Source of the DNA: Thelonectria olida
Taxonomy: Eukaryota > Ascomycota > Sordariomycetes > Hypocreales > Nectriaceae
DNA length: 64,000 nucleotides
Assembly (NCBI GenBank): GCA_020736575.1
Contig: JAGPYM010000027.1
Location: 248,001-312,000, forward strand
Direction of reading: 5' to 3'
A model generated the notes under the pieces. It was not told the DNA's origin. It did not search any database and saw only the letters and a list, made by a program, of their open reading frames with translations. The position numbers were made by a program, and so were the translations under genes. Numbering within the stretch: the stretch's first letter is position 1; each line of letters begins with the position of its first letter. Positions 1 through 64,000 of the stretch are shown here, piece by piece.

Positions 1-3000
1 CGATTCTTCAGCATCATGTCCCATTCCATCAACAGGTCCCCTTTATGCCCACGTTTCAAGGTTGCTACTAGATGCCACCAGACCATTGTCTCATTGGACA
101 TGGCTGTCATGACTCTTGAGCACCACCATATTTCCCTGGATGGATCACTTCAACCTACCCTCTTCCCCGAGGTCATCACCTAAAGCACAGGATCCCTTCT
201 GGACTGTTGACCTCTTATTTGGATACTACTCGACTCTTTTAATAACCGCCTTGGGTGCATCCATATGTACGCCACACCCAAAGGATGCCATATTTAGGAT
301 ATCACCACCAACCAAAAACACCGTGCCAGGATCACGCCCAAAAACAAAAGCCCTTTTACGACCCTACGAACAATGAATGTCCCGGAACTCAGCTTCACTT
401 CGGCCCTGTGTATCTACTTGACGCCCACATCACCACCGCACCGTTTGGATTGGATCCTTTTTTTTTTTTTTATCCCGCCAATTTTTATGTTCTCTTATCA
501 TGTTTTCTTCTTCTTTATTTAAAAGCGTGGAGTTTGCCAGGATTATGAGGAAAGGGCAAGAACCAGTTCTTGTAGAAGGCATGAAAGGACGGCGCGGCGC
601 AGCGATTGCAAAGAATTCTGGAAGAGAGACAGACGGGAGTTGTCCGTTGTTGACACTCCAATTTTTGAACATGATTGTTCTCATTATTCATACGTTTGGC
701 TCATAAAGTGAGCCACCATTTGGACGACCTCTTCTTCGAGATGGAAAAACAAAAACATGTTTTAATCGTCATTTACCACAACCTACACCCACGATCTTCT
801 TCCGTGGGAGGCGCCTTTTCTTTCGAATAGACGGAGGAATGGCCCAGACGTTCGCTTGGAATGGAAAGCAAAGATACCTGTCATTTTCCTTGTTTTACTT
901 TTACGATGGATGGAACAAAACGGGAAGAGACATCTTGGGAGGTTCTCGTCTTTGAGCGTTGTGTCAAGTGTCAAGATTAGAGTGAGAGGACTGGCTCGAT
1001 AGCCCACCCCGAATTGCGCTGAAGACGCGCACAAACATACGTTTAGGAATCGAAGGCTGCTTGCTGGAACTCGAATGAACGAGCCAGCCGCATTAGCCGA
1101 TCGACATGAATTGAAAGAATCGACAACGTTTCAACACTACTACTTTGCTATCTTTCTGTGTTCCCGACTAACAAGTTGATGCTATGCCAAGGTGAACCAA
1201 GTCTCATTGACGGCCAGTCTGGTGCTGTTCCGCGCTATCAGACCTCGTTCTTGCACAAGTTCCCGACTACGTTGTAGCAGAAATGGTCCCGTTCGAGGGA
1301 ACATGGCCCAGTCGGAGACTTGCCAGACGTTCCCGGCATCACCGGCCACCTGGGCTACTACGCAACTACGGTACGGCTGCTGCAACACACGCACAATGGC
1401 ATGCAACCAACTCCTGAGCTAACTAGCATTCCACCTTTTGGGGGGCCTCACGGGAAGGAAGGGAAGGTGGGAAGAAGCAAACAAGATGTTGCTTAGCGAG
1501 GGCACCCGATAGTGCCGATAGCGTGGGACATGTGACTTTCTCGTCCTGGTTTCGAAAATGGATGTGACGGTCGGGCGAGAAGAGACAGACAAGACAGAAA
1601 GGGAGTGCCAAAGCAAAGACAAAAACAGGGCGGGCGGTGGCGTCGCGCGAAGGCCAATGGAGCCGGGGACAGGGCGGACGGCATGCGTTAGCGGATGCAA
1701 TGTTGTGTTGCTTTTTTGGGGCCGGGGGCTGGAATGATGGGGTCTTTGGGCGGGTGAAAGGCCAGTGGGAGGAGTTGAAAGGGAGAAGATGGTGGAGTGG
1801 AGAGAGGGTGTTGCTTGTGTGGTTGTGAGTGTGTGTGTGAGCGAGGGTGGAGGTGATGGTGGTTGAACGGGCGAATCAGGGGCTGTTGACGCAGCGAGTG
1901 AAGCGAGACATGAAGCAGAGGGTCGACATGATTGGGACGATTGAGGTGAAAGGGCTTTGATTATGATCCGTTGATCTCTGTCTGTGCTGGAGATTATGAT
2001 GGTGTTGATGGTGTGATCGGAGATGCATCTGTGAGAACGTTTCAAGCCAGCATCACCATGTTGCGGCTTTATCTCTGCCATCTTGAAGATGGGAGATTTT
2101 CATTCTCGTGATGCAGATTGACAGATCATCTCATGCCTTCATCTTTGCATCATCGACGGCCAGTTGCAGGGACACGAGTAGTGCTGCCGGCACCTATGTG
2201 CACACAGCCATTGCCAGATACGACACACTGCATAACTAGCATTCACATGGATATGCAAGCACTTGGACAAGCAAACAAGGAATCAAGACGGTTGGCATTC
2301 ACCGCAACATTCTTCTGCGCATTACCCACCTCACCTCGTGTCTCCCAACGGCCTCCTCCAGACGCTTTGCTAATGTCTCACATCTTTCTCTGCCCGAGCT
2401 GGGGCTGAAAGGAATCCACCCAGCAGGACCACATGGTTTGCGGTGATTTTCTCTCCGAAGGCACTTCCTTAGCTTTCCACCAGGGGCGCCGCAGGTTGTC
2501 GTTTTCCGTCATTTGATTAGTATCGCGAATAATGAGGGCTTTGTAAGCACGGCACAATAACAACAACAACAACAACCCGGTGGTGTGTTTCCGACTAGGC
2601 ATTCCTCCTGAGGCAAGCGAATAGCCACGAGGAAGCCCGGTTTCTAAACACAGCCGTAACAGACCAGCAAACCTTGAGCCTATCTGGCGAGTGGGAGACA
2701 TTCTCGCTCCTTGCTCTTACCCAACCCAAAAGCACCTTCTGCCAAGCCCACCGCCATGTCGCCACGTATGAGACGGGCAGCCCACTCGCTAGGTGCATGC
2801 TGCAACTGCCCGGCTTCCTCTTAGTCAAGCCCGCGTGCGTGGTGGCTTGTCTTGTTTTCACAGGCTGCAGCGCGTTGTTTTCGCTTCGCCTGCTGGCTCA
2901 ATGATGGCCTCAGGCAAACAGCTCAACTTCAGCTCGCCGTCGTCGAGTGACGGACGGGAGGGAGCACCGAGCTATGGATCTCTGTGATCGTGGCTGCGTC

Positions 3001-6000
3001 TGTGCTCGCGCGCCTGGACCGGCTAGGGGCGCCAGAGTGTCGATCACGGTTCGGGGAGGTGGGCGTGGGCACGGGTGCTGGTGCTCAATGGGGCCATTGA
3101 GTCCGTGAATGGACGGAGGGGGCAGCAGACGAAGAGAGGAGTTGTGTCGTGGTGGGTTGGGGGAGATGCGTTCCATGACTGGAATGTTGTCGAGCTCGTG
3201 GCAAGCCATGACATGGGAGAATGATGGAAATAGCCTTTCCGCGGCTGCTGATGAGCTGACGGAACCGTCTTGACTGCGCCTAACGAAACGCGTGGCTATG
3301 AATAACGAGCCTCTGAATGGATAGTTTCGTGGCTCAATAACTTGGTAGAGTTGCACCTTGTTGTTCATCACATCGCGAACCCAACCACGGCAAGAATGTT
3401 AGTTCCCATGCCCATAGGTAGTTATTTTCACCAACCACCCATGGCTAATACTCAAAGTTCCCTTCCCGTGACCGTCTTCGTCTATTCATAACATCGACTC
3501 TTCGGTCCGAAGATGCAGACGTCGGCTGGCGCCGCGAATGCTGAAGCCACCCCAACCACCAGTCATTCGATCTAACACTAGGCACTCCCAATGACAAAAG
3601 AAACTTTTGACTTGTTGTCATGGCCTCCGCGAGACTTCGCACAACGAGTTTCGGAAAACGGCCGGAAGGCAACCTTCTGCCTCTGCGGCTGTGGGAAGAT
3701 GGGGGCGGGTTGAGACGCCAGCCACGTAAGAGCGCAACAACTCTTTTCCTTTTTCGCTCCGAAAACACTCGAGACTTTGCGCATGATGAAAGAATGAAGG
3801 GACTCGCGCGTGGCAACGAGCCTCTGACGCCGGGAGGGTCTGGGCTTGTCGCTAGCCGACCCCGTCTACGGGGTTTGGGAGGGCTCCTTGGACTGACCGT
3901 GGCCGTGGTTCTGGACCCGGGCGTCGATGAAGTTGAGATGAGCTTGTGAATGCAAGTGGACGCTGCATGTTGCATAGACGCTAGGGACTTTGTTTCCATC
4001 GTCAAACATCATTTGGCTGAGTGGATGTCCCGGAGGCACCGAGATCGAGTGGACTGAGGCTTTTGTTTTCTTCTGCTTCATCTCGGCAGCACTTTGCTCT
4101 CGGGGCAATGGGAAAGATGGGAGAGTCGGGCCATGGCGTCGATTAGGGGAGGACTAGGACCGCGCATAGTGTTGCTGTTGTGCTGTGTTGTGTCATCTTC
4201 CTGTAATGTATCCCTCGTGCGAGTCAGTTGCGAGAGCTGCGGCAACCGAGATGTGCTCCCCGCACGCTGGCCATCGCTCTAAAGGATGATGATAGCCTGT
4301 GTGTTTCCCGATGTTTCCTTTGGCACGGATATCGACGTTCCATCGAGAGATGCCCATGTGTCGGGACCGTGAAGCTTGTCAGGCGCGCCGCATTCCCGAG
4401 CATCTTTTGTTCTCTGGGAAGTCTATATCCGCACGCGGCCTAAGTTTACTTGCGAATTTACGTGTTGGCCGAGTGACTCTGCCGTCGCCAAGGCTCGAAG
4501 AAGCCTGGTCGATCAGTAACCGGCATGTGTTGAGGTTGAATAGAGGGAGAAGACTTTTGAAGCTCGAGCTTTCTTCATCACGGTCGTTCTGGAAGTACCC
4601 GTGCTATTTGACTCGACGCCGTTATGTCTGTGCGTGCTGTCGCTCCGGAAGTACTTGGTTGTTTTGCAATCTTTGTATAGTGACTTGGCTACTTGCCTTG
4701 TTGATGCTTCATGTAGATGTGAGACGGCAACTCAAAGTGAGAAGATATGATGAGAAGGGATTGCTCCGTGGAATGGTGAGGCGACGGAGAGAAACATGTT
4801 AGATCAACCCCTAGATAACACTGCTGTATTGTTGAAGTTGCGTTGTAAGTTAATTCTCATCGTTGAGCTCTCTGGTTCATTGCCTGATGGAGGATGAGTC
4901 TACCTACGGGTTGGAGAGTCCCAACAAGCCTTCTAAACACAAGACAAGTTTCCATCCCGGCCTCGTAAGTAGCTGCTTGCGGCTTTCAGAGATCTCAAGA
5001 ACACAGAGGACTGTAGCTGCCAACCGTAAGAACAGAGGTAGTTCTTACATGCAAGCCGACAAAGTTTCAACTTGCTGTTCTTCCTATAGTCTACCTATAT
5101 GAGACTATTGCAAGTTACAGTCATGGGAATTTTCATCATCTTGAGAGAACCTGGGGGAATGAATCGCTGGGTTCTCTACAAAATTGCTTTCTACACATGG
5201 CTCTGAAGAGTTGCATGTTCTTCTATACAGCCCTGCCGTATAAGTCATCAGCATGCCCTGGGCCTTAAACATCCGTGTAAGCCATCGTTTCTGGCTACAG
5301 CAGGACAAGAAAGATTATCTGTCCTACTGAGCCACATGTGTCTAATACGTAGAAAGATAATGCACGCACAACTCTGATTCATTTCCCAGTTTTGCCAAAG
5401 CGGTCCTTTGACCCCTCTCCTTGATCCAATTGACGATGACACCATAACGATGACACCATGACGAGCTTTAATCTTCATATACCCTATTATCGGTGCTGTT
5501 TCTAGAGTCAAAGATGTGGCTTATTGCGTCGATTATTGGCAAGGGATAGATGCTTATCTGGCGTTAAATGTGATGGTGTTTGTCTGGGTTGTTCAACAAG
5601 AAGATGACACAGTTTGGACCAGCGCCTTGCGCGGATTCTCGTATGTGTCGAAGCTTCCCTTTTCACAGGGAGGAGTCCATCAATGCAGAAGAGTTCCCCT
5701 AGATCGAGCCAATCTACTCGCAGAATTGTCATAGTATTCTCGTGGACGTTGCACGGCAGACTTTGGTCAATTTGAAGATTGCTCTCACGGCCTTTGTTAG
5801 ATGGCCTCGAGAATCTCATCATAGTTACTCAGAACAGGTAGTAGATGAAGAGACGAAGGACTTATAGAGACGTAGAGGTCGGGACATGCACAGTATCGAA
5901 GCACCATGGCGACGAATCTGAATCACCCATCTCTGCGAGTTGTGCATTTTCACTTTGCTGATAGATCGGTTGATCCTGACTTTTGAGCCGATTCTCGGGC

Positions 6001-7412
6001 ACATTAGGCATATCTATAGGACCTAGATAGCTAGAGTCTTCATTCTCTTGATGCCTACCCGAGTGCTGCTTTGTCCTTAACCAGGAGATGAGTACCCCCA
6101 AGTGTCCTCCTGACTTTCCATATCTTATTTTCGGGCCGCTCCGTACTTGACAGGGCAAGCTGTGAGAAGGCGCTTTTTGGACATTATAGGAATGGTATAC
6201 AACTCACACCAAAACGTGAATTCTCAGAAACTCGCGCCTCGGACACTCTCATCCACCTGTTCATGGACCCATCAGGTCCTGTCTTTTGACACCTCGTACT
6301 TACTGTATGTAGGGATTGTCGCTCCTACCGCAAGGAAGATATAAAAACAATCGATTCGAAGGCCAATGGCTCGATATGGCCCCAACATCCACAACGAATT
6401 GTTGCGATGTCGAGGAAATGAGCTCGACTTTGGTGTCTCCTCACGCTGATATTCGTCTAATCGCCTTTGCTACAAGTCTATGCTTTTTTCCAAGTTCCCT
6501 TCGTGAGTAAACTGACACTTCCCAGACTCAAGCCTGCTGCCTGCACCTTGTTTCCCGCATTCGAGTACAATATCTTCACTGTTTAAGATCTATCCCCTGA
6601 ACTAGATTCAATTTTCTCAAGCCTCGACCCTCTTTCATACTGTATTTCAAGAGATCCATGGTAGGCAATACTGGGACCCTGAAAAGATCTCATGACTTCG
6701 ACAAATGAGGTCGCGTCAGCGAAAGTGAGTAAGGATGTGATAGGTGGCCTTGTTGGGATATGCTTGAAGTGTTAGATTGAACAAGGTAACTGCTCGAGAA
6801 TGTATAGAGGCTCATAATGGTATCTTTAAATGACCGGGATGGAATCTGGTCTTTTTCTGTCGATGTAGTTGCCGAGTTTTCTCGACTGGTGATACCCAAA
6901 CACAGAAACTCCTCTATCTTGCGCGCGCAACGCCTACAAATCGACTTGTCCGATAAGTCACTTGCCCCCCGGCCGCAGTTCACAACATACCCTCAGTATG
7001 CTATCGAATCTGTACTGATTGAGAACTGAAGGATACTTTGTTACTCTCAGGGGTAGTGGTCCCTAAGCCATCAGAGGATAGAACTCGGCATGTTGCGATA
7101 CGAGTAGATTGCGTTGGCCCTTACCCGGGTGACGTCCGTTACCGGGAAGTACATAAAGTCTACCTCATAGCAAGTCCACTGTCTCCTGTCGTAAAGCTTC
7201 TTCTGCGTTGCAACTTGCAGCGTAAAGAACATGGCTCCGGCGTGACGGAGATGACGACCTTGATACGACGTATGGGCACTTGCCTGATCACCGTGACTGA
7301 CACAAGAAAGGTGAAAACGATAGCTGAGTTATAGTGTTTCTATTTTAACGATTTATAATAATTACACTGGTTCGTGTCAAATATTTCTATACGGCCGTTT
7401 CAGTTCACCTTT
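1..7412. other. Gene-poor region, no supported gene
   Basis: No reading frame here resembles a known family or joins to others through credible splice sites. The longest open frames (about 220 aa on the minus strand at 1419-2081 and 186 aa at 3445-4005) are low-complexity, rich in Ser, Pro, Arg and His, and look like chance frames in C/T-rich DNA. Roughly 4.8-7.4 kb looks more AT-rich than the genic parts. A T14 tract lies at about 458-471 and a short CAA repeat at about 2558-2576. Untranslated regions or non-coding RNAs could lie here but cannot be shown. Confidence 0.5.
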
Positions 7413-9468
7413 TCAGTCCTCATCAACCATTTCTTCCCTTTCTCCCTCCAAGAAAATCTCATGTCCCGACCCTTCATGCATCATCAGGGCCGTTCCGCAA
7501 CCCAGCATGGCGACAATGGCAACCCCCCACCATCCCCAGGCTACCATGCCAATGTCCAATCCGTAGCCGTACCACCATCCGCCGACTACGGGGCCGACGG
7601 TGCGGAACGCCGCAGACACACTCTGCCCCAGGCCGTGTATGGTGCCGAGGACGCTGGGGTGAGGACTGCAGTTGTTGAGGAGGATGATTGTCGCGGGGAG
7701 CGTGAATGTGCGTGCCATGACTTGTAGAAGCAGGATGAGGATGATACCGGCCCAAATCCATGAGCCGGACGCGGCCGCAGGGGGCTCGGTCGACGAAGGG
7801 AGAATGGACAAATAAGGCCCAATAAAGTAAGCCACTGGGAAGAGAATCAAGAACCACCTGAAGGAGCGCATCGTTCCCAGACGGGCCTGAACAGGAGGGT
7901 ACATGGTAAACTGAAGAATCATGCCCAGAAGTCCAAGGAACGAACTCGCCACACCAACAGTCGAAGCCGGCATTCCCAGGCCTCCCGTAAAGAGCAAAGG
8001 TAACGATCTCGAGTAGACCTTTTCCGTCTCAGAACCTGCTGTCGCGCTGGGCGTGCCGTAACGTGGCGTCGAAAGGAAGAGCGACCAAATGTTGGTGAAG
8101 GCGCCGAGCTGGAAGTCGTAAAACGCACTGTTGACGAGAGTGAAGATGACGTTGCGAGTCCAGATGCGATAAAATGGGAGTTTGCTGAATTTCTTGACGG
8201 GTTTCCCATTCGCAGCGACCTTTTCGGTCGCGACATCGACGTCTTGTTCCCAGAGAGGGACTCTGCTGTAGCCGCCCATGACCTTGTTACCGAGCATACC
8301 GGCGACAAAACGCCTGAAGCGGTATCCAAGAGCCAGGCCAGGGTCGTACTTGTGCCGTCTATCTTTGGAGGTTTCCTCAAGGAAGACAAAGGTCAGGAGG
8401 GTGGAGACGCCGAGGAAGAAGGCGTTGAGAAGGCTGGGAAGAGCAAAGGGATAGTCTTGAATCCATTGGAAGCCGAATATGGCACCCTCGCTAAAGTAGC
8501 TGGGAAGAGTGGTTGTAGGGTCAGCGAGAAGACCGCCCAGGACTAAAGGGGGCAGTAAGTTAGCTTGGACGGTGTTCAAGAGAGGGGGGAAGGGAACGAA
8601 CTTGGACCAAGCATGCTGGCGGCGTTGAAGCTGAGAGGGAGAAGTAGGAAAGCTCGGGATTGGTATTTCCTCTCGACGGTAATTTCAGAAATCATGGTTC
8701 GGCTGTTGTCCTTGTTAGCAAAGGTGGCTGATATTGAAGTCGTGAACCCATCCGCAGCCACAACACGACAACTCCCGCTCAAACAAGGCGTAAGGAGGAA
8801 CCAACTCACATGATGCCAACAGTGCCATTAATGGCGCCTCCGAACGCCCTCCAAAACGCCGCCCAAAAGAAAGAGGTGGAAAAGCCGTATCCCAAACACG
8901 AGAGCGCTGTGCCTCCCAAACCGATAATCAGCGCCCATTTGCGTCCGCACCACGGCTTATCTGCAATGTTCCCCCAGAGAATGGCGGTGCACACCTGGGC
9001 ACCGGTAAAGCAACCTTGCAAGATGCCTGCGCGCTCTGAAATGCGCGAGTCGGAGGCATCGGGCATCATGTACTTGAGCTGGTAGAATACATAGGCCTGC
9101 AGGGAAGCAATTTGCAAAAAGTCGGCGAGACGACCTATGAAGAGTACAAAGAGCTGTCCTTTTCTCGGTAACGACATCCAGCTCACGGGGCCCTTTTTCT
9201 GTGGTGGTGGTGGTGAGGGAGGGCGAGACTCGACGTCGTCGACGTCCTTGTCGTTGAAGTTGCTCATGGCGAAGCTATTGTTGCCCAGACTGATATTATT
9301 GGCCATGTCCCCCAATTCCAAGCTGTTGCTATGGGCGTGACTGTGGTTGTGAGGGTGATTATAGACAATGTCGACCTCGGCCTCGAGGGAGTGGACAGGC
9401 CGGGATTTTCGGCGCCGATGACCGCGGGAGTCAAGGGGTGCTTCGCTGTTGGAGGGCCGGACGGGCAT
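7413..9468 (-). CDS. MFS transporter, ZIF1/YCR023C-like
   Basis: Predicted 629-aa integral membrane transporter of the major facilitator superfamily. Exons: 9468-8810, 8702-8602, 8542-7413; introns begin GTGAGT and GTTCGT and end in AG, and joining them restores the family motif NGTVGIIRTMISEI followed by SMLGPILGGLLADP. The N-terminus is a long hydrophilic His/Ser/Pro-rich tail of about 110 residues with a repeated His-containing stretch, then a first helix (LFVLFIGRLADFLQIASLQAY). The cytoplasmic motif GNIADKPWCGRKWAL is the MFS loop 2-3 signature. The resemblance is to the plant ZIF1/yeast YCR023C branch, whose substrates are poorly known; the His-rich tail would suit metal handling, which is inference. 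Gene-poor DNA lies on both sides. A C/T-rich stretch and a CA repeat lie upstream of the start. Confidence 0.88.
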
Positions 9469-10030
9469 GATATGTCACTGTTAGCCGCAGCGACGACTTG
9501 AAGATAAATGTCCGGTAGTTAAGAGAGACTGAAAAGGGCAGCTCGCGTAAAGAATGACGAACTTGTGGGGGTGGGCACGCTTTTCTTGGCTGAGCCGGCA
9601 GCACAACGCGTAACGCTACGAGACTTTGTGTGTCCAACGGCCAAACGAATGAGGCTTGGATCGTCAAGCGTGTCAAGGAAGGGGTGTGTGACAACTGTGT
9701 GAGTGGACAAGGCTAGAGGTCGAAAGAGAAGGGCCAAGAGAAAAGGTGGGATGATTGATGGTGAAGCGAGTGAGTGATGTGATGGAGAAGGGGAAAGAAT
9801 GAGGCCAGACAGGGGTGGTTGAATGAGATGGTTGAAGGGCAACGAATAAAAGAAAGGATGGGAGAGATTGATTCAGATCAGATACTCAGAAAGAAAAGCC
9901 AATACGCGTATGGTGATTGTGGGAGGGAACGTCAAAACGTCATGCAGTCTTTTCTGGAAGGATAGTGGAAAGAGCCGAGACCTTGAGAGTAGGAGTGGGA
10001 GAAGGAGTGCGTCCAATTGCACAGACAAGA

Positions 10031-10073
10031 CAGACACAGACACACACACGCACACACACACACACTCACACAA
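10031..10073. repeat. CA dinucleotide microsatellite
   Basis: An imperfect run of CA/GA dinucleotides of about 40 bp in the upstream region of the MFS transporter gene. Seen directly; no function implied. Confidence 0.85.
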
Positions 10074-10997
10074 AGTAAAAAAAGATTGACAGTGGAAAGA
10101 AACAAATGCTCCTAATGATTAGGTGGCTGGCTGAGACTGACGACGACGACGTTGTTGGTGATGACGACGACCAGCAGCAACAAATAACATGGGACGAGAA
10201 AAAGGGACCAGAGAATAAAAAAAGACTGCGGAAGCAACGCGTCAGTAGAGGCGATTTCATGCAGCTCAGCAGAGGAGGTCCCAATTGCTCGATCAGCCGG
10301 GGGTGGATGAAAAGAGGCCCCTGATGATGGTGAGTGAGTGCTGGCCACCCTTACTATTGCCATGAGGCTACTTTGAGTATCTATCATGACAATTCTCCGT
10401 AAACTACCTACGTGAAACTTCTCCGTGCCCTCTCCCTCTCCCTCTCTCAAACAGAAACAAATGGAATCACAATACCTATGGAAATATTCGGTCCCTCACC
10501 GCACTTGGAAGATGCCCATTGCCATGCTCCAAATCCCCATCCCATCCCAGCAGGGCCTTGCCGGTGCTTCAGTCGACTTGGCGCAAGGTCGAGTTACAGG
10601 CCGGCCGGGGGAGGGCACCCATCGCCTCCATCACCCATGATGCATGCCTCCTCCACTTGCCTGTACCTAATCAGATGCACACCCCTCCCCTTGTCCCCAC
10701 GCTGTGTCCATCGCGGTGGGTTGCATGGCGCTTGTTCCGCTGAGCGAGCGACCCCGGACCTGTCCACGCCACGCCATCTCCTCGTCGATGAGGCTACGAG
10801 AGTGGGATTTAGCCAGTCCGGTTCTCATCACTCGTCTGTCAGCGCTGTTGACGCTGCTGCCGCATTTTCTCAACCTCTTCCGCAGTCACCAACTGCTGTG
10901 TATGAACGGAATAAAATGAGGGGAATTGAAATGCCAAGTGAAGCCAAGCTTTTGCCCATCAGTCGAAGTAGGCTGTGCAAAGAACCAAATCGCTTGG

Positions 10998-11020
10998 CAT
11001 CCCATCCCATCCCATCCCAT
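10998..11020. repeat. Short CATCC tandem repeat
   Basis: About four tandem copies of CATCC in otherwise non-repetitive intergenic DNA. Confidence 0.75.
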
Positions 11021-14000
11021 TCTTGGCTCCTGTTTCCCGTCACATGGAAACGAGTTGTCTTAATTGTCTGAATCAGCCCAGCTTCCCGTGTTTGTAGTGA
11101 AATCACTCTTTGATACCTCACGTATTAATGGCGGCTGGCTGAACAGAAATAAAGCAAATGCTGCACACGACGAATATTCAACAAACATTAAGCCTACAAT
11201 TAAGCAAAAAATCAAGCCAATATCTGCATAGTGATCCGTCCAACTACGTATGTGCAGCGTCCAGAGAAAATTGATTGCTTTCCAGCCATGTGGAAAATGT
11301 GGCGTCACCCTCTGTCTCTCCCCTAAGATCCATAAACGATTGATCGATTTCTCGCGCACTCGGTAAAGAAAGTGAAGACAAGTCAAGACAATGACTAGAT
11401 ACTCGATGATTCCCCTCTCTACCGTCCAAATATCTCTTCGTTGTTGTATTGAGCCAACTCGCATTCCTGGTGTCAGGCAGTCGTCGTCATCCATATTCAT
11501 CGTTTTCTCTTCTGTTTCAAGAACCAACAGCCAAAAGCCCCGTGTGCCTCTTTCTGCTCCTTTGGGTCATGCCTATCCGACGGTCCGAGTCGGAAAATTG
11601 GGTCTCACCACCATCTGCTTCACTCATCACACGCCCCCTGGCCATGTCGGCCAGTCGGACGAGACAAGCCCCGACGCCCCGATCCCAAGCCTCGGCGTGG
11701 GAGGCCTTCAAGATTTCTTCCGAGTCGGGGCTCTGCTTCATGCTTCCTCACGGATCTGGCATTTCTTGACACCACTCTTGCCTTTATTCGCAGTTCGTGC
11801 ATTGCCTCGTTCAGTGGATAAACCTCCAGTTAGTCGACTTAAACCTCATAAACTGAACATGGCACGGGCTCTCATTTCTCGACACAGTCAGCAGCTTTAT
11901 GCACCTTAAATCTTCTATCCATGTTATTGTCAACTCCTGCATGCATATCAATCTAGCCTCTTGGCGCGAATGCCGACGTCGAGTTGTCGACTCTGTGAAT
12001 CCCCCGACCATCCGAACCCGAAGCCTCGCTTACATGCAGGACCAGACTGCTACAGTCATCACCAAAGGTCCTACACTTCGTGATCTTGGTCTAGCCATGT
12101 CTTCATCTCCCTTTACAGAGAGTACCGCACTCGCTGCAAAACAAGGCCTCAATCATTTCTGAAATTGCACGTGCGTAAGGCTGAGCTGACGCACATAAGC
12201 ATTCCCTTTACGATACGCGTACGTACGCCCGTTGCGTATTCGAGGGCAAACCTCATTTAACCCGGATGTCGCAGCTCCAGCCGTTGCCCATGACTCTCGG
12301 ACTGTCGCTCGGATTGTAATTCCCAAGGACTGTCAGAGTCGCAGATCAATTTCGGGACGGGGACCTGATGCATCGTTGATTGGCGCTAGTTGGTTGAGCT
12401 CAACTTGGGTGTTCAGCGCTATATGTACAACTCTGTCTCACTCAGGCTGTGCATTTTCGCAAGGTCAAGATGTGGTATGCACAGCATCGGGTGGAGGGTT
12501 ACATGCAGTTCGTCCTCCGATCGAATCGTCCAAGGCCCAATCACCCGTACGCGGCGAGAGCAGCGCTTCTCCTGAAGATCAAGCAACAGCGATACGTTGA
12601 GAAGCGAGGATCGTCGGTTTGAGAATTCGACTCGTCCCAGGGGAGACGACATGCCATGGGCGTTGCTCCACCATCAATGGACGACCGGGCCAAATGGCAA
12701 AGAGAAAGCCGGGGCCGATATTTCCACGCCCATGGGGGCAAGGGCTTCAGGACTCGGGCGTGGCCGGGCGTGAGTTCCGGTATGTAAGCCAAGGTACTTT
12801 GAATGGCTTTCGTGGTATCGAAGCTAAGTAGACAATAATCATACTATATCCTCGTCTACGCGGAACATTAAAGTCCCATCGTTGTCGACAGCATCGCCAG
12901 AGAGCTGTGAAACAACGGGCGACCAGTATGTCCCCGAGTTGTGGCCAGTTCGTCCAACCCCGATCTCGTCCTTGTCCATGTGAGCGAACTCCAAGCTTAT
13001 GCGGGCATCCAGTTCGGAGGCAAACTACTCAGTAGCCCCACCTGGATAGCCTTGTGTATCCCACGGTTCGTGGTGAGTGCGTATGTAAGGAAACAAATAT
13101 GGGAGGAGAGGCTAAAGCGCTTGTCTCGACTGACATGTTTTTGTCGGTCTGTCGCACGTTGATTTGTGTAGACGACTTCCGGAGGAGACTAGGTCACCTG
13201 AATGGTGGAGGAATCTGATGAACCATATCTCTCTGACACGCGGCATAATAAGAGAAGTATCTCCAGATCGTCAGCAAGGGAGCCGGGTACAGCTTAGCGA
13301 TACAAGTGTTACGCGGGAGGGCTTGAGGTGTATCCCTCCATGGCTAAGAAGACTGCCGGCAGAGAGACAGTGAGGTAGACATGAACCAACGACCAGGGCT
13401 CCGGGGCATGGGAGCCGGGACTTTTTTGAGACAAGGGTTCTTTGGCATGTGCACCAGCCTAACAAGAGGTGTCCTTGAAACGAATCTTCGAAGGAATAGC
13501 GGCTTCATGGGGTTGATTCAGCATGGGGGTTAAGGCCGTGGATGAGGAATTTGTGGAGTCAGGGGCCGATGGCCCGCGTGTCCGACATCCGGGAGGATAT
13601 CGGTGCCGTTGAGAGACGGTAGTTCGTGATATGAGAGATGAGAAAACTTGGGGGAATTCGAGAATAGGAGCATAAGTGAGTACGTATGCTTCTCCATATG
13701 TCTACTGGTTCAATGTCTTTGCCCTCAATGTCTCGGAGCGTTTGATCGTCCATCATGACTGGTCCCCATTCAATTCAACGGTGCGCGGATCTCAAAGAGT
13801 GGAGGGCACATACGTTAGTATACACGTATATGGCCATTTAAGCAACATCCAGAAGCACGCACAGGCGGAGCGTGAGACACAAGACGGTGGGCCGGGCGCC
13901 GAATCAAGGCCGGGTTTGAGGACACAGGTTTGACAGGATGAACATGGGGGCTGGGCACACAAGATGCATGCGTGCATAGGTACTTCATACTGAGATGACG

Positions 14001-15659
14001 AGGAGTAAGAGCGAAAGCTGAAAACTGAAAACACCAAGCATCAATGAATGGAAGGATCAAGCCACGCTGGCATTGTAAGCACGCGAAACCAAATCGATAT
14101 TGAAATACTCGAATCGCGAGTTCCGGTCGGGCTGGAGGACGATCAGATGCTTGGCCGCGTCATCAGTAGCGTCTTGCGGGTGGAGAGCGGGAGAGGGCAG
14201 GGGCCCGGGGACCCATGGCTTTGACGACGCACGATGTAAGGCAAGGTGAAGAAGGGCAGAGTAGGTACTTTGCAAAGAGTACTTGTTAACAAGGTTACTG
14301 GGTAGGTTATCTAGAAGAGCGTCGACCAGCCAGTAGGAAAGGATTGGGCCGGATAATTGGGGTTGGTGGTGGTGACGGACAAGTGCAATCTGCAGAGACG
14401 AGGAGGCTCTTTTCTTGAGGTGATTATCTTGAGACGAGTGGGTACGAACGATGTAGTGTCAAGGGTTGTACTGCAATTATGTTGAGAGAGAGATTGCGAT
14501 GTGTTGGCTCTGATGCAACCACCAACATGGTGACTGATGAAGCGGTACATGTAAATGGACAAGATACATAATATGCCAAGCAGTATCAAACCATCTGCTG
14601 GGCTAAGAATAACGAGGCGCCGATGCAACTACCGACATGGACATGTTCCTACCTGCACGAGCATTCGCAAGAGATGAATAGAACAATGACAGCCAGCCTT
14701 TTTTGAGACATCCAATGACGCTGCGTCGAATACGAAGAAGTAAGTAAAATAGACTGCTCGCCGCAGTGCGCATATACGCGTGTTGCATGACGACTCAAAG
14801 AGGGAATGGGCCACAGCGTTTCCCATCCACTGAAAGGGCGAGCGCCCCTCCAATCCATGCCCTTCCAGGTTCCTTCCCCCCTGCTCAGAAACGGGCAGGG
14901 CGTGGTTACTTAAGCACCTGGTATCATCTCCACTTCCATGTCAGGTACGGCTCGCTCCACGGTCGGGACGGCTGAGGCGTGATTCTAGACGATATTGTGG
15001 GGGTTGATGAGGGAAAGAGCCAATAGGGCGAGCCTGCATTGTGTCTGGCGAACGCCCCCGATTGGAAGCCACGCCCCTCCCCTCCATTTCCAGTTTTGTA
15101 TGGCGGCTTCTCGTTTCCCCTGAAGGAAGGACCAGACCAGAATACAACAAGCATTGTAGAGAGGCATTGGCAAGCCGCAACAAGGAAATAAAGGCTGGGG
15201 AATAATTGTTTGAGGCTTGTGGGTACTGCACTGATACGCAGGGAAATGGCAGTACGAATATTGTCTTTGAGGGTGTACGAATACACACACTCCTCAGTGA
15301 ATGGAGTAAGAGCCTCTCCCGCCTGCCTCCATTCGTACCTTCCATCTCTTGGTGGCTCGAGAACTGGGGAGACGCGTACAAGGACTTTTCTCTGATGCTT
15401 TGTTTTATTTCAAGATTCTCTCTAGTGGCTTTTCCCCTTTCAGTTTCGACGTCAATAATATATCTACCTCTTTGATTCACCTTCGTTTGGCCCCTCCTCC
15501 TCTGTTCACTCATTCTCTCACTCTCATCCTCCTGTCTTGTTTGCTGTGTCGTGTATCTCTCTCTGTTTGTACTTCACTGCTCTAGATACCCTTTCGAATC
15601 TCTCGTCACTTGGAAAACCACAACTCTTTCCCCTCGTTCCTCGCCTCAACACCGTCACA

Positions 15660-16568
15660 ATGGCCTATTCCGCCTCTTACAAGCCTCGCCCTCGCACCGA
15701 TGTCTTCACGGCCGACACGGACATCAACCGCCGCAATTGCACACGTTCGGTGCCGATGAAGGTGCTCATTCTGGGCCTGGGACGAACTGGAACTGCTTGT
15801 ACGTTTCCCTCCGTATCTACGGACCAAGTCCTCACAAGAACCTAACCCCGCCTAGCTATGCGCGCCGCCATGAAGCAGCTCGGCTACGTCGACACTTACC
15901 ACATGATGAACTGCTCCATCGAGAACCCCCCCGACGCCCTAATGTGGATGGACGCCCTCACGGCAAAGTACGACAAGAAGGGCAAGCCATTCACCCGTGA
16001 CGACTGGGACCAGCTCCTCGGTCACGCCCAGGCCGTCTGCGACTGGCCCGCCATTGCCTTTGCCAAGGAGCTCATCGAGGCCTACCCCGAAGCCAAGGTC
16101 GTCCTCACCAACCGCGACGTCGACTCCTGGCACGCCTCGACCATGAAGACGGTCTACTGGCGCGTCACCGACCACGAGCTGCGCTGGCTCTCGCACTTTG
16201 ACTGGGCCGCCTCCATGTACCAGCCCATGCTCAAGAAGTTCTTCGACACCTTCTTCGAGGGCGACTTCCCCAACGTCGGCAAGGACGTCTTCAAGCGCCA
16301 CTACGCAGAGGTCCGCAGCCTCGTCCCCAAGGAGAACCTCCTCGAGTACCGCGTGCAGGACGGCTGGGAGCCGCTGTGCAACTTCCTCGGCGACGCCGTC
16401 CCCAAGGGTGTTTCCTTCCCCAACGTCAACGACAACTCGGACTTTGTGAGCCGCTCGCGCCGCCGAAACCGCAACCAGATGTACAATGTCGCCCTCCGCT
16501 ACTCATGCAACCTCCTTGTTGTCCTCCTCACCGCATTCGCTATCGGTCGTCTGCTCGCCTTCATTTAA
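15660..16568 (+). CDS. Sulfotransferase-family P-loop protein with C-terminal membrane anchor
   Basis: Predicted 283-aa protein; exons 15660-15798 and 15856-16568, intron with donor GTACGT and acceptor CTAG. Splicing creates the nucleotide-sulfate-binding P-loop LGLGRTGTASMRAAM (about residues 38-52), the hallmark of the fungal Sulfotransfer_4-type family that databases often mislabel as NAD-dependent epimerase. Further support: the DWPAIAFAKELIEAYPEAKVVLTNRD segment with a VxVVLTNRD-type strand, and DSWHAST after it. The last 26 residues (NVALRYSCNLLVVLLTAFAIGRLLAFI region) form a hydrophobic tail, so the enzyme is probably tail-anchored to a membrane facing the cytosol. The start codon sits in a good context (CACAATGG) after a pyrimidine-rich leader. 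The substrate cannot be told. It could be a non-catalytic family member, but the P-loop is intact. Confidence 0.85.
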
Positions 16569-18194
16569 TTGCAACCTGCCTCCCCCACGTCTGTGGCGTA
16601 TCCACACCGAAAACCTGGATACGCGCGTACGATGGAGGGAACCGAGGCCAGGGGTTCGAAGAGAGAGCGGATAATGTGTGCCTGTGTTGAGAATACGCTC
16701 CATGCGATGTGTGTGATGTGTGGGACACATCCCCACCACCAAGGAACAAATGGGCCGGGCGTCATTGTATGAATGTTTCGGCCAAGAAGTGGTATGATGA
16801 ATCGTGTGTCCCTTGGACATTGCAATAGACGAAGGACGGCAACAAGGGGTGTCGTCATGGCGCCCCGGCTTGGGTCCTGCGAGAGATTTGAGCTTAATGA
16901 CAGACCCTCCGTGGTTAGTCTCTTGGCAGCTTGACAGAGAAATTGCCTCGGGAGGGGATTTGGTTTCGAGAAAGAGACAAAAAAAGACGCACGCGACTAG
17001 AGTTAGATTTCGAGATGCTTGTCTTCTGCTTGTTTGGGTCGATAAGACATGCGAGCAGGACTCAGTATGGGTCCCTGCTAATGGGCTAAAAGGGAAGGTT
17101 CAATTCTGGAAGTTCTGGTTTATTTGCAAGGACTGCACAGAGGGCGTTGGGGAGTTGACAAATTAGTTATTTTTCTGAATGCATACACTAGGTCTCTCCG
17201 TTCTCACGTTGAACTGTCCATTTGCTGGTGACGTAGTGGTTGTGTGGCGGTGAGACGTGGAGATGCTTTACCGTTAGATGGAGGCGAAGTCATGAGTAAT
17301 TGCGAATACCTAGTTTGGAAAAAGTGTCTCTGGCTGGAGGGACAAGCGCCGTGGCCAAGAATCTTGGCTTTGCGGCGCGTGGTCGAGATAGACCGTGACG
17401 AAGGAGGGCTATTTCGGCAGTTTGGATAATTTGAAGAGAAAGCATGGCATTGACAAGAGGAAATCATGACAGGACGTCTGAATAACCTCAAATCTCACCA
17501 TGCCATCTTTCCTTCTGCACACGCCCCCCCCTCGTTCGCCATGTGGCATTGCAACCCGCCAAGGATTAGGTTCGCCTTCGCCTCGGAGAAAGCGGCAGGA
17601 CGTTTCTGCTGGAATCCGGGGAAACAAGCACTTTTTTGACAGCCTCTGGCGTCTGGACTGGTGTGCTTTGTAGGGAATCTAGGCTGCAGGATTAATTGAA
17701 AGCGGGGGGGATGCGTCGTCACGTCATGGCAGGCCCGAGTTGACGTGCTTTGAGGGGGGGAAGTGATGGAATGGTTTGATGGGGGGAGTTGAAGAGGGAG
17801 GATGGGGAGAATAGTCTTGCCACTGCCTGGAAAGAATTGGAGAGGGGGAGGTGATGTTCGGGACAAGATAGCAGCCATGGGAAAATGCTCTGTGGTGGCG
17901 TTGACTGAGCTGCTCTAAGTCAAGCGAGCGAGAGCATCGGGGCAAACGTCGACACCGAATCCCCATGAGTAGCCTCTCGTGGTTGTGCCGACCTAGATCC
18001 TCAATTGGCCTTATCAAGATACTTGCTATGTTGCTGTCTAATGCAATCCCGACGTGTCCGTCTACCTATCCATCATAATGCCATTCTATATCCAAGAGCC
18101 ATACAATTCGTAGATGTATCCAAACACTGATATCCCAACTCCGTGCGTGTACCTATCCTTATTTTTGACAACCAGACGTCATGTCCAATCACTC
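16569..18194. other. Intergenic, no supported gene
   Basis: About 1.6 kb between the sulfotransferase-like gene (plus) and the Trk gene (minus), which converge here, so it should hold both 3' regions. Open frames of 95-127 aa on the minus strand at 17.2-18.0 kb have no recognisable features. G-homopolymer runs (7 nt) occur around 17.7 kb. Confidence 0.5.
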
Positions 18195-20817
18195 TCATTC
18201 AGAGCGAGGCCTGGAGAATATAGAACGCCTCGATCGCGGCCTCTCCTGGCTAGTAGCATCATCGTCAAACATGGTTCGTTCGTCAGGCAGCACAATGGCT
18301 CGGTCGAGTTTGTACGGAAGACCGCGGTGACGGCCACGCAGCATCATGGCGCACACGACGAGCTTGCTAAACGTCGAGAACTGGCTGGACAACGAAGTCG
18401 CCACGGTGGGATACCCGAGGCTGAGCCCGACGTTACCGTAGGCGCTAACAACTTCGAAAAGAATCGGCCACACTGTGAAAGCCTTCAGGTGTGTTAGCAG
18501 GACCGCTCGGTTTACTAGTCGACATGATACACATACAGGGTCGTTGCCGTCCATGATTCTCGAAGACTCGGCTATGCATATGGCAAAGATGCCAATGAAT
18601 ATGTACCACATGTCGAAACTCAACTGATTCCGCATGTGCGTAATCATATACGACGTGCCGTTTTGCTCGTCGTAGGACACATTGGACTGGGGCTGGTACA
18701 GCCCTAGCGACCGCTCTTCGTACGTGTTGGACGAGCGGATGGCGATGGCAATGGGATACGCAGATATGTACATCATGACGAGCAAGCTTAGTTGCACTGC
18801 GGGGTTCACCTCGGCGAGGTTGAAGCTGGCGGTACCCGTGTGGCGAGAACTAACGGACTGGAAGATGGCGGCGGCGAGGCGCAGGCCACCCGGCAGGTCC
18901 GAGACGGCAGGGTTATCCAGGTCCAGCACGATGATGAGCACCGTGTCAATGATGTTGAGGAGGAGGAGAATGCCAAAGAGCGCCCATGTCGGGCCGCTGG
19001 GGAAGAGAAGCGTGTAACAGCGTCGAGGGTGGTTGAGCAGGAACGACAAGGGCTCTTGGATGGATGAGCCCTTCGGTGCGAGCTTGGACATGGTCCAGAT
19101 GAGGAGGCGGAGGAAGATGGGGTAGCATGTGTGGCCGGCGAGGGCCATGAAGCTCATCATCAGCATTGGCGCCGGGGCATCATTGAAAGATATCATCGAG
19201 TCGGGGGTGAGAGTGAAACCCAGATTGCTTGTCATTGTTTGCGCCGAGTAAAAGGCCCTGCAACGAGTTTAGTAGGTGAGATGTTACAAGAGTAGGTCAA
19301 ACGTACCACCAATGCTTATTCTGGCCGCACTCTGCGAGATAATCGGTATACTTGGAAGGGGCGTACTGGATCCAGCCGACGAGGAGGATGAATGCAAAGA
19401 AATGAAGCCCAAAGAAGTAGGCTGATCTTGGTTAGCTCTACGCAGCGTCAGAGTAGAAGTGCGCAAGCCAGACTTACACACGACAATCTTGAGAAGCAAC
19501 TTCAAGCTCCGATACTCGATGCCTCCCAGCTTTTGTCGATCCTCAGACGTGAGGTTGTGAAACAGCGAGTTTCGACCAATGGTGACTTCACGCGACAGCT
19601 GAGGAAAGTCCTCCACGGCGAGCGTCGTTCGCTGCGATGTCATGGAAGGGCGACGCTCTCTGCGTTCGGTGTTGCCAATGACGAACATGGACGTGGCCAC
19701 TCCGGCAACGCGTTCGATGGACCGGACTTCAGCGAGGCGGGGGCCGGGGACGTTTCGACGACGGAGGGCCAGTGGCATTGAGTTCGCGCGTGGAAGGGCT
19801 TCGATACTAAGATCTGGGTTGGTCAGCGTCAAGGATGCTGGGTGTCGATGTTGTGAGAGCGCGTACCATCTCGACTAATACGGCCATCTCGTAGCTCGAC
19901 AAGAGGCTGTCCTATTGATCCCTTAGTACCTAGTGAAAGTATGAGTGTTGATGGAAGATGCGTACCCCTGTCACGATCACGAGGACCGGGAATGTACAAC
20001 GCCCCATCCCGTCTCGGATGATGATCTGTGGAGGGGTCGAATGTGATTCTGGGCTCAAGCGCCAGATCCTCCCTTTTCTCATCATCGTCAACCTCGGAGG
20101 CCTGCCTCTCGAGAGCGTGCTCTGGATCTGTGGCCTCTTTTGGTTCTGTTCTACCTTCTCCTCGAGGTTCCTCTTGGCCTTCTTCTCGCTGCTCCGGTCC
20201 CGCCATCTCACCGTCCTCCTCGAGAGTGGCGGCTATAGGGCGCGGGTTGACTGGCGTTCCTGGCCATGGCGACTTGATGCCGGATTCAACATCTCTGTTT
20301 CGGATATTCTGACCGGAACCCCGAAGAAGATGAGGACCTTGGTATTATGTCAGTCGGTGAGTGTCCACGGTGAGTCAAGGTGACGAACCGGCTTTTTGGA
20401 GGTGCTTCCTAAACCACCAAAGGCGGACTACAACGACGATGATGTTGATGAAACCAAGATTGGTAAATATGGGCACAAAGTACATGAACAGCTGCTGGTA
20501 CGTCTTGAGGAGCTTGAGGTCAACGCTATTGGTCGCGGTTAAAACATTGGTCCCTCAATCCGACTTTATCAGGGCCAGCAACTCACGTATTTAGACCCGA
20601 CTCGGTCGAGGAGCTAACTCCAAAGAAGTAGCTGTCAACGGCACTGATGTTTCCGCAGGGATAAAGAATGATTATGCCCATAAGGCCCATGAAAAGGATG
20701 TAGACATCTGCACGTTGGTAGTAATGGTAAGCCACATGACTGCACTTGATCTCCGAGCTGTATGTACGCACAATGGAGCGTCACAAAGTTGATGGGGATC
20801 CGCCAAATGGTACGCAT
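18195..20817 (-). CDS. Trk-type potassium transporter
   Basis: Predicted 726-aa plasma-membrane K+ uptake protein of the fungal TRK family, built from nine exons: 20817-20772, 20707-20587, 20525-20389, 20337-19966, 19911-19867, 19813-19478, 19421-19307, 19257-18537, 18482-18195. All junctions are GT..AG and keep frame. The start is fixed by a TAA immediately upstream of the ATG. It opens with INFVTLHYVYILFMG, the conserved first Trk helix. Four pore loops are visible, each with the filter glycine: STESGLNTVD, TSNLGFTLTPDS, SRHTGTASFNLA and SAYGNVGLSLGYP. A long hydrophilic, Glu/Arg-rich cytosolic loop (exons 4-6) separates the first and second pore units, as in yeast Trk1, though this protein is shorter than yeast Trk1. 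Intron 4 has two in-frame acceptor AGs 18 nt apart; the farther one gives a 54-nt intron and is preferred. Confidence 0.92.
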
Positions 20818-22032
20818 GCTTTAGCAGGTAGATTGAAGCCCGCCGAGTGGCTCCCCAAGAGGCCGATGGTGCACGCGGATGCAGGTCGATGTCGCAGTTG
20901 CAGAGGAGGAATTGCCAAAAGTTGCTCTCCCGCTGCGTTCCGAGGCTGCTGCGTTTCGTGGTGGGGGCGAGATGTAAAATAAGGGAGGCACAGGTGCAGA
21001 GAGGACGGATGAGTGAATTATTGCTACGGTACCTGGACCAAAGTCCTATCTTCAGTCATGAGAACAAAGGTGAGAGGTGTGCAGGGGAGCGAGCAATTTA
21101 ACGAAAGGGGCGGCAGGAGAATTCGGTCAGTTATCACATTAAGGCAACCCGGTGCCCTAATGTCATTCATGGTCTCGGGTTCCTGGACTGGGAATCTCCC
21201 CGTCTTTTTGATTGCAATGCGAGACATGGTTGGGTCGGCATTTGAGGGTTCATTTCATCGGCCATGGCCGAGAACAGCCGGGCGGACATGTTGGGCGGGC
21301 AGCGGGAATGGCGGTGGAGGAGAGCCAGTCAGTGAGTGAGGAGCTCCGGCTGAGCCATGCTGGCCATGTAAGATGACGGCACCGACTGACACGGCAGGTC
21401 AAGCTCCTGTCAGGTGGCATGGTTTATCTCTCGACCGTGGTGGCTGTGCTGCATACGGGCACTAGGAGTTGTTATGGCTGCTGATCCCCATTGCGCTATT
21501 GCCAAATGGACGATGGTATCGCGAGATGAAGAGGAGATTGGGCGTCATTGCAGTGGCTGAACGTTGCATCTTAAAATAAGCTTAACCCTTTGTGCGCCGC
21601 CGGCGAGAGAGCTCCCCAAGCTCCCGTCGGGGGTTTTCGAAGCTTCTGTCTGAGCAGTGAGCTGGTTTGGTGGTGAGGGTTAAGGTTGTCTTGGCTCTAT
21701 GGGGTCCAGACGAGGACAATAAAGGACAATGCGATCCACAGCATGAGAACGAACCTGTCAACGAATCCGGAACAGTTGAATAGATACTCGCTGATGATGA
21801 ATGGGCAGCTTCCCCATGGCCCATGCCCCAAGCCGGGCTGCCGAGCTGGAAAGGCGGGGAGGCGGCCAGTTCACGTGACCGACCATTAATCACGTCCATT
21901 CAACGCAAGTCAACGCGATCGCGACGGGGCGCGTGTCATGGACCATAACAACGCCTCGACATCAACATCGAGGTCGCATTGTTTTTCCACCAAAAATATT
22001 CGGTCGCTGTACTCGACCAAGATATCACCGCC
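20818..22032. other. Divergent intergenic region, probable promoters
   Basis: This 1.2-kb region separates the divergent Trk (minus) and AT-hook (plus) genes and should contain both promoters. No coding frame is convincing. An in-frame ATG at 21979 would lengthen the AT-hook protein by 18 residues but has a weak context compared with 22033. Confidence 0.5.
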
Positions 22033-24363
22033 ATGAACTTTGGACTCACTGGCGACGGCTCTGGCTCGTCCAGCGGCTGGCTGGGCTTTGGTCGTTCCCG
22101 GCGCAACGAGGGAACCTCTCCAGGGACAACTTCTCCCCCCCCTCATAGCGCCATTGCAGGAAGCCCCAACGCTTTTGGTGCTGATGATACTTCCTTCGCC
22201 GCTTCGTATCATCCAGAAGCATCGCCTCTCTTCAATCCCTCGCTCCCACTGCAGCCTCGTTCCGAAGCGCCAGAAACCAGTTTGTTTGGCAGGAGCCCCC
22301 ATGGAAACCAACATTCAGTTTGGGGCTATCAATCAGCGCATGCTGAGAGCAGCAATCGCCAATCGTCGCCATTGGCCACCAACGCCGGAGCTCTGAGCCC
22401 TGAACTCTCCACAGACGATCACATTCACACCGCGTACACTGCCAGTCAGCAAGGCGTGACTCAGCAACAAACTGATGAGCAAGACACGGATGAACAAGGC
22501 GCAACTAGCCAAGATTCGGAGGAAGGCGCGACCAACCACGATATCGACAACCAATTCAAAGACGGTCAGAAGGCGGTTGACGAGGCTGCTGGCGACAACA
22601 CAGGCGAAGAGGTCCCCAATGACGAAGACGCGATCAGTCAACACGCCGAAACCTCCAAAGAAACTATCGAGATCGTCGCCGGTCGTCGCGAACCTGACGC
22701 GCAAGAACATGTTGACGAGCAGGACTTGAACCCGCTTGAGCCCGAGGTTTCGGAGGAGACTGTTGTCGTTGTTGAAGAAACCCACATTCAGTTGAAGGCA
22801 ACCATTGTCGCCGAAGCAACCGACGAAGACATGGAGGACGTAGCCGCGCCCGCTCCTCAAGACGTGCCTGCTAGCGTCGTCCGACTTGGCGAGCTCGGTA
22901 CGGAACCAGCAGAGAAAAGCAAGTCTCCTACTCCAAACGCGCTCGCCGAATCCTCGTCTGAGGACGAAATCCCCAACACCACTCAGCTAGCTCAAGAGGC
23001 GGAGCGATCGGCTCCAGGCCCTAGGCGATCTCGACGCAGCGGCGCTGACATGCTCAACGAGGCTGCTGAGTCGCTTATCAAGGACCTCGAAGGTCCCCGC
23101 AAGCGCTTTTCGATGCTTCCTCCGCCACCAGTTGTCAACCCAGCTTCTGCAGCCAAGCGCGCTAGGAAATCGATGCCTGCTCGAGTTGATGCCCAGACTC
23201 CCAAGAAGCGCGGCCGCCCAAGGAAGAGCGATGCAGCCGCCACTCCAGCCACAGCTTCTCAGAGTGCCAAGAAGAGAGGTCGACCCAGAAAATCCGATGG
23301 GTTGTCGGCTCCCAGTAGTGCTGTGAAGCAACGGCCTGGTCCTATCCCTCGACGTACTACCAGCATCAAGGACTCTGGTGCTGTTTCAGAAACCCCCAAG
23401 ACACGTGGCCGGCCGCCCAAGAACACCCCTCAGGCTTCGTCAACAAAGCCTATCGCCTCTGAGAGCACGGGCGCTGGGGTCGCCCCAACGAGAAAATCTG
23501 GTCGCAGTGTTAGACCTCGTGCTGTTTCATCCCCCGCGAAGCGAGGACGACCTGCCAGAAAGGCTGCCACAGTCTCGAAGCCCGCCGCGACCAAGGCGGC
23601 CAAAGCGCCCAAGACTACTGCTACCCGGGGACGCCCAGCTGCTGCAAAACCTGCCGCTGAGGTCACGACGGTTGACACAGCCACCGAGCCTCCCAAGCGA
23701 CGCGGACGTCCTGCGAAGGCTGTGGTAGCAGAAGTTGGGGAACCCAAGGCGAAGGAAACGACAACCAAACCGGCGACAAAGCAACGCGGTCGTCCTGCTG
23801 CAGTCGTTGAGGAGACTCCCGTGCCAGCACCCACAAGACGTGGCAGGTCAGCGCCATCCAAGCCCGCCGAGGCCGCCGCTCCGGCTACCAAGAAGAGGGG
23901 CAGGGCAAAGCAATCCGCTCCTGAACCCGCACCAGCTGCTGAGCCTGAGCCTCCCGCCAAGCGCCAGCGAACAACCCGCAAAGCTGCCCAGCTCCCTGAT
24001 CCAGCTCCCGCTGCTGCACCTGCAAAGAAACGAGGACGCCCTGCCGCAAAGAAGGCGAGCGAGGAGCCTGTGACCAAGGAGGTTGCTATTGAAGCCCCCA
24101 AGACTCGGACCCGTGGCCGGGCTGCTAAGTCCTCTGTAGAGAAGACGGTAGAGGAGCCTGCTCAGGAACCTGAGAAGCCCGCGCCCAAGCGCAGCGGCCG
24201 CGCAGCCAAGTCTGGTAAAGGCGAGATCCCTAGTGCTAAGGCCGTTGCGGAAGAGGCAGCGCCAAAGGCCAAGAGAGGAAGGGCTGCTGCCCCGACTCGT
24301 GTTGAGAAGAAGAAGGCTCCGGCAGCCCCTACCGCTCGACGCAGCACAAGAGCTCGAGGCTAA
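22033..24363 (+). CDS. Multi-AT-hook chromatin protein
   Basis: Single-exon gene for a predicted 776-aa nuclear protein (794 aa if the upstream ATG at 21979 is used; the ATG at 22033 lies in the stronger context CACCGCCATGA). The N-terminal half is acidic and Gln/Glu/Asp-rich (residues about 130-330, no recognised fold). The C-terminal half is Lys/Arg/Pro/Ala-rich and carries eight RGRP AT-hook cores (KKRGRPRK twice, then TRGRPPK, KRGRPARK, TRGRPAAA, RRGRPAKA, QRGRPAAV, KKRGRPAAK) plus about five degenerate RGRA/RGRS/SGRA copies. AT-hooks insert into the minor groove of AT-rich DNA, so a structural or regulatory chromatin role is likely. RRSRRSGADMLNEAAESLIKDLE ahead of the hooks is the only helical-looking segment. 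No catalytic domain is seen. The long antisense frames are by-products of the GC-rich repeats. Confidence 0.85.
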   Translation: MNFGLTGDGSGSSSGWLGFGRSRRNEGTSPGTTSPPPHSAIAGSPNAFGADDTSFAASYHPEASPLFNPSLPLQPRSEAPETSLFGRSPHGNQHSVWGYQSAHAESSNRQSSPLATNAGALSPELSTDDHIHTAYTASQQGVTQQQTDEQDTDEQGATSQDSEEGATNHDIDNQFKDGQKAVDEAAGDNTGEEVPNDEDAISQHAETSKETIEIVAGRREPDAQEHVDEQDLNPLEPEVSEETVVVVEETHIQLKATIVAEATDEDMEDVAAPAPQDVPASVVRLGELGTEPAEKSKSPTPNALAESSSEDEIPNTTQLAQEAERSAPGPRRSRRSGADMLNEAAESLIKDLEGPRKRFSMLPPPPVVNPASAAKRARKSMPARVDAQTPKKRGRPRKSDAAATPATASQSAKKRGRPRKSDGLSAPSSAVKQRPGPIPRRTTSIKDSGAVSETPKTRGRPPKNTPQASSTKPIASESTGAGVAPTRKSGRSVRPRAVSSPAKRGRPARKAATVSKPAATKAAKAPKTTATRGRPAAAKPAAEVTTVDTATEPPKRRGRPAKAVVAEVGEPKAKETTTKPATKQRGRPAAVVEETPVPAPTRRGRSAPSKPAEAAAPATKKRGRAKQSAPEPAPAAEPEPPAKRQRTTRKAAQLPDPAPAAAPAKKRGRPAAKKASEEPVTKEVAIEAPKTRTRGRAAKSSVEKTVEEPAQEPEKPAPKRSGRAAKSGKGEIPSAKAVAEEAAPKAKRGRAAAPTRVEKKKAPAAPTARRSTRARG

Positions 24364-24775
24364 ATAACGAAGAGAGGATGACTAGGGAAGTAATAGCGGG
24401 TTGCTTGTAAACAATGCAAGCGGGTTCGGGAATGGGTTATGGAATTATTGGCATTCGGTTCACAAATGGGAGATATCAGTAACGGAATGGAAGCAAGTTT
24501 ATATGTTATTTAAAAGAGCAGTGTTTCTGCTGTATAATTGACTGGCAATCAACAAACGCTGCTAAGAGACCTGTTCAGCTTGGTAATAACTTGGGTGCAT
24601 GTGAAAAACTGTGTTGACCTATTATATAAGACTGCCCATAGTCTTTTGAAGTGATGATATCTGCCCTTACTGAATGAACCCTTATTGAACCCTTCTTACC
24701 TTTCAAAAAATACGCCGACATGAACAACCAACACAAAGGAAAGGCCGACAACTCCCCTACCAAATAATTCTACTC
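24364..24775. other. Short convergent intergenic region
   Basis: About 410 bp between the 3' end of the AT-hook gene and the 3' end of the AAA ATPase gene. AT-rich, with nothing else recognisable; expected to hold both 3' processing regions. Confidence 0.6.
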
Positions 24776-27047
24776 TCAGTCGTACAAATCCTTGTCCACA
24801 TCGCCATCCTTGGACGCATGCGGACTCGTCACCTTGATGCCATTCTCCAGCCTCGACAGCGTCATCACATAGCCCTTGTGGTCGCACCAGCTGCGCACCA
24901 TTTTGACCGCGTTCTTAATCTCACGTCCGTTCAGCTGCCACAAGGCCAGCTCCTTGACGTCCTCGTCGTCGAGCGGCTTTTCGTGAGACCCCGACGAAGC
25001 CGACGTCGGGTGGTCCTCCTCGGAGGTGACGTCTTTGATCTGCGGGCTTGGGAGACGCTGCAGGAACTTCTGCCAGATGCTCTCGCGGGCCTCGCGGGTC
25101 AGCGCCTGGAACAGCAGGTGCAGGCTCACGCGGCTGCGGAAGGCCGAGTCGATGGTGTGGTACAGGTTTGTGGTCAGGAAGATGATGCCGCGGAAGTACT
25201 CGAGCTCGCGCAGGAAGATGCTGACGAGCTCGTTGCGGTGGATGTCGTTGGGGTTGCGCTCGGCCATGAAGACGTCGGCCTCGTCGAGCAGGATCACGGC
25301 GTTCCACTCCGTCGCCATCTCGAAGACGCGCTTGATGTTGGCCCCCAGCGTCGCCGCGTTGATGCCCAGGTCTTCGGCCTGCAGGTAGAATAGCGGCCGC
25401 TTGGTGCGGTCGGCCACGGCTTCGGCTGTGAGCGTCTTGCCGGTGCCCGGGGGCCCGGAGAGGAGGATGATGAGGCCCTGGCCCTTGCCGACGATGACGT
25501 CTTCCATGGCGGCTGAGGAGCCCTTGGTTAGGGTGTGGTTCTCGACAAAGGAGAGAACGAGGTCTTTTTGCTGGTCGTCGTAGACGAGGTGGTCGAAGGC
25601 GTGGGCGTTCCAGACCATGGATTCAATGTCTTCCACGTAGAATTGAACTATACACGTGTTAGTGTGGTTTTTCGGGCAGCGAGAAGAGAGTCTTACCCCA
25701 GAGCTTGTTCTTGAGCGCATATCCGCCAATCATCTCAGACATAAAGGCCAGTTCCTCGGGCTTCTCGAGCATCTCCTCCTTGTTCCTGCGCTGCATCTTC
25801 TCGCTCAACCTCTTCTGCTGGGTCTTGGGGCCCTTTGAGCCTCCTTCGTCCTCCTCCTCCTCGTCCCGCGGCCGTCTTCGTCCGCGCCGCACCTGGTTCC
25901 GCGACGTCTCGGGGTCCTTGTTCTCCCGCTTGCCCAGCGCCAAGTGGTACTTGTTGTAGCCGACGACGTCGATGAGCACGCGGCCCTCGACGTTGTGCTT
26001 CTCGATGCACTGCTTCTCGCCGTCGTGCAGCGCAATGCCGTTGTAGCAGCTGTACTTGAGGCCCTGGAGGTCGAGCACCTTGTTTCCCCGGGCCACCAGC
26101 CGCTTCATGATGGCGTCCTTGTCCTGGTGGAAGTCGAAGGGGTAGTGGCGCAGCTCGGTGATGGGCGTGTTGCCCGAGAACTCGGGGATGGCGAGGTTCT
26201 TGTCATGCCAGACAAATTCCTCGCCGTTAAAGGTCATGATCTTGGCCTTGATGACGAGGAACTGGCCCTCGTTCTTCTTGACGTACTCGGTGTCCTCGAC
26301 CTTGCAGATGAACTCGGAGTTGAGCCCGTAGCTATAGACGGTGGAGCCCCGCGGGAACAGGGTCCAGGCCGTCTTGAAGTCGATGAGGCCGCTGGAGAGG
26401 AGGTGGCGGCGCTTGGTGCGCATGTCGCTGAACATGTCTTCGAGGAGGTGCAGGAGGAGGTGCAGGTAGCCCTTGAGGGAATCCTCGGCGGCGGTCTCGC
26501 GGTAGAGGGCCTTGATTTCGTCCTGGCAGAACCACAGGCCGCGGAAGGGCTGGGTAAAGTCGGCTGTGTCGTGGACGTCGAGGTAGACGTTTTCCTTTTT
26601 GAGGATGGGCTCGAGGGCGGCGACCAGCTGGGGGTTCTGGATCTCGATCTGGTGGTACTTGAGGGGGAAGCGGCCGCCGACGCACTGCTTCTCGCGGTCC
26701 TTGATCTTGTAGACCTTGATGGCGACGCGGTCCTGGGCTCGGGCTGCCGACTTGGAGAGCTGCTTTGGCGGGTAGTCGACCCATTCGAAGTGCGTCGAGT
26801 CCGAGTTACGGCCCTCGTACATGGTCTTGATGGTGGTATCGACGCCGAAGGTCGGGTCCTTGGCCGGGACGGGGACGGCGGCCGAGTTGGAATTAGAATC
26901 GTCAGTAGTGGACGAGTCAGCGTCAATGGGCTTCATATTTGTGATGGTGAGGCCGGCGTCGCCGCGGTGGAGGATCTTGCAGCGCCATTTCCAGACAAAG
27001 TCGGAGACGTCCTCGCGGTCAATGTCTCTGAGATCGCTGATACCCAT
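24776..27047 (-). CDS. AAA+ ATPase with fungal N-terminal DUF7025-like region
   Basis: Predicted 740-aa protein; exons 27047-25697 and 25647-24776, joined through a GTAAGA..ATAG intron. The ATG at 27047 begins MGISDLRDID; an upstream in-frame ATG lies in the probable leader. The C-terminal AAA module has Walker A GPPGTGKT (about 515-522), Walker B ILLDEADVF (about 569-577), a sensor-1-like LTTN (FLTTNLYHTIDSAFRSRV) and an arginine-finger region. The N-terminal about 450 residues match the layout of a large Pezizomycotina-specific family annotated only as DUF7025 plus AAA, with FxxGxxVYSYG and GFxWHDKN-like blocks. A Lys/Arg/Glu-rich segment (about residues 375-420) is probably disordered or nuclear-targeting. 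Substrate and location are unknown; members are usually called ATPase family AAA domain proteins. The 370-aa open frame on the opposite strand is a codon-bias shadow. Confidence 0.87.
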
Positions 27048-27195
27048 GGTGAGTGAGATAAGAAAAGAGGAGTGAGGCGGGGAGAATGTTGGGGTGTGAC
27101 AAGCGATGGGAGGGCCCTGTTGAGGGGAGGAGGACACTATCAAGGTACAAAATCTGCAAAAAAGGGAAAGGGACAGCAAACGAGAGAGGGGAAAT

Positions 27196-27215
27196 ATGAT
27201 GATGATGATGATGAT
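27196..27215. repeat. GAT trinucleotide repeat
   Basis: About six tandem GAT units just upstream of the AAA ATPase start, within its probable promoter or leader. Confidence 0.8.
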
Positions 27216-28624
27216 TTCACTGATCGAGCTCCCTTGAGCGTGTTTTTATTGTCATGCATGAAATAAGCCCAAGTGGCAGCCTGATGACGCGAAGGGGGGG
27301 GATGCGCCGCAAAGCTGAGCTTCAGTGTGTATGTGGTTTGTTGCCTGGGCGCAGTTGGCATCTTAGCTCAAGGGGATTGGCCGGGGTGACTCGACGGAAA
27401 GCAGGCCTTTTTACTTTAGCTGGTTGGATCTAATTGTTAACATGGTCTAGAAGATTGGATGGCCTTTGCCGTTGTGGTTGATGTTGGCTCCATTGGATGT
27501 TTGTGAGGAGGAGGAATGGTGGTTTGGTTCCCATGTGGCGCTGCGCCATCAACGGCCGGGACGAGGCAGAATTCATGATACCGGGGTTATGATGAGTCTC
27601 TCAGGTGTATTTTTCGTCTTATCAAGCAATGCGTTCACGCGAATGCATGCAAAGGACAAGTCGCTCTCCATCACTCAGCCAGACTGCAGCATGCGGATTC
27701 TCCCCTTGATGAAAGACGTTGCATCACCAAAAGATGGCATCAACATCTCCCGCTTTGACCCCGCTGGAGCCTCATTCAATCGCCTTGAAATCCATCCAAG
27801 ATCCACAGGAGCTCCCAGCCAGCCAGTAGCATCTTGCCAGCCGACGGTCCAGGACAGCCCACGGATGCGCCTGGGCGAGCACCCCGCATGCTAACGGGTG
27901 TGGTGGATGGATGCCTCCCGCTAAAAGTGCCGGGGGGTTAGTGCCGGTAAGGCGAGTTGGTGCGCCTTGGATACGAGCAAGGGGCTTGGATAGCTGAGTA
28001 TGCGATAGCGGCTTCATGTCTGAGTCGGTCATCGAGCTGATAAGAGGAGTGATTGGGCAAATGGGACTCTAGGCTTCCATTGTATGCGCATTCTGGCGTG
28101 AGAAGCGTGGCGGGTTGCCTCGTGATCGACACCGAGTCAGCATCTGCCGTCATGAAAGCAGGTCGCATTTGACAGGACTTGAAGTAGGCCAGCACGTGAG
28201 TCCTATTTCGATGCATTCTAGAGTACGTATCTATGAGCCTCTACTAGTGGAATACGAGTTTGAATCTGAAACCTAACTTAGAGTTATGCATAGGAGCCTA
28301 TGAGGTTCTCGACAATCTCGATGCCTATTTCTCGTATCTCCTGCGGCTTGCATGAAACGAGACTTGACTTCTTTGTCCACAAGCAACTGCAAATAGCCTT
28401 TGTATGAAGAGCCTGCTAATAATAAAAAGTGCCTATACGAATATTGAAATAGAAAGACCCATGCCTTCGACTCTCTCAGAGGCAAGGCTCGTATTTCTGC
28501 CACGTTTGAGCGAGAGCTAAGTAAGCTGTAGGGTAGGCTGCATCCACGCATCACAATCCTCCACCCCCACGTTTGTGCCCTAGGGCTCACAACATGAAAC
28601 TGCAACCTCGCCCTCAACAACAGC
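27216..28624. other. Intergenic, no supported gene
   Basis: Between the AAA ATPase start and the tRNA gene. The 142-aa plus frame at 27466-27894 and the 115-aa minus frame at 28273-28620 have no recognisable features. Confidence 0.5.
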
Positions 28625-28751
28625 GCGGGTTTAGCTCAGTTGGGGTGAGTAAATATTCTCTTAAAACTCCAGCACCATTAGTCTAACAATCTCTACAGAG
28701 AGCGTCAGACTGAAGATCTGAAGGTCATGTGTTCGATCCACATAAACCGCA
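28625..28751 (+). tRNA. tRNA-Phe (GAA), interrupted in the D-loop
   Basis: A nuclear tRNA-Phe gene split into 28625-28644 and 28699-28751. Removing 28645-28698 leaves exactly 73 nt that fold as a complete cloverleaf: acceptor strand GCGGGTT with AAACCGC (one G5:A68 mismatch), D-stem GCTC/GAGC, anticodon stem TCAGA/TCTGA around loop CTGAAGA (anticodon GAA at 28712-28714), T-stem ATGTG/CACAT around TTCGATC, and discriminator A73. The internal pol III promoter is intact: A-box TAGCTCAGTTGG at 28632-28643 and B-box around GTTCGATCC at 28731-28739. A T6 terminator follows 9 nt after the gene. There is no intron at the usual position 37/38; the interruption lies after G20 in the D-loop. The intact stems argue against a pseudogene, although expression cannot be seen from sequence. 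Confidence 0.88.
28645..28698 (+). other. 54-nt spliceosomal-looking intron inside tRNA-Phe
   Basis: The insert begins GTGAGT, contains CTAAC at 28683-28687 with the branch A about 11-12 nt from the end, and finishes CTACAG. These are the same signals, and the same length class, as the protein-gene introns in this window. It interrupts the D-loop between G20 and A21, where the eukaryotic tRNA splicing endonuclease does not normally cut. Removal would restore a perfect D-arm. Confidence 0.75.
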
Positions 28752-28760
28752 TACAATTCC

Positions 28761-28766
28761 TTTTTT
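28761..28766 (+). terminator. Pol III terminator of tRNA-Phe
   Basis: A run of six T on the coding strand starting 10 nt after A73, the standard RNA polymerase III stop signal. Confidence 0.8.
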
Positions 28767-29277
28767 GCTTGTCCAAGTTGTGGATTGTTGAAAGAGTCTC
28801 AATGGCTCTGCCAATCAAGACATTCGTGCTTCCGTTGTGTTTCTTTTTGGCGGTGGAATGAATAACCTCACTTCAAGTTGTGGCTTGTTACTTCGCACGC
28901 CCACATCACGCATCAGCCCAAAACACATCACGCCCTCTTGTTCAATCTCTGACTTGAAATGGTTTCGAGTGACAGACCCTTTATCAAAGAGTATACCAGC
29001 ACCGCAACGGCAGTGTGGAATATACCCCGGACCAGAATTGTCCCCCATCATAGCCTGTCCACTATGTGCGGTGTCGGCAAGGAAAAGACGCGTTAGTCTC
29101 TTCAAACTGACGACGTATCGATGCAGCCTTTGAGCTCACCCTTCACTTCAACCTTGCTATGTCTTTGCTTCTGCCTCTACTCCCAGAGGAACTGAGCCCA
29201 TCTTTCATCATCGTCTGTGAGTCATCTCTGCGAATCAATCCAGGAAAGACTCTGTCACGCTTCCTCATGGCGGCCGT
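28767..29277. other. Intergenic between tRNA-Phe and transporter relic
   Basis: No coding frame with recognisable content. A 96-aa minus-strand frame at 28815-29105 does not continue the neighbouring transporter relic. Confidence 0.45.
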
Positions 29278-29600
29278 TCATTGAGAGCCTCGCGTGCTCC
29301 CCTCGAGCGGGAGCAGGACGATACTTAACAGAATCGTCGGAGCGAGTTGAAGGCCAATTAGGAACTGCCACTGGCTCGAAGGGTCGTCTTTCAGGAAGGA
29401 CGCGCGAAACATAAAAGGCCACGGATGGATGGCCGCCGATGGCATGGAAGAGGGCTCCGATGCAGAACAAGACGGAGAAGGACACTTCCGCTGGCTTGCG
29501 ACCGAGGCGTTCTGCGATGAGCTATGCCAGGCTGGAAGCAACCGACAATGGCCCCGAGCTGCGGCGTCCCGACGGCTAGTGACTTTGTCCGCGTCCGATG
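29278..29600 (-). pseudogene. MFS sugar-transporter relic (frameshifted, internally deleted)
   Basis: Three short blocks on the minus strand, each in a different reading frame, look like consecutive parts of a sugar-porter MFS protein. They are LAVGTPQLGAIVGCF (around helix 2), then ERLGRK...SFSVLFCIGALFHAIGG (the loop 2-3 signature and helix 3), then SSQWQFLIGLQLAPTILLSIVLLP (resembling the WRIPxGLQ segment of helix 6). The first frame change falls inside contiguous homologous sequence, so it needs an indel rather than an intron. The distance between the helix 3-4 block and the WxxxxGLQ block is far shorter than in intact members, implying a deletion. Neither terminus is visible. It lies upstream of, and divergent from, the sulfatase gene. 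The family call rests on motif recognition only. Confidence 0.5.
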
Positions 29601-31999
<2,399 letters not shown>

Positions 32000-32980
32000 G
32001 GTGCCTAGGTAGACAGGGCTCAGGCTTCAGGGGTAATTGCCCATCTCCCTCCCGTGTAGATGAAGACGATGCATTGTCTCCTCGTTTGCTGCCTTCTCTA
32101 CTCCAATGGCAACACGGACACAAGTGAATTAACCCTTGGTCCCCTTCCCGCCCGTCTGATATCACCATCCCAAACAAAGCGGTCTGTTAGCGTCTGTGCC
32201 AGAGGCTACGTGCATATATCATCGGAGAATATCCCAATAACGTGCCACATCCTTGTCCCGCCGGCTTCTCCGCGCTCAGCCAGGAGCCGAAAGCGTCCCG
32301 TGGAAACCATTTGCGGTCATACTGTTTCCCTGGGGGGACGGAGTTGACAGGGGCCAAAGGCTCTAAAGGGTGATATACCAAACTGGTTGAAGTTTTGTGT
32401 CTTTTTTTCGATTCGAATGCAGGTGAAACGTTGTCTGCTTGGTTCGAGGCCGAACAAAACAGTAACAAGAAGTACAAGAGGGAGAAATCTCCTTGTATGC
32501 GGGTTTCCATGGGGAGTTGTCCAACCAATTTGCGAGGACGGGCTTGGGCAAACACTCAAACAATAAAGGGGGGCGGCCTTGGGGGCATGAAGCCTTTTGT
32601 TGTCGTTACTTCTCTACGTTTCTCTGCAATTCTTGGGAACCTTTTGTCTGCTCTTCCTTTATCCTGGGGCTCAAGTCTCGTCCCTTTGCATTGTTGCGAC
32701 TTGTTGCCATACTCCGAAACCGAGTGATGACAGGCAGTTTCGTCCGAGTAAAACTGCATAGACTGCCATGGTCGCCTCTCTTGGACTGACTCATTCAATG
32801 ACAAGCCATCGACAGTCATCGACTTGGCTATAAAGTCTTCCATCCTTACCGAGGCCCAAGGTTTCTCTTTCGTCTTCCTTCTCTCCAGTCCTCTTCCTCT
32901 CCCTCTCCAACAGCATCACTGTATCACGTCTATCCACAACACCCCCATCAGCTCTACTTCCTCCTCTCTCGCTCAACACC
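32000..32980. other. Intergenic, leader of the RRM gene at its right end
   Basis: No supported coding region. The last about 120 bp before 32981 are strikingly C/T-rich (CTCTCC-type tracts) and are probably the promoter/5' leader of the RRM gene. Confidence 0.5.
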
Positions 32981-34563
32981 ATGTCTGGGCCGCCCAACAA
33001 CAACCCTTGGGGCACGGGATGGCATCTCCCCACCAGCACCAACCGCCGTCTCGACTATCCCGCCCCCCCCAGCCCACGACTTCACAGGGACACTGGGAAC
33101 TCTGACGATGGGCGATCCAAAGTTGGCATGCTCACACCGTCCCAGAACTACTCCTCCAGCCTCCCTTCGTATCACGCCCCTTCGTCTCGCCTCTCGTCTC
33201 ATAGCACCTTGTCCTCGGCTCGAGCTCCCTTGCAACCCCCTGAGCGGACTCCTCTGAGTGTCTTGACGCCCAACTCCATCACTCACTTGCACTCGTTGTA
33301 CGGACCTACGAAGGCGTCATCCCAATCCCTATCCAACTCCGCCTCGACCAATTTCAGCGTCACTGCTGAATCGTTTCGTCCATCGACCTTTGTTACTTCT
33401 GGGCTTGAACCCCCCGGTAAGTCCAACCTCCCTCCAGTAGCACAAGCATGCACCGCAGTCACACATGATGCAACTGAGACGTACCACACAGTCCCTATAA
33501 CTAACGCTGTTGTTCTGCAGGACTGTCAATTCTTCGAGAACCTCGCTTGCCCCATGGCAATGGTTTTTCCTCCTCATTGGCCTGGATCGACAACATTCTC
33601 GGGAACGCAGATGTTGCTCCCCCTGCCCGTAACTCGACTCCGAGCCAGAGACCACCACGTCCCAGTTTCCCCGTCTATCGGGATCCAGTCCCTCAGGTTC
33701 AGCAACAAGCATCTCAGCTTCAGCCCCAACAGCCAGTACCGCAGCTCCCACAGCCACGCCCGAAGCTGGAGCCAGAGGCAGACCTTACTCCGACCCGGTC
33801 CTTGGAGGTTCGTCGCTTCAAGCCCATGAACGCTCTTGACCACAGCCAACGCACTAAAAGGGACACGAAAGATGGGCGAGAAGTCGTCTGGGCCGAGGAG
33901 TCTGCTTTCTCTAGCAACTATCGCGGCGAACGCAGTGCTCGAAACGCGAGCGTCGAGGATCTCCCCGACGACATGAACTGTGCCCTCTGGATCACCAACC
34001 TTCCTCCCGATGTCACTTACACGCAGCTTCTCGCCGCCATTCGCAACGTTGGACGCATCTACTGCACCGTCATCAACAGCCCCGACTACATCCACCACCA
34101 GACTGCCGCCGCCAAGCTCGTCTTCTTCCAACCCGGTCCCGCGCAGAAACTGTTCGCCCAATCCCTGAACACGGGTCTGACCTTTGGTGGCCGCCGAGCC
34201 AAGGTCGCACACAACCGCGTCAAGCACAGCGAGCAGCCCATCGAGGGAAGTCGGGTGCTCATCATCACGGGCGACGCAGAGTACGTCAACAAGACGGCGC
34301 TGACCGAGTGGTTCGACAAGCGCTTCGTGTTCCAGGTTGACAAGGTGACGACGCTGATCAAGGACGACGCTTGCGGGCGCGCCGTTGTTGAGTTCAAGTT
34401 TGGCAGCTACCGGTGCCAGGCGCAGATGGGCAAGATGTCGCTGGAGAAGGACAATCCCGAGTGGTTGATGAAGGTTGAGTTTGGGCTGGATCCGTGCGAG
34501 GTGGGCGATGAGATGACATCGTATGGAGTTGCCGGGATGCGGATTCAGGGCTTGGGTATCTAG
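32981..34563 (+). CDS. RRM-domain RNA-binding protein
   Basis: Predicted 492-aa protein; exons 32981-33416 and 33521-34563 (donor GTAAGT, acceptor CTGCAG, CTAAC branch site). The N-terminal about 290 residues are Ser/Pro/Gln-rich and probably disordered. An RRM-like fold follows at about residues 298-374, with an RNP2-like strand CALWITNLP and a TAAAKLVFF strand at the RNP1 position. A second, weaker RRM-like unit follows (about 390-455; SRVLIITGD ... GRAVVEFKF). The aromatic residues usual in RNP1 are only partly kept, so binding may be atypical. The family is found in Pezizomycotina and usually left unnamed. Expected role: RNA binding in nucleus or cytoplasm; the target is unknown. The downstream gene converges on it. 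Confidence 0.82.
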
Positions 34564-35539
34564 GTCTTTGGACTTGCGCGGTGGATGTGTAGATTTTGGA
34601 TTGCCCTCTTGGCATTGGATGCCTTAGGGGTCTTCTGGCCTGAGCTGGATTCTTCCCGATAGTTGGCACTTCTTGGATCGTATTGTATTGTACTCGGGAT
34701 ACTTCTATTTTGGCTCGATTGGTATGGCAGAGTGGTAAGGGGGAAGTCGTTTAAGCATTGACTCGGACGCCCGGTAGTTGGTATCGAGGCAGATACTCGA
34801 CAGAGTAATCAGAAGACGAATGCAGTTATCAGCGAGTTGCTCCCCGGAATAGAATATGTTTGGTCTTGCAACCCTTTTATGGCATCATGATTGCAGCTCT
34901 GTCAAGTTGTACGATACTGACTTGAAAGGTTTCACCGCCGACTTCGTCTGTGTACAGCAACCACGTGGACGAGGCTCAGGAGGGGGAAGCCGTTTGGTAG
35001 AAGCTGTAGAACGTATGACGGGGGAGAAGCGGATTGGCTCCCATCGATGACAACGACTAATCCGAGGGGGGTCTGAGGAGGGACACTTGGCAACAACTGC
35101 TTCGTGACGTAAGGCAACAGCAGAGCTTCATACGCGTGACGCGAGAACTCGCCCACTTGGTGCTTCGAGGAGGTCAACAGTTAACACCAGCTTGACAGAA
35201 TCATACTCAACACAACAGACATCACTAGCACTTAAGGACTAACCGAGGCTTGCATAAGGAGCTCATAAGATGGGGGCTAAGACTGTGTGTTTTTTTGTTA
35301 ACTAGTAGTACATATGATACATATAGATTGGCTGCCCTTCGGGTCTTATGCCCTAACGTCCCTAACTCCCTATGCCCGTAGGCTGATGCTGTTGATGCCC
35401 TCAGGGGCTGATGCCTTAGGGTCTTATGCTCGCTCCAAAAAAACAAAAAAACAAAGAATCGTGAGTCATAGTCTCGTTCAAAAAATCATAGCCCCCCACG
35501 CTCTCTTCACCTCCGCCGCTGACTTGTGTACAGGCCCGT
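34564..35539. other. Convergent intergenic region
   Basis: About 1 kb between the 3' ends of the RRM gene and the unknown gene on the minus strand. It holds both 3' regions and, at 35338-35431, a cluster of short repeated words described separately. No gene is seen. Confidence 0.5.
35338..35431. repeat. Short repeat cluster with telomere-like words
   Basis: GGGTCTTATG occurs at 35341-35350 and again at about 35419-35428; between them lie CCCTAACGTCCCTAACTCCC, which is a degenerate CCCTAA array, and repeated CTGATGC/TTGATGCC words with a GCCC-TCAG-GGGC hairpin. A TTAGGG precedes the second copy. This may be an interstitial telomere-like tract or a chance low-complexity patch. Confidence 0.4.
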
Positions 35540-36662
35540 TCAGATGGGCTGGTGGTGAGCCATGATGGCATCAATGAGACGCTGTCGGAACGTCTCGTAG
35601 GGCTGGTAGGGGAACTTGCTACCGTGGATGGCTAGGTTGGAAGGGGGAGTTGCCATGGTCTCAGCGAGAGCTCTGGGGTAGTTGAACTTCGAAAGGAATG
35701 AAGCACTCATGGTAGCCGAATAGAAGTTGATGAACTCGGTGTTGTTCTCGTCAACAAGGACAGCACAGACCTGTGCAAGGTTGAGAGAATGCGTCAGCGT
35801 TTGATATTTTGATTATTATTTGGTGGAAGGAAGAGAATCAACGTACCTTGTATTCACGGTCCCGGTTCTCCTCAGCTCTGATAGCCGCAGCATTCTCAGG
35901 CTTGGCAGTAGCATCATCCTCGCCGTTGCTAGTGTCATGGACCAGCCATGCCTGCTCCTGAGCCAAGCCAATCAATACAGCAAGGATGTAGGGATCACGA
36001 TTGTGGTCGGCAGGGTCCAGGTGCTTGAGCTGCAGTTGTCGCATTTCGGCAACAGGAACGTTATTGGACTGGGCGCGACGGCGAGGTCCAGGAACGGGGT
36101 AGACCAGTTCACGTTGGATCTTGATCATGATGCGCTGCATGAAAGCAAAGACAACAGGCTGATGCTTGCGCCGGGGGTTAGCTTGGCCATCGCGTGAAGC
36201 ATCGCGCGAAGCAGGGGCAAAGGTCATGCCGTGAAGACGAAAAGTGTGGGTATGGCCATAGTGGAATTGGCCGTAGTTACTAAGCAAGCGAGTTAGTCAT
36301 GCATGTTGCTGCTTGCTAGAGGAGGTTGCTTACCTTTCGCATCGGAAGGGAGCCTTTGGACCCTTGGGGTCCTTCTGCCCAGCCAACAAGTGACGGATGT
36401 ACTGGTTCTTGTTGTTCGAGGTCGCCAAGCGCTCGGCCTCGTGGGTCCAGTCGTCAATGGGCCGGGGGTCAACGGGACCCTTGCCGTCGGCTGGAGCCGC
36501 CTGATCGACGATGTTGACGGGCCGATCCTGGTCCTTGTCATTGTCCCTGTTGATGACGAAGGCGACTTCGAGGAGCTCGACGTGTCTGTCCTTCCACTCG
36601 GAGGGCTGCACAAAGATGCGCTCCCGGGGATTCTGACGGACGAGATCCTCGATGGAGGCCAT
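35540..36662 (-). CDS. Conserved-looking fungal protein of unknown function
   Basis: Predicted 330-aa protein from three exons: 36662-36334, 36279-35847, 35770-35540. Introns start GTAAGC and GTACGT and end TTAG and ACAG, and all phases fit. The ATG at 36662 is preferred over an upstream in-frame ATG because it has a better context (CATCATGG) and avoids a low-complexity leader derived from a GA repeat. I do not recognise a family. Visible features are a central FRLHGMTFAP block, a Lys/Arg-rich stretch, ILAVLIGLAQEQAW (possible helix), and a C-terminal VCAVLVDENNTEFINFYSATMSASFLSKF block that looks like beta-strands followed by a helix. There is no signal peptide or clear membrane segment. The clean gene structure and balanced composition support a real gene. 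Confidence 0.75.
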
Positions 36663-37453
36663 GATGGAGACGACAGGGGAGAGAGAGAGAGAGAGAGAGA
36701 GAGAAGGCAAACGAGGGAAATAGGGGCTAGGACGTGTTCGAAAGGATGCAAACGAGGGATGCAAGGAAGAGAGGGTTGGAATGAGTTGTCACGAACGAAG
36801 CCGGCTGGGTTTGCTTTGGTGCGAGTGAGTGAAGGGAAAGAAGGGAAGAGAAGAAGTTGAGAGAATGAAACGAATGCCCTCGTGGCTTTGAGTGCTGAGG
36901 CATTGGCTGCACCGGCCGAGGGGCAGCGCCACATGACCCCACCCGAGCAACCCGCATGAAGAAGTTGCAGGGCTCAGACGCCAGCTGACAGTGATTAATT
37001 AATGGGAGAGATGTTGGGGGATTGGTGTTGGGTTTTTATTATTTATTTTGAAACCGCGGAGGGGGAGGAGGAAGCAGGGGCAGGACAGGAGAGCAAACAA
37101 GGACAATAGTCAGCAACTCTACGCTATAGTAATGGCGTACGTAATAGTTGGACCGAGGAGAGGTCAATACTACCTACTATGTAGCATGTATGTAACAAGT
37201 CTGATTATCCTCGCTCCAAACAGCTCCCTTGGCACTAGGACTCGCTCCAAAGAACCTCTATCTCTCCATCGATCGACGCAGCTCCCCAATGTGCCTGTTG
37301 CTGCCTGACCATGCTGGACCACGTGATTCTACCTATTAGTTCTTCCCACACATGCAGCAACACATGCAAACACCATCCCACAAACCACCAGAAATCTCCC
37401 ACGACTTATTTCCGCCAATCCCCCCCTTCTTCATTTCCCACTGGCCACGAGTC
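36663..37453. other. Divergent intergenic region with GA repeat
   Basis: Upstream DNA of the unknown gene (minus) and the kinase-like gene (plus). It includes a GA run next to the start at 36662. No gene is seen. Confidence 0.5.
36679..36704. repeat. GA dinucleotide microsatellite
   Basis: Perfect GA run of about 13 units lying 17 nt upstream of the start codon of the minus-strand gene, so it would be a CT tract in that transcript's leader. Confidence 0.9.
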
Positions 37454-39118
37454 ATGTCATCTGAAGCCCCGAAGGAAGATACCCCCGCTAGGGCCCCCGA
37501 AGAAAGATGGTTCGAGTGGTACGGCCATGAGATAATTCGCGCCTATCCCCACGAGAACCTCGACGAATACAAAACCGGTGGTTTCCATCCAGCCGAACTG
37601 GGAGATACTCTTCAAAATGGAAGATACACTATTCGACACAAGATATCTTTCGGCGGTTCGTCGATAGTCTGGCTGGCTCGAGATGCAGAGGAGGAGTATT
37701 ATGCCATCGACCCTGATGTCTAGTTGCTTTGATTCTAATACCACCATGTTCTAGGCGGTGGGTGTCTATTAAGATTAAAAAGGCAAGGTACTCGACACCC
37801 GAAATAGACAATGACCCAGAAGTCAAATCCCTCAGAGCCTTGGAAAACCACTTCCTCAGCACACCCCAGGAAAACCCAAGGTGCTTTGCCCCCCTTCTCG
37901 ACTGCTTCCAGCACAAAGGACCCAGCGGAACTCATAACTGTCTCGTTCTAGAGTTTCTCGGGCCCAGCATCAACCACATGGTCATCATGTTTGGGCAGTT
38001 TTGGAAGGAGGACAAGTGGGACTATCAAGGGAACTTTTGGCCAAGTACTGTCTTACGAAGTTCGCGACAGCTTCTAGAAGCAATCGAATTTATTGAAGAT
38101 GCGGGAATTGTGCACGGAGGTATTTTCCTCTGATTTTGCACACGGGTCAAGCTAATCGCGATGAAACGAACATAGACATATCCCCCGGAAACGTGGTCTT
38201 CACCTGCTACGAGCACATAACCACGGACGAGGCTCTATGGGAGCTTATGGGTCAACCAGATCAAGTTCCATACTGCGGAGAAGAGCCGAAATCTCCTCAC
38301 TTACCGAAACATCTCGTGTCCAGGGCTAGCTTCTCCGGATGGGGCGAGGACGGGTGGGAGGACATACGTATAGTTGACTGGCACGGGTCTTTCCCAGTCG
38401 ATGAACCACGGTGTGGGAAAGATGTCCCTCAGAATCGGAGTCTCTTTTCTCCCGAGAACTTTTTTGCCAGCACTCTTGGCCCCAAGCACGACTTTTGGGG
38501 AGCTGGTTGTGTGGTGAGGTTCAATCTCTATTGTTCTACCCTCGTGTTTAATAGGATCTCTGTGACTGACAGCTTGTAGATTTATTATTTGTTCTTCCAG
38601 GAATTGCCATTTTCCTATATGTACACTGACTACGCGTTTCTCGAGTCGATAATCCGCAAGCTCGGCCCGCTGCCAGAGGGCTGGCAAGCAAGATGGGAGG
38701 AGATGAGGAACGAGAACGGAGAGGTTTCCCATCAATGTAAGTCTACGAATGTCGTTAATGATACTTCGTAACGAGAACTAATCGTTCATTATGAGCAGTG
38801 GGGGAAGTACAAGATGACCGCCGCATTACTACCACGTTCGAGCCGAGACGAGAAAGCATCATGAAGCAGATGGAAGAAGAGGAAGAGCAAGGAGACTACG
38901 AAAAGGGTGAATACGAAGATGATGACTTTGAAGCCTTGAAGGGTCTTTTGGGAGTGATGATGGGGCTGTTGAGATACGAGCCGGAGAAGAGGATGTCCGT
39001 TCCGGAGGCATTGCAATGTATACAGTGGATCGATCACCAACGGGAGTCTACTCCAGCAGATGCGGAAAGTCGGGGGGCTTCGGAAGATGATTGCAACTCG
39101 GTGATGAGTGAGCTTTAA
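37454..39118 (+). CDS. SRPK-like protein kinase homologue, probably disrupted
   Basis: Five exon blocks: 37454-about 37720, 37755-38119, 38176-38513, 38580-38736, 38799-39118. Introns 2-4 are canonical and keep frame. Blocks in order: glycine loop ISFGGSSIVWLARD, catalytic-lysine strand WVSIKIKKA, hinge CLVLEFLGPS, catalytic loop HGDISPGNVVF made by splicing intron 2, an activation start IVDWHGSFP in place of DLG/DFG, HDFWGAGCVIYYLF, and a C-lobe end YEPEKRMSVPEALQ. This fits the fungal SRPK-like family that phosphorylates SR-type proteins. The problem is exon 1 to 2: exon 2 needs a phase-2 donor, and the only nearby phase-2 GT rebuilds a TAG. So the gene is either a pseudogene, carries a sequence error, or uses an unusual junction. 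The DWH motif further weakens a claim of activity. Confidence 0.65.
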
Positions 39119-40442
39119 ATGGATTCCAAGCAATTCAGGAGAGACAATTCTCCCGAGGAAAGCCCCTGTGAAATAGCCTTGTCCTAGATCTCTTCAGGTA
39201 CCTATTCGAGTGGTGCCAAGAGGTAGCAGCCTCACCTCTCCTCGCATTCCTAGTTAGTAATCAAGAGCCCATGGCCGAATTTCTTCCTCTGTCGAGACAA
39301 TCATACCTCCTCTTTGGCGAACTTCGAGACCATTGTTTAGTGCCTTGACTTCAGCAATTCCCCTTAGCTACACGGTCCTGGAGCCTAGTTCGGCCCTGAG
39401 AAATGTTGCCCGGAAGCTTCACGTACGATTATTAATGGAGCACATTTTGAGAAGCAATTTAAGTGGAATGAGCATTTTATTCGTGTGATAATATATAATT
39501 AGGTATTTAACAAAGGAAGTTTTCACCCTGCCACCACCGACTGCTTTGATAGAGCCTAATGTGGTGACGCGTTGGCGGATGGTCTTAACTACGACAGCCT
39601 TTGTTTCTACAAACCCAGCCTGGTAAACACTGGCTAAAAGCAGAGCTTTAGCTCGAAGCATTCATGACCATCCACGTTTCGAACTAATACCGTCAACAGG
39701 GTTGTGACGATTATCTGCATGGCTAATTCCCGACGAGGCGCGTTGGCAGTGGTAAGGAGAGCTATAGACCAGCTTAAACTCCACCCATCCTCGCCTTTAT
39801 CCTGTTTGCTGTTATCTTGAACAAAGAACAATGCACATTGTTCTCAACAACTGTTCGGGTCAACCTGGAACTAGGCCCATCTTTGTTGGTAATACACCGG
39901 AACAGAAACAGCAACTAGCTTAATAGCACGGCCTTCTTTGTCTACCTAGGTAAGCATGGTTCCCTAACCTGCAGGCTGAGTGTAAGCTCCCAGAGCTTCC
40001 CAATATCGCAACAGCTTTGCTAAGCCTCAGAAATATGAGTCTTTACCAAAGACTGATAGGGTCATCGGGCAGCGTTGAGACTATCTGATCATCAAACCAT
40101 AATACATACTTGCTGGGAACCGGTATACCTCTTGACACAACACCTCACGGTCAATTTTAAAGAGTTGGCTACGTTATGCAACCGGGTTTCATAGTCTACT
40201 AATACTACAAATATTCTTTGTCACGTCTCCATCTGTTATCGTAAGTTCAGCTGAGGAATCTATTGAGGTTACAGACAGTCAAACAAAGAGTTAACGAAAC
40301 ATGAAATGTTGGAAAGTCTCAAGTTAGTTATGACACAGACATCAAGCCGCTTACATAAAACCCGTCTCTAAATGCTCGCTCAATTAACCATCCGTCTCGT
40401 CATCTATTTCGCCCTCAGGAGTCTCAATCCCCAAGGTCAAAA
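39119..40442. other. AT-richer intergenic region, no gene
   Basis: About 1.3 kb with no coding support. It looks more AT-rich than surrounding genes and has many TA dinucleotides; repeat-induced point mutation of an old repeat is possible but no repeat copy can be identified within the window. Confidence 0.45.
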
Positions 40443-41539
40443 CTACCACGTCGCACCCCAACCCTCAGAGTGCACCCGATGCTTGTACCCCGAGAGAAGA
40501 CTCAGCGCGTCTTTAATTTCCTCATAATGGCCATTAATCTGTTCCACGACCACCTCATGTTTCCAAGCACAGTCATAGTTGCTGACATTCCTCTTTGCCT
40601 ACAAAAGGAAAACGTTAGTGTAACCGTCTCGAACAAGAGCGCGAAAGAGTGTTTACTTACCAGACCCAGCTTATAACTAAGATCAGTGATGCCTGTAAAG
40701 AGCATTTTCGACTGTCTGCACGCCCTGAGCAAAGAGTCAATGTCCACGCCGCTTCGTTCCGGGTACGCCATCTTGATGCAAGAATCTCCAAACGGCCCCA
40801 TGTCTGGCAAAAGTCTCGACACGCGAGCCTTGTCTCCGTTCAAGAAACCAGGACCCAGCTCGTCTAGAGCACCCTCGAGAAGTTTGGCGTGCTTCTTGCA
40901 CACCCCCACGCGATGTTGTCTGTGCAGCGGCCACAAAGCATTGTCCCAGCTCTTGAACTGCCACTTGCTCATGTAGTGCTGCGCGTTGGTCTCCAGTTGC
41001 TCAAAGTAAGCCGCGTGACGCTCGACATCAGCCAGCTCCATCATAGTCTGGGCGTTCAGCTGCGACAAACGCTGGACGTTCCGGATGTCCTTTTGATAAA
41101 TGGACGCCCGCACCCAAGCAGGCTCTGCGGACTTTCCGCCGCCGGATTGTAAGAAGCCATAAGCTCCGTCGTCATTCATGGCGACATAGATGGCGAGAAG
41201 AATCGCGGCGAACCAAAGGGCACTTAATGTGTAGAAACTCAGCTGCTTCTGTCTCTTCAGCTCTTCATAGGTGTATGCGCGACGACGTCTCCGCCGGCGG
41301 GTCCAGAGCGGAATACACGTCAATGCCTCAACCCCGAACTCCCAAATCTCCGGAAGATGCCTACATGGACCGTCCTCTATCCATTGTAGACCTGCGACCG
41401 CTGCTTTGCCGCAGAAGACGAGGAGGTTGATGAGCCTTGTCGACCAGGCGTTGAGATATCGGACCCGATCAACCCACGCATCGAGGAACTCGGGCATTGT
41501 GGTTATGCCCAATGGATTGAAATCGTTAGTCTGATCCAT
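40443..41539 (-). CDS. Unknown protein with one membrane segment
   Basis: Predicted 344-aa protein; exons 41539-40661 and 40598-40443. The 62-nt intron has GTAAGT, CTAAC and TTGTAG. If the intron is kept the frame also stays open and gives a 345-aa version with a different C-terminus. Features: a short N-terminal domain, a run of seven arginines (81-87), a hydrophobic helix at about 101-120 (SFYTLSALWFAAILLAIYVA), then a mostly helical region with RNVQRLSQLNAQTMMELADVERHAAYFEQLE suggestive of coiled coil. The positive run before the helix predicts a cytoplasmic N-terminus. I do not recognise a family; the shape recalls fungal small-membrane-protein families near heterokaryon-type loci, but there is no specific evidence for that. 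Confidence 0.7.
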
Positions 41540-42451
41540 GGTGGTTTATGGCCTGTTGTTGAATGTGTTGAATGTGTGATATCAGCCTGAATGGTGATGT
41601 GGTTGGAAGTGGTTGACAAAGATTGACGATAATGTACAGTAGCTGTGACGCAGCAAGTCAGTAGAACGGCATGCCGCAGCCTTTCATTTATAGAGGATGA
41701 ATCATGAATATTCCTGCATATCAGGCCTCCAGCGCCGGTACCCTCAGGCCAAGGCAATGCAATCGTGAAAGAAAATGTACTGAATCGTCGTTCGGGAGCC
41801 CTGACGCGGCACAGGAACAGTATCGGATAAGTGCCTACAGCAGACAAAATACAAAGAAGAGAATCTGTTAATGCTGCCGTAAGATAAAAGCATACATGCT
41901 TTGAAACAACGGCTGTCTATTTGTTTGGCGGAATCAACGGGACCGCGTCCGCTGTTCTACTGACCTTTGTTCGGCACACATTCTGGCGATTGCGGTAGGT
42001 CAACGCCCCGTGGTAGAGTGTTGACTTTGAACAGAACAAGAACACAAGTTGACGATTATACCTCGGATACAGCCTGGTTCTGACATGGAGCTTGTCGAGT
42101 AGGTCAAAGTCTATTGTCTTCTCCTCTGCTTTGACGAATACACCTTATCAGCTGAGAGACGGGCTGAACTAGTATGCATCCCTGAAGACCACCTCCATCT
42201 TGGCTTAATTAACGCGGCCGTCGGACTAGACATGGAATTAGAGCTTCAGTCTCTCAACTCCATTCCTCCTAAACTGTGGTAGCGTCACCTTCACTGCATA
42301 TATCCCTGAATCCTGAAAATGTCCTGTTTTATATCCAAGACACAGCCGTCGAGGCAACCAACCAACCAACCAACCAAACTCCAGATGTTCCCAATACTTT
42401 TCAAGCCCAATCATGACGCCATCGTACCCTCCGTAGACAATGTCAAGTCCA
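41540..42451. other. Intergenic, no supported gene
   Basis: Upstream region of the unknown membrane-protein gene and downstream region of the Zn2Cys6 gene. The only notable element is an ACCA repeat at about 42355-42378. Confidence 0.5.
42355..42378. repeat. ACCA tetranucleotide repeat
   Basis: About six tandem ACCA units downstream of the Zn2Cys6 gene. Confidence 0.8.
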
Positions 42452-44631
42452 TCAATCCCCCAAGTCGCCCCAAAACTCCTTCAAATCTTCAGCCCTCCAC
42501 CTCGTCCCCCATCCGCTCTCCCGCTCAATCCTCTCCAACAGCTCCAAGATGGCCCTGTGCTCGCTCGGATGGCTCATACATCGTCCTGCGATCCACAGCG
42601 GCTGTATTCCGTTCGTCCAAGCCCCGTGGTGGCTGTTGGAAATGCTGATCCCGCAGACCTGTCTGGCATGCCAGAGGATGCTCCTCGGCTTTGTGGCAAG
42701 GCGCACATTTGGTGGCTGGTTTTGCAACATGAGGATGGACGCTGTGTGATGGAGCTGGTTCCCTGAAATGGCGGCGGGATTGGAGAAGAGAATGGTCGGG
42801 AAGGGCGATGTGTTGGATGATGGTATCGTCATGGTCGGGAGGAGAGGCGCAGGTCGCCGGTGATGCCAGTCGCATATAACCTTCCACAGCTTCATCCAGC
42901 GAGCCCGGAACTTCGGATCGTTACGCGTCGGTGCCTGTAGCGTCTCGGAAGGCAAGGGAGCAAGAAGATCAAGCACCTGGGCGATCAAATAAACGGCATA
43001 GTTTGCCCACTGCTCAAAGTCCTTTGTGGTCCTAAACAGCTCGACATCGGCCTCGAGAGTCCGCTTGGAAGCCCAGTGAGAAATGGGAATAAGCGTCTTG
43101 ACGGACGAAATGAGTCCGCCGCAGACATCCATTCGCGCAAAACACCAGAACAAAGCCTGCTCGGTGCCGCCCACAAAACCATTGATACCCACCGCTTCCA
43201 TGAGGCTGGCGCAGCCGTCCAAGTGTCGTTGCCACGCCTTGGGCGAACAACTCAGCATTTCCAGGACGCAAAGAATGACACATGTGGCAATGACGGCGGT
43301 GCTTCGAGTAGGGAGGTCGGGGAGGAGGAGATGGATCGCTTCTTGGTACAAGGCGAGGCTTCGATCGGTCGGCGTCGTCTCCTTGAGTTCGAGTTGTCGC
43401 GCCGAGAGGGCCAGCATTGAGTATCGGAGGTAGCCATGGTTCTTGGTCATGGTGGGGAGGATGTGTTGGAAATGGCGATCTCTGTCGAATTTATCGAGCC
43501 AGGGAGCAATTTCGTCAAAGTAGTTTTTCCAGAGGGCGCATTCGTCCTCTTCAGACAACAATGGCAACGAGCTAACGGTGGGTGCACTCTGGTAGTCCGG
43601 AGCTGACACGGACTCTTCGACTTCTTCTTCAATGGTTGAAGGCTCGTGCTGACTACTGTCTGCCTCGTATCGCGGTGTCGTCGAGCGTGTGGGAGCATTC
43701 GATCTCGTCTCTTGGATGAGGTGATTTCGCAGTGTCGAGTGGAGCTCGTGGTAGGCCGACCCGGGGAGGAAGATGCCATCCTCCGAGGAGCCCTCTGGGG
43801 TGAAGGCCTGCATCTGCTCCATGTACGAGTACTCGTTCATCATGTCCATGGAGATGGGGTCCAACGAGACCTGTTGCAGGGCGGGATCGATGTCGACGTG
43901 GGGCTGGGGAGTCGGTTGGGGGGTAGGTCGAGCTTGGGGTTGAGAACGAGGATGAGGAAGCGGTTGAGGATGGCCGCTCTGGCTGAGGTAGAGGAGGTTT
44001 GCGACGGCACTCTCGGTTTGGCGCTGCGAGGTAGGCGAAGCATTGTCTATAGGGGATGGTTGTTGGAAGAAGCCGTCTGGGCGGTGGTGATGGCGTTGGA
44101 TGCGAGATGATGGCCGCTTGCTGGGAGTCTGCTGCGCAACATTGCGGGCTGCAGGCACCGGATCATCAGCCAATTCCTTCAACAATTGTCTGTGTCTAAC
44201 GTATCCTTCTTCAACTTACCATTGCTACGCGGTCGGGGCTGCTCAATGACCTCGTCCTCCTCGGACGCAAACGAAGGCGACGGGATGTGATAGTCGGCAA
44301 CCACCTCGGACGTCACATCCAGAATCTCAAACTCCTTTGGCGCAGGCTTCCTCGCCATCCTCCGCATGGACGGATGTCTCCCGTCCAGTCCCTGGGCATT
44401 CTCGGCGCGAAAGGTAATCTTCAGCCCCCATTCGCAATGCTCATCCCTGCGGTAACACGTGCCGCAGCTCGGGCGGCCCTCGTCGCACTTGCGCTTCTTG
44501 CGGCGACAGTTGAGACAGCCCGTCCGCGTCCTCGTCCGCTTCCTCGGTGGCGCTTCAGTTGCAGGCGCAGACGCCGCGGCCGACGACGTGTCAGCGGCAA
44601 AGGACGTCATGGCCATGGCTCTCTTGAGCAT
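42452..44631 (-). CDS. Zn2Cys6 transcription factor
   Basis: Predicted 702-aa regulator; exons 44631-44220 and 44148-42452. The donor is GTAAGT and the acceptor CCTGCAG at 44149-44155; nearer AGs would give a very short intron and the wrong frame. The DNA-binding domain is C39-x2-C-x6-C-x6-C-x2-C-x6-C66 with the basic KKRK between the cysteines, followed by a His/Ser/Pro-rich linker. A fungal-specific transcription-factor-type helical region then begins near LSEEDECALWKNYFDEIAPWLDKFDRDRHFQHILP. This last block is characteristic of the family often annotated ARCA-like or C6 finger. It is transcribed in the same direction as the dihydroxyacetone kinase gene upstream, about 0.6 kb apart. A role in regulating that kinase or the sugar permease is possible from position only. 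Three candidate ATGs lie within the first eight codons. Confidence 0.88.
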
Positions 44632-45206
44632 ATTTGGTCAACTGCAGCCGAAGCGAGAACAAGGTGTGAAGCGGAAAGGGAAGAAAAGAGTTGCCTAAAA
44701 GGGGCAGCGGAGGGTATTTTTCGATTATGGGAATGGCTTGGAAAGGTGTTGCGCCCATGTGGAGGTGAAGAGTGTGGAGAGAGAGGAGAAGGACGGGGGG
44801 CCTCAATGGGGAGAGGATCGAGTTGTATCTGTTCTGGGGGTGGGAGGGGCAAGTGTAGACGGAGGTTATTACTGTCTGGTCTGTCTCAACTGTACATTGC
44901 TTCTTGGAGATGGAGGCAGTGGGAGACGAAGGACATGGTTCATGCAACCCGCAGATCTTTTGGTGTTGAACCAACAATGTGTCTCTGTCCGTCTGACACG
45001 TCCGCCATCACTTGCAACCTTTCCTCCTGTTTCGAGCGAGTGCCCCCTCCCTCCATAGCGTGCGCGGAATAATATCCCAGTCAGACTGGAATCCGCTTAG
45101 AAATGCCCCCGGCAAACCACACATGGCATCATCCGGACATGCAGCGGAGTCTGGAGAGCGACGGGAGGATCCTTGTTTTAATAGGTATCTTGTTGAATGA
45201 ATACTT
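44632..45206. other. Promoter of the Zn2Cys6 gene / 3' region of the DAK gene
   Basis: About 575 bp between two tandem minus-strand genes; pyrimidine-rich on the transcribed side. No separate gene is seen. Confidence 0.5.
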
Positions 45207-47325
45207 CTACTGCTTCTTCAGCACCTCCTCAACTCCCCGCAAAATACTCACCACGCCCAATGCCCCCGGGTCGGGAATCCCTCCCTCCTCGTCAAACCTG
45301 TCCTGTCCCACGTAGCTCGCCCGTCCCAGCGCCGCCGCCATCTGCCTCGTCCCCTCAGCACCCTTGTTCGCCTCCGCAATCGCACTCTCCAGCGTGGCAG
45401 CCCGCTCCCCATACGCCTTGACGAATGGAATCAGCGCATCCATCAGGGTGCGGTGTCCGATGCGCGCAGGCGTGTACCTGCAGAGCTCATCCAGGCCGCC
45501 ATGTAGACCCTCACGAATCAGGTGCGATACCTCGGAAGAGGAAGACGCGAGCTCCGTCAGTCGGTTCGCCACAGCGTTGAGGAATATGGCGTAAATAGCT
45601 CCCGAAGTGCCCCCCATGTTGCGCTCGGCCGTCGTAGCGGTTCGGCGGAAAACGAGGCCAATGTCCAGAGTCTCTGCATGGTCGCTCTGGAATTCCTTGA
45701 CGAGCCCTAATAATCAATCGGTGTTAGCTGAGGGGTTTCTCTCGGGGGCATCTGGAAGCGCTCTCACCATTCACCCCGTTGAGTAGTGTCTCTCCACAGT
45801 CTCCGTCGCCCGCCAGCGTGTCGTACTCTGTAATCTTGGGCTCATCCTGTGTCGTCGTCTTTTGCACCGAGTCGATGATGGCCTTGACGAGCGATGTCGG
45901 AACTGTTATTTCCCCGAGTGTCAGCTCAGATATCCAACCAACAGCAAATAAACCAGCTTCAGGGGTTCCTCTGTTTGTTCGCATGCTTACCCTTGACGCC
46001 AGTCTCGCGATCGTTCGACTCCTCCGCTGGCACCTTGGTCTCTCGCTTCGACACCGCCTCGGCATCCGTCGCCCAGCCGTGGGTGCTTCGGGGCCACGCC
46101 GGCGCCGTCGTTGGCGCATCCAACAACTCCACCAGCTCGTCGTCCAGCTGCAGCAGCGTCGCCGAGAATCCAGGCCCGTCCAACGACGTGACAAACGTGC
46201 CGACGAGGCTCCTGTCAATCTTGACGTTACGCTCTCCCAGCTGCCGCACAACCTCGTCCGCAATCACGCCCAGCTCCAGCACACTCAGCCCGCCCAAGTT
46301 GTTGACCAGCAGCGCCACGCGCTGTCCCTGCTGCGGCTGCCACATGTTGGCCTTGGGCGTGAACAGCATGGCCAGCGCCTTCTGCACCGTCGTCTCCAGC
46401 GTCGGGATCGCCTCGCGCTTGACGCCCGGCTCGTTGTGGATGCCCATGCCGTACTCGAGCTGGTCGCTGGGGAGAGACTCCTGATGGCTTCGGCCGGGCA
46501 CGCTGCATCGGTCGAGGCTGGCGGCGACGGTGGCCATTTGCGAGGCGGCCTTTTTGGCAACGGCCGTTACGTCGTCGAGGGAGGCCCTGGTGAGCAATAG
46601 ATCAGCATCGGGTTTCAGCATGTAAGTGAGGCTCAACAGTACCCCTTGGCTGCCTTGGCTCCAGATATCTTGTGCACAAACACCACGCCTGCCAGTCCTC
46701 GCTGTCCGACTAACGAGTTGCCCTCGACCGAGACGTCGTCGCCGACAATGACCATGTTGACATTCTGCCCGTTCGCCTTGGCCTTTTCAGCCGCCAGCCC
46801 AAAGTTGAGCTTGTCGCCGGTGTAGTTTTTGACGATCAACAGGGACCTGCTCCCAGTCAGCCTACATACTACCTCGACGGTACTGACCAGCTTACCCCTT
46901 GGACGACTTGACAGTCTTTAAACCCGTCAGGATCTGGGAGGCCGAAGGGGACGCAAATATCTCGCCTGCAACGACGACGTCAAGCGCGCCTTCGCCCAAG
47001 TATCCCGCGTGCGCAGGCTCGTGGCCGGAACCGCCTCCAGAGACCAAGACGACCTTGTCGCCCTTTTCGGCTGTTTGTCGACGATAGAGGACTGATGGAC
47101 AAGTCAGCCGACATCAAATTGGTTACCTGGGGATGCTGTTTTCAAGACGAATTGTGCTCACTCTTCTCAGACGCAATGAGACTCAACGAAGGATCGCTCA
47201 GTATACAGCTCCGCAGCGTCCGCTCAACGGGGTTGGCCACTCCGCTGATGAAGCTCTTCCCTATCTTTCGTTTCAGCCGTTGCTCATTCTCGCAGCGTGT
47301 CGACTATTCGCCTACCTAGAGTCAT
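45207..47325 (-). CDS. DAK1: Dihydroxyacetone kinase
   Basis: Predicted 579-aa ATP-dependent kinase converting dihydroxyacetone to its phosphate, for glycerol/DHA use and detoxification. Seven exons: 47325-47316, 47260-47162, 47091-46896, 46846-46643, 46586-45991, 45902-45768, 45706-45207; all introns GT..AG and in phase. The first exon has only 10 coding nt, giving [16 protein letters not shown] after splicing. The DhaK domain shows [17 protein letters not shown] and GMGIHNEPG, in which His220 is the residue that covalently binds the substrate. The C-terminal DhaL domain shows [11 protein letters not shown] (Asp ligands for Mg-ATP) and [13 protein letters not shown]. Length and domain order match eukaryotic DAKs. 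No C-terminal peroxisomal signal (ends LKKQ), so cytosolic. Divergent from the sugar permease across 1.25 kb; a dihydroxyacetone-synthase-like gene lies about 11 kb downstream of the permease side. Confidence 0.93.
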
Positions 47326-48573
47326 GGTGATGAATTGTTCTTCCTGTGTCCGGTGTTTTCCTTGCCTGTCAGCGTGAGGCTTTACAAAGTGTCGTAGAAA
47401 ATCAACAAGTCCTCAAGCCCCTCTTCAATTCCCGTCCTCTGGCATCGCCTATACATAATAATTCTTATTGAGGCATCTTTCAACGCCTCGTGCCTTGAGT
47501 GCGAGCGTTTCAACATGCCTCTTTTGAACATGCCAATGGGTCAATATTGTGCAATAGTCGCGGGCCTGGAATCAATTGCACCCCCGTGGGCTCTAGAGAC
47601 ACGCCCGAGAGGCATTTACCCGGCTGTCGGACATGGCCATAACGACTCCCAGAAACGACAGAGATGGGGATTGTTAAGCGGGAGTACGGCTGCAGCTTCC
47701 AGCGGCCTCACAGCGCATACAAATGCCTCACAAACGATCTCCTGGGACAATCCACGACACCCTCTTCTCCACCGACGAATACCGGCTCTAGTATCAGTGT
47801 CAAACATGGTCTGTTAGTGTCCCAGCGTTCATCGCCCAAGCAAAGTTCCCCTCCGAGTCATTCAGGCCCTTCAGAACCCTTCTTCAAGCACAATCCTTGT
47901 CTGCAAACACCCACCGGACAAAATAAAGTGGGCGAGCGAGGCCACACCACTCTGAAGCGCGTCAATCCACTCCCAACGAACCCCTCCTGAATGGCAAGTT
48001 GCACGGCCAACTTTATCCTGCTGCCTGGTGATTCTACAAGTCCCTGAATATGTAGCTCAAAGAGAGGCATAATAATTTCCATCTGGAGAACCCTGGTACG
48101 AACCTTCGCTTGGGAATGCCTTCAACCGTCCCAAAACGATGATGAAGCTCCTCGCAAGCGACGATCCGTTCGTCTGGAAAAGCGAAACCCCAGAAAATTC
48201 CTTTCCCCCCTCCTCCGCCTGGTCGTATTTTCGCGTCATGTAATTCCCATCTGCCCACTTGGTCCCACGGGGAATAAGCCGAGAAACCTGGTTTTTTCGC
48301 GGGTGCCCCAGAACCCAACCACAAAGAACAGCCCAAAACTCTCTTGTTCCGTCCTTTCTGGGGTGACGGGGGAGAAACTGGGGAGTTGGAGAGACGGTGA
48401 TGTTTCGGTCAACGGAGGTGTGGAGTCGGGTATACCATCGTACGTAGAGACGTAGTATTATTATATATGAAGATGCCGATACCCCCCTTCGTAGATGCCT
48501 TCAGTTTGATCCAGGCTCTCTCATTGACTTTTGTCTCTTCTATTACTCGATCCTAATCTAGCTCCCGCCCATC
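47326..48573. other. Divergent intergenic region between DAK and sugar permease
   Basis: A 1.25-kb region that should contain both promoters, allowing co-regulation. C-rich tracts resembling carbon-catabolite (CreA-type) sites, e.g. CCCCTC-like words, occur but are too degenerate to call. No gene is seen. Confidence 0.5.
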
Positions 48574-50258
48574 ATGACTTTCCTCGTTGGAAAGCCCCTC
48601 AACTGGGCCATCACCGCTGCAGCTGGCTCAGGCTTCCTCCTCTTTGGATATGATCAGGGTGTCTGTTCTGGTCTATTGACCGGCGATGCCTTCACCAACC
48701 GCTTCCCCGAGATCGACACCACCGACAAGGGCGACGGCAGCTCGTCTTTGCAGGGAACTGTCGTGGCTATCTACGAAATCGGCTGCTTCTTCGGCGCCAT
48801 CTTCTGTCTGCTTGTGGGCGAGAAGCTCGGTCGTCGTATGTGCATCATGATCGGGTGTGTTGTTTTGTCAATTGGAGCAGCGTTACAGGCTTCGTCCTAT
48901 GGCATCCCTCAGTTGATCGTTGGGCGCATTGTCGCCGGTCTTGGAAACGGCATGAACACAAGCACCATTCGTAAGTCTCCCACTTACATACCCGTGAACA
49001 AAAGATGCCAACTGTCTCATAGCTGTCTGGCACTCCGAGTTAATCAGCGCCAAAACCCGCGGCCGCGGTCTCGCCATCGAACTCGCCATCAACATCTTTG
49101 GCGTCATGATGGCCTACTGGGTCGACTACGGCATGTCCTTTGTCGATAGCGAGGCCCAATTCCGCTTTCCTCTCGCTTTGCAGATCCTCTTCGCCGTCGT
49201 TACTTTTGCCGGCATCCTGATTCTCCCCGAGTCACCTCGTTGGCTCATCGCTCACGACCGCCACGATGAGGCCCGCGAGATCATCTGGGCTGTCCAGCCG
49301 AATGCCGGCCAGCTCAGCAAGGAAGATGCTTCCATCAGCCGAAACCTAGCAGAAATTCAGCACGCTATCAGAGAAGAAAGAGAAGCCAGTCAAAATACCT
49401 CGAACTCGAAGACGCAACGATTCACTTATCGTACGCTTTTGGGCGTTGTCGCACAGTTTATGCAGCAATTGAGTGGAATCAATCTCATCACATATGTAAG
49501 CAACGAAATTCTAGCCAACAGGTACATGTACTCATATGCTGTGTAGTATGCGCCTGTTATCTTCGAGACGTCCATCGGCATGTCCTCCAAGCTGTCACTC
49601 TTACTCAGTGGCTTCAATGGAGTGGCCTACTTTCTCAGCAGTCTCATTCCCATCTGGCTGATTGATCGTCTTGGCAGAAGAAAGCTCATGCTGTTCGCTG
49701 CGGCCGGGCAGTGCGGGTGTATGGCAGTGCTCGCAGGCACCGTTTCGAACGGAGGCACGTCGGCGGGCTATGTTGCGGCCGTTATGCTATTCATGTTCAA
49801 TTTCTTCTTCGCTGTTGGTCTCTTGGCAATTCCTTGGCTCTGTAAGTCCTCATAGCGATGCTTCTGCTCTGTTGACATACTAACCCCTGAATCCAGTGCC
49901 CGCCGAATACGCCCCCCTCGCCATCCGAACTCGAGCTGCTGCTCTCGCCACGGCCTCGAACTGGATCTTCACCTTCCTCGTTGTCGAGATCACCCCCGTG
50001 TCAATCAACAGCATTGGTTGGAGGACCTACATTTACTTTGCCGTCTTCAATTTCTGCTTCCTGCCCATCATCTACTTCTTCTTCCCCGAGACGCGCTTCC
50101 TCTCGCTCGAGCAGATCGACAAGTTGTTTACGGGCGAGAAGGTTATGCTTCACTGGGATCCAAGCATGGGTGTTCCCGGAGAGGCTCCTGCAAAAGAGGA
50201 TCTTGATGTTGTTGAAGCTGTTGAGCACAACGAGAAGACGCTCAGTGATAGTCAGTAG
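48574..50258 (+). CDS. MFS sugar transporter
   Basis: Predicted 508-aa, 12-helix sugar porter; exons 48574-48970, 49023-49495, 49547-49841, 49897-50258, all GT..AG and in phase. Diagnostic motifs: GYDQGVCSGLL in helix 1, GEKLGRRMC (loop 2-3), VWHSELISAKTRGRGL produced by splicing intron 1, PESPRWL after helix 6, QQLSGINLITYYAPVIFE created by splicing intron 2, LIDRLGRRK (loop 8-9) and FFPETRFLSLEQIDKLF at the end. These place it in the fungal hexose/pentose/lactose-permease-like group; the substrate cannot be assigned. The expected location is the plasma membrane. Divergent from the dihydroxyacetone kinase gene, and its 3' end converges within about 160 bp on the ADP-ribosylglycohydrolase gene. 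Confidence 0.93.
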
Positions 50259-50414
50259 ATGGGGGGTTGGTTAAAGTTGCGTGACGGTTTGGGGGTTTTG
50301 AGAGAAGAACTTGGCTTCAAAGGATACTTGTTTAGTTTCGTTGAACTTTATAGAAGCTATGCGTTACCAGGCCCTATGTCAAGCAACCTCCCATACGTCT
50401 CTTAGACATGATTC

Positions 50415-51743
50415 TTACTTCCAGGGAAGCCAGTTGCTCTTCTTCCCAGCTTCTTCCTTCTTCTTCCGGTCAATCTCCAGCTGTGCCATCCAAGCCTGCA
50501 TCTCCATCACCTTCCTCTCCATCTGCTGATCCGTTAACCACCCGCGTCCGCCGTCCGGCGCTGTATCTTTATCGCCCGATCCGCTGTACGAACCCTCGAC
50601 CACGCCGAGGGTCTCGCACAGCCCTTCAGCCTTGCCCATCAACCAGGTCCCATAGCGAAGGCCGTCGCGCCAGTGTGGAGGGAGGGCTTTAAAGCCAAGG
50701 TACGAGCCCAGGAGAGCGCCGGCAAAGCAGGCGTTGGTGTCGGCGTCGCCGCCGTGCATGGTAAGGTCGGTGATGAGAGGCTCGAAAACGGCGGATTGGG
50801 TTCGAAGCTGGTTTGACGAGTTCATCTGGCGCATTGCAAGACGCAGGAGTAAGATGCCTGAGCCAAAGCACTTGTAGACGTAGCCAATCTTGTAGCTGTC
50901 GTCCAGGTTAAGGTCCGCCAGCGTCTTGGCTGTCGCATGAGTCTTGAGTTCGTCCAGGTCTAGTTGAGGCTCATCCTTTCGATCAGGATCCTCGAGTTCC
51001 TTTCCCCGCCGGGCAGTGTACCATGTAGTTCCATGCTCAATCATGTCATCAATGTCGCTCTCGGTGCGAACCTCTCCACGGACGAGACCTCGGACCAGGG
51101 CTGTGCCGATGACACAGGAGACGATGCATCTTGGATCGACATGAGTAACGACCGAGTATCTGGCCGCTGTCTCGAACGTCTCTTCGACCGTCTTATTTAG
51201 ACACATGAGTCCAATAGGGTGTGTTCTCATGAGACTTCCATTCGGTGCGGCATTGTAGTTTCCCTTGACCCAATGCGAGCGTGCCTTCTTCTCTGGGTCG
51301 TCAAGGTAATCTTTCGTTCTCACGATGGCCCCAACTGTACGTCCCAGACCCAGGGGCAAGGTGTCCAGGGCACGTAATCCCATGCGCACCCAGATGTCTA
51401 ACCGAGAAGCAAAGTCATTTGGGTCCATCTTCTTTCCATCGCTATGCAGAAATGAGAGCAGGAGCAGCATGGCATGGTCTGTGTCGTCAGTCCATTCACC
51501 TGGACGGTGGAAATCTCGATGACGGTCGCGGCGAAAGGCCGTTGCCTGGTCGGCGGGGAGAAGAGTGAATGATCGCGAGGGGTATGCTTTGGCTGAGAGG
51601 TCGGCGTTGAGGAACTCGGTGTAGAGACCGATGGCGTCCCCCAGGGCGGAACCGAACAAGCAGCCGACGATGCGATCATGGAACGATTCTAGAGCGAGGG
51701 CTTGGAGTGCCTCTTGGGACATGGACACTGGTAGAGTAGCCAT
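50415..51743 (-). CDS. ADP-ribosylglycohydrolase (ARH/DraG) family protein
   Basis: Single-exon, 442-aa protein of the DraG/ARH family, which removes ADP-ribose from proteins or related substrates using two Mg ions. The metal-binding motifs are present: GSALGDAIG near the N-terminus (about 32-40), EWTDDTDHAML (about 83-93, TDDTD being the binuclear metal ligand), and HGGDADTNACFAG in the C-terminal third (Asp-x-Asp-Thr metal ligands). An insertion rich in Asp/Glu/Lys (EDPDRKDEPQLDLDELK) lies in the middle. The C-terminus has a Lys/Glu-rich helical tail not needed for the fold. No signal peptide, so cytosolic or nuclear. No ADP-ribosyltransferase or macrodomain gene is visible nearby, so the partner reaction is unknown. 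Confidence 0.92.
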   Translation of the reverse strand: MATLPVSMSQEALQALALESFHDRIVGCLFGSALGDAIGLYTEFLNADLSAKAYPSRSFTLLPADQATAFRRDRHRDFHRPGEWTDDTDHAMLLLLSFLHSDGKKMDPNDFASRLDIWVRMGLRALDTLPLGLGRTVGAIVRTKDYLDDPEKKARSHWVKGNYNAAPNGSLMRTHPIGLMCLNKTVEETFETAARYSVVTHVDPRCIVSCVIGTALVRGLVRGEVRTESDIDDMIEHGTTWYTARRGKELEDPDRKDEPQLDLDELKTHATAKTLADLNLDDSYKIGYVYKCFGSGILLLRLAMRQMNSSNQLRTQSAVFEPLITDLTMHGGDADTNACFAGALLGSYLGFKALPPHWRDGLRYGTWLMGKAEGLCETLGVVEGSYSGSGDKDTAPDGGRGWLTDQQMERKVMEMQAWMAQLEIDRKKKEEAGKKSNWLPWK

Positions 51744-52374
51744 TTTGAGTCTGCTTATGAGGGTATGGTTATGATGTTAGAAGATGCGAGACAAGAGAAG
51801 AGACGTTGAAGACTATATACTCAGGCCTTTGACTACCGAGGAGATCAATCACAAGGCATCCATTAATGCACCCTCGCAACACAACATGGTACCTTAGGGC
51901 TGGTTCTCGCGATTGCGGCTGATGTCGCGCTAAGATGGCATCGTGGTGGCAGTGGAGACGCCACTGAAGCGATGGTCTAGGCTGAATTTTAAGGAATTCG
52001 GGTGCCTAGGCTAGGGGGGGATGGGCCGGGTTGTTAGCTGGAGGCCTTTGTCGTATGGCTGTGTGGTGGTTGTTCAGCTGTTGATGGTGTGTGAGAAGGA
52101 AGGATAGTGGACGACAGAGATAGGTAGTTGGACAAGAGAACGGGGTTGGTTGACAGGTGCGAGTCTGATGAGAAAAGCTGAATGCGTTCTATGGCTGTAG
52201 CTATTTATTTCGTACGCGAGCCCCTTGGTACTACCAGGCGTCACAATTGCAATTGCACACCAGTCGCTTGCGATACACGCAGTTTGCTCGTCTCATGTTG
52301 ACTCCCTTGTGTCATTACCATCATTAGTCTATCATCAGTCCTTCTGCTATTTCGTCTTCTCCCCCTTTGCCCTT
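51744..52374. other. Intergenic, promoter of the ARH gene
   Basis: About 630 bp between two tandem minus-strand genes. No gene is seen. Confidence 0.5.
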
Positions 52375-53315
52375 TTAAGCAGAAGCGCAATGTCCTCCAT
52401 CAACGCGAAGGTCTGCGCCGTGCACAAACGACGCACCCTCGGACAAGAGAAACACGGTGGGCGCCTTGAAATCCTCCGGGACGCCCAGACGACCGAGCAA
52501 AGCACCAGCCATCCACGTCTTTTCGACTTCGGGGTCCTCGATGAGAAGTTGGTTCGTCATAGCGGTTCGAATGTACCCGGGCGACAGTGTGTTGACACGA
52601 ATACCATACTTGCCCCATTCCTGAGCCACCGATCGACACATTTGCTGAACAGCAGCTTTGCTCGTGTTGTAAGCCGTGCAAGAGAGACCCTTTGACATGG
52701 TCAGTCAGTTCTTTCTCCTATCCATCATTGACAAGAGCAACTCACCCGGTTCGCAATGTTCCCAGACATGCTCGAGATAATCACAATGCTTCCCGCCGTC
52801 TTCTTGTCCCTCAACACCCTGGCCGCGTACTTGCACGTGTTAAAAACGCCAGTGACATTAACCTTGAGGATCCGATCGAAATCGGCCGCGGGGTAGTCGA
52901 ACGCCGCGATCTGCTGCTGAATACCGGCGCACGCGATGGTTCCCCAGAACGGGGCCCCGTTCGTCTCCGCCTCGGCAGCTATCGAGTTCATGGCAGCCTC
53001 CACTGACGCCTCACTCGTCACGTCGCATTGTCTGTACGACACTGTAGCGGCACCGTTGGAGATGGCGAGCTTGGTGAGGAGAGACCATTCTTCGGGCGAA
53101 GGAGATGGGAGAATATCGAGGCAAGCGACGCTGCCACCGGCCTCGACGACGGCAATGGCAAGAGTGATGCCGAGGCCACGAGCGCCGCCAGTGATGGCCA
53201 CCGTCTTTCCCTCGAGCGAGAAGAGCTTGGGGGTCGCTGCTTTAGAGGTAGGGGTAGACTGGGCCTGTGAAGGAGACGGCACAGGGACCTCGATTTCGTT
53301 GACGGAGGGAGCCAT
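52375..53315 (-). CDS. Short-chain dehydrogenase/reductase, polyol-dehydrogenase-like
   Basis: Predicted 294-aa classical SDR; exons 53315-52746 and 52689-52375, intron GTGAGT..AAAG, phase 0. It has the nucleotide-binding TGGARGLG (about 42-49), an acidic residue after strand 2 (CLDIL) that favours NAD(H), ACAG in place of NNAG, KVNVTGVFN, the catalytic Ser region IISSMSG, YNTSK (Tyr197/Lys201) and LSPGYIRT. The overall pattern, including an N-terminal 30-residue extension and the MSGNIANR..YNTSKAAVQQM block, resembles fungal D-arabinitol/sorbose/xylulose reductases. That would make it a polyol-ketose enzyme, but SDR substrates cannot be read reliably from sequence. Next to the argininosuccinate synthase gene (divergent) and 2 kb from the sugar permease. 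Confidence 0.88.
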
Positions 53316-54142
53316 TGTTACCTAACTAACGATGGGTGACAGAACTGTGGCACAAAAAGATGAAGAATCAAGATGAAGATGAAGATGAAGACAACCGCCT
53401 CGAGAATATAAGGGAGACAACCCGCAACACTCTCTGCCCGACCTCGCCGCCCAACAAGCCTGTTATCGTTTCACGACTCCATTTCTCATTCAAACTCTAC
53501 ACTGAAGATGGGTTTTGCCCCGTCGTTGTGTCTTGCAGATCGCGTGCACCTTCTTCCCAGTCTCCTAATAGAGTCAATGTGCAAATCGTAGGCTGACCAC
53601 CCTTCGGCTGCAATGACCACCACGAGACGAGTTGAGAATAGTAATGGGGAACATGTTAAAAAGTCTCAGACCTTCCGCCACGCATGCACTTGCCAGCCGA
53701 CGCGGCATCGCGACCATGTGCAGATTTGACCCAGCTTGGCTCGTAGCCCCAGTGCTGCTTTTGCACAGGATCCGACCGGAGGGTCACTCAGTGGCGGCCA
53801 CAATTTATGCACACATACTTTAGTTATGCCACCCAAAACGGAGCCTACTGTTCAACGCCCAAGTCAAACGGAACGGCAAACGGAGGACCGAAAATCGAAA
53901 CCAGGTCCCTGCCCTCCTGCATGCAAGATACCCCTCCTTCCCCCACAGTTAGCTCGATTCTTATCTTATCGGCCATCGACTCTGTGCGATTTCGGTTGAG
54001 TTGACCCCTCTTCTCTGCATCGAGAAAAAGTTTGACTTGCACCTTTGGTCATCCGCGATTATCTCGATCAATTGACCTCGACAACGACCTCAACGCTTCC
54101 GAATCAACCTTCCCAATCAAATAAAACACCAACATCGTCACT
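53316..54142. other. Divergent promoter region of SDR and argininosuccinate synthase
   Basis: About 830 bp. A GATGAA repeat occurs at about 53371-53391. No exact CPC1/Gcn4 TGACTCA site was found by eye. No gene is seen. Confidence 0.45.
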
Positions 54143-57135
54143 ATGGCTGGCAGCAAGGGCAAGGTCTGCTTGGCGTGAGTCTGCCCCTCCCCCGCCATCA
54201 TGGCATGAATCATGGAGCCATCTCCCCCAGCATTGAAGTCACTTGGCTACTGAACTCTTTGCTGAAACAATGAGCTAACAAAGGCATCAGCTATTCCGGC
54301 GGACTCGACACCAGCACTATCTTGGCTTGGTTGTTGGAGCAGCAATACGAAGTTGTGTTAGTACTTCTAGGTCTAGTCTGCTGAGCCTGTCATACTGACT
54401 GCTTGCAAGCTGCTATTTGGCCAATGTTGGCCAGGAAGAAGACTGGGCTGCTGTGGAGAAGAAGGGTGAATTATAATTTTCAAATGATGAAATGGAACAC
54501 CTGTACTGACATTCCGCGCGCAGCCCTCCAGATCGGAGCCACGAAGAGTAGGGCCCAAGAACCCGAAGCATACTCATTCGTGACATCATAGCTGAATGGA
54601 TCTGACAGTGATCATCGATGACCTTCGCAAGGTTTTTGTCGAGTAAGTTGAGTTGATATCACGGTTGTGCCACACTAACATCAATACAGGGAATTGTGCT
54701 GGAAGGCTGTGCAATGCGTTCGTCAACCCTACCCGATCCGATCCATTTTCCGCGACTTACGCAAATCTCCAGAATGCCATCTACGAGGACCAATATCTCC
54801 TGGGTTGGTTTACTATGTCCTCGAGGGGTTGAATAGAGGCTAATGGAAAATCAGGAACCAGCTTGGCTCGCCCTGTCATCGCACGCGGAATGATGAAGGC
54901 CGCCGAGAAGGAGGGGTTCGTACATCCTGCTTGGAATTACATGAAGCGGCTCGTTGACACTAAAACCTCTTTAGCTGCGATTTTGTTTCGCATGGTTGCG
55001 TGAGTACTACTTGCTGAGCATTCACCCCTGTCCCAGTTGATTTGGCTAATTGTAATCATAGACCGGCAAGGGGTGAGTTATGCCCTTCGCAATCCTGAAC
55101 AATACAGCTGACACCCATTCAGCAACGACCAGGTTCGCTTTGAGGTATGTAATATCCCCCCTTTCCTTCCAATCGCACCTTTCCCAGGGATGCTTTCCCC
55201 CAAGGAATGCTTCCACCTTGCCACCTTGCCACGGATGTCCGATGACCTCTTTCTTGACGATTGAGATCTATCCAAACACGAATGTCTTGTCTGAAGGGCT
55301 TAGTAGACGACAATAGAGCATGCTCGAAGAAGACGCTGCGTCGACCTCATGGTTGTTAGCAGAGACAGACACGCGGGTGATCAAACAACCTGCATCTAAG
55401 CTCTGAATAAAGTCTCTTCGCGGGATCAAGGACTTGTCGGGGTCATTTTCATCAGTTCCGTTTGGCTTTGCCATTCCGTCTGTGTCTTTTGTCCTGATAA
55501 ACAGACTTCGTGGGCAATGTGGTAGCTGGACGACCGTGCAAAAACATGTCCCAGGATGCCCAAACCAAAGCGGCTTGTTCTTGAGAGACTAACTTGAGCA
55601 GTTGGCCTATTTGACCATCAACCCCGCCATCAAGGTCATCGCCCCGTGGTACGATCTCTTCTAATAACGAAATTTCAAGGACACGCTGATGAGTGTTTGC
55701 ACAGGCGCGACCCTACTTTCTATGAGCGTTTCCAAGTAAGTTTGTCAATATTCATCTTCTGAAGTTTTACTGACGTACTTCTCAGGGACGCAACGATCTC
55801 CTTGACTACGCGGCTGAGAAGGGTATTCCAAGTCTGAATGTTTTCTTTTGAGGCATGCTAAGCTTTCCCAGGTATCCCAGTTACCTCAACGAAGGCAAAG
55901 CCGGTTAGTCTATGCAATACAAAGAAGGAGACAAAATTTGCTGATAGGAGAACAGTACTCAATGGACGACAACCTGGCTCACTGCTCCTACGAGGTATTT
56001 AGAAACCAGTGCCCTACCCCTACATAGCTAACAGGTGTAGGCCGGCATGCTCGAGGACCCCAACACCACCCCGCCTGATGACATGTGGTAAGTTGTGACA
56101 CATTTTGAATAACGAAGACTCAAGTTGCTAATCAGAGTATTTAGGACACGCACTATCAGCCCTCTCAAGGCCCCCGACGCCCCTCTCGACATCACTGTCC
56201 ACTTCGACAAGGGTCTTCCCGTCAAGGTCGTCACTCCCGAGCAGACCGCTACTGATTCCCTTGAGCTGTTCACTCTGCTCAACAACCTTGGCAAGGAGCA
56301 CGGTATCGGCCGCATTGTGAGTTTCCTATGGCACGATGAGCTCCGAGCGCTGGACTGACACTTGATGACAGGATATCGTCGAGAACAGGTTCATTGGCCT
56401 GAAGAGCCGCGGTTGCTGGACGTTTTCTCCTTCGAAATTGGCGCTTTGCGGTTGCTAACAAGCTTATAGACGACGCTCCCGCCCATACTATCCTTCGCCT
56501 TGCTCACATCTCCATCGAGGGCCTGTAAGTCGCACGACGCCTTCACATAGGTGCTTATGATACTGATGGTTCCAGTGTCCTTGACGGTCGTGTCCGCTCT
56601 CTGCGTGACAACTTGACCAAGCAGTGGTCTGAGCTGCTCTACAATGGGCTCTACTTTTCGCCCGAAAGAGCGTTTTTGCAGCGTAAGCCGTTTTATTCAG
56701 AAAATAGAATACTTGGCTAACCTTCTTGTAGCGAGTCTCGACTACTCTCAGCAGCGGGTATGGCGAAGAGCTATCAATGGCAAATTACATGATCTAACTG
56801 AGTTTCCCAGGTCAACGGTGAGGTTCGCCTCCGTCTGTACAAGGGCAACGCCTACGTTCTAGGCCGTACTTCCCAGGAGAAGCTGTACTCCGAGGAGGAC
56901 GCCTCTATGGATTCGCTCACCACCTTCGACCCCTCCGAGACGGTAAGTGATGTTCGGGAAAGGCTCAATGAAGACGACTTGCTAACAAATCGCGCAGTCT
57001 GGTTTCATCACCATCAACGCCATCCGCCTCAAGAAGGTAAACTACCAACCCATTAGTCCTTACTATGCCGAGACAGGAATGCTAACTCAACGATAGTACG
57101 GCCTTCAGATGGCTGATGCTGGCGTCGAGCTCTAG
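54143..57135 (+). CDS. ARG1: Argininosuccinate synthase, extremely intron-rich
   Basis: Predicted 412-aa enzyme joining citrulline and aspartate with ATP in arginine synthesis. Parsed as 25 exons: 54143-54174, 54291-54356, 54410-54465, 54524-54547, 54609-54642, 54690-54717, 54773-54803, 54855-54915, 54975-54999, 55062-55072, 55123-55144, 55602-55648, 55705-55735, 55786-55822, 55872-55903, 55956-55994, 56041-56087, 56145-56316, 56372-56417, 56470-56524, 56576-56682, 56732-56757, 56811-56942, 56998-57036, 57097-57135. The joined frame gives AYSGGLDTS (ATP P-loop), CYLANVGQEEDW, GCTGKGNDQVRFE, IAPWRDP, STKAKPYSMDDNLAHCSYE, LKSRGCYDAPAH and QQRVNGEVRLRLYKG, the full family order and length. Exon 10 is 11 nt. 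Intron 19 needs a GGACGT donor to keep GCY; the nearby GTTGCT donor would drop them. Intron 11 is 457 nt, the rest about 45-120. Confidence 0.88.
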
Positions 57136-58359
57136 ATGGGTACCTCAAAGAACTCTCGAACAGGAAGGAGAATCATTCCGAAACAAATTAGACAGAACAT
57201 GAATTGAAGTCCAATACAGTTCTTGATGCAGAGCCGAAATTTGAATGAAGTCTCCAATAATGGGGTGAAGTGACTATCCAACTCTCAGGACGCCCAAAAC
57301 GCTGTATGGGCGCACCGTCGAGAAGCGCACTGCCAAATATACCAGGGACGTGGTCTTTTTCCCTTTTCCGTGTGGGCCAGCGTAGGATTCTGCTCTGCTA
57401 GACCGTACAGCTGCAATGGTGTGCAAGTTCGCGTCAGGATTCAGACGGCGAAATCCTCCAGACGGAGGGGTGCTACGCGCCGTGGGTAGACACCGTCAGA
57501 AACGGTACCGCCCACGGTTGCATTCATAATGCCCACATCGAGTTTTATGCAATTGCGCTAAAGTGCGGGACCTAGAAGTGCATTCATTCTCAGCTCCGTC
57601 CTAAACTTGGCTTCTTCGCACAAAAGCAAAAGAGGCACTGCTCAGTTTGGGCGTTTGAAAGCGGCCATCTTTACCACGTAAGGGCAGAAGGTGTATGCGA
57701 TCTGCAGGATGCAATTGACACAACCACAAAGGATCAGTGGCAGGTGAGTCCAGCCGGAGGTGTGAATTCTCTTCTCTGTTCATCGGGCCAACACACCCTC
57801 GGCAGCCATTCCGTTCAATCCAGGTCCACACACATTCAATTGATACACGCCCCGGGAGCCTTGCCCTTCCTCTTTCGGCCGTCCTTCGACCTCCCTCCAT
57901 CTCGTCCGAAGAATACCCCGTAACCGCACAAGCAAGAATAGCTGGTGGCCCCTGGGCTGCCAAAGCTGCCCCTTGTACCCCCCCTCGTGATCGTCGTCGA
58001 GGAGCCGAAATCTCGGTATATGCCCACTCAACACTCATCAACCCCACGCGCGCTCCCGATTTCCTGATTCGGAATCTGGAAATGTCTGACGGAGAATGTC
58101 CACTTGGACAAGACACGATGCATCACGAGAACAAGAGGATTTTCCATCATTTTTAACCGATAAGTCTTTAGTCGGTGGCGGGAGGATGGACTGGGGCCGT
58201 GATATATTTCAATCGAGGGCGTCAGCAATTGTAATTCGCATCTGGTTCTTGGTTTCATCGTAGTTTGTCCCTCTTGTCCTTCGCTACCCTCCCGCAGCTT
58301 TGTTCGAGTTTGTGTGCACAAGACGAGAGAGAGATTCCTTTGGCCGACACAGATCCAAC
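57136..58359. other. Intergenic, promoter of the DHA-synthase-like gene
   Basis: About 1.2 kb. A 171-aa minus frame at 57601-58116 has no domain and lies in a C-rich promoter-like stretch. No gene is supported. Confidence 0.5.
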
Positions 58360-60742
58360 ATGGCGCCCATTGCACTCTCCGAGGCCAACGAGCTTCCCGT
58401 TGCCGTCCCCAGCGAGATCAAGCAGATCCAGAATGAGGATTCCGAGACGATTGATCTGGTGCTGCGCCAGTTCCGCTGCTTGATTGCCGATCTATGCCAG
58501 CAGTTCAAGGGCGGCCACCCAGGGTATGTCAACACCACACTGACATCACAAATATACATATGCTATGACAAGAAATAGTACTGACATACTCCCTTTAGAG
58601 GCGCCATGGGAATGGCCGCCATCGGCGTCGCCCTCTGGAAGTACGTCATGAAGTACTCTCCCCAGAACCCCTCCTACTTCAACCGTGATCGCTTCGTCCT
58701 CTCCAACGGCCACACCTGTCTCTTCCAGTACACCTTCCTCCACCTCGCCGGCTACAAGCACATGACCTTTGACCAGCTCAAGTCCTACCACTCGGCCCGC
58801 TACGACTCCTTTGCCCCCGGCCACCCCGAGATCGAGCATGAGGGCGTCGAGGTCACCACCGGTCCCCTCGGCCAGGGCATCGCAAACGCCGTCGGCCTCG
58901 CCATGGCCACAAAGCACCTGGCCGCCACCTATAACAAGCCCGGCTTCGACCTCGTCAACAACACCACCTTTTGCATGATCGGCGACGCCTGTCTCCAGGA
59001 GGGCGTCGCCATGGAGGCCATCCAGCTCGCCGGCCACTGGAAGCTCAACAACCTCGTCGTCACCTACGACAACAACCAGGTCACCTGCGACGGCAGCGTC
59101 GACCTCTGCAACACCGAGGACGTCAACGCAAAGATGCGCGCCTGCGGCTGGCAGGTTATTGACGTCGAGGATGGCTGCTACGACGTCGAGGGCCTCGTCA
59201 AGGCCCTCCTCCAGGCAAAGGCCAGCACCGACAAGCCCACCTTCATCAACGTGCGCACCGTCATCGGCGTCGGCAGCCACGTCGCCGGCGAGGCCCAGGC
59301 CCACGGCGCCGCGTTTGGCCCCGACGGCGTGCGCGGCGTCAAGGAGTTCTTCGGCCGCAGCCCGGATGAGAGCTTCGTCGTCTCCGACGAGGTGTACGGC
59401 TACTTCCGCGACATCAAGACGCGCGGCGAGAGGCTCGAGGAGGACTGGAACAGCCTCGTCGCCGCGTACGCCAAGGAGTACCCCGAGCTGCACGAGGAGT
59501 TTGTCAAGCGCGTGGAGGGCAAGTTCACGGGAGACTGGCGAAGCGTCATCCCCGCCAAGGAGACGTTCCCTACTGCGCCGACGGCTTCGCGAAAGTCTGC
59601 AGGAATCATCTGCAACCCCCTGGCGGCCAAGCTGAACAACTTCATGGTCGGCACTGCCGATTTGTCTCCCTCTGTCAACATGATCTGGAAGGACAAGGTT
59701 GACTTTCAGCACGTAAGTCTTTCGCACCGAAGCTCTCCTGTCCGTATCAATGGAAGCCGAGTCGGTAACTAACATGAATCAACAGCCTGACCTCAAGACG
59801 ACGTGCGGCATCAACGGCAACTACTCTGGTCGATACATCCACTGGGGTATCCGCGAGCATGCCATGGCCTCCATCTCCAACGGCCTCGCTGCCTTTGGCA
59901 AGGGCACCATTCTCCCCGTCACCTCGAGTTTCTTCATGTTCTACATCGTAAGCTCTCCCCCTATACACATCTGCATATCCCAACTGACCAACACCTCGCA
60001 GTACGCCGCCCCCGGCGTCCGCATGGGCGCCCTCCAACACCTCCAAGCCATCCACATCGCCACCCACGACTCCATCGGCACCGGCGAAGACGGCCCAACC
60101 CACCAGCCCATCGCCCTCCCCTCGCTCTACCGCGCCATGCCCAACCTCCTCTACATCCGCCCCTGCGACACCGAGGAAACCGCCGGCGCCTTCATCTCCG
60201 CCCTCGAGGCCACAGACTCCCCGTCCATCATCTCCCTCTCCCGCCAGAACCTCGAGCAGTACCCCCAGCACTCGTCCCGCGACGGCGCCCAGCGTGGCGC
60301 CTACGTCTTCGTCGACGAGCCCAACGCAGACGTCACCCTCATCGGCGTCGGCGCCGAAATGGTCTTTGCCGTCAAGACCCGCGAGCTTCTCAAGGAAAAG
60401 TACGGCATCACCGCGCGTATCGTCTCCTTCCCCTGCCAGCGCCTCTTCGACGCCCAGCCCATCGAGTACAAGCGCGAGGTTCTGCAGTACCGTAGCAACG
60501 CGCCGCGCGTCGTGATCGAGGCCTACGCCGTCAACGGCTGGGAGCGCTACGCCGACGCTGGCTTCTCCATGTCGTCGTTTGGCAAGTCGCTTCCCGGCAA
60601 GGACGCCTACAAGTACTTTGGTTTCGACGAGAACGTTATCGCCCCTGAGGTTGCCAAGCTGGTCGAGGAGGTCAAGCAGCAGGGCGTTGAGAGCCTACGC
60701 GGCGAGTTCAGGGACCTAAATCCTGTGAAGCACGAGCATTAG
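58360..60742 (+). CDS. Transketolase of the dihydroxyacetone synthase type
   Basis: Predicted 726-aa thiamine-diphosphate enzyme; exons 58360-58523, 58599-59712, 59786-59947, 60002-60742, all in phase. The N-terminal GGHPGGAMGMAAIGVALWKY, NRDRFVLSNGHTCLFQY, EVTTGPLGQGI and the ThDP-binding GDACLQEG..NNLVVTYDNNQ resemble methylotrophic-yeast dihydroxyacetone synthase (formaldehyde transketolase) more than housekeeping transketolase, judged from remembered family patterns. The Pyr domain has the catalytic Glu in WGIREHAMASISNGLAAFG and DSIGTGEDGPTHQP; the C-terminal domain has SFPCQRLFDAQ and VIEAYAVNGWERYA. DHA synthase moves a two-carbon unit from xylulose 5-phosphate to formaldehyde, making dihydroxyacetone and glyceraldehyde 3-phosphate. 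The protein ends KHEH, without a clear peroxisomal PTS1, unlike the yeast enzyme. An ordinary transketolase role cannot be excluded. Confidence 0.88.
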
Positions 60743-61504
60743 AGAGGATGCGCTAGGCACGACAAAAGATTTATAGACGAGTTCACGCTTTGGAGTTGGA
60801 TGTAATACGGATGGCATGTCACGATAAGACGGATACATGGGATAAATGAAGAATATTGAATAAACTGACAATGGCATGATGGGAGTGCTTTGGTCTCGTA
60901 CTATTCTCATAAACTTTCCAAACTCCTATCCAAAACTTCCTTGGGTAGCACAGTAAGGCAACGCAGTTGCAGGCGCCAGAACTAACATGACTGCCTTTGT
61001 GTCCTCCTAAGGTCCAGAACAACTTCGGTAACCACGACCAACATCTGCCAATCCACCATGTTCAAGGACTACCAGGGTATGGCACTGCGAAGTGTGCGCT
61101 CTTCCCAGGCTGCATCCACGCCATACTCCCTAGTCCTCATAGTCCTCCCACAAGGGATGTTCGGGTCTTTCTAGCATGACTCGTTTGCAAGAGTCCAGCA
61201 GACGTAGTCCGTTGTTGAAGCGGAGTATAATGCGGTGGATGTATGCCATATACCCGAGAACCACAGTAGGTGTATGCCAGTGTGTAGGGATGACATTTCG
61301 AGGGGCTCTTCTTGGTGCTGCTACTAGTGCTCCATCATGTTTGTCTTTTGAGAACTCAGGTCAGCTTCACCTGAAAGTTCTAAATGGGATGTAACACAAT
61401 CATGCAGTTGCAACAAAAAAACCGTCAAAGTGTATTACTTGGAAACAGCAATCATTTATGAACGTACCACAGTATTGGCCGTTGCCCAAACCGTACAAAG
61501 AATG
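60743..61504. other. Intergenic, no supported gene
   Basis: About 760 bp after the transketolase. No convincing coding content. Confidence 0.5.
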
Positions 61505-61810
61505 TCAGCTGTATGGCATGCCTCTGGTGTCGGATAGTACAATCCCGCATAGAGTTTCGAAGGCGCCGAACTTCTCGCGGATGTTGTCTTGTAGTTCGTC
61601 TCCGAAGAGGGATGCTGTAGCATCAAGGAATCTCTGTACCGAAGTCACATACCCTCTTCCTGTTCTGAGGATGTTATGGACAGTTTCGCTGAGCTTGGCT
61701 GTGCGAATACCGATGCCAGCTAGGCCTGGGAGTGTAAAGGCGTGGCCACGCCTGAAGTCACCTGCTGGTGCTTGAGTCCTCTCGTAGGCGTCGAATTCTT
61801 TTTCCGCCAT
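61505..61810 (-). CDS. Small unknown open frame, possibly the 3' part of the neighbouring gene
   Basis: An open frame of 101 residues starting MAEKEFDAYERTQAPAGDFRRGHAFTLPG with amphipathic helical content (TAKLSETVHNILRTGRGYVTSVQRFLDATASLFGDELQDNIREKF). The composition is protein-like, unlike the chance frames around it. It lies about 110 bp downstream of the stop of the 62685-61921 frame on the same strand, so it may be a small gene or a further exon of it; I found no donor/acceptor pair that clearly joins them. No family is recognised. Confidence 0.4.
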   Translation of the reverse strand: MAEKEFDAYERTQAPAGDFRRGHAFTLPGLAGIGIRTAKLSETVHNILRTGRGYVTSVQRFLDATASLFGDELQDNIREKFGAFETLCGIVLSDTRGMPYS

Positions 61811-61920
61811 GGCATAGGCGATGGGGGCGATTGGGGGGGGCTTGGGGGTGAGGCCGTCCTCTCGTTGCTTTTCGTGCTCTCTTGTTTTGCCATGTTTTCG
61901 GCAAATCCAACGATGATAAC

Positions 61921-62685
61921 TTATCGCCAGCGACGCGAACTCAGCAGGCGACCTGGCGGCAGAGACGCCCAGCCTTCTTTGAGCAGCTCGCCCATCAACC
62001 CAGCTTGCCTGCCTATAGAGCCTGAGAGCCCTTTGGCTGTCGCAATAGCACTTGTCCCGGCCCCGACTGTTGGCTTTACCAAGTATTCGCCGATTTGGTT
62101 CCTCACAGTATCCCCATCTGCCACGGCTTTCATCATAGAGCTGGATCCGGAGACAACTGCGCCGGGGATCCCCCTAACCCTCTCTACCACCTTCTTGAGC
62201 TTCGTGGTTCGCGGCTGAGGCTCGTCGTTGTCTACTCCAGGCACGGGAAGTATCAATGGTGGCGTCCTCTCGTCATCTGACAGGTCATTGTCTTCAGGAG
62301 ACGAATTGACATCAACCATGGCTCTGTCATCAAACTTGAATGGCATTTTGTTGTTGGTACCGTTGGTGGCGGACGGCACCGTGGAAGTTGCAGCGCCGGT
62401 GATGATGGCGCCTTTATCGGTTGGGAATACCCAATCCCCACAGTTGAGATCAAGAATCTCTTTGTCTCCATCGTCGCAGAGAGAACCGTCTTCGGAGGCA
62501 TCGAGTTGATCAGGGTTGCACGCCGGTACGACGGCGCCCGGGTAGCTTGGTGGAAAGCTAAAGGTGCTTTCGCCCGACCCCCAGGAATTGGCCCGCAAGT
62601 ATTTGGTTGAGACGAGGTCGTCGTCTATATCTTTGGTGCGAGTCGCCGCTCCTGGCGCCTGCTTGGGTGTAGTTTGACCCGCCAT
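61921..62685 (-). CDS. Unknown fungal protein, Asp/Ser/Pro-rich
   Basis: Open frame of 254 residues with ATG at 62685. The N-terminal two thirds are acidic and probably disordered (several Asp/Asn-rich stretches, e.g. DASEDGSLCDDGDKEILDLN). The C-terminal third is Gly/Ala/Val-rich and helical-looking (VRGIPGAVVSGSSSMMKAVADGD and GAGTSAIATAKGLSGSIGRQAG), which recalls Ala/Gly helical repeats seen in stress or senescence-type proteins, without a firm match. The frame ends in Arg-rich SSRRWR, which may be read-through into an intron if the gene continues into the 61810-61505 frame. A C/T-rich upstream stretch suits a promoter. Confidence 0.5.
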   Translation of the reverse strand: MAGQTTPKQAPGAATRTKDIDDDLVSTKYLRANSWGSGESTFSFPPSYPGAVVPACNPDQLDASEDGSLCDDGDKEILDLNCGDWVFPTDKGAIITGAATSTVPSATNGTNNKMPFKFDDRAMVDVNSSPEDNDLSDDERTPPLILPVPGVDNDEPQPRTTKLKKVVERVRGIPGAVVSGSSSMMKAVADGDTVRNQIGEYLVKPTVGAGTSAIATAKGLSGSIGRQAGLMGELLKEGWASLPPGRLLSSRRWR

Positions 62686-64000
62686 TGTAATGTGAGCTCG
62701 TCTGGCCTAGGCAAATGTTCTTGTACCACGATAGCGAGAGACTGAGGTCTTGAGGTAAGGAGAAGGTAATAGTCGAGGTGAAAAGGATGAAGTAGAATAG
62801 GGATAGAGGATCTGCTCGATGGAATTAAAAAGTAAATGAGAGGGTGTGTTCTAGGATTGTGAAGAACGGACGACAAGGGGGTTATATGCCCACCTCAGTT
62901 GAGTTAGAGGGTAGGTTCATGTCTAAGTCTTCCTTCCGTGAAGCATATTGACAAAGTGTAAACATGACAGTCATTCCTTCTCTGCAGGAGATCTCACACT
63001 CTATTAACGTTATGCTTTTCAAAGTGATGGCCTATTCCGCCGCTCGCAACTCACCTTCAACCACGGCATGACGGGGGTTGCCTTTCCTCATGACTACTTT
63101 CAAGGATCCGGTGTAAGGTCAAAGACGTGAGGCTACATGAGGGTAGAAAGCGTAACAGAAGGGCGTAAAAGCTACGAGCACTACACGTCAGAAGATCCAA
63201 GGACTACTGGCACAGCCCAAGGCGTGACGCCTAGCTCTGAATTGTGGATGGTTGTTAATGCTAGAGTACTGTGTTTGTACAAAGGTGTGAGTGTTAATCA
63301 CAGAAATTTATACGGTGCAATCATTTTCTGGGGACGAAAGCTATTGGATTCCCATCAAATTCGGACCTTCTTTCGTCCTCGTTCAAGTTTGATGAGCGCG
63401 GTCAGGCCATTGCGTCTACCGTTTACATCATGACCACCTACTCGTGAATGTGGTGGATCGTAGCCTCCGAGACAAGAGTGAATGAAGAAGCAACGAGGAG
63501 GTTGCGAAAGAACCTACCTACCTAACTTACTCAACCAGGGAGAAACTTTCTTCGACGACACCTTCTTATGGATGAAGTCCTACAGGGCAGGTTACCAAAC
63601 CTTCCAAGCAGACTGGGCTAGGTAATGTAGGTTATCTTACCAACCTAGTTGCCATGGTTCTCCTTCAGTCATCCCATGCCCCGCAACGCTCCTGATTCAA
63701 TGTATTCTCGCTGCAGCCTTCCTTCGATCCTGAGTGTGCAACTCAAGCCCCGTGTTTTTGATCATGCGCACCCTCAAGGCCGTGGAAGTTGGAACGACAC
63801 TGTTCTTGTCAACCCCCAACAATGTTGTGACGCTTGATTTAAAACCCGGCATCAAAGCTATATGATCCAGTGGGATTTATTAACGCATGTTTTACGAGCG
63901 AGGGACCGCTGTTCATTGTCTCATCCGTCTTCTCTCTGCAAGCCTCCTCAGAACCTTTGTCCTTGACAAGGAAAGTGTTTACCGTCACTCTTCAAAGGAG
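62686..64000. other. Intergenic to window end, no supported gene
   Basis: About 1.3 kb containing only short frames of no recognisable content. Short CCTACCTA/AGGTAGG-type words recur around 63.5-63.65 kb. Confidence 0.45.

Follow-up and report, generated by a model that had tools for sequence, protein, structure and literature searches.

tRNA introns and mRNA introns form the textbook pair of separate splicing systems. Canonical nuclear tRNA introns, located at position 37/38 and handled by the Sen endonuclease and Trl1, share with the genes described here an interrupted tRNA gene whose promoter boxes are intact. In all four genes described here, however, the insert lies at 20/21, is longer, carries spliceosomal signals, and departs from the strict bulge-helix-bulge register. 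The tRNAs of the red alga Cyanidioschyzon merolae come closer in position, with interruptions in the D-loop and a permuted type I junction at 20/21 but their introns form a bulge-helix-bulge, whereas the strict register fails here and mRNA splice signals are present (PMC3978253).

Spliceosomal introns outside mRNAs are described for two small RNAs of fungi. The U6 snRNA genes of Schizosaccharomyces pombe and other fungi are small-RNA genes transcribed by pol III that contain a short GT-AG intron and its branch site, as does U6 of the present genome, and in this they are like the genes described below. They differ in that the host here is a tRNA, normally served by a different enzyme system, and in that four paralogues carry the intron. 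For fission yeast, one paper describes the U6 intron as mRNA-type and spliced (PMC10484740), and a table in another has, for Trichoderma reesei, the entry 'U6 snRNA promoter with 1st intron' (PMC9518982). The introns of fungal U3 snoRNA genes, according to a 2017 survey, start with GTRWGT, have an RCTRAC branch motif at a mean branch distance of 15 nt, and can be present in one paralogue and absent from another within one genome; like the inserts reported here they are GT-AG introns, although U3 is not a tRNA (PMC5832005). According to the same survey, no small structured RNAs other than U3 and U6 were known to contain introns frequently (PMC5832005). Cryptococcus SRP RNA was considered as a further precedent and set aside, the paper on it arguing against introns (PMC4605306). 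The main text of a 2014 review on tRNA introns holds no word starting with 'spliceosom' (PMC4090602), while the tRNAscan-SE 2.0 paper, in its part on noncanonical introns, handles them as archaeal. No earlier report of a spliceosomal intron in a tRNA gene stood out among the papers listed in searches of the open-licence literature, and one may exist elsewhere. What is already known would then be the spliceosomal intron of small-RNA genes transcribed by pol III, and the new element would be a tRNA as its host.

The window, that is, the whole stretch of 64,000 nucleotides that was analysed, contains a tRNA-Phe(GAA) gene at 28625-28751, with a 54-nt insert at 28645-28698 (GTGAGT...CTAAC...CTACAG) after nucleotide 20. 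The position at 20/21, the splice signals, the length, and the tRNA-Phe restored by excision, all claimed in the initial annotation, were each recovered from the letters and from ARAGORN. The gene is laid out as follows, exon 2 being placed from the sequence and ARAGORN and the other elements from the sequence:

28625..28644, plus strand: tRNA-Phe exon 1, nucleotides 1-20, ending directly after the A box; identical in all seven tRNA-Phe genes found
28632..28643, plus strand: A box, TAGCTCAGTTGG
28645..28698, plus strand: putative spliceosomal-type intron, 54 nt, position 20/21
28645..28650, plus strand: 5' splice site, GTGAGT
28683..28687, plus strand: branch-site motif CTAAC with T rather than R before it; the presumed branch A is 28686; CTAAC is found in all four inserts
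28696..28698, plus strand: 3' splice site, CAG
28699..28751, plus strand: tRNA-Phe exon 2, nucleotides 21-73, anticodon GAA
28731..28739, plus strand: B box, GTTCGATCC; its G57, at 28735, is the isodecoder mark
28761..28766, plus strand: T6 run, pol III terminator

The junction of the window insert has two equivalent placements, giving GT-AG or, when shifted one base to the left, GG-CA. The A box is a pol III promoter element, and the insert begins directly after it. Because A box, B box, and T run are all left whole, the interrupted gene is probably transcribed by pol III, and the placement of the insert is compatible with this; the distance between the starts of the A and B boxes, 45 nt without the insert, is 99 nt for the window gene and 103 nt for that of contig C111.

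The initial annotation had also proposed looking for the same insert in the other tRNA-Phe genes of the genome, and this search brought up three more at the same site. In 52.5 Mb on 165 contigs, a DNA search and a pattern search each gave seven tRNA-Phe(GAA) genes; the pattern, the 3' half of the tRNA (up to 3 mismatches), had no match in the control. The insert stands at exactly 20/21 in 4/7 genes, on four different contigs, and the other three are uninterrupted:

Contig C86 (window): one interrupted gene; insert of 54 nt, 5' end GTGAGT
Contig C79: three genes in series, uninterrupted, interrupted, and uninterrupted; insert of 54 nt, 5' end GTATGT
Contig C35: one interrupted gene; insert of 53 nt, 5' end GTACGT
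Contig C111: one interrupted gene; insert of 58 nt, 5' end GTACGT
Contig C75: one uninterrupted gene

The three genes in series on C79 span about 460 bases (C79:495886-496343; L009 287-744). With the insert left out, each of the four interrupted genes has a cloverleaf, a GAA anticodon, A and B boxes, and a T run, and T runs of at least 5 lie downstream of all seven tRNA-Phe genes. The Rfam tRNA model assigns 65.6-66 bits to the three uninterrupted genes. None of the seven holds an intron in the anticodon loop (37/38). Position 57 is G in every interrupted gene and A in every uninterrupted one, so that intron and isodecoder go together.

All four inserts start with GTRNGT, have a CTAAC beginning 16-17 nt from their end, and finish in CAG; GT-AG ends with a GTRNGT-like 5' site, as in U2-type spliceosomal introns, are thus present in 4/4. 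The fuller branch motif RCTRAC occurs in three of them, the window copy reading TCTAAC. The joint occurrence of GTRNGT, a CTRAC whose start lies 10-30 nt before the end, and a final YAG was scored per insert against shuffled sequences: single-letter shuffles produced it in 0/100,000 cases for each of the four, and dinucleotide shuffles with the first and last letters fixed in 8, 3, 1, and 3 of 20,000. The inserts fold weakly (-1.1 to -4.7 kcal/mol).

The mRNA introns used for comparison come from ten short stretches between matches to tubulin or actin-family exons, in which five introns could be placed by reading frame. These five are 71, 69, 62, 55, and 52 nt long, and each has a CTRAC, starting 16, 16, 18, 18, and 13 nt before the end. 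With lengths of 53-58 nt and branch distances of 16-17 nt, the tRNA inserts lie within the ranges of this small set (52-71 nt and 13-18 nt, n=5). They match the consensus better than the set itself does, as only one of the five mRNA introns starts with GTRNGT (the others have GTGAGA or GTGAGC) and four end in YAG, the fifth, positioned by eye, ending in AAG. The window holds 11 further intron candidates of 49-120 nt, one pair overlapping, which look similar, but the consensus was the criterion by which they were selected. Among the comparison stretches, L128 appears to contain one more intron, and L131 the end of one.

The inserts could alternatively be non-canonical tRNA introns, cut by the Sen complex at a relaxed bulge-helix-bulge and joined by tRNA ligase like the D-loop introns of red algae, their spliceosomal letters being coincidental. 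C. merolae provides a precedent, as both D-loop introns and a 20/21 junction come there with bulge-helix-bulge motifs (PMC3978253). The usual tRNA-intron system is evidently in use in the present genome, where introns in the anticodon loop occur: an insert sits in that loop at nine of the ten tRNA loci for which alignments were shown, and the tenth has none. A central helix is also possible in the four D-loop introns, with 3, 4, 4, and 4 of 4 pairs, wobbles included; random NNNYAG tails, however, allow 3 or 4 such pairs 46% of the time. In the strict register, the only form scored, the outer helix has 1/4 pairs in all four copies and the inner helix 2, 0, 0, and 0 of 3. The same script applied to 25 distinct ARAGORN calls with anticodon introns found 4 outer and 4 central pairs in 8, and 4 outer with 1-3 central pairs in 4; the other 13 showed 0-3 outer pairs, several of them apparently set out of register by ARAGORN. 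A relaxed bulge-helix-bulge with the D-stem as its outer helix may form. The fungal complex, however, probably takes the body of the mature tRNA as its point of measurement, which counts against its cutting here, and cleavage by Sen would leave the common GT...CTAAC...AG unexplained. On balance, removal of these introns by Sen is improbable.

The comparison of the four interrupted genes with each other bears on whether they work at all. Their exons are identical at 72/72 positions in all six pairs, whereas their introns share 45-68% identity over aligned positions. Once the first 6 and last 17 nt are cut off, the intron bodies are at the level of shuffled sequence in three of the six pairs (0.48-0.66 of 300 shuffles as good); two pairs retain some likeness (0.01 and 0.03), and one is borderline (0.08). 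The 60-nt flanks gave twelve values, from 0.04 to 0.70 of 200 shuffles. The tail CTAACCTTCACTGRCAG is common to three of the four introns, which may be a sign of common descent or of constraint. Since the exons are identical while introns and flanks have diverged, the interrupted genes look functional; mere decay should erase exon identity equally fast.

These observations weaken the alternative, already raised in the initial annotation, of silent copies, by which the four interrupted genes would stay unspliced and all tRNA-Phe(GAA) would be made by the three uninterrupted genes. Those three genes do exist, with the Rfam scores given above, but the identical exons at four loci are accompanied by splice signals in 4/4 and by T runs that have been kept. 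Gene conversion restricted to the exons could mimic their identity, yet the introns, although placed in mid-gene, would have to escape it. Silence of all four copies thus appears about as improbable as cutting by Sen.

The genome also offers an internal parallel. Scoring 47 of 2792 first-look candidates, a single U6 snRNA gene was found, with these features:

L059 1501-1670 (G000:C122:777140-777309), minus strand: U6 snRNA gene, 170 nt for a 105-position model
L059 1559-1629, minus strand: U6 intron, 71 nt, GTCAGT...CTAAC...CACAG, dividing ACAGAGAAGAT from TAGCATGG

A functional U6 requires removal of this intron, which makes a pol III transcript most likely a substrate of this organism's spliceosome already, the splicing of U6 being deduced in its turn. 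The U6 intron lies in the catalytic core and includes GTTCGAACC, which resembles a B box, as though a promoter element for pol III were located inside the intron. Three matches to U3 snoRNA (G000:C57:807467, in L134; C75:39671; C88:149807), from 24 of 724 candidates scored, show no intron-sized excess, since they measure 267-270 nt against a 274-position model. That pol II also or solely transcribes the interrupted tRNA genes, the spliced tRNA sequence being part of a longer capped RNA, is very improbable: the signals of the insert are indeed those of pol II introns, but the genes keep intact A and B boxes and T runs, each of the four loci, whose 60-nt flanks are hardly more alike than shuffled sequence, would need a pol II transcript of its own, and such transcription is unnecessary if U6 is spliced here.

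The reading of the inserts as spliceosomal-type introns, put forward in the initial annotation from the window copy, gains support from the three further interrupted copies and from the U6 intron of the same genome. They are probably spliceosomal introns in functional nuclear tRNA-Phe genes and, with slightly less assurance, a whole tRNA-Phe isodecoder (four genes, G57) can be expected to need the mRNA spliceosome for its maturation. Pol III would transcribe the interrupted gene, and U1 and U2 would recognise the 5' site and the branch site on an uncapped precursor, as they must on the U6 precursor in this organism. Excision of the 53-58 nt intron as a lariat by the spliceosome would follow. 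The D-arm and the cloverleaf would fold only once the intron is removed and, as they cannot form earlier, splicing would precede trimming by RNase P and RNase Z. A point against this explanation is the uncapped first exon of 20 nt, which would be unusually short. As for its history, one intron gain after nucleotide 20 of the G57 isodecoder may have been followed by duplication to four places, with introns and flanks drifting while selection held exons and splice signals. The interrupted genes need not be essential, because three uninterrupted tRNA-Phe genes exist.

If this explanation is correct, these would be spliceosome-processed tRNAs, and tRNA supply would be tied to splicing capacity. 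With well-formed spliceosomal introns retained by four paralogues at a site other than the canonical one, this tRNA family would cross the boundary between two splicing systems. A pol III gene would be able to tolerate an intron gained directly behind its A box, such an intron could spread through gene duplication and, together with the U6 intron, pol III transcripts of this lineage would be regular substrates of the spliceosome. This raises the questions of how an RNA that has no cap and a first exon of 20 nt is recognised, in which order splicing and end-trimming take place, and how introns enter non-coding genes.

Spread as a mobile introner family, which would be a large repeat family, is not supported, as the tail CACTAACCTTCACTGRCAG, with up to 2 mismatches allowed, has four matches in the genome, three of which are in the tRNA-Phe introns. 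The fourth, G000:C89:2452790-2452808, minus strand, forms together with the sequence just upstream (L109 1501-1545) an intron-like stretch before a possible start codon. It has 18/19 letters (CACTATCCTTCACTGACAG) in common with the tail of the three tRNA-Phe introns, by relation or by chance.

Other tRNAs were covered in part. A scan for an A box followed by GTRNGT gave 27 hits for the TAGC type (control, 59) and 60 for the TGGC type (control, 55). All 27 TAGC-type hits were inspected, and a B-box-like motif within 220 nt was present in the four tRNA-Phe genes only; ten of the 60 TGGC-type hits were inspected, none with a B box. A tRNA-model search scored 63 of 1484 candidates, 61 of them above the cut-off. 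In this partial census, D-loop introns were found in tRNA-Phe only. In collections of viral and prokaryote DNA, which include no fungal relatives, the interrupted-gene pattern and the tRNA-Phe 3' half had 0 matches each.

Interrupted tRNA genes of this kind are a blind spot of gene finders. ARAGORN reported no tRNA in the window; it called none of the four interrupted genes as they stand, all four as tRNA-Phe(gaa) with the insert removed, and all three uninterrupted genes. The Rfam tRNA model gave the window copy 28.3 bits, below its cut-off of 29, taking letters of the intron as the 5' half. At the loci L068-L073 ARAGORN calls tRNA-Cys(aca) with odd introns, and these isotype calls are unreliable because the Rfam alignments of L068, L069, and L071 differ, showing an ordinary insert in the anticodon loop and resembling tRNA-Lys(CTT).

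By its proteins the organism, a filamentous fungus, is Nectriaceae-like: a sulfatase encoded near the tRNA-Phe gene has 91% identity with a sulfatase from Dactylonectria estremocensis, and a fast-evolving protein of the window has its best named relatives in Ilyonectria, Neonectria, and Cylindrodendrum, at 39-41% identity.
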